In this document: positions 1-34,407 of the stretch, piece after piece
Numbering within the stretch: position 1 is the stretch's first letter
Layout: every line of letters starts with the position of its first letter
Source: Oscillospiraceae bacterium
GTDB lineage: Bacteria > Bacillota > Clostridia > Oscillospirales > Oscillospiraceae
Length of the DNA stretch: 34,407 nucleotides
Assembly: GCA_017622995.1 (NCBI GenBank)
Contig: JAGAQA010000050.1
Coordinates: forward strand, 1 to 34,407
Direction: 5' to 3'
Position numbers and translations under genes: made by a program
The notes under the pieces: generated by a model
Database searches by the model: none
The model's input: the letters and a program-made list of their open reading frames with translations, nothing else
Told to the model about the DNA's origin: nothing

Positions 1-136
1 AGATACCCGAACCGGGTATCTGCTTTCTTGGTATCGTGGAGGACCCGAACCCATCAAATTGGACAGTCCGGTGGACTGTCCATCGGCGGCGGCTGGACGA
101 CGCCGACACCATAATGTAATCGAGTCCGGTCACCGG
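1..136. repeat. 136-bp terminal direct repeat, left copy
   Basis: This block is identical base for base to 34272-34407. It is rich in hairpins: AGATACCCG/CGGGTATCT (1-9/13-21), GGACAGTCC/GGACTGTCC (61-69/73-81), TCGGCG/CGCCGA (83-88/101-106) and CCGGT-C-ACCGG (126-136). The first hairpin is the inner part of the terminator seen complete at the right end. No convincing gene was found. It may be the overlap of a circular assembly or an interspersed repeat bounding an island; the sequence alone cannot tell. Confidence 0.95.
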
Positions 137-144
137 CACCATAA

Positions 145-193
145 CAGCTACCGTAATTGATACTATCGTGTCAGTTACGGTAGCTGCTTTTTT
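145..193 (+). terminator. Rho-independent terminator
   Basis: A perfect 12-bp stem (CAGCTACCGTAA at 145-156 with TTACGGTAGCTG at 175-186) and an 18-nt loop are followed by CTTTTTT. The gene it serves is not in the window unless the molecule is circular, in which case it lies downstream of hcp. Confidence 0.75.
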
Positions 194-453
194 ATGCCAT
201 TTTTGCTGAAAACAGGGTATTTTCCAAAACTTTGCAACATATTTTCGGTTATTGTTTCTATGATGATGTGGTTTGGCCCGGTGGATTGATCCTGCAACCA
301 CTACATATTGCGGCTTCAATTCGTTAAATAACCGCTATTCGTTATACCGCCGATATCAATAAAACCTGCCGCCCAGGTTTGTGCAGCTTAGCTACTTGCA
401 ATACCTGGGCGGCAGAGGTAACATCACACACACTATTTGAGGAGGGTGATGTT
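194..453. other. Non-coding stretch with a 13-bp inverted repeat
   Basis: No supported gene. It contains a perfect 13-bp inverted repeat (366-378 with 403-415; core CTGCCGCCCAGGT) around a 24-nt spacer, just upstream of the DUF6809-like remnant. No T run follows, so it is not an obvious terminator. TTGCAACAT at 232-240 resembles part of the motif upstream of the Crp/Fnr and hcp genes. Confidence 0.4.
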
Positions 454-545
454 ATGAATGTTTTGGAAGAATTCTGGTACGGCAATCTTGACCCAGCAGA
501 GTACGATGCCAACCCCAGCAAGGAATACAAGGAACTGCCCATGTT
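454..545 (+). pseudogene. DUF6809-like protein, N-terminal fragment
   Basis: An ATG at 454 sits behind a good ribosome site (GAGGAGGG, 438-445). The first 30 or so residues (MNVLEEFWYGNLDPAEYD...) resemble the start of small DUF6809 proteins of clostridial mobile elements. Family members run to roughly 90 residues. Here the resemblance stops near residue 30, where sequence in another frame matches BrxC. The open frame continues to 627 but its tail looks like out-of-frame translation. I read it as a gene cut by a deletion that kept its promoter end. The family name is from memory of the motif. Confidence 0.55.
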
Positions 546-1075
546 TATAGCGAACTGGATCTCATCACCAAGAACGCGGATACCGATGCGGATATTCTGG
601 CCATTCTTCAGGGCACAGAACAGGTAATCCCCAGCATGGAACCCAATCGGGATGCCGCTGCCAAGATGGAATAATACCTGGAAATGCAGCACAGAAGAAA
701 TCTGCCCACCTCTATGGCGGATGTGCAGAGCCGTTAACAGGCGATGCCGTACGGATGGCGTGAAATCGACATCGCCGCTGTTGCTCCGCGGCTGATTTCT
801 GAACAGAAGGCGACGATTAAATACGCTGGCAACACCATTCAGCCGAACAATCCCAAGCTGCCGGATATGCTCCGGAAAAAGAGTGAAATCGGCAGAACCA
901 GTATTTCCAAGCGGCAGGTGGTGTCCATCACCAAGATGAAGGAGGTCAAAGAGTTCCTGCGGGAATACTTCGATGTGATGGATGTGCCGGATGACGAGGA
1001 CGGCCTGATTGCCTTCATCGATGATGCTGTTGCGTGCAATCCCCTCCATGTCAATATTCCTTCCGATGTCATTGA
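546..1075 (+). pseudogene. BrxC fragment (BREX phage-defence P-loop protein), inactivated
   Basis: Frame 3 encodes a segment resembling BrxC, the large P-loop ATPase of BREX systems, including YGWREIDIAAVAPRLI and LPDMLRKKSEIGRTSISKRQ, then a stretch ending in FDVMDVPDDEDGLIAFI. Two in-frame TAA stops (672-674, 735-737) interrupt it. BrxC normally exceeds 1000 residues; under 180 remain, without the N-terminal Walker region or the C-terminus. No other BREX gene (pglX, pglZ, brxL, brxA, brxB) is present. It is a dead relic of a defence island. Confidence 0.65.
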
Positions 1076-1515
1076 CAGTATTGCTGGGGAGGTAATCAAA
1101 TATGAGCGAAACTGCGTGTCTGGTATCTCTACAGCCCTGGGAATGCCCGGTGGGGTTGCTATGGTCGCTTCGATTCCGGCGGATATTGCGCAATACTATG
1201 GGTATTTATTGCGAGCGACACAGAAGCTCATGTACCTCTATGGTTTTCCTGAAATAGATACCACTGAAAAGGGTCAGATTTTTGATTCAGAGACCTTGAA
1301 CATCCTCATTATCTGCATGGGCGTCATGTATGGTGCTGCAGGTGCCAGTAATGCGCTGAAAGTGATGGCAAAAGCACTGGCATCAGGCGTAGAAAAGCAA
1401 CTCCCTCGCAGAGCACTGACAAAGGGCACAATCTACCCGATTGTCAAAAGTGTAGCCAAATGGTTCAGCGTAAAGATGACCAAAGAAGTCTTTGCCGGTT
1501 TTTCCGGCGGGTGGC
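1076..1515 (+). pseudogene. EcsC-like protein fragment fused in frame to the BrxC remnant
   Basis: Downstream of the BrxC-like part the same frame reads into unrelated sequence with a hydrophobic G/A-rich core (GISTALGMPGGVAMVASIPA, then DIAQYYGYLLRATQKLMYLYG) that resembles the EcsC protein family. A second hydrophobic run (LNILIICMGVMYGAAGASNA) follows. There is no start codon or ribosome site for it, and the frame runs on to 1928 through sequence that is coding on the opposite strand. The junction near 1070-1090 looks like a deletion join. The assignment rests on general resemblance. Confidence 0.4.
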
Positions 1516-1905
1516 CTTTGCCTTGTCCAAACTGCGCTGGCGTTTATACTGGGCGTGGGTTTTCTTCAGGGCTTCGTACTGCCCGGCGTATTCGGGAAGA
1601 AGCTCGGCATACTCCCAGAACAGCCACGCCATCCGGTCCCAATACTTTTCTGTCCAGGGCTTGCCATGACCGTTATAGTGGAAAATCTTACACCGGCGCA
1701 GAGTGCGCTCAACCTGTCTTTGCCGGGAAACGACGCAGTCAAAGCAATTATAGATACACCAATCGGCGAATTTTGTCAAACCATAGAACACCGCGTTCAG
1801 TACATCCTGGTCGCCGTATGTTAGCTGCTTGTAAAATAGGACCGGGTATTCGTACAGAATGTTGGGGTCAATCTCTCGCCGCTGCCCCACAAGGTCATAC
1901 AGCAA
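1465..1905 (-). pseudogene. Glycosyltransferase family 8, C-terminal fragment
   Basis: The minus strand encodes 146 residues resembling the C-terminal third of clostridial GT8 glycosyltransferases: DPNILYEYPVLFYKQLTYGD, DQDVLNAVF, then IFHYNGHGKPW, which is the family's late His/Gly metal- and sugar-binding region, and a basic tail. The N-terminal donor-binding half with the DxD motif is missing; the fragment begins near 1905, next to an inverted repeat. It overlaps the end of the EcsC-like remnant in opposite orientation, consistent with successive deletions and joins. Confidence 0.6.
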
Positions 1906-1978
1906 GGTACCGGCGTTTAATTGGATAATTCCCGGGCGAAAAATACAGATATAAAATGGGTATGTCTACGTCATTATG

Positions 1979-2014
1979 CAAAAAAACGCCCGGGAAATCA
2001 ACCCTATTGACCCG
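1979..2014 (-). terminator. Probable terminator of the AOR1-moaD-moeB operon
   Basis: On the minus strand CGGG-TCAA pairs with TTGA-(TTT)-CCCG (2014-2007 with 2001-1991) and GGCG followed by T7 comes next. A longer-range repeat CCCGGGCG/CGCCCGGG (1931-1938/1987-1994) brackets the site. It lies 55 bases past the end of the last gene. Confidence 0.5.
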
Positions 2015-2068
2015 AATTCGCCCATCAGGACGATGTTTTTCACGGCAGAATCTGCCGCTTATGCTTGC

Positions 2069-2740
2069 TCAAACAATGGTAATCTGCTCAAATTCCTGAT
2101 TGAGAAGGTCAAAATAGGAAATCGTTCCGGTTTCCACCGGAAGCCCTGTCAGCAGCTTTACGCACAGGCAGACCTGCATGGATGCACACAGGGCGGGTGT
2201 AAAGCTGAGAACGCTCTTATCCGTAATTTCGATTTCTTCCGGGTACAGCGTGTCGATCAGGTGGTCTCCCGGCATGGAAATGGCAGCCTGAGCCACCCAG
2301 CCCTGAATGGCACCGTAAATATAGGGAATGTTTGCCTTTTCACAGGCGGCGGCAAGAATTCTCCGGCTCGGGATATTGTCCAGTGCATCCATAACGATGT
2401 CGCAGTTTTCCAGCAACGACTCAGCATTGCTTTCTGACAGAAAAGCCTCTGCTGTTTCGACGGCCACATCGGGATTGACCCGGGCAATATGGTCAGCGGC
2501 AGTCTTTGCCTTACTGATCCCCAGCAGCGGCACAGAACTGAGCAGCTGGCGGTTTAGGTTGGATGCTTCAAACACATCACCATCCACCACCCGCAGAAAA
2601 CCAACACCGATCCGGGCCAGCTGGTCGATGATATGACCGCCCAGACCGCCGCAGCCGACCACCAGTACACGCTTTTTGCGCAGGATTTGGCAGGCTTCCT
2701 CCGTCAGGGCGGGAAGATTGCGTTCATATCTGGGCTCCAT
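2069..2740 (-). CDS. moeB: ThiF/MoeB-family adenylyltransferase
   Basis: This is an E1-like enzyme that would adenylate the C-terminal glycine of a MoaD carrier so that it can be charged with sulfur for pyranopterin dithiolene synthesis. The 223 residues show the nucleotide-binding loop VVGCGGLGG (residues 28-36), the D-x-D-x(4)-SNLNRQ motif that binds ATP and Mg, and the DALDNIPSRR segment. The two CxxC pairs that bind structural zinc in classical MoeB/ThiF are absent, as in shorter ThiF/HesA-like members. The start lies 3 nt after the stop of the moaD-like gene, so the two are co-translated. It is the only E1 in the window and probably serves both MoaD-like carriers. A role in ThiS or another sulfur pathway cannot be excluded. 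Confidence 0.85.
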   Translation of the reverse strand: MEPRYERNLPALTEEACQILRKKRVLVVGCGGLGGHIIDQLARIGVGFLRVVDGDVFEASNLNRQLLSSVPLLGISKAKTAADHIARVNPDVAVETAEAFLSESNAESLLENCDIVMDALDNIPSRRILAAACEKANIPYIYGAIQGWVAQAAISMPGDHLIDTLYPEEIEITDKSVLSFTPALCASMQVCLCVKLLTGLPVETGTISYFDLLNQEFEQITIV

Positions 2741-2743
2741 GGC

Positions 2744-2965
2744 TCAGCCGCCTCCCACCGGCGGGAACAGCGCCACAATATCCCCATCCTTGACAGGGCT
2801 TTCCGGCTTCTGGTGAAAGCCGTTAATCAGGAGAATGGATACTTCTTCCGAGGGGATATGCAGAAGGTGGAGGATATCCGCGGCATTGGTGATGCCTTCG
2901 GAGGGCAGCATGGTGACTTTATCCCGGCCCTGACGCAGGGTTGCGAATACACGAACTTCAATCAT
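2744..2965 (-). CDS. moaD: MoaD/ThiS-family sulfur carrier 1
   Basis: A 73-residue beta-grasp carrier ending in PPVGGG, the flexible Gly-Gly tail that is adenylated and thiocarboxylated during molybdopterin synthesis. The start MIEVRVFATLRQGRD follows AAAGGAGAAT on the minus strand. It lies downstream of AOR1, separated by a strong hairpin, and directly upstream of the E1-like gene. This AOR-moaD pairing recurs at 25859 after AOR2. Tungsten AOR genes are commonly found beside such a small carrier. Whether this copy is specific to AOR1 or acts generally in cofactor synthesis is inference. Confidence 0.9.
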   Translation of the reverse strand: MIEVRVFATLRQGRDKVTMLPSEGITNAADILHLLHIPSEEVSILLINGFHQKPESPVKDGDIVALFPPVGGG

Positions 2966-2987
2966 ATAGATTCTCCTTTGAAAAGGA

Positions 2988-3021
2988 ATTGGGGAGGGGT
3001 TCGGCAGAACCCCTCCCCAAT
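2988..3021 (-). promoter_or_regulatory. Strong intercistronic hairpin between AOR1 and moaD
   Basis: A perfect 15-bp stem (ATTGGGGAGGGGTTC at 2988-3002 with its complement at 3007-3021) has a 4-nt loop. On the minus strand only a short, mixed T stretch follows (TTCCTTTTC), so it looks like a partial terminator or an mRNA-stabilising 3' structure. It would give more AOR1 than MoaD/MoeB from one transcript. Confidence 0.7.
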
Positions 3022-3032
3022 GTTTATAATAC

Positions 3033-4850
3033 TTACTTACCTACGCACTCGTCAAGGCCCAGTTTCTTCAGGGTTTCATCGGTGGGGAAGGCGTTGACCC
3101 AACCACGGGCCTCGTAGTACTGAGGCAGGGTCAGGGGCAGCTGAGAGGTCATGCCGGTGGAGGGACCGTTGACAACGGGCTCCTGCAGCAGACGCTTGGG
3201 CAGACGGTCGTCCTCGGGCTTCATGCCGGCGGCCTTGTTGAACATTCTCTCGATGTTGTAGATGCGGTCGCCGATTTCCAGAACCTGCTCAATGGTCCAG
3301 TTGGTGCCGGTGGCGGCATTCAGCAGATCGGTATATTCCTTGGCACCCATGGCGAAGGAGGTGAACAGGCAGTGACCCATGGAGTCGATGACGGCGGTCA
3401 GATCCTGGAAGGTCTTGGTCCAGGCAGCCTTGTCGTCGATGACGGTACGGTCCAGCTGCTGAGGCAGGCCCAGAACTTCGGGAGAGATCATGTAACCACG
3501 GACGTGGCAGCCGCCACGGTTGGAGGTGGCATAGGTGATACCGATACCCTGGATGGCACGGGCGTCGTAGGCGGGCATTTCCTGCTTCTTAACACTCATG
3601 GAAATTTCGGGATGACCGTAGTGCTCACACAGACGGGCAGAGCCGGAGCTCATGAGCCAATCCAGTTCCGTCTCGGGATCGCCCATACGCTTGGTCCACT
3701 CTACCAGAGCCTTGGTAGAGCCCCACTCCAGAGGAACACCGGCGCACTCTTCTTCCTTAATGTAACCTCTCTGATACAGCTCCATGGCAGCGGCAATGGT
3801 GCAGGGTACGGAAATGGCGTCCAGACCATACTCGTTGCAGAGCATATTGCACTCGTCGATGACGTTCAGGTCGTTGTTGCCGCAGTTGCCACCGTAAGCC
3901 CACAGAGGCTCGTACTCGGGACCGCCCACGACCTTTCCGTTGACATTGACCACACGACCGCAGGCGATGGGGCAGCGATGGCAGGCACCGGCCTTGACCA
4001 GGTACTTCTCAGCCAGGGTTTCGCCGGAGATGTCTTCGCCCTTGTCGTAGTAGCTCTCCTGCCAGTTCTTGGTGGGGAAAGCGCCGATGTTGTTGACGAT
4101 GTTGACCAGAACCGCGGTGCCTAGCTGACGCAGGCCGGCGCCGGTAACAGGGTTGGCCTTCAGCACGTCCATGGCGTTTTTGGTGGCAACCTTCAGAGCG
4201 TCCACGTCGGCAATGTTGTCCAGATTCTTGCGGGTAGCCTTGACCACGATGGCCTTCAGCTTCTTGCTGCCCATGACAGCGCCAACACCGCTGCGACCGG
4301 CGGCACGGTCCTTGTCATTCATAATGGCAGCCAGCAGAACCTTCTTCTCACCGGCAGGGCCGATGTTCAGAACGGAGGCGTCCGCACCGTGCTTTTCCTT
4401 CAGCTTCTCGTCCATGGCCTCGCTCATGACACCCAGGTATTCCCGGGCATCCAGCAGCTCGATTTTGTCGTCAACGATGTTGATGTAGGTCCAGTCAGGA
4501 GCTTCGCCTTCCACGATGATGGCGTCCCAGCCGGCGTACTTCAGCTTGGAACCCCAGATGCCGCCGGAGTTGGAGCAGGCAATCATACCGGTCAGAGGAG
4601 ACTTGGTGACTACCATGTAGCGTCCGGTGGAGGGGGCGGAGGCACCGGTCATGGGGCCGGTGATGTAAATCAGCTTGTTTTCAGGGGACAGGGGGTCGAC
4701 GGTGGCAACACCCTCGTCATAGAGCATCTTGGTGCCAAGACCACGGCCGCCAATGAACTTGTGCGCCAGTTCCAAATCCAGGGGCTCGACGGTAATCGTG
4801 CCGGTGGTCAGGTTGATGCGGGCAATCTTTTCGTAATATGCGCCTGCCAT
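3033..4850 (-). CDS. aor: Tungsten aldehyde:ferredoxin oxidoreductase 1 (AOR)
   Basis: AOR family enzymes oxidise aldehydes to carboxylic acids with ferredoxin as acceptor, using tungsten bound by two pyranopterins plus one [4Fe-4S] cluster. I chose the ATG at 4850 (MAGAYYEK), 8 nt behind GGAGG, giving 605 residues, the same length as Pyrococcus AOR. Cluster ligands are visible at C290, C293, C297 (CHRCPIAC) and C494 (GHCLF), matching the archaeal spacing. His449 in GGCHVRGY and the acidic PEYEP segment at 311-315 correspond to active-site regions. The pterin-binding stretch near residues 181-190 (DRAAGRSGVG) is intact. It is first in a leftward operon with a TTGAAC-16-TATAAT promoter and is divergent from the HTH-PBP regulator, its likely controller. 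Tungsten rather than molybdenum is inferred from the family and the tupABC genes nearby. Confidence 0.95.
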   Translation of the reverse strand: MAGAYYEKIARINLTTGTITVEPLDLELAHKFIGGRGLGTKMLYDEGVATVDPLSPENKLIYITGPMTGASAPSTGRYMVVTKSPLTGMIACSNSGGIWGSKLKYAGWDAIIVEGEAPDWTYINIVDDKIELLDAREYLGVMSEAMDEKLKEKHGADASVLNIGPAGEKKVLLAAIMNDKDRAAGRSGVGAVMGSKKLKAIVVKATRKNLDNIADVDALKVATKNAMDVLKANPVTGAGLRQLGTAVLVNIVNNIGAFPTKNWQESYYDKGEDISGETLAEKYLVKAGACHRCPIACGRVVNVNGKVVGGPEYEPLWAYGGNCGNNDLNVIDECNMLCNEYGLDAISVPCTIAAAMELYQRGYIKEEECAGVPLEWGSTKALVEWTKRMGDPETELDWLMSSGSARLCEHYGHPEISMSVKKQEMPAYDARAIQGIGITYATSNRGGCHVRGYMISPEVLGLPQQLDRTVIDDKAAWTKTFQDLTAVIDSMGHCLFTSFAMGAKEYTDLLNAATGTNWTIEQVLEIGDRIYNIERMFNKAAGMKPEDDRLPKRLLQEPVVNGPSTGMTSQLPLTLPQYYEARGWVNAFPTDETLKKLGLDECVGK

Positions 4851-4907
4851 GTGTAATACCTCCAAATTATGATACTTTTCGCATTGAAAATCCAGTGGAT
4901 ATCTACA

Positions 4908-4935
4908 ATTATAGTAGATTATTGGGGAAGTTCAA
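4908..4935 (-). promoter_or_regulatory. Sigma-70-type promoter of the AOR1 operon
   Basis: On the minus strand TTGAAC (4935-4930), a 16-bp spacer and TATAAT (4913-4908) lie 58 bp before the AOR1 start. A pair of 10-bp repeat units (4957-4976) sits upstream of the -35, a position suited to an activator. Confidence 0.7.
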
Positions 4936-4956
4936 GGGAGGGGAAACATTTCTGTG

Positions 4957-4976
4957 CGAAATGGTACGAAACCATC
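4957..4976. promoter_or_regulatory. Two degenerate 10-bp repeat units (candidate operator)
   Basis: CGAAATGGTA followed directly by CGAAACCATC. The first matches the CGAAATARTA unit at 5020-5049 in 8 of 10 positions. The pair also contains ATGGT/ACCAT as an inverted repeat. It lies 21 bp upstream of the AOR1 -35 box. The binding protein is presumed to be the adjacent HTH-PBP regulator. Confidence 0.5.
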
Positions 4977-4990
4977 TTATTTCACACATA

Positions 4991-5018
4991 GCAGGCTTTC
5001 TGCTTTTCAAAAGCCTGC
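4991..5018. promoter_or_regulatory. Inverted repeat between the two repeat clusters
   Basis: GCAGGCTTT (4991-4999) and AAAGCCTGC (5010-5018) form a perfect 9-bp inverted repeat with a 10-nt spacer, midway between the degenerate and the perfect 10-bp repeats. It may be part of the operator or a hairpin in a transcript starting further upstream. Confidence 0.45.
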
Positions 5019-5019
5019 G

Positions 5020-5049
5020 CGAAATAATACGAAATAGTACGAAATAATA
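5020..5049. promoter_or_regulatory. Three tandem 10-bp repeats CGAAATARTA (candidate operator)
   Basis: CGAAATAATA, CGAAATAGTA and CGAAATAATA are consecutive with no gap, so one helical turn separates identical bases and a protein could bind on one DNA face. They end 23 bp before the -35 box of the regulator promoter and lie upstream of the AOR1 promoter on the other strand. The arrangement suggests cooperative binding and shared control of both operons. Confidence 0.65.
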
Positions 5050-5072
5050 TGAATATCCCACAACCATGGGTC

Positions 5073-5101
5073 TTGTGGAAAGGCACAAATACGAGTATAA
5101 T
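5073..5101 (+). promoter_or_regulatory. Promoter of the regulator-moeA-moa operon
   Basis: TTGTGG (5073-5078), a 17-bp spacer and a perfect TATAAT (5096-5101). Transcription would begin about 5108, leaving a leader of roughly 40 nt before the regulator ATG at 5147. Confidence 0.7.
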
Positions 5102-5146
5102 TATAATAGAAGAAATATTACCGTTCTTTTCGCGGGAGGTGGACAT

Positions 5147-6082
5147 ATGGCGCAGAATCAATCCCTATCCACACAGGAGGTGGCTGACATTCTCCATGTC
5201 AGCAAATCCACCATATACGATTTGATTCGCAGGGGCGAGATTCATTCCTATAAAATCGGGCGCAAGGTTCGCTTTACTCAGGATGATGTGGATGCCTATA
5301 TCGCCCGTTCCCGGCACGAGCATTCCACCCGGCCGGTCAAGAACATTGACACCCATTCCACCCTGCTGACTCCGGAAAAGGATGAATCTCCGGAGCTCAT
5401 CATCTCCGGGCAGGATGTGGTGTTGGATATCCTGGCAAATTACCTGCAGCAGGAAGGTGTCAACACGGCTCGTACATACCTCAACAGCTTTGAAGGACTG
5501 CTTTCCCTGTATCAGGATAATATCCATGTGGCAGCCTGTCACCTGTTCGACGGCTTTGACTATAATACCTCTTATGTCCGCAGCCTGATGCCGGGGATTC
5601 CCGCGGTACTGGTGAATGTCAGCTACCGGACCCAGGGCTTCTATGTCCAGAAGGGAAATCCCAAGGGGATCAAAGGCTGGTCGGACCTGGGACGGGAAGA
5701 TATCACAGTCCTGAACCGCCGAGTAGGCTCTTCTGCTCGGATCCTGATGGATACCCAGCTGAAACGGCTTGGAATTTCCGCTTCCAAAGTTAAGGGCTAC
5801 GATAAAATCATGAAATCCCATCTGACCATGGCAGCGGCCATTGCTGCGGGGGAAGCGGATCTGGCAATTGGAACGGAACGCATTTCCCGTCAGATCGAGG
5901 GACTGGATTTTATTCCGCTGCTGGAAGAACGGTTTGACTTTGTGATCAAAAAAGAAATGATGGAAACTGAAGCGGTACAGAAGCTGCTGAAGGTGCTGAA
6001 CGATCCTGCTTTCCGCAAGGAAATTGCTCATTTCTCAGGCAATGATTACCGGGATTTAGGAAAAATAATTACAGAGGTGTAA
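5147..6082 (+). CDS. HTH-PBP fusion regulator, probable tungstate/molybdate sensor
   Basis: I chose the ATG at 5147, behind GGGAGGTGG, giving 311 residues. Residues 7-54 form an excisionase/MerR-type helix-turn-helix (STQEVADILHVSKSTIYDLI, then GRKVRFTQDDVDAYI). Residues about 78-305 form a PBP-like domain (COG1910/PF12727 type), a cytoplasmic relative of molybdate-binding proteins; it shares motifs with the C-terminus of the MoeA fusion at 7309 (CHLFDGFDYN, NRRVGSSARILMD, MAAAIAAGEADLAIG). The combination suggests a factor that binds oxyanion or cofactor and controls tungsten genes. It stands between the AOR1 operon and the cofactor-synthesis genes, beside the repeats at 5020-5049. Activation versus repression cannot be read from the sequence. 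The next gene follows within 2 nt. Confidence 0.85.
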   Translation: MAQNQSLSTQEVADILHVSKSTIYDLIRRGEIHSYKIGRKVRFTQDDVDAYIARSRHEHSTRPVKNIDTHSTLLTPEKDESPELIISGQDVVLDILANYLQQEGVNTARTYLNSFEGLLSLYQDNIHVAACHLFDGFDYNTSYVRSLMPGIPAVLVNVSYRTQGFYVQKGNPKGIKGWSDLGREDITVLNRRVGSSARILMDTQLKRLGISASKVKGYDKIMKSHLTMAAAIAAGEADLAIGTERISRQIEGLDFIPLLEERFDFVIKKEMMETEAVQKLLKVLNDPAFRKEIAHFSGNDYRDLGKIITEV

Positions 6083-6083
6083 G

Positions 6084-7304
6084 ATGTTACATGTAAAAAC
6101 GCCGGAAGAAGTTCTGGCTTTGATTGAACGTGAATTTGCTGCGGTTGCTGATGCAGAGCTGGTTTCCCTGTCTGCCGCCATGGGTCGTGTTCTGGCAGAG
6201 GATATCGCTGCCACGGAATATGTTCCCGATTTTGACCGCTCCACCGTAGACGGCTACGCCGTCCGAGCAAGAGATACCTTCGGCTGCACCGATGCCATTC
6301 CCGCCATCCTCCCTTTGCAGGGTGAGGTGTTCATGGGCGAGGGTGCGGAATTTACATTGAATCCGGAGGAATGCGTTGCCGTTCCCACCGGCGGTGCAGT
6401 GCCTAAGGGCGCGGACAGCGTGGTGATGGTGGAGTATACCGAAGATTACGGTGACGGAACCATCGGTATTTCCAAGTCCGCTGCACCGGGACAGAATATG
6501 ATCTTCCGGGGGGATGATGTATATCCCGGCAAGGTGATCCTGCGAAAGGGCAGAGTGCTGTCCTCCCAGGACATCGGTGCCCTGGCTGCCATCGGCAAAG
6601 TACAGGTGCCGGTCCGCAAAAAGCTGACTGTCGGTGTCATTTCCACCGGCGATGAGCTGGTTCCTCCGGAAGTGGTTCCCGGCCCCGGACAGGTGCGGGA
6701 TGTGAACAGCCCCATGCTGGAAGCCATACTTGGTGCCTTTGGCGTGAAGGTTATTAACTACGGAATCGTCATTGACAACGAAGCCCTGCTTTCGGAAAAG
6801 GTAAGAAAGGCAGTTTCCGAATGTGATGCGGTTCTGCTTTCCGGCGGCAGCAGTGTGGGTGTCAAGGATGCCGCCTGCCGGATCATCGAATCTATGGGTG
6901 AACTTCTGCTTCACGGCATTGCCATCAAGCCCGGCAAGCCCACCATTCTGGGTAAGGCAGGATGTAAGCCGCTGGTTGGCCTACCAGGACATCCTGTGGC
7001 GGCTTACTTCATTACCAAGCTGTTCGTCCTGCCTCTGCTGAGTGTCCTTTCCGGCAGAAAGCAGGAAACCTATACCACCACCGCCAAGGTCACCGAGAGC
7101 ATTGGCGCCAACCATGGCAGAGCCCAGTACCAGTGCTGCCGCCTGGAGCGCAGGGACGGCGAACTTTACGCCTACCCCATCCGGGGCAAATCCGGTCTGA
7201 TCACCACCCTGGCAGGTGCCGACGGCTACTTCTGTATTGACCGGGACTGCGAGGGACTTCCGAAAAACGCCGAAATTCAAGTGACTGTCTGTTCAGGAGG
7301 ATAA
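6084..7304 (+). CDS. moeA: Molybdopterin molybdenumtransferase MoeA (copy 1)
   Basis: MoeA inserts molybdate or tungstate into adenylated molybdopterin. The 406 residues are full length for the family. Visible motifs are the N-terminal DFDRSTVDGYAVRA segment, GDDVYPGKVIL, ISTGDELV, the MogA-like core LLSGGSSVGVKD, KPGKPTILGK and LPGHPVAAYFI, followed by the C-terminal beta domain. The ATG at 6084 is preceded by AGAGGTG and begins 1 nt after the regulator stop, so the pair is translationally coupled. A second MoeA follows 4 nt downstream. In tungsten-using prokaryotes two MoeA paralogues are usual and a W/Mo split between them has been proposed; which copy does which here is unknown. Confidence 0.96.
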   Translation: MLHVKTPEEVLALIEREFAAVADAELVSLSAAMGRVLAEDIAATEYVPDFDRSTVDGYAVRARDTFGCTDAIPAILPLQGEVFMGEGAEFTLNPEECVAVPTGGAVPKGADSVVMVEYTEDYGDGTIGISKSAAPGQNMIFRGDDVYPGKVILRKGRVLSSQDIGALAAIGKVQVPVRKKLTVGVISTGDELVPPEVVPGPGQVRDVNSPMLEAILGAFGVKVINYGIVIDNEALLSEKVRKAVSECDAVLLSGGSSVGVKDAACRIIESMGELLLHGIAIKPGKPTILGKAGCKPLVGLPGHPVAAYFITKLFVLPLLSVLSGRKQETYTTTAKVTESIGANHGRAQYQCCRLERRDGELYAYPIRGKSGLITTLAGADGYFCIDRDCEGLPKNAEIQVTVCSGG

Positions 7305-7308
7305 TAAA

Positions 7309-9219
7309 ATGGGATTTGAATATTTGACCAATGTGCCGCTGACGCAGGCGCGAGCTGACTATCTGAAGCTGCTGGAAGACCAGGGCTTCGCCCCCAAAAC
7401 GGAAATGATCCCCGTCTACGAGGCCTGTGGACGGGTTACTGCCCGAGCAGTCTACGCCCATATTTGCGCGCCGCACTATGCCGCCAGCGCTATGGACGGC
7501 GTAGCAGTGCGCGCAAAGGACACCTTCGGCGCAACGGAAACCACCCCGGTAACCCTGCAAAAGGATCAGTATATTTTGCTGGATACCGGCGATCCCATTC
7601 CCGAGGATCGGGATGCTGTCATTATGGTGGAAGATATCGTAAAAAATGAAGACGGTTCTATCACCATCCACGCCGCCGCCGCTCCCTGGCAGCACATCCG
7701 GCAAATCGGTGAGGATGTGTGCGCCGGAGAGATGATTTTGCCCAGCCATATGGCTGTTTCTCCTTCTGCCATCGGCGCTATGATCGCCGGCGGTGTGCTG
7801 GAGATTGAGGTCATTGCCAAGCCTGTGGTGGGAATCATCCCCACCGGAGACGAAATCATTCCCCCCTGCACAGACCCCAAGCCCGGGGATATTCTGGAAT
7901 TTAATGGTTCCATTTTCTCTGCCATGGTGAAAAGCTGGGGCGCCGATGCCGTTGTTTATCCCATCGTTCCCGACAAATTTGACCAAATCAAGGCCATGGT
8001 TTCCAGAGCCGCCGCGGAGTGCGACATGGTGATTCTCAACGCCGGCTCCTCTGCCGGGCGGGAGGACTATTCTGCCAGGGTTATTCGGGAACTGGGGCAG
8101 GTGCTGTACCACGGCATCGCCATGAAGCCCGGCAAACCCGCTATTTTGGGCTGTCAGGGGGCCAAGCCCATTCTGGGTGTTCCCGGATATCCTGTGTCCG
8201 GCATTATTGTGGTGGAACAGCTGCTGAAGCCCCTGATCGATCACTGGTTGAATGTACCCGCTGTGCCTTCTCAGTATGCAAAGGCTATCCTGACCCGTCC
8301 TGTGGTTTCGGGCCTTAAGTATCAGGAATTTGTCCGGGTGCGCATGGGCTATGTTGGAGACCGGCTCATGGCCTCTCCCTTAAGCCGTGGCAGCGGTGTG
8401 GTGTCTTCTTTTATGAAGGCCGACGGCATTCTGGAGGTTCCCCAGGGACTGGAGGGCTTTGAGGCCGGTGCGGAGGTATCGGTTCGTTTGCTCAGCCCCC
8501 TGGAAAAGCTGCGCAATACCCTGGTGGTCATCGGCAGTCATGACCCGCTGCTGGATGAGCTGGGTGATATGCTCCATCTGGAAAATAATGATATCTATAT
8601 GAGTTCCTCTCATGTGGGCTCCATGGGCGGTATTATGGCGATTCGACGTGGGGAAGCCCACGCTGCCGGCTGCCATCTGCTGAACACCGAAAACGGCGAA
8701 TACAACATTGCCTTTATGAAGAAGTATTTCCCCAAGGGCGGTGTGCGGCTGATCCGCTGCGTGGGCCGCCAGCAGGGCATGATGGTTGCAAAGGGCAACC
8801 CCCTGAACATACAGAAGTTCTCCGATATTGCCGCCAAGGGGGTGCGCTATGTCAATCGCCAGAAGGGGTCCGGCACCCGAATTTTGACGGACTATCTGTG
8901 CAAGCAGGAAAATCTCGATACCGCTGCCATCTATGGCTACGACCGGGAGGAGCTGACCCACACCTCCGTAGCGGCCCAGATTGTCAGTGGCAGTGCCGAT
9001 GCCGGTATGGGCATCTATTCTGCCGCCAAGCTCTACGGTTTGGACTTCATTCCCATCTGCATTGAGGAATACGATTTGATTATCCCCGACCACGCATGGG
9101 AAACCCCCATGGTGCGTCAGCTGATTGCGACTCTGAAAAGCGATGGGTTCCGGGATAAGATTCTTTCTCTGGGCGGCTATACCGTGGAAAATCCCGGAGA
9201 AATCATACCTCTGAATTGA
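7309..9219 (+). CDS. MoeA copy 2 fused to a PBP-like (PF12727-type) domain
   Basis: The first 400 or so residues are a second MoeA: SAMDGVAVRAKDTFG, ILLDTGDPIPEDRDAV, PTGDEIIPP, ILNAGSSAGREDY, KPGKPAILG and VPGYPVSGII. Residues about 405-630 are a PBP-like domain homologous to the sensor domain of the regulator at 5147 (HVGSMGGIMAI, CHLLNTENGEYN, NRQKGSGTRILTDYL, SGSADAGMGI). The total of 636 residues matches the MoeA/PBP fusion class. The enzyme domain would catalyse metal insertion; the appended domain may hold or select the oxyanion, or report cofactor status (inference). It starts behind AGGAGGATA and its stop overlaps the region just before the next gene. Confidence 0.9.
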   Translation: MGFEYLTNVPLTQARADYLKLLEDQGFAPKTEMIPVYEACGRVTARAVYAHICAPHYAASAMDGVAVRAKDTFGATETTPVTLQKDQYILLDTGDPIPEDRDAVIMVEDIVKNEDGSITIHAAAAPWQHIRQIGEDVCAGEMILPSHMAVSPSAIGAMIAGGVLEIEVIAKPVVGIIPTGDEIIPPCTDPKPGDILEFNGSIFSAMVKSWGADAVVYPIVPDKFDQIKAMVSRAAAECDMVILNAGSSAGREDYSARVIRELGQVLYHGIAMKPGKPAILGCQGAKPILGVPGYPVSGIIVVEQLLKPLIDHWLNVPAVPSQYAKAILTRPVVSGLKYQEFVRVRMGYVGDRLMASPLSRGSGVVSSFMKADGILEVPQGLEGFEAGAEVSVRLLSPLEKLRNTLVVIGSHDPLLDELGDMLHLENNDIYMSSSHVGSMGGIMAIRRGEAHAAGCHLLNTENGEYNIAFMKKYFPKGGVRLIRCVGRQQGMMVAKGNPLNIQKFSDIAAKGVRYVNRQKGSGTRILTDYLCKQENLDTAAIYGYDREELTHTSVAAQIVSGSADAGMGIYSAAKLYGLDFIPICIEEYDLIIPDHAWETPMVRQLIATLKSDGFRDKILSLGGYTVENPGEIIPLN

Positions 9220-9224
9220 AAACA

Positions 9225-10553
9225 ATGGAAGCGTATGACGTTGCCGTCATCGGCGGCGGAATCCTGGGCTGCTTTGCGGCCCGGAACGTAAGACGGTGGA
9301 ACCTTTCCGTGGCCCTTTTGGAGGCGGCGGAGGATGTGTGCACCGGAATTACCCGGGCCAACAGCGCGGTGGTCTATGCCGGATATGACAACAAGCCCGG
9401 CAGCCGGAAAGCGGAAATGACCGTCCGGGGCAATGGGAATTACGAAAGCCTCTGCCGGGAGCTGGAGGTTCCCTTCTGCCGGTGCGGCTCTCTGCTGGTG
9501 ACCTACGACGGGGCATCTCTGCCGAAGCTGCAAAAAAAGTTGAGCGAGGGCTTAAAAAACGGTGTGCCGGGTCTGCGGCTGCTGACCGGGGCGGAAGCGC
9601 AGGCCATGGAGCCGATGCTCCGGCCAGGGGTTGCCGGAGCGCTGTACGCACCTTCCACCGGGACGGTGAATCCCTGGCTTCTGGGAATCGCCGCCTTTGA
9701 AAACGCGGTGGAGAATGGGGCGACAGCTTACCGGAATACTGCCGTAACGGACATCGAAAAAACCGATACCGGCTATCTTCTGAAAACCAACCGGGGGCCC
9801 ATCCCTTGCCGCACGGTAATCAACTGTGCCGGTCTCTTCGCGGACCGGGTACAGGAGCTGCTGTTCCCCCGGAGCACCCGGCTTCACTGGGATGGCGCGG
9901 AATATCTGGTGCTGGATAAAGCTGCTCCAAAGCCCCGGATGGTGCTCTTCCATCAGGCAAGCAGCTGCGGCAAAGGCATTACCGCCGTTCCCTGTGTGGA
10001 AGGAAATCTGCTCATCAGCGGCGTGCGCAAAGAAATCGAAACGCCCTTCGCCACAACACCGGAGGGCCTCCGGGAGCTGCACAGGGCAGCGAAGGCGCTG
10101 CTTCCGGAACTGGATTTGAACCAGGTCATTCGTTCCTTTGCGGCGGTTCGCCCCAACCCATACCGGGAAGGGGGACAGAGTCTGCATGACTTTTGCATCG
10201 AAAACCCCGGCCCCGGATTTTACAGCCTCATTGGCATCAAAACACCGGGGCTGACCTGTGCGGAGGAATTGGGGCGGTATGTGGCCCAGGAAGCGGCGGC
10301 GTTTTTGAAGGCCCAGCCGAATCCCGATTTCAATCCCCATCGGCACGCAATCCCCAAATCTGACGATTCGAAAATTGTCTGCCAGTGCCAAGGGATTACC
10401 CGCAGTGAGATTCTGGAAGCCATTCGCAGGGGAGCATCTACCGTGGATGGCATCAAACGCCGCTTAGGCAGTGGCATGGGCCCCTGCCAGGGAAGCCGGT
10501 GCGCCTTTGCCATCGAAACCATTCTGGAAGGATATCGCAATGGAACACTATGA
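9225..10553 (+). CDS. FAD-dependent oxidoreductase, GlpA-like with C-terminal BFD-type Fe-S domain
   Basis: Residues 3-15 contain the dinucleotide-binding motif YDVAVIGGGILG, followed by a DAO-family fold (RANSAVVYAGYD, GTVNPWLLGIA, VINCAGLFAD, AAVRPNPY). The C-terminus carries a BFD-like [2Fe-2S] domain with CQCQGITRSEI and GPCQGSRC, the CxC...CxxxxC pattern of GlpA-type flavoproteins. Substrate is unknown; relatives oxidise glycerol-3-phosphate or 2-hydroxyacids. I prefer the ATG at 9225; a TTG at 9216 in the same frame is possible. It overlaps the next flavoprotein gene by 14 bp, so they likely form one complex. Its place inside a cofactor operon suggests a link to tungsten metabolism, but nothing shows what link. 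Confidence 0.85.
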   Translation: MEAYDVAVIGGGILGCFAARNVRRWNLSVALLEAAEDVCTGITRANSAVVYAGYDNKPGSRKAEMTVRGNGNYESLCRELEVPFCRCGSLLVTYDGASLPKLQKKLSEGLKNGVPGLRLLTGAEAQAMEPMLRPGVAGALYAPSTGTVNPWLLGIAAFENAVENGATAYRNTAVTDIEKTDTGYLLKTNRGPIPCRTVINCAGLFADRVQELLFPRSTRLHWDGAEYLVLDKAAPKPRMVLFHQASSCGKGITAVPCVEGNLLISGVRKEIETPFATTPEGLRELHRAAKALLPELDLNQVIRSFAAVRPNPYREGGQSLHDFCIENPGPGFYSLIGIKTPGLTCAEELGRYVAQEAAAFLKAQPNPDFNPHRHAIPKSDDSKIVCQCQGITRSEILEAIRRGASTVDGIKRRLGSGMGPCQGSRCAFAIETILEGYRNGTL

Positions 10554-11394
10554 TTTGCTGGTCATCGGCGGAGGCGCCGCCGGAATTGCCGCGGCAACAG
10601 CGGCCTGCGGGGCGGGCTGCGCCAGCGTTGCCATTGTGGACCGGAAGCCAACCCTGGGCGGCGTGCTTCTGCAGTGCACCCACCGGGGATTTGGTAACAA
10701 TCTCACGGGAATCGAATATGCGCGGCAGCTTTTGAAGGACTTGCCGCCGGAAGTGACGCTGATTTTCAATACAACCGTTCTTTCCGTGGAAGATACCAGA
10801 GTTGCCCATTTGTCCGGTGGACGTAGGCTCTCCTTTTCTCAGCTGATTTTGGCTACCGGCTGTCGGGAGATTCCCATGGGGGCGCTGCCCATTGCCGGAA
10901 CCAGGCCCAAGGGCGTCTATACTGCCGGGCAGATGCAGGAAATGATGAATCTCCACGGATTTGTCCCGGAAGGGCCGGCTGTGATACTGGGCAGCGGCGA
11001 TTTGGGACTGATTCTGGCAAATCAACTGGCCCAGGTGGGCATCCCGGCTACGCTGGTGGAAAAGCAGGCGCACTGCGGTGGCCTGACGAGAAACCGGAAA
11101 TGCCTGGGTGATTCCCACGTCCGTCTTATCTGCGGACAGACGGTCACGGAGGTAAGTGGGCAAAAGAAACTGGAAGCCTGCCATTTGTCAGGCGGGGACT
11201 GGATTGTCTGCAAAACGCTGCTCCTTGCGGTGGGCTTACGACCGGAGCGGACACTGGTCTCCCATTTGGGAAACCCAATCTGGCTGCACCTGTGCGGCAA
11301 CTGTAACACCGTACACCCCATGGTAGAGGGGGTGCTGTCAGAAGCAATACAAGCAGGGCAGACTGCTTGGGAAACAATGAGGGAACATGGATGA
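10540..11394 (+). CDS. NAD(P)/FAD-dependent oxidoreductase, short form
   Basis: 284 residues with an N-terminal FAD motif LLVIGGGAAGIAAA (residues 6-19), LILATGCREIPMG, and a second dinucleotide fold AVILGSGDLGLILANQLAQVG. The start at 10540 lies 7 nt behind GGAAGGA. Relatives paired with GlpA-like flavoproteins are usually around 400 residues and are often followed by a small DUF1667 protein; here the protein is short and no DUF1667 gene follows. The substitution of typical GEVAL by GDLGL keeps the glycine pattern. It probably passes electrons between NAD(P)H and the GlpA-like partner. The stop codon overlaps the moaA start (ATGA). Confidence 0.85.
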   Translation: MEHYDLLVIGGGAAGIAAATAACGAGCASVAIVDRKPTLGGVLLQCTHRGFGNNLTGIEYARQLLKDLPPEVTLIFNTTVLSVEDTRVAHLSGGRRLSFSQLILATGCREIPMGALPIAGTRPKGVYTAGQMQEMMNLHGFVPEGPAVILGSGDLGLILANQLAQVGIPATLVEKQAHCGGLTRNRKCLGDSHVRLICGQTVTEVSGQKKLEACHLSGGDWIVCKTLLLAVGLRPERTLVSHLGNPIWLHLCGNCNTVHPMVEGVLSEAIQAGQTAWETMREHG

Positions 11395-12344
11395 TTGACC
11401 AATTTGGACGTAGCATCACCTATCTGCGAATCTCCGTCACGGAGCTGTGCAACCTGCGCTGCCGGTACTGTATGCCGGCGGAGGGCGTGTGCAAAAGGAG
11501 CCACCTCGATATGCTTACCGAGGATGAGATGATTCAGGCGGTGGAAGCCGCCGCGTCGCTGGGCATTACCAAGCTGCGCATTACCGGCGGCGAGCCCCTG
11601 GTGAAGAAAAACATCGTGTCCATCTGTCGCCGGGCAGCGGCGGTGACGGGCATCCAGGAAGTGTGCCTGACCACCAACGGTGTGCTTCTGCCGGAACTGG
11701 CAAAACCGCTGCACGAAGCCGGAGTGCGTCGCCTGAATCTGAGCCTTGACACGCTGAACCCGGAGAAGTACGCTTACATCACAAGAATTGGTGACCTGAA
11801 TAGATTCTGGGAAGGCTTTCACGCCGCCCTGGAAGCAGGCTTTGAGAAAATCAAAATCAATGCCGTCTTGATGGGCGGCTTCAATGACGACGAAATCATT
11901 CCGCTTGCGCAGATGACAAAGCAATATCCCGTGGATATGCGCTTCATTGAAATGATGCCCATGTACGACGGCGGAGATTTTGATTCCTCTGCTTACATCC
12001 CTTATACCAGGGTGCTGGAAAAGCTGCCGGATGCAGTCCCGGTCCAACAGGACGGCGGCGTGGCAAAACTCTACTGCCTGCCGGGCGCCCTGGGCAATAT
12101 TGGACTCATCAGTCCGGTGAGCGCCCACTTCTGCGCAGATTGCAACCGCATTCGCCTGACGGCGGACGGCAAGGTAAAACCCTGCCTTCACTCCAATGTG
12201 GAGTACGCCCTGAAGGGACTGGACTTTGCGGGTATGCGCGGTCAACTGGAAAAGGCCATCTGGAACAAGCCCGCGTGGCATGGGGATCTGGATGCCGTTC
12301 ACCGCTCTCAGGCGGGACGAAACATGAATCAGATTGGAGGCTGA
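11391..12344 (+). CDS. moaA: GTP 3',8-cyclase MoaA (radical SAM)
   Basis: MoaA converts GTP to 3',8-cyclo-7,8-dihydro-GTP, the first committed step of pyranopterin synthesis. The protein of 317 residues has the radical-SAM motif CNLRCRYCMP near residue 20, the SAM-binding LRITGGEPLV stretch, the C-terminal second [4Fe-4S] site FCADCNRIRLTADGKVKPC that holds GTP, and ends in IGG as required for activity in characterised MoaA. I chose the ATG at 11391 that overlaps the preceding stop; alternatives upstream lack support. moaC follows 2 nt after the stop. Confidence 0.97.
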   Translation: MIDQFGRSITYLRISVTELCNLRCRYCMPAEGVCKRSHLDMLTEDEMIQAVEAAASLGITKLRITGGEPLVKKNIVSICRRAAAVTGIQEVCLTTNGVLLPELAKPLHEAGVRRLNLSLDTLNPEKYAYITRIGDLNRFWEGFHAALEAGFEKIKINAVLMGGFNDDEIIPLAQMTKQYPVDMRFIEMMPMYDGGDFDSSAYIPYTRVLEKLPDAVPVQQDGGVAKLYCLPGALGNIGLISPVSAHFCADCNRIRLTADGKVKPCLHSNVEYALKGLDFAGMRGQLEKAIWNKPAWHGDLDAVHRSQAGRNMNQIGG

Positions 12345-12346
12345 AT

Positions 12347-12826
12347 ATGTCCGATTTTACCCATTTTAACGATCAGGGCAGAGCGAAAATGGTGGACGTG
12401 GGGGAAAAACCCATTTCTCAGCGCATTGCCGTTGCCGCCGGACGTGTGCTTGTAAATGCCCATACCTTTGGGTTGATTCAAAGCGGCGGCATGAAGAAGG
12501 GAGATGTGCTCACCGTCGCCCAGATTGCAGGGGTCATGGGGGCAAAACGCACCCCGGACATCATCCCCATGTGCCACCCCATCCTGATGGACGGCATCAA
12601 TCTGGAGCTGTCTCTGGATGAAGCCAGAAAGAGCGTGGAAATCCGGGCTACAGTCTCCTGCGACGGCAGAACCGGTGTGGAGATGGAAGCCCTAACCGCC
12701 GTATCCACCGCCGCACTGACGGTGTACGATATGTGCAAGGCAGTACAGAAGGACATGGTGATTACGGACATCCGCCTGATTTCCAAAACCGGTGGTGTCC
12801 ACGGAGATTATTTTCGGGAGGAATGA
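12347..12826 (+). CDS. moaC: Cyclic pyranopterin monophosphate synthase MoaC
   Basis: MoaC turns the MoaA product into cyclic pyranopterin monophosphate. The 159 residues are the usual length and include MVDVGEKP near the N-terminus, QIAGVMGAKRTPDIIPMCHP (the conserved His/Cys region of the active site) and TGVEMEALTAVSTAALTVYD with the expected catalytic-site residues, then MCKAVQKDM. The start follows TTGGAGGCT. It is the seventh gene of the regulator-led operon. Confidence 0.97.
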   Translation: MSDFTHFNDQGRAKMVDVGEKPISQRIAVAAGRVLVNAHTFGLIQSGGMKKGDVLTVAQIAGVMGAKRTPDIIPMCHPILMDGINLELSLDEARKSVEIRATVSCDGRTGVEMEALTAVSTAALTVYDMCKAVQKDMVITDIRLISKTGGVHGDYFREE

Positions 12827-12828
12827 CT

Positions 12829-13323
12829 ATGGGCTATACAGCAGCGGTGATTACCGTCAGTGACAAGGGCTACCGGGGCGAGCGGGAGGATACCAGCGGC
12901 CCCAACCTGGTGCGGATTCTGGAGGAAAAGGGCTTCCAGGTGACCTACACCGCCATGGTGCCCGATGAATCGGAGATGATTCAGGCGGAGCTTCGCAAAT
13001 GCGCCGATGCGCTGCACATCGCCCTGGTGCTCACCACCGGCGGTACCGGCTTCTCTCCCCGGGACATCACCCCGGAAGCGACACTGAAGGTGGTGGAGCG
13101 GCTGACCCCCGGCATCCCGGAGGCCATGCGGGCTGAATCTATGAAAATCACCCCCAAGGGCTGTCTGAGCCGCAGCGCAGCGGGTATTCGTGGGCGTACG
13201 TTAATCATCAACCTGCCCGGCAGCAAAAAGGCCTCCGCCGAGAACATTCTCGCAGTCATCGACCCGGTGGCCCACGGGCTGGATATGCTCTACAGCGAAG
13301 GCAGCGCCGATTGTGCGAAATGA
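12829..13323 (+). CDS. mogA: Molybdopterin adenylyltransferase MogA/MoaB
   Basis: This enzyme adenylates molybdopterin before metal insertion by MoeA. The 164 residues show AAVITVSDKGYRGEREDTSG near the N-terminus, the substrate loop LTTGGTGFSPRDITPEAT and the INLPGSKKA motif near the C-terminus, all typical of the MogA/MoaB family. It begins 2 nt after moaC behind GGGAGGAATG. It is last in the operon; no strong terminator was seen behind it, only a weak CTTGC/GCAAG repeat. MoaB versus MogA naming cannot be settled from the sequence. Confidence 0.92.
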   Translation: MGYTAAVITVSDKGYRGEREDTSGPNLVRILEEKGFQVTYTAMVPDESEMIQAELRKCADALHIALVLTTGGTGFSPRDITPEATLKVVERLTPGIPEAMRAESMKITPKGCLSRSAAGIRGRTLIINLPGSKKASAENILAVIDPVAHGLDMLYSEGSADCAK

Positions 13324-13432
13324 AGCTTGCTGACATGCTGCATTTTGCAAGAAAAACGATATTCCCATCCATGGATTGCACGATACGGCAAATCCCACAG
13401 AAATCGGCAAAAAGTTTTGTGGAATACTTCCG

Positions 13433-13461
13433 TTGAAACTCCAAAATGGCGATATTATAAT
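13433..13461 (+). promoter_or_regulatory. Promoter of the formate dehydrogenase/hydrogenase operon
   Basis: TTGAAA (13433-13438), a 17-bp spacer and a perfect TATAAT (13456-13461), in the 219-bp gap between mogA and fdhA. The predicted leader is about 75 nt and contains an AATACAA/TTGTATT inverted repeat (13488-13494/13509-13515) and a 21-codon open frame (13477-13542) that stops directly before the fdhA ATG. Confidence 0.75.
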
Positions 13462-13542
13462 GTTGGATGGTTTATTATGAGAAAAATAATACAATCTGTG
13501 ACGGTACTTTGTATTGCTAAGCGAAGAAGGAGATTACATTAG

Positions 13543-16377
13543 ATGATCACACTCAAGATCAACAATCGATTCGTGGAAGTGCCGGAGGGTACCACGATTC
13601 TGCAAGCTGCCAGAAAGCTGGGAATCTTCATTCCCACCTTCTGCCACGATGATAACGAACGTCTTCCTGAGCGCCGGGAGGATGGCTGTGAGGAAGATAC
13701 CAAGTGCTGGATGTGCTCCTGCCAGGTAGAGGGACAGGACTACTTGGTCCCCGCTTGCAGCACCAAGGCGGAGAACGGCATGGTGGTGTGGACGGAAACC
13801 AAGGCCGTCCGGGATGCCCGCATTGCCATTCTCCGGGACAAGCTGTCCATTCACCCCATGGACTGCGTCAACTGCCGCAAGCTGGGAAGCTGCAAGCTGC
13901 AAAAATACTGCCAGATGTACGGCGTAGACGGCCCTTCCTACACGGCACCCTTTGTCCACCGGGAAAAAGACCTTTCCAACCGCTTCTACCTGCAGGATAT
14001 GGATAAGTGCATCCGCTGCGGCAAATGTGTCCGCACCTGCCGGGACCTGGTGGGCATCAACGCCCTGAAAATGGTACGGAAGGACGACCTTATCTACATT
14101 GTTCCCAACGGCGGCGAAACCATGGCAGATACCGGCTGCGTCTCCTGCGGCAACTGCGTGTCCGCCTGCCCGGTTGGCGCGCTGATGCCCAAGTCCCAGA
14201 ACGACTTCCGGGTTTGGGAAACCAAGGTTGTCCGCTCCACCTGTGGCTACTGCGGCGTGGGCTGCCAGATCGACTTTTATGTGAAGAATGGTAAGGTGGT
14301 GGATGCCAAGCCTGCCAATGGCCCAGCCAACGGGGGACTGCTCTGTGTTAAGGGTAAGTTTGCCTTTGACTATGTGAATCACAAGGACCGCCTCACCACC
14401 CCCTTAATCCGCAAGAACGGTGTTCTGGAGCCTGCCTCCTGGGAGGAAGCGCTGAACCTAATCTGCGGAAAAATCCGGCAGGTAAAGGCAGAATATGGCC
14501 CCGACGCAGTGGCAGGCTTTTCCAGCGCCCGTGCCACCAACGAGGATAACTACATCTTCCAGAAGTTCATGCGTGCCGCTGTCGGTACCAACAATGTGGA
14601 CCACTGTGCCAGACTTTGCCACAGCTCCACCGTCTCCGGTCTTGCCAACACCCTGGGCAGCGGCGCTATGACCAATCGGATACAGGAGGTTCTGGATGCG
14701 GATGTGATTTTTATCACCGGCTCCAATACAACCGACACCCATCCGGTTATGGGGATGTATGTACGCCAGGCTAAGATGGCCGGTAAGAAGCTGATTGTTG
14801 CTGACCCCAAGCGGATTGCGCTGGCTGACATTGCCGACATCTACCTGCAAATCAACCCCGGCACTTCCGTGGCTCTGAGCAACGGTATGCTCCATGTGAT
14901 TTTTGAGGAAGGTCTGGAAGATAAGGAATATATCGCAAAGCACACCGAGGGCATTGAAGCCCTGCGGGAAAGCGTCCTGTCCTATACGCCTGACCGTGTG
15001 GCGGAAATCTGCGGCGTGGACAAACAGCTGATTATCGATGCTGCCAGAATGTACGCCTCCACCCATAAGTCCTACATCGCTTATGCCATGGGCATCACCC
15101 AGCACCTCAACGGCTCGGACAACGTCAAGAGTCTGAGCAACCTGGCTCTGGTCACGGGTAATCTGGGCGGTGTCGGCAACGGCGTGAACCCCCTGCGTGG
15201 TCAGAACAACGTCCAGGGTGCCTGCGACATGGGTGCGCTGCCCACCGACTATCCCGGCTACCAGAAGGTGTTTAAGCCCGAAGTCCAGGAGAAATTTGAA
15301 AAGGCCTGGGGCGTGAAGCTCAGCGGTCAGAAGGGCTACACCGTTACCGAGACCATCCCCGCCATTTTGGAGGACAAGGTGAAGTTCCTGTACATCATGG
15401 GTGAAAACCCCATGGTTTCCGACCCCGATGCCAGCCATGTGGAGCACGCTCTGGAAAAGGCATTTGTGGTGGTGCAGGACTTGTTTGTCACTGAAACCGC
15501 GGCCCTGGCGGATGTGGTGCTGCCCGCCACCGCGTTCCTGGAGAAGGATGGCACCTTTACCAACACCGAGCGCCGTGTCCAGCTGCTCCGGCAGGCTGTT
15601 CCCGTCAAGGGCCAGTGTAAGCAGGACTGGCAGATTCTCTGCGAGGTTATGACCGGCATCGGCTATCCCACCCACTACAACTGTGCGGAGGAGATCTTCA
15701 ATGAAATGTGTGAAGTTACCCCCTCCTACCACGGTATGACCTACGACAAGATTCGCGGCACAGGCTGCCAGTGGCCCTGTCCCACAGCCGACCATCCCGG
15801 CACGCCCATCCTCCATGTCAATGGCCCTGCCCGCAACAATGGGGTGGGTCTGCTGGTTCCCATGGAGTGGATCCCCTCTCCCGAGACCCAGAATCCGGAA
15901 TACCCCATCACCCTGATGAGCTGCCGTATGCTCTACCATTACCACACCCGTACCCAGACCAAGCGCACCCGTGCCGTCTACTATACCGCCCCCAGAAACT
16001 TTATCGAGCTCAACGCCGATGACTGTGCCGAAAAAAAGCTGACAGACGGCGACTGGGTGCAGGTCACCTCCCCCAGAGGCAGTGTGTTCTGTGAAGTCCA
16101 TGTGACCGATAAGCTGGAGCCTGGTGTGGCCTGGATGCCCTTCCACTTTGGGGACGGCGCCAACATTCTGTCCGATGCTCAGAATCTGGACCCCATTGCC
16201 AAGATTCCCGGCTTCAAGCAGATCGGCGTCAAGGTGGAGAAGGTAAGCCCCGAGGTGAGCCAGTACCTGGCCCGGCAGGCACAGACCGATGCACTGGAAT
16301 ACTACAGAAACGAAGAGCCGGAAACCATCCGTTACAAAGTGGGTGAAATGGAAAACCTGCTCAAGGGCGAGATCTGA
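13543..16377 (+). CDS. fdhA: Formate dehydrogenase catalytic subunit, Cys-type, with NuoG-like N-terminal Fe-S domains
   Basis: A 944-residue molybdopterin oxidoreductase that would interconvert formate and CO2. In order: a [2Fe-2S] domain (C34, C55, C58, C72), a NuoG-like His-Cys3 cluster (H104, C108, C111, C117), two [4Fe-4S] sites (C156-C166 and C199-C209), then the catalytic part with its own [4Fe-4S] motif STCGYCGVGC. The metal ligand is Cys359 in VDHCARLCHSS (codon TGC at 14617); the equivalent position is selenocysteine in E. coli FdhF. It starts behind AGAAGGAGA and is followed by an [FeFe] hydrogenase 17 nt downstream. With no NuoE/NuoF-like subunit nearby, electrons probably go to the hydrogenase or ferredoxin rather than NAD. 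Tungsten or molybdenum could be the metal. mobA and fdhD, needed for its bis-MGD and sulfuration, lie nearby. Confidence 0.93.
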   Translation: MITLKINNRFVEVPEGTTILQAARKLGIFIPTFCHDDNERLPERREDGCEEDTKCWMCSCQVEGQDYLVPACSTKAENGMVVWTETKAVRDARIAILRDKLSIHPMDCVNCRKLGSCKLQKYCQMYGVDGPSYTAPFVHREKDLSNRFYLQDMDKCIRCGKCVRTCRDLVGINALKMVRKDDLIYIVPNGGETMADTGCVSCGNCVSACPVGALMPKSQNDFRVWETKVVRSTCGYCGVGCQIDFYVKNGKVVDAKPANGPANGGLLCVKGKFAFDYVNHKDRLTTPLIRKNGVLEPASWEEALNLICGKIRQVKAEYGPDAVAGFSSARATNEDNYIFQKFMRAAVGTNNVDHCARLCHSSTVSGLANTLGSGAMTNRIQEVLDADVIFITGSNTTDTHPVMGMYVRQAKMAGKKLIVADPKRIALADIADIYLQINPGTSVALSNGMLHVIFEEGLEDKEYIAKHTEGIEALRESVLSYTPDRVAEICGVDKQLIIDAARMYASTHKSYIAYAMGITQHLNGSDNVKSLSNLALVTGNLGGVGNGVNPLRGQNNVQGACDMGALPTDYPGYQKVFKPEVQEKFEKAWGVKLSGQKGYTVTETIPAILEDKVKFLYIMGENPMVSDPDASHVEHALEKAFVVVQDLFVTETAALADVVLPATAFLEKDGTFTNTERRVQLLRQAVPVKGQCKQDWQILCEVMTGIGYPTHYNCAEEIFNEMCEVTPSYHGMTYDKIRGTGCQWPCPTADHPGTPILHVNGPARNNGVGLLVPMEWIPSPETQNPEYPITLMSCRMLYHYHTRTQTKRTRAVYYTAPRNFIELNADDCAEKKLTDGDWVQVTSPRGSVFCEVHVTDKLEPGVAWMPFHFGDGANILSDAQNLDPIAKIPGFKQIGVKVEKVSPEVSQYLARQAQTDALEYYRNEEPETIRYKVGEMENLLKGEI

Positions 16378-16394
16378 TTGCAGGAGGATAGGAT

Positions 16395-18158
16395 ATGTAT
16401 GAACTTTACGGCGGAATGATTGATACCGACATCTGCCTAACCATTGATGACAAAAAAATAACCTGCCCCAGAGGCTCTTCCATTCTGGCGGCTGCCAGAA
16501 GCGCCGGGATTGAGATTCCCACCCTGTGCTATCTCAAGGGCCTGACCCCCACCGGGGCCTGCGGCATCTGCGCCGTGGAGCTGGAGGAGAACGGCGAAAC
16601 CGTCATTCGCCGCGCCTGCCGGTATGAAGCAAGGGATGGCATGGTGGTGCGCACCAACACCCCGGCAGTGCAGGCTTACCGCAGGGAGCGGCTGACGGAG
16701 ATTCTCAGCATCCATCCCAATGACTGCCTGACCTGCCAGAAGACCGGCGGTCACTGCCGGCTCCAGGAGGTCTCTCATCTGTTTGAGATCAACCCTGAAG
16801 TGAGAAATGTGCCTGGCAGAGGAATGGATACCTCCAGCCCGGCCATGATTCGCAACATGGACAAGTGCATTGCCTGCGGCCGCTGCGTCACGGTCTGCAA
16901 TGAGGTGCAGAAGATTGGCATTTATGAGATGTACACCAATCCTGAAACCGGTGACCGTTATGCCCGCACCAAGAAGAATGTGTCCCTGTCTGCCACCGCC
17001 TGCATCAACTGTGGTCAGTGCGTCAAGGTCTGTCCCGTGGCGGCGCTGACGGAAAAGAGCGCCATACAGCGGGTTATGGATGCACTGAATGACCCGAAGA
17101 AGACCGTAGTCTGGCAGATGGCTCCTGCCGTCCAGAATACCCTCGGCGAGGAGTTTGGCTTGAAACCCGGAACAGATGTCACCGGCAAAATTGCCGCAGC
17201 CATGAAGCGACTGGGTGGCTATGCCTACAATACCGATTTCTCTGCCGACGTTACCATCATGGAGGAGGGCACGGAGCTGATTCACCGGCTGCAAAACGGC
17301 GGCGTGCTGCCCATGCTGACCTCCTGCTGTCCTGGTTGGATCAAGCATATGGAGTACAACTACCCCGACCAGCTGGCCCATCTGTCCTCCTGCAAGTCTC
17401 CCCAGCAGATGTTCGGCGCACTGGTCAAGAGCTACCTGCCGGATAAAATCGGTGTGGAATCGGAAGACATTTTCCATGTATCCATCATGCCCTGCGTTGC
17501 CAAAAAGTTCGAGATGCAGCGGCCGGAGATGAAAAATGCCCTGGGGATTCGGGACGTGGATGCGGTGCTGACTACCCGGGAGGCTGCCAGACTGATGCGT
17601 CTGAAGGGAATTGACCTTGCCAACCTGGAGATCGAACCCTTCGACAGCTTTATGGGGCAGTGGACCGGCGCGGGCCGTATCTTCGGCACCACCGGCGGCG
17701 TGATGGAGGCGGCGCTGCGCACGGTTACCGTGCTGCTGACCAACGGCGAGCTGAATCAAATTGACTATACCGCTGCCCGGGGCTACCGGGGTGTCAAGGA
17801 AGCCACGGTGAAGATTGGGGACCTGGATGTGAAAATCGCCATTGTCAACGGCATTGGAAATGTCAAGCCCATCATGGAGGATATCCGTGCCGGGAAATCC
17901 CCCTATCACTTCATTGAAGTCATGGCATGTCCTGGTGGCTGTCTAAACGGCGGCGGTGCACCCCTGGCTTCCGTGGATCAGGTTGCTGTGCGGATGACGG
18001 AGATGTATCGGTCGGATCAGAATGCGCCTATCCGTCGTTCCCATGAGAATCCCGACGTGAAGAACCTGTACGAAGAGTTCCTGGATGAACCGGGCAGCCC
18101 TGCGGCCCACTTCCTGCTGCACACCCACTACACCGACAGAAGCGGTGAAGTGCGGTAA
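16395..18158 (+). CDS. hydA: [FeFe] hydrogenase, multi-cluster (M3-like)
   Basis: A 587-residue iron hydrogenase. N-terminal part: [2Fe-2S] site C45, C56, C59, C75; His-Cys3 cluster H107, C111, C114, C121; two [4Fe-4S] sites C158-C168 and C203-C213. The H-cluster motifs are complete: TSCCPGW (309-315), MPCVAKKFE (365-373) and EVMACPGGCLNGGG (508-521), so activity is expected. It follows fdhA by 17 nt behind AGGAGGATA and precedes a small ferredoxin. The set resembles formate-hydrogen lyase or hydrogen-dependent CO2 reductase pairings, although the HycB-type subunits of the latter are replaced here by a short ferredoxin. The maturation genes hydE, hydF and hydG are not in the window and must lie elsewhere. 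Confidence 0.95.
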   Translation: MYELYGGMIDTDICLTIDDKKITCPRGSSILAAARSAGIEIPTLCYLKGLTPTGACGICAVELEENGETVIRRACRYEARDGMVVRTNTPAVQAYRRERLTEILSIHPNDCLTCQKTGGHCRLQEVSHLFEINPEVRNVPGRGMDTSSPAMIRNMDKCIACGRCVTVCNEVQKIGIYEMYTNPETGDRYARTKKNVSLSATACINCGQCVKVCPVAALTEKSAIQRVMDALNDPKKTVVWQMAPAVQNTLGEEFGLKPGTDVTGKIAAAMKRLGGYAYNTDFSADVTIMEEGTELIHRLQNGGVLPMLTSCCPGWIKHMEYNYPDQLAHLSSCKSPQQMFGALVKSYLPDKIGVESEDIFHVSIMPCVAKKFEMQRPEMKNALGIRDVDAVLTTREAARLMRLKGIDLANLEIEPFDSFMGQWTGAGRIFGTTGGVMEAALRTVTVLLTNGELNQIDYTAARGYRGVKEATVKIGDLDVKIAIVNGIGNVKPIMEDIRAGKSPYHFIEVMACPGGCLNGGGAPLASVDQVAVRMTEMYRSDQNAPIRRSHENPDVKNLYEEFLDEPGSPAAHFLLHTHYTDRSGEVR

Positions 18159-18179
18159 GGGAAAAGGGAGGGTATCCAT

Positions 18180-18350
18180 ATGGCTTTTGTTATTTCCGAT
18201 CGCTGCGTCAAATGCGGTGCCTGTGAATCCACCTGCCCCAACAAGGCAGTTGTGGAGGAAGGCAAGCAGTTTGCCATCGATTATCTCAAATGTGTGCAGT
18301 GCGGCGCCTGCATCAGCATCTGTCCCAACCGGGCAATTGATGAAGTTTAA
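18180..18350 (+). CDS. Small 2[4Fe-4S] ferredoxin
   Basis: 56 residues with two CxxCxxCxxxCP motifs (CVKCGACESTCP at residues 9-20 and CVQCGACISICP at 38-49), a clostridial-type bacterial ferredoxin. The ATG at 18180 follows GGGAGGG with 5-6 nt spacing and comes 21 nt after the hydrogenase stop. It is the likely electron link between FdhA and HydA, or from the AORs to the hydrogenase. Confidence 0.93.
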   Translation: MAFVISDRCVKCGACESTCPNKAVVEEGKQFAIDYLKCVQCGACISICPNRAIDEV

Positions 18351-18366
18351 GACTGTAAACAAAATG

Positions 18367-18393
18367 CGCCTGTGGCCCTATGGGTCACAGGCG
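18367..18393. terminator. Hairpin between convergent ferredoxin and fdhD genes
   Basis: A perfect stem CGCCTGTGGCCC/GGGTCACAGGCG (one G-T pair) with a 3-nt loop. No T run follows on the plus strand; on the minus strand ATTTTGTTT follows, so it would end fdhD transcripts better. It sits 17 bases past the ferredoxin stop. The rest of 18351-18484 shows nothing else I can support. Confidence 0.6.
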
Positions 18394-18484
18394 TAAAACT
18401 CGGAGGATTCGCAAGTTGGCATATGTTATCTCTGTCGGGTGAGGAAGTGACCATCCAAAAGCGCCCCTGAGTTGTTTGCATCGA

Positions 18485-19228
18485 TTACCAGCCGCTATAT
18501 TGCCGCATACTGTCCCGCCTTGCCGAACAGATCAGGGTTAATCCATAGGCGTTGGCCAGCGAAATGGCCTCCTGTGTGGGAGCCGCTTTGCTGACCAGCA
18601 CCGGGACTCCGGCACGAATTGCCTTTACAGTCATATCCACGGGGATACGACCGCTGGAATACACAATACAGTCTGACAGTGCAATGCTCTTTCTGAGGGC
18701 GTAGCCGATCACCTTGTCCATGGCGTTGTGCCGCCCGATGTCCTCGCAGGAAAAGAGAATCTTGCCATTCCGGGCCAGAAAACAGCTATGGGTTGCCCAG
18801 GTGGCAGCGTGCAGCGGCATTCCGTCAGCAAATCGATCCGCCAGCTGAAAAATCCATTCCGGCGTCCAGAAGATCCCTTTGACCGGCTGCAAAGAGACTG
18901 TTTCCGCTGAATTCTGTGGGAGAATCCGATTTCCCGGATTGCTTAGCGTAACATCCACACGGCCACCATCTCTCGAAATCCGGAGCCGCTGGATCTCTTC
19001 CGTACTGTGAATGACCGTTTTCGTCAGCAGCCTGCCCAGCGTTAACTCTGGGAGGAACTGGGGCACGCAGACCAGTTCCATTGCTTTGCACCCGTTAAGG
19101 TATATGTCCATGGAATGTTCATGTAAATAGGAAGCCTGCGCATTCTGATGGGTACCGTCCCTGAAAATCAGCCGATGTGCCACAGGGGAAAGACACGCTA
19201 AATTCGTGGATGCATCTTCAACTATCAT
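18485..19228 (-). CDS. fdhD: Formate dehydrogenase sulfurtransferase FdhD
   Basis: FdhD delivers sulfur to the bis-MGD cofactor of formate dehydrogenase. The 247 residues show the family's late motifs: CEDIGRHNAMDKVIGYALR, SSGRIPVDMTVKAI and SKAAPTQEAISLANAYGLTL. The CxxC pair that carries the sulfur in E. coli FdhD (CGVCG near residues 121-124) is absent; the corresponding region reads NSAETVSLQPVKG. Nearby cysteines are C at THSC and in CEDIGRHN. The start ATG at 19228 follows GAGGTGTG on the minus strand. It is divergent from mobA with a gap of only 44 bp, and both serve the FDH cofactor. Confidence 0.9.
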   Translation of the reverse strand: MIVEDASTNLACLSPVAHRLIFRDGTHQNAQASYLHEHSMDIYLNGCKAMELVCVPQFLPELTLGRLLTKTVIHSTEEIQRLRISRDGGRVDVTLSNPGNRILPQNSAETVSLQPVKGIFWTPEWIFQLADRFADGMPLHAATWATHSCFLARNGKILFSCEDIGRHNAMDKVIGYALRKSIALSDCIVYSSGRIPVDMTVKAIRAGVPVLVSKAAPTQEAISLANAYGLTLICSARRDSMRQYSGW

Positions 19229-19272
19229 GGTTACACACCTCTTTTACCGTATTCTTTGGAGCCGACATATCT

Positions 19273-19926
19273 ATGAAACGAGATAAAGAAATGAGTATGC
19301 CCCAACAAGGGAAAAACACAGTTGCCATGCTGCTCCTCATGGGTGGAAAAAGCAGTCGTATGGGACTAGACAAAGCTCAGCTTCTCTTTGACGGGCAGCC
19401 TTTCTGGAAAAAAATCGCGGAGGAACTATCCGCCTGTGGAAAGGTCTATCTGTCGATAAGTCAGACCTATGATTCGGCCGTTCTGGGAGGCTACCCATAC
19501 ATTCGGGATGAGATTCCCGACTGCGGTATTATGGGCGGCCTGTATTCCGCATTTCATGCCATTGAGGAAGACCTGATTTTTGTCTGTGCCTGCGACATGC
19601 CGTTTATGGATCACCGTTTTGTCCAGTGGATGCTGGGGCGTTGGGAAGAAGATACGCACAAAGGCCTCTGTTGGGATGGCATCGTCGTCTATGAAGATGG
19701 TAGGAGAACCTACACCACCGCAGCCCTTTACCACCGGCGCATACTGGGCAAGCTGGAAGAAAATGTGCGCAATAAACATCTGCGGATGAATACCCTTGTT
19801 CGGGAAGAAGCCCATATGCTGCTGCTGCCCATGGGGGAAGTCATATCCTTCCGCAGCTGTTTTCAAAACATCAATACACCCGAAGACTACAGGCAGTTGG
19901 CTGCCTGCGGTGTCCTTGGTTCATAA
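19273..19926 (+). CDS. mobA: Molybdenum cofactor guanylyltransferase MobA
   Basis: MobA adds GMP to molybdopterin to give the MGD form used by formate dehydrogenase; AORs use the form without nucleotide. The 217 residues have the nucleotidyltransferase motif LLLMGGKSSRMGLDK near the N-terminus, DCGIMGGLYSAF, and the metal-binding FVCACDMPFMD, plus NINTPEDYRQL at the end. I chose the ATG at 19273 because TTTGGAG lies upstream; ATG 19291 is a weaker alternative. It stands alone, divergent from fdhD and convergent with fmdE, with a clear terminator behind it. Confidence 0.92.
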   Translation: MKRDKEMSMPQQGKNTVAMLLLMGGKSSRMGLDKAQLLFDGQPFWKKIAEELSACGKVYLSISQTYDSAVLGGYPYIRDEIPDCGIMGGLYSAFHAIEEDLIFVCACDMPFMDHRFVQWMLGRWEEDTHKGLCWDGIVVYEDGRRTYTTAALYHRRILGKLEENVRNKHLRMNTLVREEAHMLLLPMGEVISFRSCFQNINTPEDYRQLAACGVLGS

Positions 19927-19932
19927 TCCACC

Positions 19933-19961
19933 ATCCCTGTGCAGCCGCACGGGGATTTTTT
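19933..19961 (+). terminator. Rho-independent terminator of mobA
   Basis: ATCCCTGTGC (19933-19942) pairs with GCACGGGGAT (19947-19956) around AGCC, then T5-6. It overlaps the last bases of the convergent fmdE gene. Confidence 0.8.
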
Positions 19962-20481
19962 ATACATCAAACCGATTGTACTGTTCACAGCAGTCCAGAC
20001 ACAGTTTTTTTCCGTTTACCAATCGAATCCAGTTGGCGCCGGTTTTTTCACCGCAGCATTCACAGTCGTAGCTGTCGAAGATTTTCGCGGCAGTGGGAAG
20101 GGGAATCTTCGTTTCCTTCACCTGAAACAGTTCGTGACAGTCGTGGTCAAAGTAGTAGCGAGCCGATTCCTCCGGGGTCATACCCGCAGGCTTGGGCTTC
20201 AGAACCAGCCGGACAGAGTTTCCTGTTGACCGGTCATAAATGCTGAAGGCCTGCTTTCCTGTCATATGGAACAGCAAATTGCCTTTGCCAACGGAACAGC
20301 CCAGCATGACCTGAATGCCGTCCACACCGCAGGCGTCGTTCTCGCTGATGCAGGCAACAGTCTCGTTGTCGCTGAATTCGATATCCAGCAGATCCATGGC
20401 AAGCAATGCCGCTTTATAGCCGATGGCAAGTCCACCGCAGCTGTGGCCGTGAAAGGCCACGCATTTTTCCCAAGCTGTCAT
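19960..20481 (-). CDS. FmdE family protein with C-terminal zinc-finger
   Basis: 173 residues. The N-terminus holds the FmdE signature FHGHSCGGLAIGYK, and CISENDACGVDGIQVMLGCS follows with further conserved cysteines. The C-terminal segment CECCGEKTGANWIRLV...LCLDCCEQ forms a CxxC...CxxC zinc-ribbon-like unit. FmdE was named for its position in the molybdenum formylmethanofuran dehydrogenase operon; its biochemical role is not established, though it clusters with molybdenum and tungsten genes. The ATG directly abuts the stop of the MoaE-like gene (TAAATG), so it is co-translated with it. Confidence 0.88.
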   Translation of the reverse strand: MTAWEKCVAFHGHSCGGLAIGYKAALLAMDLLDIEFSDNETVACISENDACGVDGIQVMLGCSVGKGNLLFHMTGKQAFSIYDRSTGNSVRLVLKPKPAGMTPEESARYYFDHDCHELFQVKETKIPLPTAAKIFDSYDCECCGEKTGANWIRLVNGKKLCLDCCEQYNRFDV

Positions 20482-20874
20482 TTACACGATCTCCTTTTCT
20501 ACTACACACTCGTTTTTGATCCGCCCAACCAGATAGTTGAGCCCCTCAATCACTCTGGGGCGGATATCGCCGCCGATGAGGACATACATGATGTCATCGC
20601 CCATCTCCAGCTGCCCTTCGTTGAGCCAGACCTTGATGTAATAGATGCCTTCCAGCTTGTAAGTCTCCTCAATCATGGCATCCACTTTATCCTGGTCATA
20701 GGAGAAATACATTCCGGTGACGGGTTTGGTGTCTTCCGCGCCGTATCGCACCTTTGCCTTGGCGCTTTGTCGGACGGTTCCGTTGTGGGTCAGGTACATG
20801 CCGATTTTGGGCGCGGATTCATGGGCCTTGGCTTCTTTCAGCCATGTGTCCATAGATGGAATGGGTTTGCTCAT
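20482..20874 (-). CDS. MoaE-like molybdopterin synthase large subunit (divergent)
   Basis: 130 residues starting at MSKPIPSM, with AAGGAGG 9 nt upstream on the minus strand. Features shared with MoaE are LTHNGTVRQ near residues 24-32, a conserved middle GIYYIKVWLNEGQLEMGDDIMYVLIGGDIR and the late lysine-rich IKNECVVEKEIV, where MoaE has catalytic lysines. It would combine with a thiocarboxylated MoaD to build the dithiolene. It is the only candidate for this step in the window, which fits an otherwise complete pathway. It is more divergent than standard MoaE, so the assignment is probable rather than certain. Confidence 0.75.
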   Translation of the reverse strand: MSKPIPSMDTWLKEAKAHESAPKIGMYLTHNGTVRQSAKAKVRYGAEDTKPVTGMYFSYDQDKVDAMIEETYKLEGIYYIKVWLNEGQLEMGDDIMYVLIGGDIRPRVIEGLNYLVGRIKNECVVEKEIV

Positions 20875-20888
20875 AATCCTATACCTCC

Positions 20889-21137
20889 TTATCCGCCTGC
20901 GGATAAAAATCGAATCCAAAAACGATGGTGGATGGACGCCACTTCCTTTTCCGGGCCTTCTATGCGAAGCAGTGTCCGGGGAAGGGAAAACATACCTTTG
21001 GAGCCAGAGGCGGGTTCAGAAAGGGTAATCCGGCAGTCTCCGAAGCAATAGCCGTCCTCGTCTTTGCCCACATCTGGCTGGGATTCCCAAAAGCAGCGGG
21101 CCCGTTCAATGGAAATCCCCCAATTTTCTTCTATCAT
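20889..21137 (-). CDS. Small unknown protein ending in Gly-Gly, upstream of MoaE-like gene
   Basis: 82 residues from ATG 21137 (a GTG at 21140 is also in frame). I do not recognise the family. It contains a short Cys pair (YCFGDC), a segment LPRTLLRIEGPEKEV and ends in FLSAGG. A C-terminal GG and about 80 residues are typical of MoaD carriers, but the PPVxGG signature and beta-grasp pattern are not evident, so I do not call it MoaD. Its stop codon lies in an 8-bp stem hairpin (TTATCCGC/GCGGATAA, 20889-20906) that abuts the ribosome site of the MoaE-like gene. TATAAT on the minus strand at 21168-21163 may be its -10 box. Confidence 0.6.
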   Translation of the reverse strand: MIEENWGISIERARCFWESQPDVGKDEDGYCFGDCRITLSEPASGSKGMFSLPRTLLRIEGPEKEVASIHHRFWIRFLSAGG

Positions 21138-21203
21138 CACAGACCATCCCCCCAGTGCTTGTATTATAGCGCAACGGACCGGAAAAAGGAAGAGAATAAA
21201 CTA

Positions 21204-21232
21204 TTGAAATTCTTCCAATTCTGTGGTACTAT
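21204..21232 (+). promoter_or_regulatory. Promoter of tupABC
   Basis: TTGAAA (21204-21209), a 17-bp spacer and TACTAT (21227-21232). Transcription would start near 21239, leaving a leader of about 160 nt before tupA. The minus-strand TATAAT of the small-protein operon lies about 36 bp away, so the two promoters are back to back. Confidence 0.7.
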
Positions 21233-21249
21233 GAACCGGTAAAGAAAAC

Positions 21250-21369
21250 AACCCGTTCCTCTCGGATCGGTGTGGGATAACAGCGTTTTGTAAAGTGGTG
21301 GACGAGCCTCTTTCCAAAAGCATAGGTTTTGCGCGGTTACTGCGCCCTGTTGCCGTTGGAATTGGGTTC
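21250..21369 (+). promoter_or_regulatory. Structured leader of tupA, possible riboswitch
   Basis: Nested pairings can be drawn by eye: AACCC-TTCC (21250-21259) with GGAA-GGGTT (around 21359-21369); AACAG with CTGTT inside it; an arm GC-TTTTG-AAAG with CTTT-CAAAA-GC; and a GCGC hairpin (GCGCGGTTACTGCGC). The result is a multi-branch structure closed at its base, upstream of a tungstate transporter. A molybdenum/tungsten cofactor riboswitch (Rfam Moco motif) is the natural hypothesis, but I could not match its consensus. Confidence 0.4.
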
Positions 21370-21401
21370 GTTTTAATTTTTGCAAATTGGAGGAAAAGAA
21401 C

Positions 21402-22451
21402 ATGAAAAAGATTCTTTCTGCGCTTCTGGTCGCTGTTATGCTGCTGGGTTTGACTGCCTGCGGCGCAGCCCAGACACCCACCGAAACCGCTGCTCCTACC
21501 GCTGCCCCCACCCAGGCGCCTGCCGCCGCGGCGACAGAAGCGCCTACCGAAGCTCCCACTGAGGCTGCTCTGGTGGTGGACACCTGCATCCTGAAGGAAG
21601 CGGACGACAAGATGCTCAACACCTACACCGCCATCGCCGTGAATCCCGAGGCGCCTTTCACCGATGCTGACGGCAATGCCGTTTCCGACGTCGCTGTGAA
21701 CACTGCCGGTGCCGACGCCCTGATTCAGTGGCTGCTGAGCCAGGAAGTTCTGGATCTGGCCGGGGAGTACGGTGTCGCGGAATATGGTGAGCACCTGTTC
21801 TATGTCAAGGACAATGCTCCCGTCTATGCCGGTGAGATTGCACCCGCTACGGAGGAAACCAAGGTCATCCGCCTGTCCACCACCACCTCTGTCAATGACT
21901 CCGGCCTGCTGGGTTACCTGCTGCCCGTGTTTGAATCCACCTACGGCTACACCGTGGAAGTCCAGTCTGCCGGTACCGGCAAGGCCATCAACGCCGCCAA
22001 GTTCGGCAATGCCGACCTGATTCTGGTGCACTCCAAGAGCCAGGAGGAGGCTTTCGTTGCCGACGGTTTTGCCCGTGTTGTGGACGGCTTCGAGGCCGAG
22101 CGCATTTCCTTCCTCTACAACTACTTCGTCCTGTGCGGCCCCTCTGCTGACCCCGCCGGTGTTAAGGACAGCGCTTCCGTTCTGGATGCCTTTGCCGCCA
22201 TTGCCGAGGGCAAGTACACCTTCGTCTCCCGTGGCGATGCTTCCGGCACCCACACCAAGGAGCTGAGCCTGTGGCCTGAGGCTCTGGGCATCACCAAGGA
22301 AGCCGAGTCCTTTGCGGATTACACCGACTGGTACGTTTCCGCCAATACCGGCATGGGCGCCTGCCTGGTCATGGCGGAGGAGATGGGCGCCTACATCCTC
22401 ACCGACAAGGCTACCTTCCTGACCTTTGTTGCCAACGACGGCGTGATGTAA
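21402..22451 (+). CDS. tupA: Tungstate-binding lipoprotein TupA, apparently circularly permuted
   Basis: 349 residues from ATG 21402 (TTGGAGG upstream). A lipoprotein signal (LLGLTAC, lipid Cys20) leads into an Ala/Pro/Thr-rich linker to about residue 56. Residues 61-135 (ILKEADDKMLNTYTAIAVNP, then IQWLLSQEVLDLAGEYGVAEYGEHLF) match what is normally the C-terminal end of TupA. Residues 155-349 match the usual N-terminal start onward: IRLSTTTSVNDSGLLGYLLP with the TTTS anion-binding motif, SAGTGKAI, LVHSKSQEEAFVADGF, TFVSRGDASGTHTKELSLW, GMGACLVMAEEMGAYILTD. The protein stops at TFLTFVANDGVM, just where the displaced segment would normally follow. All pieces of one domain are present once, in rotated order. 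It binds tungstate outside the membrane and feeds TupB/TupC. Confidence 0.9.
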   Translation: MKKILSALLVAVMLLGLTACGAAQTPTETAAPTAAPTQAPAAAATEAPTEAPTEAALVVDTCILKEADDKMLNTYTAIAVNPEAPFTDADGNAVSDVAVNTAGADALIQWLLSQEVLDLAGEYGVAEYGEHLFYVKDNAPVYAGEIAPATEETKVIRLSTTTSVNDSGLLGYLLPVFESTYGYTVEVQSAGTGKAINAAKFGNADLILVHSKSQEEAFVADGFARVVDGFEAERISFLYNYFVLCGPSADPAGVKDSASVLDAFAAIAEGKYTFVSRGDASGTHTKELSLWPEALGITKEAESFADYTDWYVSANTGMGACLVMAEEMGAYILTDKATFLTFVANDGVM

Positions 22452-22485
22452 GGATTGCTTTTCCGGGAAACGTGACGTAAAATAG

Positions 22486-22516
22486 ATCCCGTGGGGCTCT
22501 TCCCCACGGGATTTTT
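22486..22516 (+). terminator. Partial terminator between tupA and tupB
   Basis: A perfect 11-bp stem (ATCCCGTGGGG at 22486-22496 with its complement at 22502-22512), loop CTCTT, then TTTT. tupB starts 17 nt later behind AAAAGGGGTG. It likely lets only part of the transcripts continue, so the binding protein is made in excess over the membrane and ATPase subunits. Confidence 0.75.
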
Positions 22517-22532
22517 CAAAAGGGGTGATTTC

Positions 22533-23219
22533 ATGGGCAGTGCGCTGCAAAAGGCAATCGACCTGATTTTGTCGGCGGATGCGGAGCTGATTAACATATT
22601 GTGCGTAACCGCCAGGATGAGCATCCAAAGCTCTCTGATCGCCCTTTTGCTGGGCGTACCCCTGGGAATCTGGCTGGGGGCTTGTAAGTTCCCCGGCAGA
22701 AACGCCCTTGTGGTGCTGAACCGGACGCTGATGGGAATGCCTCCGGTGGTCTGTGGACTGCTGTTCTATATGTTATTTTCCGGTGTTGGCCCGCTGCGGC
22801 ATATGAAGCTGCTGTTTACGGTAAAGATTATGGTCATGGCCCAGGTGGTGCTGATCACGCCCATCGTTGTGGGCAATATGGAAACTTATGTGGCGGGAAT
22901 TGCCCCAGCCATCCGGGAGACGGCAAAGGGACTGGGGCTGGGCGGCTGCAAAACCTTTCTTCTGATGTGCGGAGAATGCGTCTATCAGATTTTCTCTGCC
23001 TATCTTCTGGCCTTTGCCCGTTCCATTGCGGAGGTGGGCGCGGTGTCCATGGTGGGCGGCGCCATTGCCTGGAAAACCAACGTCATGACCACCGCCATCA
23101 TGCAGTATACCAACCGGGGCAGTTTCTCCCTGGGCATCGCGCTGGGCATGATTCTTCTGGCGGTGTCGCTGCTGGTGAACATCGTGATTTCCCTGCTGCA
23201 AAGGAGGCTGAGCCGATGA
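22533..23219 (+). CDS. tupB: Tungstate ABC transporter permease TupB
   Basis: 228 residues from ATG 22533. Several hydrophobic spans are visible, for example SSLIALLLGVPLGIWLGA, PPVVCGLLFYMLFSGVGPL and LGMILLAVSLLVNIVISLL. The coupling loop region is ETAKGLGLGGCKTFLLMCGE, and the later AFARSIAEVGAVSMVGGAI is typical of TupB/ModB-like permeases. It forms the membrane channel for tungstate delivered by TupA. Its stop overlaps the tupC start (ATGA). Confidence 0.93.
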   Translation: MGSALQKAIDLILSADAELINILCVTARMSIQSSLIALLLGVPLGIWLGACKFPGRNALVVLNRTLMGMPPVVCGLLFYMLFSGVGPLRHMKLLFTVKIMVMAQVVLITPIVVGNMETYVAGIAPAIRETAKGLGLGGCKTFLLMCGECVYQIFSAYLLAFARSIAEVGAVSMVGGAIAWKTNVMTTAIMQYTNRGSFSLGIALGMILLAVSLLVNIVISLLQRRLSR

Positions 23220-23863
23220 AACTTCCTGCCTTTATCAAAACCTATGACGGTGTCGCTGTCCTGGATTTTCCCGGAATGGAAATAGAGCCCGGAAAAATTT
23301 ACGCTGTAATTGGTGCCAACGGCAGCGGTAAGTCTACCTTTGCCAAAATCCTGTCGGGCGTTCTCCCTGCCGATCGGAAAGTGCAGCTGCCCCAGTCTGT
23401 GGGCTATCTGCCCCAGAAGCCTTACGCCTTTCGTATGAGTACGAAAAAAAATATTCTTCTGGGTGGTTCTGAGGAAGCCAAAGCCAATGAACTTATGTGG
23501 GCGCTCCAGATATCCCATCTGGAAAAGAAACGGGCGGATCGGCTCTCCGGTGGAGAAACTGCTCGCATGGCCATTGCCCGGCTGATGATGAAGGCTTTTG
23601 ACCTGGTGATTTTGGACGAGCCAACCGCCGCCATGGACATCGAGACCACCGCCGCCGCGGAAAGCCTGATTCTGGACTATACCGGTGCAACCGGATGCGC
23701 CACAATTTTGGTGACCCATTCTCTCCAGCAGGCTCGCAGAGTCGCGGACGAAGCGCTGTTTTTCTACAAGGGAAAGCTGATGGAATCCGGGGCAAAGGAA
23801 CGGCTTCTATATCATCCAACCCAGCCGGAGACAAAGCGTTTTCTGGAATTTTACGGACAGTGA
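23216..23863 (+). CDS. tupC: Tungstate ABC transporter ATPase TupC
   Basis: 215 residues. Walker A GANGSGKST, Q-loop GYLPQKPYAF, ABC signature LSGGETARMAIAR, Walker B LVILDEPTAAMD and switch histidine in LVTHS are all intact. The protein is short and lacks a C-terminal TOBE regulatory domain, as expected for TupC rather than ModC. It begins within the last codon of tupB (ATGA overlap). A terminator lies behind it. Confidence 0.93.
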   Translation: MKLPAFIKTYDGVAVLDFPGMEIEPGKIYAVIGANGSGKSTFAKILSGVLPADRKVQLPQSVGYLPQKPYAFRMSTKKNILLGGSEEAKANELMWALQISHLEKKRADRLSGGETARMAIARLMMKAFDLVILDEPTAAMDIETTAAAESLILDYTGATGCATILVTHSLQQARRVADEALFFYKGKLMESGAKERLLYHPTQPETKRFLEFYGQ

Positions 23864-23894
23864 TTGCGGTGTCCTTAAAAAACAGTGATTTTTG

Positions 23895-23924
23895 CCGACA
23901 GAGGTTGATTCCTCTGTCGGTTTT
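23895..23924 (+). terminator. Terminator of tupABC
   Basis: CCGACAGAGG (23895-23904) and CCTCTGTCGG (23911-23920) form a perfect 10-bp stem with loop TTGATT, followed by TTTTGT. Its loop and right arm overlap the promoter proposed for AOR2. Confidence 0.8.
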
Positions 23925-23933
23925 GTGTATACT
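23905..23933 (+). promoter_or_regulatory. Candidate promoter of the AOR2 operon
   Basis: TTGATT (23905-23910), a 17-bp spacer and TATACT (23928-23933). The start of transcription would fall near 23940, directly at the ribosome site AGGGAGGG, leaving almost no leader. The -35 box is the loop of the tupC terminator. Read-through from tupABC is an alternative. Confidence 0.45.
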
Positions 23934-23954
23934 TTAACCAAGGGAGGGATGCTT

Positions 23955-25862
23955 ATGCAATCCAAGTATTCCGGCTATATGGGAAAAATCATGGAGGTGG
24001 ATTTGACCACCGAAACGGTCCGGGAATATCCCTGGTCCGACGAACAGCGGGAGCTTTACCTGGGCGGTAAAATCATGGCTGCCCGGATTCTGTGCGACCA
24101 CCTGACCGGTAAGGAGACCGCTTTTTCCGAGGAGAACTGGGTGGTCATTGCCACCGGCCCCTTGACAGGCACCGGCGCTCCCAGTTCTGCCCGATTCGAT
24201 GTTTCCGCGCTGTCTCCCCAGACGGGGATTCTGGCTTCCTCCAACTGCGGCGGAAGCTTCGGCTTCCATCTGAAAAAGGCCGGATTCGATGCCCTGATTC
24301 TGAAAGGCAAGTGCCGGAGCCGTCGCTGGCTGGAAATCAAAGACGGGGAATTCCTGTTCCACGACGCGGATGACCTGTGGGGGATGAAGGTAGATGAATG
24401 TCAGGAGGCACTGGCGAAGCTGGTGGATGCAAAACGGTTTGGTAAGCTCTGCATCGGCCCGGCAGGAGAAAACCTTGTCAAGTACGCCGGCATTATGAGC
24501 GATGAACGGGCCGCCGGACGTACCGGCATGGGCGCGGTACTGGGCTGGAAGAATCTGAAAGCCATCACCGCCAGCGGAACCAAAACCATCCCGGTACATA
24601 ACCCGGAGAAGTCCAGCCAGTGGTGCAAAAAGTGGATTCAGTATCTCCAAAAGCATCCTCTGACAGGTCAGCAGCTGCCCCGTCTGGGCACCGCCGGTCT
24701 GGTCAGCTCTATGCAGATGATCGGCATTCTGTCCACGAAAAACTATTCCCAGGGTCAGTACGAGGACTTCGACATGGTCAGTGGAGAAACGCTGGCAGAG
24801 GAATTTAACATCACCAACAAGGGCTGCCTGACCTGTCCCATTCGCTGTGCCAGAACGGTCAAGGTTCAGGGGAAGGCCGTGAAAGGTCCGGAATTGGAAA
24901 CCCTGGGACTGCTGGGCGGAAATATCTGCAACAATGATCTGCAAAAGATTCTGGACTGGAACTACCAGCTGGATCAGCTGGGTATGGACACCATCTCCAC
25001 TGCCAACACCATCGCCTGGGCCATGGAGGCAAATGAAAAGGGGCTGTGGGACAATGGGCTGCGCTTCGGACAAACCGATAACCTGTCTCAGATTTTTGAG
25101 GACATCGCCCATCGTCGCGGTATCGGCGATGAGCTGGCAGAGGGAAGTAAACGGCTGTCCGAAAAGTACGGCGGCAAGGAATTTGCCATGCAGTCCAAGG
25201 GATTGGAGCTGGCAGCCTATGAGCCTCGCCGGGCCGTGGGTCAGGGCCTCGGCTACGCCGTTTCCAACCGGGGCGGCTGCCACCTGAACGGCGGCTATCT
25301 GGTGATTATGGAGGGCCTTGGCCTTCACATGGATGCCCAAACCCCTAAGGCAAAGGCAGATCTCACCATGACCTTCCAGGATTTGATGGAAACCATTTCC
25401 GCCTCCGGTCAGTGCCTGTTTACTTCCTATGCCTTCTTCCCGGGCTTCCTGCTGACGAAGCCAAACGGGATCGTTACCAAAACCGTCAACCTTGCGGCGC
25501 CCCACATCGGCTGGGCGGTGCGCCTGATAAATAAGTGCCCCAGAATCGCGGCCCTTCATCTGCCCATCTTCCAGCATACCAAGATGATTGAGCTGGCGGT
25601 GGGTATGAAGATGAACTTTGGCCGTTATCTGGAAATCGGTGAACGTGGCTATACCATGGAACGCTACATCAATACCAAATTCGGCATCAGCGCTGCCGAC
25701 GATAAGCTGCCCAAACGACTCACGGATATACCTCAGGATCCCAACAATCCCAAAACCAAAGTGCCTCTGGATACTATGAAGAAGACCTACTACCAGGCCC
25801 GTGGGTGGGATCACAACGGTATCCCCACGGAGAGGACCTTGCGGCGGCTGAAAATCAAATGA
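23955..25862 (+). CDS. aor: Tungsten aldehyde:ferredoxin oxidoreductase 2 (AOR family)
   Basis: 635 residues from ATG 23955, 7 nt behind GGGAGG; ATG 23949 is in frame but too close. The [4Fe-4S] ligands are C291, C294, C298 (CLTCPIRC) and C487 (GQCLF). His443 in GGCHLNGGY and the pterin-binding DERAAGRTGMG segment (183-193) are present. It differs clearly from AOR1 and is about 30 residues longer, with an insertion around residues 495-555 (FPGFLLTKPNGIVTKTVN and the hydrophobic stretch after it) where AOR1 is compact. It is co-translated with a MoaD-like carrier and an iron alcohol dehydrogenase, which suggests action on an aldehyde formed from or convertible to an alcohol. Substrate specificity cannot be read from sequence. 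Confidence 0.95.
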   Translation: MQSKYSGYMGKIMEVDLTTETVREYPWSDEQRELYLGGKIMAARILCDHLTGKETAFSEENWVVIATGPLTGTGAPSSARFDVSALSPQTGILASSNCGGSFGFHLKKAGFDALILKGKCRSRRWLEIKDGEFLFHDADDLWGMKVDECQEALAKLVDAKRFGKLCIGPAGENLVKYAGIMSDERAAGRTGMGAVLGWKNLKAITASGTKTIPVHNPEKSSQWCKKWIQYLQKHPLTGQQLPRLGTAGLVSSMQMIGILSTKNYSQGQYEDFDMVSGETLAEEFNITNKGCLTCPIRCARTVKVQGKAVKGPELETLGLLGGNICNNDLQKILDWNYQLDQLGMDTISTANTIAWAMEANEKGLWDNGLRFGQTDNLSQIFEDIAHRRGIGDELAEGSKRLSEKYGGKEFAMQSKGLELAAYEPRRAVGQGLGYAVSNRGGCHLNGGYLVIMEGLGLHMDAQTPKAKADLTMTFQDLMETISASGQCLFTSYAFFPGFLLTKPNGIVTKTVNLAAPHIGWAVRLINKCPRIAALHLPIFQHTKMIELAVGMKMNFGRYLEIGERGYTMERYINTKFGISAADDKLPKRLTDIPQDPNNPKTKVPLDTMKKTYYQARGWDHNGIPTERTLRRLKIK

Positions 25863-26095
25863 TTACCGTTAAACTCTATGGTTTGCTCCGGCTGGATGCC
25901 GGGGTTCAGGAAATGGAAGTGAAGGCATCCACTGTGACGGAACTGTATTTCCGGATATCTCAACAGAATCCTCGCGTTTCAAAAAAAGATCTGGAAGGCT
26001 GTGTCCTTCTGGTCAACGGAAAGGTTAGCAACAAAAGAGTAAAGCTGAAGGATGGCGATGTGGTACAGCTTATGCCACCCGTCGCCGGTGGATAG
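25859..26095 (+). CDS. moaD: MoaD/ThiS-family sulfur carrier 2
   Basis: 78 residues, start MITVKLYGLLRLDAG, end MPPVAGG with the Gly-Gly tail needed for activation. The ATG overlaps the AOR2 stop (ATGA). It differs from carrier 1 (2744-2965) through most of its length, including a RISQQNPRVSKKDLEG insert region, so it is not a recent duplicate. No E1 lies next to it, so it probably uses the one at 2069-2740. Confidence 0.88.
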   Translation: MITVKLYGLLRLDAGVQEMEVKASTVTELYFRISQQNPRVSKKDLEGCVLLVNGKVSNKRVKLKDGDVVQLMPPVAGG

Positions 26096-26106
26096 GAGGA
26101 AATATT

Positions 26107-27321
26107 ATGTCAACGACCGATACATTGGAAGTTTTATGGTGCAGAACCTTTCAGGCTGTCCTGAAAGTGGGAAACTATTTCATGGGTTACCGTATGCCCA
26201 CCTATCTGGAGGGCCCCGGAAAAATCCGGGAACTAGGCGCATTCCTGAGAGAAAAGAACATCAACGATGTTCTGGTGGTTACCGGCTCCGGTATGGTGCG
26301 CCGGGGACAGGTGCAGCCTCTGCTGGATGGTTTTGAGGCTGCCGGAATCCGCTATACCTTGCAGGCCTTTGACCATCCCGACCCCAGCAGTGACGATGTG
26401 GAGCTGGGCTATCAGACCTATAAAAAGAACGGCTGCAAGGCTCTGGTTGCCCTGGGCGGCGGCTCCCGAATCGACTGCGCCAAGGGCATTGCCGCAAAAG
26501 CGGTGCATCCGAATAAGAAAGTATCCCAGCTACAGGGACTGCTGAAGGTCCACTGGCCCATCCCGCCCTTCGTGGCCATTCCCACCACCGCCGGCGCCGG
26601 TTCGGAAACCACCGTGGCAGCTGTCATCACCGACTCCGCCACCCACCGCAAAGCGGCTATCAACGATCCTTTCCTGATTCCCAAGTACGCCGTGCTGGAC
26701 CCGGAGCTGACGGTGGGTCTGCCGCCTTACACCACCGCTACCACCGGTATGGATGCCCTTGCTCACGCGGTAGAAGCCTATACTAACCATACATATAATA
26801 CCAAGCTGGAAAACAGACTGGCAAAGGAAGCGGTCAAGCTCATCCATGACAACATCCTGATCGCCTTTGAGGACGGGGCCAATCTGGAAGCCCGGCAGAA
26901 TATGCAGCGGGGCGCCTTCTACGCCGGACGTGCCTTCACTCGGGGCTGCGTGGGCTATGTCCACGCCGTCGGTCATACCTTGGGCGGGCTTTATGGCGTC
27001 GCTCACGGCCTTGCCATGGCGGTTCTGCTGCCCCATGTCATGCGGGAGTTTGGCGCTTCCGCCCACAAGCGTCTGGCGGAGCTGGCGGATGTGTGCGGGA
27101 TTGGCGGCGAAAACGAGGCAGAAAAAGCCAATGCCTTCATCCGCTGGATCGAGGAAACCAACCAGAAAATGGGCCTGCCCGATTCCTTCGACATGATTCG
27201 GGATGAGGACATTGACCAGATGATTGCCTGGGCCAGCAAGGAAGCCAATCCCCTCTACCCGGTGCCTGTGGTCTGGAGCAAAAAGGACTTCCGCAGATTC
27301 ATCCAGAGCATCCGCAGATAA
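26107..27321 (+). CDS. Iron-containing alcohol dehydrogenase (group III)
   Basis: 404 residues. The NAD-binding motif LVALGGGSRIDCAKG, PTTAGAGSETT, and the metal-ligand segments TGMDALAHAVEAYTNH and HAVGHTLGG...YGVAHGLAM are all present, including the Asp and His residues that bind iron. The start follows TAGGAGGAAATATT. It lies 11 nt after moaD2 in the AOR2 operon. It would interconvert an alcohol and an aldehyde with NAD(H), so that AOR2 and this enzyme together link alcohols, aldehydes and acids and exchange electrons between NAD(H) and ferredoxin. Confidence 0.94.
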   Translation: MSTTDTLEVLWCRTFQAVLKVGNYFMGYRMPTYLEGPGKIRELGAFLREKNINDVLVVTGSGMVRRGQVQPLLDGFEAAGIRYTLQAFDHPDPSSDDVELGYQTYKKNGCKALVALGGGSRIDCAKGIAAKAVHPNKKVSQLQGLLKVHWPIPPFVAIPTTAGAGSETTVAAVITDSATHRKAAINDPFLIPKYAVLDPELTVGLPPYTTATTGMDALAHAVEAYTNHTYNTKLENRLAKEAVKLIHDNILIAFEDGANLEARQNMQRGAFYAGRAFTRGCVGYVHAVGHTLGGLYGVAHGLAMAVLLPHVMREFGASAHKRLAELADVCGIGGENEAEKANAFIRWIEETNQKMGLPDSFDMIRDEDIDQMIAWASKEANPLYPVPVVWSKKDFRRFIQSIRR

Positions 27322-27422
27322 TCGCCTTCCCTTTGGCTGAGACTGGGCTGCCATAGATGGAAACGTTGCCCCGAAGTTCGGCAAGGAGGGCAGGCAGATT
27401 CCGATATTCCGGGATAGAAAAA

Positions 27423-27440
27423 CCGGATACCGCTATCCGG
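27423..27440. other. Small hairpin in the gap before the Gfo/Idh gene
   Basis: CCGGATA (27423-27429) and TATCCGG (27434-27440) with a 4-nt loop. The 204-bp gap 27322-27525 shows no gene or T run; one plus-strand frame reads through but resembles nothing I know. Confidence 0.35.
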
Positions 27441-27525
27441 AGGATACGGTTGTACCATTTGTCCAGGCAATCGGCGCCCTCTTCTATGACTGCCTGATTC
27501 ACGAAAAAGTATTGGAGGAAAGTAT

Positions 27526-28509
27526 ATGCTGCGTTACGGGATTATGGGCACCAACTGGCTCAGCCACATCTATTTTGACGCCATTCATGCTGCCGGAGAC
27601 CAGGTGGCCGCCGTCTGTTCCCGGAGTCTGGAACGGGCGCGGGAGCTGGGCGGTGACGGTACGCTGGCCTATGATGATTTGGACGAGATGCTGAAGAATC
27701 CGGACATTGATGTTGTCTATCTGTGTATTCCCAATGTGCTCCACGCGGATGCGGCAATCCGTTGTCTAAAAGCGGGAAAGCACGTCCTGTGCGAAAAGCC
27801 CGCCACCATCTCCACGGCCCAGATGGAGGAGATTATCCGCACGGCAAAGGCGCAGAACCGTATCTTCGCCGAGGCGGTTATGAACTTCTATTCTCCCGTG
27901 ATGGACCGGCTCCGGGAGGAATTGAAGGAGAATCCGGTTGTTTCCGCCCGCCTGGACTACAGCCAGCGCTCCAGCAAACTGGACAAGCTGCGGGCAGGGG
28001 AGCACATTACCAGCTTTGACCGCAAGCTGTTCGGCGGCGTTCTGACGGATTTGGGCTGCTATGTGCTGCATTTCGCGGTGAATCTGTTTGGCGAACCCAA
28101 ATCCCTGGACGCTTCTGCCGTCTTTATCGGAGAAGTGGACGGCACGGACACCCTTATGCTGCACTATGATGGCTTTGATGTGACGGTCAATGTATCCAAG
28201 TGCGCCCACAGCATGATTGGCAGCGAAATCCAGTGTGACCGGGCCACCTATACCCTGAAAAATCTCTCCGTGGTACTGGGTGTGGAGAAGCACACCATGG
28301 ACACCTGCGAGGAATATGACTGCGGCATTACCTGCGACAAGTGGCCCATTGCCAATCCCGCGGTACTGCCTGGGGTTCAGGAGCGGGTTGTGCGCACCTT
28401 TGACCGTTGGGTGGCGGGAGAGAACCAGGAAGAAAACCAGCGATTGCTGGAGACGTCCTACACAGTGCAGAAGCTGATTGAAGAGGCCCACAGACAGATG
28501 GGGTATTGA
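27526..28509 (+). CDS. Gfo/Idh/MocA family oxidoreductase
   Basis: 327 residues. The Rossmann start YGIMGTNWLSHIYFDAI deviates from the usual GxGxxG (GTNWLS), seen in some subfamilies. VVYLCIPNVLHADAAIRCLKAGKHVLCEKPA carries the family's EKP lysine motif. The C-terminal half has the usual sheet domain, including LTDLGCYVLHFAVNLFGEP. These enzymes oxidise or reduce sugars and polyols with NAD(P). The start follows TTGGAGGAAAGTAT. It is followed by a lyxose-isomerase-like gene, making a small sugar pair not obviously tied to tungsten. Confidence 0.9.
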   Translation: MLRYGIMGTNWLSHIYFDAIHAAGDQVAAVCSRSLERARELGGDGTLAYDDLDEMLKNPDIDVVYLCIPNVLHADAAIRCLKAGKHVLCEKPATISTAQMEEIIRTAKAQNRIFAEAVMNFYSPVMDRLREELKENPVVSARLDYSQRSSKLDKLRAGEHITSFDRKLFGGVLTDLGCYVLHFAVNLFGEPKSLDASAVFIGEVDGTDTLMLHYDGFDVTVNVSKCAHSMIGSEIQCDRATYTLKNLSVVLGVEKHTMDTCEEYDCGITCDKWPIANPAVLPGVQERVVRTFDRWVAGENQEENQRLLETSYTVQKLIEEAHRQMGY

Positions 28510-28541
28510 TACGCTAAGGTCAGCATTGGAGGTAAACGAAT

Positions 28542-29228
28542 ATGAAACGTTCCGAAATCAATAAGGCGCTGAAAGAGCTGGAAGCCATGTGCCAGAAGCA
28601 CAGCTGCTACCTGCCGCCTTTCTGCCATTTTACCCCCGAACAGTGGCAGGACATCGGCCACGAGTATGACGAGGTGCGCGACTGTATGCTGGGCTGGGAT
28701 ATTACGGACTACGGCATGGGAGATTTTGACAAGTTCGGCTTCTCCCTGATTACCATCCGCAACGGCAACCGGGCCATGGCGGACAAGTATCCCAAGGTAT
28801 ATGCGGAAAAGATGCTGTATCTGAAAGAGGGACAGTACGCTCCCAACCATTTCCACTGGTACAAGACCGAGGATATCATCAACCGGGGCGGCGGAAATGT
28901 GCTGATTCGGGTGTATAACTCCCTGCCCAACGAGGAAATCGATTACGAAAGCGATGTCACCGTTCATACCGACGGCCGCACCTATACCGTTCCCGCCGGT
29001 ACGCAAATTCGCCTGACCCCCGGTGAGAGCATCTATGTGCAGCGGTACCTGTACCACGATTTTGCTGTAGAAGAGGGCACCGGCCCGGTGCTGCTGGGAG
29101 AGGTGAGCCAGTGCAACGACGACAACACCGATAACCGTTTTAACCCGCCCGTAGGTCGCTTCCCCGAGATTGAAGAGGACGAAGCACCCTACCGCCTGCT
29201 CTGCAATGAGTACCCTGCCGCAAAATAA
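28542..29228 (+). CDS. D-lyxose ketol-isomerase-like cupin
   Basis: 228 residues resembling the D-lyxose/D-mannose isomerase family (PF07385-type). The metal-binding cupin motif is seen in EGQYAPNHFHWYKTEDI (two His and Glu), with a later His in YLYHDF. The start follows TTGGAGGTAAACG. It is 32 nt downstream of the Gfo/Idh gene and ends before a strong terminator. It would interconvert an aldose and ketose; the exact sugar is unknown. Confidence 0.82.
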   Translation: MKRSEINKALKELEAMCQKHSCYLPPFCHFTPEQWQDIGHEYDEVRDCMLGWDITDYGMGDFDKFGFSLITIRNGNRAMADKYPKVYAEKMLYLKEGQYAPNHFHWYKTEDIINRGGGNVLIRVYNSLPNEEIDYESDVTVHTDGRTYTVPAGTQIRLTPGESIYVQRYLYHDFAVEEGTGPVLLGEVSQCNDDNTDNRFNPPVGRFPEIEEDEAPYRLLCNEYPAAK

Positions 29229-29300
29229 GGCGGTCGCTTTCTCATGGGCTTTCCAAGTCCGGGAGAATCCCGTGGACATAAGTTCCGCGACACGAATTAT

Positions 29301-29336
29301 AACCGCCAGTTTTCGTCTGCGAAAACTGGCGGTTTT
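29301..29336 (+). terminator. Strong terminator after the sugar-isomerase gene
   Basis: A perfect 15-bp stem AACCGCCAGTTTTCG/CGAAAACTGGCGGTT with loop TCTG (29316-29319), ending in a TTTT run (29333-29336). It marks the end of the island's rightward genes before the second scar. Confidence 0.85.
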
Positions 29337-29462
29337 GAATAAACATTTCTGTCGCTTTTTGCTCACAGTCAGCAACAAAACAAAAATCCGAAGCTCCTTC
29401 TCGATATGCTGCTCCATGGCAGATAGTGTTACGGGTTCAGCCCCGGTGTTGATTGCTTTCAT

Positions 29463-29650
29463 TCGCACCGCTCGTCAATCACCGCGTATACCTGTTCCAG
29501 GGCAAACTCCGAATTTCGTTCCACGCCGAGATCGTCGATGATTAGCAAATCCACCTTGCCAAAAGAGGCGATATACTGACAGCGTTCTTTGACTTGCAAA
29601 TCGCTCAGCTTGTTCAGAATCCTGGTATGCAAAACATAAAAATGACCTGG
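29463..29650 (-). pseudogene. DnaC/IstB-like ATPase fragment
   Basis: The minus strand encodes RILNKLSDLQVKERCQYIAS followed by DLLIIDDLGVERNSEFALEQ, the Walker B and sensor region of DnaC/IstB-type helicase loaders common in clostridial ICEs and phages. The N-terminal Walker A half and the C-terminal TTNL region are missing; the frame stops after IDERCE. No transposase or replication partner is present. It is a relic, joined upstream to the end of a group II intron. Confidence 0.7.
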
Positions 29651-29655
29651 AAATT

Positions 29656-29800
29656 GAATAATAGAGTAGGAGGCCACCCATTAGTTGAGTAGCCGACCTC
29701 TCACACCACCGTGCGTACCGTTCGGTACACGGCGGTTCAATCGCATAAGTGCACTTGCTCGTACCGTGTCTGGATACTGTAGTATCCAGCACGGGCGAGT
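29656..29800 (-). mobile_element. 3' end of a bacterial group II intron (domains V and VI)
   Basis: On the minus strand a domain V-like hairpin occupies about 29738-29704: CCGCCGTG/CACGGTGG, a two-base bulge, then TACC/GGTA closing a short loop. It is followed by GTGTGAGAGGTCGG and a domain VI-like stem (GGCTACTC...GGGTGGCC) with unpaired adenosines near its tip, then CTCCTACTCTAT, a usual 3' end. Upstream is another hairpin (GCTGGATACT/AGTATCCAG). No reverse transcriptase gene remains. The element is truncated at its 5' side. Confidence 0.65.
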
Positions 29801-29834
29801 ATTTCTTTTGAGAGACCTTCCTGTACAATCGGCA

Positions 29835-29924
29835 TCGCAGCACATCTCCGATTTTATGACCACGGTGGCAGCCGCATTTTCCGATCCTGTCAACCAGAGT
29901 TATCTTGATTTTGGGTTTTCTCAT
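29835..29924 (-). pseudogene. TIGR04076-like protein, N-terminal fragment
   Basis: From an ATG at 29924 the minus strand encodes MRKPKIKITLVDRIGKCGCH then RGHKIGD, resembling the start of small TIGR04076-type proteins. After about 30 residues the frame enters intron-derived sequence. The identification is tentative. Confidence 0.4.
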
Positions 29925-29948
29925 AGTATCACCCCGTAAATGTGCTAG

Positions 29949-29977
29949 TTGCAACATCGATTCCTTTGGTGTACAAT
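29949..29977 (+). promoter_or_regulatory. Promoter of the Crp/Fnr regulator gene
   Basis: TTGCAA (29949-29954), a 17-bp spacer and TACAAT (29972-29977). The -35 lies within TGTG-N4-TTGCAACATC (29941-29958), which recurs upstream of the ferredoxin-hcp operon at 31836-31853, so the regulator may control itself and hcp. Confidence 0.6.
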
Positions 29978-29998
29978 AAAACCAAGGAGGCGATGGAT

Positions 29999-30655
29999 AT
30001 GAAAGACATTCTGCTGGAGGTCAACTCTCTATTGTTCGATGGTGTGAATCCCGAAGACCGTAAAACCATGCTGGGCTGCATCGGGTATCATATCGGCACT
30101 TTCAAGAAAGGTGACATTGTCGCCTTCGAGGAAGAGAACATCAAGCACATTGGCATTATCATTTCCGGTGCCGTTGACATGGTCAAGGAAGATCTCTGGG
30201 GCAACAAGACCATGCTGGTGCGGATGCGCAAGGATGAGCTGTTCGGTGAGACCTTTGCCTGCGGCAGCGACAACTTGTCCGTTGTGACCTTCCAGGTTTC
30301 CGAGAATGCACAGATCCTATTCATGCCTTTCGACCGGGTGATGCATAGCTGCACCATGGCCTGCGTGTTCCACCATCGGCTCATTGAAAACATGGTGGCT
30401 ATCATTGCCAACAAGAACCGGGATCTGATGCGAAAGGTAGAAGTGGTGTCTAAGCGCACCATCCGGGAAAAGCTGCTTGCTTACCTTTCCATCCAGGCGC
30501 AGACCCAGAATTCCCGCTACTTTGAGATTCCCTTTGGCAGAGTGGAGCTGGCGGAATATCTCTGCGTTGACCGCAGTGCTCTGACAAGAGAGCTTGTAAA
30601 AATGAAAGAGGACGGACTTATCGACTACGACAAGAACTGTTTCCGAATCCTATGA
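29999..30655 (+). CDS. Crp/Fnr family transcriptional regulator, HcpR-like candidate
   Basis: 218 residues from ATG 29999, 8 nt after AAGGAGG (ATG 29993 is too close). An N-terminal cyclic-nucleotide-binding-type beta barrel (KGDIVAFEEENIKHIGIIIS, then MRKDELFGETFAC) is followed by a dimer helix and a C-terminal winged helix (RVELAEYLCVDRSALTRELV). There is no Fnr-type cluster of N-terminal cysteines; a few isolated Cys occur. Its neighbour operon encodes Hcp, and in Clostridia and sulfate reducers a Crp/Fnr protein called HcpR controls hcp in response to nitric oxide. That identity is inferred from context. Confidence 0.88.
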   Translation: MKDILLEVNSLLFDGVNPEDRKTMLGCIGYHIGTFKKGDIVAFEEENIKHIGIIISGAVDMVKEDLWGNKTMLVRMRKDELFGETFACGSDNLSVVTFQVSENAQILFMPFDRVMHSCTMACVFHHRLIENMVAIIANKNRDLMRKVEVVSKRTIREKLLAYLSIQAQTQNSRYFEIPFGRVELAEYLCVDRSALTRELVKMKEDGLIDYDKNCFRIL

Positions 30656-30661
30656 TGATGG

Positions 30662-30688
30662 CCTCGCTGCTTACCGCAGCGGGGTTTT
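30662..30688 (+). terminator. Terminator of the Crp/Fnr gene
   Basis: A 9-bp stem (30662-30670 with 30676-30684, one G-T pair) and a 5-nt loop, then TTTT. Confidence 0.75.
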
Positions 30689-30699
30689 CAATTCAATGC

Positions 30700-30853
30700 G
30701 ATAGCCGTTGTATTGAATATCCACATGAAACACCTTTTTAAGGATACCTTTATAGAATCTGTAAAGGTGATGCCATCGTTGAATGTCAGTGAATCAGTTG
30801 CACCACACCCGGAAAGGACGGCACAGATCAGCAGCAATGCAAGAATCTATACA
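30700..30853 (-). pseudogene. Lipoprotein N-terminal remnant
   Basis: The minus strand reads ILALLLICAVLSGCGATDSL and continues FNDGITFTDSIKVSL, a lipoprotein signal with an LSGC lipobox and a short mature part. An in-frame TAG directly precedes it, so the start is lost, and after about 35 residues the frame ends near 30700. It is a broken gene and the family cannot be told. The rest of 30689-30958 shows only the terminator below. Confidence 0.5.
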
Positions 30854-30909
30854 CAATCGTAACCTCATATACAGAATGGGGCCATCTCACTAATGCGGTG
30901 AGGCAGCCC

Positions 30910-30948
30910 AAAAAATACAGCGCCCGGCTCTTGCAAAGAGTCGGGCGT
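30910..30948 (-). terminator. Terminator of the DUF5714 operon (minus strand)
   Basis: CGCCCG-GCTCTT (30921-30932) pairs with AAGAG-T-CGGGCG (30936-30947) around a 3-nt loop; on the minus strand TGTATTTTTTG follows. It lies just past the truncated ArsC-like frame. Confidence 0.75.
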
Positions 30949-30958
30949 TGGCGTATCA

Positions 30959-31090
30959 TCAAGGTGTGAAACAAAACTGCACGCAAGTAGAGTAGCTTTC
31001 AAACACATCGCCAGCCAGCTTCTTTCCCAGTGCTTCCGCAATCTGGCTGCGGCATGAATTATGGACGCAGATAAAGGCTACTTTTTTCAT
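30959..31090 (-). pseudogene. Truncated low-molecular-weight phosphatase/ArsC-like fragment
   Basis: 43 residues beginning MKKVAFICVHNSCRSQIAEA, the phosphate-binding CxxNxCRS loop of arsenate reductases of the low-molecular-weight tyrosine phosphatase type. Full-length proteins are about 130 residues. The match ends near residue 34 (FESYS) and an unrelated tail of nine residues runs to the stop. Its ATG overlaps the stop of the upstream DUF5714 gene (ATGA). It lacks the later Asp and Cys residues, so it should be inactive. Confidence 0.75.
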
Positions 31091-31779
31091 TTCATACCTC
31101 CAACAAAAGGGCAGCGCTTGCCGATACACTGGTTGTTCAGCCTGGAACGGGTGCAGACAGGCGTAGACTTTTCCATATAGATATTCAGATGCTCCACCGC
31201 AAAATCGATAGCTGCAAGGATTGCCAGGTAGGAATCCCGCTTGCAGCACCGGGGACCACCCACTTTACCGATGCTCTCCAGTGCTTTGGCTGTCATCTGA
31301 TTACTCACCCCCCAAGGCTCTACCGCAAGCGGTGTGGAGCTGGTGGCAATGGACACAAACTGGCCTGCACTGATACCGGCACCGCAGGCACCCCAGAATC
31401 CGCAGGCACCGCCGGGAACCGCTTTGCCCCGACTGTACATCTCCTGCAGCGCTTTCGGAAGGTCCAGGTCACCGCCTGCGTTTTTGTAGGCAGTCAGAAG
31501 TGCTGCACCCACCATCACATGATGCTCCGGGCCATGCATATGGCAGAAAGGCATGGACATCATCTTTTCCAGAATTGCGATGGGGTCACGGGACGTTTCC
31601 GAAAGGCAAAGACCGAAAATACTGCCCATTCCCTGGGTGTGGCATTCACTGCACACATAATGCCCTTCCACGCAGCGAGTCTTGCTGGGTTCCTGCTTAT
31701 GGCAGATGACACACTCCATCATTTCGTCCTGGGTCAGGTATTCAAGCGGTGCTTTGCAAATCAAACATTCTTCTTTCAT
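31087..31779 (-). CDS. DUF5714 domain protein, cysteine-rich
   Basis: 230 residues starting behind GGAGGGATGATC on the minus strand. The N-terminus has two zinc-ribbon-like CxxC pairs (CLICKAPL, CVICHKQEPSK) and VCSECHTQGM. The middle has PFCHMHGPEHHVMVGAALL and PGGACGFWGACGAGIS, and later VGGPRCCKRDSYLA with paired cysteines; the end is GKRCPFVGGMK. I recognise the DUF5714 family, whose function is not established; such genes often stand near methyltransferase, arsenic or radical-SAM genes. The many Cys and His residues suggest metal or thiol chemistry. It is divergent from the ferredoxin-hcp operon. Confidence 0.8.
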   Translation of the reverse strand: MKEECLICKAPLEYLTQDEMMECVICHKQEPSKTRCVEGHYVCSECHTQGMGSIFGLCLSETSRDPIAILEKMMSMPFCHMHGPEHHVMVGAALLTAYKNAGGDLDLPKALQEMYSRGKAVPGGACGFWGACGAGISAGQFVSIATSSTPLAVEPWGVSNQMTAKALESIGKVGGPRCCKRDSYLAILAAIDFAVEHLNIYMEKSTPVCTRSRLNNQCIGKRCPFVGGMK

Positions 31780-31835
31780 ACGATCATCCCTCCATCTATC
31801 ATGGTTACATCTTAATTCATATTTTAACTGATATA

Positions 31836-31868
31836 TGTGATTTTTGCAACATCATTTCATCCTGTTGC
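31836..31868 (+). promoter_or_regulatory. Candidate regulator site upstream of ferredoxin-hcp
   Basis: TGTG-N4-TTGCAACATC (31836-31853) has the same fixed bases and spacing as the site at 29941-29958. GCAACA (31846-31851) and TGTTGC (31863-31868) also form a 6-bp inverted repeat with an 11-bp spacer. A Crp/Fnr protein could bind it. No textbook -35/-10 pair is evident here. Confidence 0.45.
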
Positions 31869-31912
31869 CTGGTATCATGACAATAGAAAACCACAATTGG
31901 AGGGGTTATATC

Positions 31913-32599
31913 ATGATCCGAAGAATCATTACCATCGATGAAGAAAAGTGCAACGGCTGTGGTCTGTGCGCCGCTGCCTGCCACGAGGGTGCCATTGGCA
32001 TTGTAGTTGGCAAAGCAAAGCTGCTCAGGGAGGACTACTGCGACGGTCTGGGCGATTGCCTGCCTGCTTGCCCCATGAATGCTATTTCCTTTGAAGAGCG
32101 GGAGGCACCCGCCTACAACGAAGCCGCTGTGCTGGCTGCGAAGAAAGCAAAGGAAGCGCCGCTTCCCTGCGGTTGTCCCGGTTCTGCCTGCCAGAGCATT
32201 CCCCATTCCGCTCCTGCGGCGGATGTGTATGTCCCCAGTGAACTGACCAACTTCCCGGTGCAGATCAAGCTGCTGCCGCCCAATGCCCCCTATTTCGATG
32301 GTGCAGATCTGCTGATCGCTGCGGATTGCACTGCTTATTCCTACGGCAATTTCCACCACGATTTCATGCAGGATAAGGTGACTATGATCGGCTGCCCCAA
32401 GTTGGATGCTGTGGACTATGCGGAGAAGCTGACGCAGATTTTTAAGCACAACGATATCCGGTCCATCACCGTCACACGGATGACTGTACCCTGCTGCGGT
32501 GGCCTCAGCTATGCAGTCAAAACCGCCATCGAAAACAGCGGTAAGGACATTCCGCTGCACATCGTAACTATCAGTCCCGACGGACGAATCATCATGTAA
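31913..32599 (+). CDS. Hcp-associated 4Fe-4S ferredoxin-like protein
   Basis: 228 residues from ATG 31913 behind TTGGAGGGG. Two cluster motifs at the N-terminus are CNGCGLCAAACHEGAI and YCDGLGDCLPACPMNAI; the second has a longer first spacer (C-x4-C). A later segment has CGCPGSACQS, then IAADCTAYSYG, MIGCPKLD and TVPCCGGLSYAV, a conserved C-terminal region in this family. Such proteins are often encoded beside hcp in anaerobes and probably donate electrons to it. hcp starts 13 nt downstream. Confidence 0.88.
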   Translation: MIRRIITIDEEKCNGCGLCAAACHEGAIGIVVGKAKLLREDYCDGLGDCLPACPMNAISFEEREAPAYNEAAVLAAKKAKEAPLPCGCPGSACQSIPHSAPAADVYVPSELTNFPVQIKLLPPNAPYFDGADLLIAADCTAYSYGNFHHDFMQDKVTMIGCPKLDAVDYAEKLTQIFKHNDIRSITVTRMTVPCCGGLSYAVKTAIENSGKDIPLHIVTISPDGRIIM

Positions 32600-32612
32600 A
32601 GGAGAAAGAACT

Positions 32613-34202
32613 ATGTTTTGTTTTCAATGTGAGCAGACCGCTGGCTGCAAGGCCTGTGAAGGTATGCTGGGTGTCTGCGGTAAAAAGGCTGATACAGCGG
32701 AACTTCAGGACAAGCTGACCGGGGCGCTGATCGGCTTGGCCCGTGCCACCGAAGGCAACGAGCACGTTGTCAGTGATTCCACTGCCGCTGTCATCGTGGA
32801 AGGATTGTTTGCTACCCTGACCAATGTGAACTTCGATAACGATGCACTGCTGGCTATTATGGAACGGATAGATATTGAAAAGCGGAAGCTGGTACCCGAG
32901 TGCTACAAATGCGCTTCCACCTGTGGTCGGAACAATGACTACGATATGAGCAAACTGTGGAATGCTGACGAGGATATCCGAAGCCTTAAGTCCCTGATCC
33001 TGTTCGGCATTCGTGGTGTCGCCGCCTATGCCTATCATGCCGCTGTACTGGGTTACAAGGACGATGCCATCCACAATTTCCTGTACAAGGCTCTGTTTGC
33101 TATTGGTATGGATGACTGGGGCATGGAGGAGCTGCTGCCCATCGTGATGGAAGTGGGCGAAGTCAATCTCAAGTGCATGGCCATGCTGGACAAGGCAAAT
33201 ACGGAAACCTTTGGTCATCCGGAGCCTACTCAGGTGAGCCTGACCATCGAGAAAGGCCCCTTCATCGTCATCACCGGCCACGATCTTTACGATCTGAAGC
33301 TGCTGCTGGAGCAGACGGAGGGAAAAGGCATTAACATCTACACCCACGGGGAAATGCTGCCTGCCCATGCCTATCCGGAGCTGAAGAAGTACCCCCATCT
33401 GAAGGGCAACTTCGGCACCGCATGGCAGAATCAGCAGAAGGAATTTGCAGTTCTCCCTGCTCCCATTCTGTTTACCACCAACTGCTTGATGCCGCCTAAG
33501 GAAAGCTATGCTGATCGGGTTTTCACTACCGAGGTAGTCGGCTATCCCGGTATTCAGCACATCGGCCCGGATAAGGATTTCACACCCATCATCGAAAAGG
33601 CTCTGGAACTGGGCGGCTTTGACAAGGATACCACCTTCCCCGGTATCAACGGCGGCGAGACAGTCATGACCGGCTTTGCGAGAAATACCGTGATGTCCGT
33701 TGCCGGTACGGTCATTGACGCTGTAAAGGCCGGTGCTATCAAGCATTTCTTCCTGGTTGCCGGTTGCGATGGCGCAAGACCCGGACGGAACTACTACACC
33801 GAGTTTGTCAAGCAGACACCCAAGGATACGGTGGTGCTGACCCTGGCCTGCGGAAAGTACCGCTTCAATGACCTGGATCTTGGCACCATCGGTGGCCTGC
33901 CCCGGCTCATGGACATCGGACAGTGCAACGATGCCTACTCCGCAATCCAGATTGCTGTTGCATTGGCAGAAGCCTTTGACTGCGGTGTCAATGATCTGCC
34001 CCTTTCCATGATCCTCAGCTGGTACGAGCAGAAGGCCGTCTGTATCCTGCTGACTCTGCTGCACTTAGGCATCAAGAACATCCGCCTTGGCCCCACACTG
34101 CCTGCTTTCGTATCCCCCAATGTCCTGAACTTCCTGGTGGAGAAGTTTAACATTGCATCTATTACTACTCCGGAAGCGGATCTGAAGACCATTCTGGGAT
34201 AA
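32613..34202 (+). CDS. hcp: Hydroxylamine reductase / hybrid cluster protein Hcp
   Basis: 529 residues. The N-terminal cysteines of the first cluster are in MFCFQCEQTAGCKACEGMLG and VCGK. Hybrid-cluster ligands are found in the later part: ITGHDLYDLKLLLEQTEGKG with its His, TTNCLMPP, INGGETVMTGF, VAGCDGARPGRNYYTEF, LACGKYRF and GQCNDAYSA. It reduces hydroxylamine in vitro and is thought to act as a nitric oxide reductase in anaerobes. The start follows AAAGGAGAAAG. The gene is complete and ends 65 bases before the terminator next to the right terminal repeat. Confidence 0.96.
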   Translation: MFCFQCEQTAGCKACEGMLGVCGKKADTAELQDKLTGALIGLARATEGNEHVVSDSTAAVIVEGLFATLTNVNFDNDALLAIMERIDIEKRKLVPECYKCASTCGRNNDYDMSKLWNADEDIRSLKSLILFGIRGVAAYAYHAAVLGYKDDAIHNFLYKALFAIGMDDWGMEELLPIVMEVGEVNLKCMAMLDKANTETFGHPEPTQVSLTIEKGPFIVITGHDLYDLKLLLEQTEGKGINIYTHGEMLPAHAYPELKKYPHLKGNFGTAWQNQQKEFAVLPAPILFTTNCLMPPKESYADRVFTTEVVGYPGIQHIGPDKDFTPIIEKALELGGFDKDTTFPGINGGETVMTGFARNTVMSVAGTVIDAVKAGAIKHFFLVAGCDGARPGRNYYTEFVKQTPKDTVVLTLACGKYRFNDLDLGTIGGLPRLMDIGQCNDAYSAIQIAVALAEAFDCGVNDLPLSMILSWYEQKAVCILLTLLHLGIKNIRLGPTLPAFVSPNVLNFLVEKFNIASITTPEADLKTILG

Positions 34203-34210
34203 TCTCCAGG

Positions 34211-34237
34211 TGCAACGCACCATCAAATAGCGTTGCA
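34211..34237 (+). other. Inverted repeat behind hcp
   Basis: TGCAACGC (34211-34218) and GCGTTGCA (34230-34237), 8 bp perfect with an 11-nt loop; only TTGTATC follows. It may support the stronger terminator downstream. Confidence 0.4.
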
Positions 34238-34263
34238 TTGTATCAAATTGTGTAGTATATGGC

Positions 34264-34300
34264 AAAAAAGCAGATACCCGAACCGGGTATCTGCTTTCTT
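34264..34300. terminator. Strong bidirectional terminator, entering the right repeat
   Basis: A 14-bp perfect stem (34267-34280 with 34284-34297) with loop AAC, flanked by A6 on the left and TTTCTT on the right. Its 3' part is the first 29 bases of the terminal repeat; the 5' A-rich arm lies outside the repeat. Confidence 0.85.
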
Positions 34301-34407
34301 GGTATCGTGGAGGACCCGAACCCATCAAATTGGACAGTCCGGTGGACTGTCCATCGGCGGCGGCTGGACGACGCCGACACCATAATGTAATCGAGTCCGG
34401 TCACCGG
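34272..34407. repeat. 136-bp terminal direct repeat, right copy
   Basis: Identical to bases 1-136. In this copy the first hairpin extends leftward into a full terminator, which the left copy lacks because the window starts there. See the left copy for internal hairpins. Confidence 0.95.

Follow-up and report, generated by a model that had tools for sequence, protein, structure and literature searches.

Two kinds of described protein come closest to the one reported here. In the canonical tungstate-binding protein TupA of DaG20, lobe B comprises residues 91-200 and lobe A is built from two stretches, 2-76 and 201-251; the oxyanion site includes Thr9-11, Ser12, His59, Arg118, Thr124 and Asp170 (PMC5517513). 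Tp0684 (TpMglB-2) of Treponema pallidum, a ligand-binding protein with a lipid tether, is a naturally occurring circular permutation; the study that described it considers tethering and puts forward a subclass for it, Type Ic / Cluster Bc (PMC4990184). We analyzed a stretch of 34,407 nucleotides from an Oscillospiraceae bacterium (“the window”; contig JAGAQA010000050.1 of GCA_017622995.1, a draft genome of 66 contigs), in which one gene very probably encodes a TupA that has undergone natural circular permutation and serves as substrate-binding lipoprotein to a tungstate importer, TupABC.

The gene (21402..22451, forward strand, as are its parts and the three genes that follow it) encodes 349 amino acids plus a stop codon, as judged from the ORF translation and profile matches. 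A lipoprotein signal peptide (21402..21461), with the lipobox LTAC and Cys20 recognised by eye, precedes an Ala/Pro/Thr-rich tether of 36 residues read from the translation (residues 21-56; 21462..21569), which fits the linker-based tethering proposed in the original prediction. There follows a stretch that we call segment B (residues 57-133; 21570..21800), identified by alignments and a profile search as the counterpart of the canonical TupA C-terminus, which holds the last strand of lobe B, a crossover and the C-terminal part of lobe A, and carries the motifs IAVNP (from residue 78) and IQWLLSQEV (from residue 108). A bridge of 23 residues (residues 134-156; 21801..21869), delimited by a pattern search, leads from the old C-terminus to the old N-terminus. 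Segment A (residues 157-349; 21870..22448), defined by alignments and a profile match, extends from the TupA N-terminus as far as the last lobe B helix; it opens with RLSTTTS, which contains the TTTS oxyanion-site motif (residues 160-163; 21879..21890), includes the SRGDASGTH motif (residues 276-284; 22227..22253), and brings the chain to its end at TFLTFVANDGVM. The usual TupA order, with the N-terminal part first and a WLLS-type segment last, is thus not followed. Bridge length does not vary among the 141 ORFs that match the search pattern, and the distance from the lipobox Cys to the domain has a median of 35 in permuted proteins (97 of 146 ORFs with a recognisable lipobox) and of 20 in canonical ones (34 of 58 ORFs).

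The curated NCBIfam model of TupA (NF041772) covers only residues 155-345 of the window protein, at profile positions 16-192 of 266. When ten relatives were scanned with this model, the match ended at position 193 in both permuted proteins, whereas in the eight canonical ones it continued to 250-263. The score of the window protein, 125.6 bits, is below the curated cutoff of 400 bits; however, all eight canonical relatives tested also miss it (193-253 bits), and thus the cutoff does not discriminate here. Residues 57-349 score 536 against a single copy of the canonical relative L059 and 669 against a doubled (tandem) copy, whereas the best of 200 controls in which residues 57-151 were shuffled reached 568 against the doubled sequence. 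The doubled parent aligned better than the single copy for all eight canonical proteins, as expected of a circular permutation, with gains of 82-133 points and with a doubled score above the shuffled maximum in each case. The original prediction, which had named the tandem alignment as a check, was therefore right that a C-terminal TupA segment lies ahead of the remainder: profile limits, doubled alignment and the order of profile matches (see below) all bear this out. Its claim that each piece occurs once also held, as no second recognisable copy of either segment was present in any of 210 ORFs with segment A. It was right about the order and slightly off about the limits, since the segment that it started at residue 61 begins near residue 57-60.

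The position of the cut likewise had to be revised. In the published numbering (chain number minus 23, with residues mapped by hand from alignments), segment A ends near DaG20 residue 180 and segment B starts near residue 188 in hand-read alignments. The cut therefore falls inside lobe B, in the loop that joins its last helix to its last strand, rather than at the lobe boundary. To judge from these alignments, lobe A would be continuous in the permuted chain, and both chain ends and the lipid anchor, which formerly belonged to lobe A, would lie on lobe B. All of the named oxyanion-site residues have counterparts within segment A, namely Thr160-162, Ser163, His210, Arg277 (DaG20 Arg118), Thr283 (Thr124) and Asp335, following the site as described in PMC5517513. 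In an alignment of 56 permuted sequences, these columns are invariant except for position 160 (Ser in one of the 56), and a search of the permuted ORFs, counting duplicates, recovered the TTTS pattern in 145 of 146. Because the site is retained in this way, the permuted TupA should bind tungstate in its cleft.

Downstream of the permuted gene are tupB, encoding the permease (22533..23219; NF038017, 1.1e-50; NF041773 TupB, 1.9e-42 and 145.6 bits, below the cutoff of 320), tupC, encoding the ATPase (23216..23863; PF00005, 1.8e-23), and a gene for an enzyme of the aldehyde ferredoxin oxidoreductase (AFOR) family, a tungsten oxidoreductase family (23955..25862; PF01314, PF02730). Two AFOR-family enzymes are encoded in the window, as are MoeA, a MoeA-PBP fusion, an HTH_17-PBP protein, a molybdopterin oxidoreductase and FdhD. 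MoeA-PBP has been reported to co-occur with TupA in 86% of cases (PMC11733289). The fusion (7309-9219) joins MoeA to a PBP domain (PF12727) and corresponds to a proposed tungsten-cofactor enzyme (PMC11733289). The HTH_17 plus PBP_like protein (5138-6079) adjoins moeA and is perhaps a metal-responsive regulator. No known riboswitch or other RNA family reached its gathering score within the window. Among permuted loci, duplicates included, tupB lies downstream in 136/136 that have 900 or more flanking bases, and tupB with tupC in 78/78 that have 1700 or more; for canonical loci, with the window proteins as queries, the counts are 43/56 for tupB and 12/13 for both genes.

The permuted gene is also under purifying selection: dN is lower than dS in both segments in all six comparisons with hand-picked close relatives, while dS of the short bridge was not computable in two of the six. 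Taken together, the downstream tupBC, the tungsten-related genes of the window, the selection and the fixed bridge make capture of tungstate for TupBC the best reading, in which the permuted TupA would pass its ligand on to TupB. The main competing idea is that this descendant of TupA has changed its specificity, to molybdate or another oxyanion. We consider this unlikely. The branch to the permuted clade is long (0.52), there are insertions relative to the canonical proteins L059 and L082, and specificity is not readable from sequence alone; against this, the oxyanion-site residues published in PMC5517513 are kept, tupBC lie downstream, and the window holds two genes of tungsten-oxidoreductase families together with the MoeA-PBP gene.

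We propose a chain that runs from the lipid anchor through a flexible tether into the last strand of lobe B, over a crossover into the C-terminal part of lobe A, and then through the 23-residue bridge into the N-terminal part of lobe A and over a second crossover into the rest of lobe B. Once folded, this chain should restore the same two-lobed flytrap, and the old termini that the bridge now spans are presumably close together. Consistent with this, the permuted domain is confidently modelled with a predicted two-lobed fold of the TupA/ModA type, which belongs to class type II. AlphaFold2 gave a pLDDT of 93.0 and a pTM of 0.84 for residues 56-349 as a monomer (56 permuted rows). Segment A modelled without segment B reached only 76.3 and 0.59, for which the shallower alignment of 34 rows is a partial confounder, and most of the loss lay in the first 90 residues of segment A, its lobe A part. 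The best three PDB matches in Foldseek were 3lr1, 3muq and 5my5. Their alignments span 195-199 columns, which equals the length of segment A and is what a sequential aligner should give. Superposition was moderate on 3lr1 and 5my5 (TM by target 0.61 and 0.65) and poor on 3muq (TM 0.30/0.37, rmsd 8.6).

A domain-swapped oligomer, in which segment B completes lobe A of a neighbouring molecule and the protein would function as a dimer or a chain, appears improbable, and somewhat more so than a change in specificity. A bridge of this length might permit such an exchange, and the AlphaFold model is of a monomer only; on the other hand, that monomer is modelled with confidence, and the single bridge length across the 141 pattern-matching ORFs suggests a defined path.

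Much less credible is the possibility that an unrelated domain, residues 57-133, has been joined to a truncated TupA. It is true that the curated TupA model and Pfam mark the second part of the protein only. However, segment B and the C-terminal end of the canonical protein L059 have identical residues at 38 of 68 aligned positions (112 of 172 for segment A), and an HMM built only from permuted B segments matches 53 of 53 distinct canonical TupA-like ORFs, preselected as carrying both segments, with i-E below 1e-3 and always downstream of segment A, as opposed to 0/53 reversed sequences. The lower model confidence of lobe A without segment B, subject to the shallower alignment, points the same way. 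Segment A is readily matched to the solved TupA chains by phmmer (3muq, 2.9e-43; 3lr1, 9.6e-40; 5my5, 5.3e-34), whereas segment B alone matches them weakly (i-E of 1.2, 100 and 89 for 3muq, 3lr1 and 5my5, respectively); the strong homology of segment B thus comes from closer canonical relatives. We rejected the extra-domain reading on the doubled-alignment and HMM results, and so the first of the two outcomes that the original prediction had named as fatal to the permutation did not materialize. The second, an assembly error or chimeric contig, is suggested only by the 66-contig draft and has a vanishingly small chance of being correct, given that the permuted order recurs in 107 distinct ORFs, in 27 genera of the family sample, on the single-contig genome G212 and in each of the best 80 of 249 named relatives, and that dN is lower than dS both before and after the bridge.

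The same order beside tupB, for which the original prediction had suggested a search of gut genomes, was found repeatedly in related genomes. The 107 distinct permuted ORFs, delimited from stop to stop, come from 146 collected, and the one on G212 lies in a 4.3 Mb genome in one contig. The window genome was included in every sample, and other genomes also recur between samples. In the genus sample, 21/136 genomes match, 19 with the permuted order and both segments and two with fragments (G114, G109). In the family sample, matches were obtained in 53/400 genomes, comprising 41 permuted (40 checked by segment and G392 called by query span alone), 10 canonical and two odd cases (G176, G380); the permuted members span the 27 genera noted above, counted by hand. 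Permuted proteins account for four of the matches in the order sample (9/394 genomes) and four of those in the class sample (47/391). In the phylum sample (186/398 genomes), only the window genome reaches segment B among the matches listed, and all 20 ORFs that were fetched and classed are canonical. From the family sample upwards, at most five candidates were scored per genome, so that a second TupA could be missed. For the window genome, all 38 candidates were scored and the permuted gene was the sole TupA-like gene found, 13 other matches lying within query residues 1-119. The best 80 of the 249 named relatives are all titled as MAGs or uncultured, with 40 labelled Oscillospiraceae, nine Ruminococcaceae, seven Lachnospiraceae, and the rest with other Clostridia labels or none. 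Among plasmids, 116 records matched, none over more than 80% of the query, and the ten matches listed fell within residues 146-346 only.

In a tree of 117 sequences (65 permuted, 52 canonical), a branch with an SH-aLRT of 100 separates all permuted proteins from the canonical ones; their nesting as a clade among canonical TupA depends on the midpoint root. With this rooting, the position of the permuted clade among canonical proteins marks it as an apparent descendant of TupA, and a single clade so placed indicates one origin. The nearest canonical relatives are L059 (G460), L082 (G744) and L060 (G184), whose segment A is 63%, 60% and 52% identical to that of the window protein over the matched part. 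Permuted proteins occur in the genus of L059 (g102) as well, and one of them, L054, branches off first within the permuted clade. The clade further contains proteins of G1229, G1072 and G916, which belong to other orders of the class, and of G620 and G632, which belong to another family of the order; this suggests either transfer or contaminated assemblies. Circular permutations can arise by tandem duplication, fusion and trimming, and the permuted TupA may have originated in this way. A tandem or part-duplicated intermediate, with a second recognisable segment copy, was found in 0/210 ORFs containing segment A.

Several divergent or odd relatives were also encountered. L069:1668-2768 (G176) encodes a divergent orphan lipoprotein that has the permuted order and lacks TTTS; identity to permuted TupA is 24-28% over residues 44-361 of this protein. 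No tupB or tupC match occurs in 4.7 kb around this gene, and its neighbours appear by eye to encode a PQQ-type repeat protein, a nucleotidyltransferase and an acyltransferase. L070:2002-2607 (G380) is a truncated, divergent permuted TupA-like ORF of 201 aa without a tupBC match, possibly a decaying gene, that adjoins an apparent glycyl-radical activating enzyme (by eye). In L048 (G419), a match to permuted TupA contains a single in-frame TAG, after which segments B and A stand together in one ORF. Among proteins of canonical order, L087 (G632) is a divergent TupA-like ORF in which TTTS is replaced by TTIG; it occurs alongside a permuted TupA in the same genome, and the stretch upstream resembles a LysM domain by eye. 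In L175, canonical-order segments A and B occupy separate ORFs, as if frameshifted, and L197 and L198 (G938, G1035) are paired, adjacent canonical-order TupA-like genes of which one is divergent.

We lean modestly towards a broader interpretation, in which these proteins form a permuted subclass of type II binding proteins, undescribed in the literature searched, that arose once within TupA in gut Clostridia, replaced the usual TupA in many of these bacteria, reached other orders as well, moved its tether to the opposite lobe and began to yield orphan paralogs without TTTS, such as L069. A literature search, with most subscription papers and bioRxiv preprints outside its scope, returned no permuted TupA among the matches listed, and Tp0684 was the only natural permuted binding protein among them. 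As the curated TupA profile covers segment A only, surveys of tungsten use may record permuted proteins in truncated form or under a wrong name. Because the canonical sister, the moved segment and the single origin are all visible, close natural pairs make it possible to test how relocation of the tether and chain ends affects folding, hinge motion and permease docking.

With canonical TupA (5my5 from DaG20 and GsTupA 3lr1), the window protein shares TTTS, SRGDxSGTH and the site His, Arg, Thr and Asp (PMC5517513), as well as the predicted two-lobed fold and an operon with tupB and tupC. It differs in having the C-terminal segment at the N-terminus, in an anchor that would enter lobe B rather than lobe A, and in its 23-residue bridge. 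The canonical sisters L059, L082 and L060 keep the A-then-B order, unlike the window protein, which, compared with L059, also carries three insertions (about 11, 7 and 7 residues). Tp0684 has a Type I fold and binds D-glucose; its first three N-lobe strands have moved to the C-terminus, and it has a fourth crossover (PMC4990184). The permuted TupA is cut at a different place, and whereas the moved part is a poor sequence match in Tp0684 (PMC4990184), in the permuted TupA it is clearly alignable.
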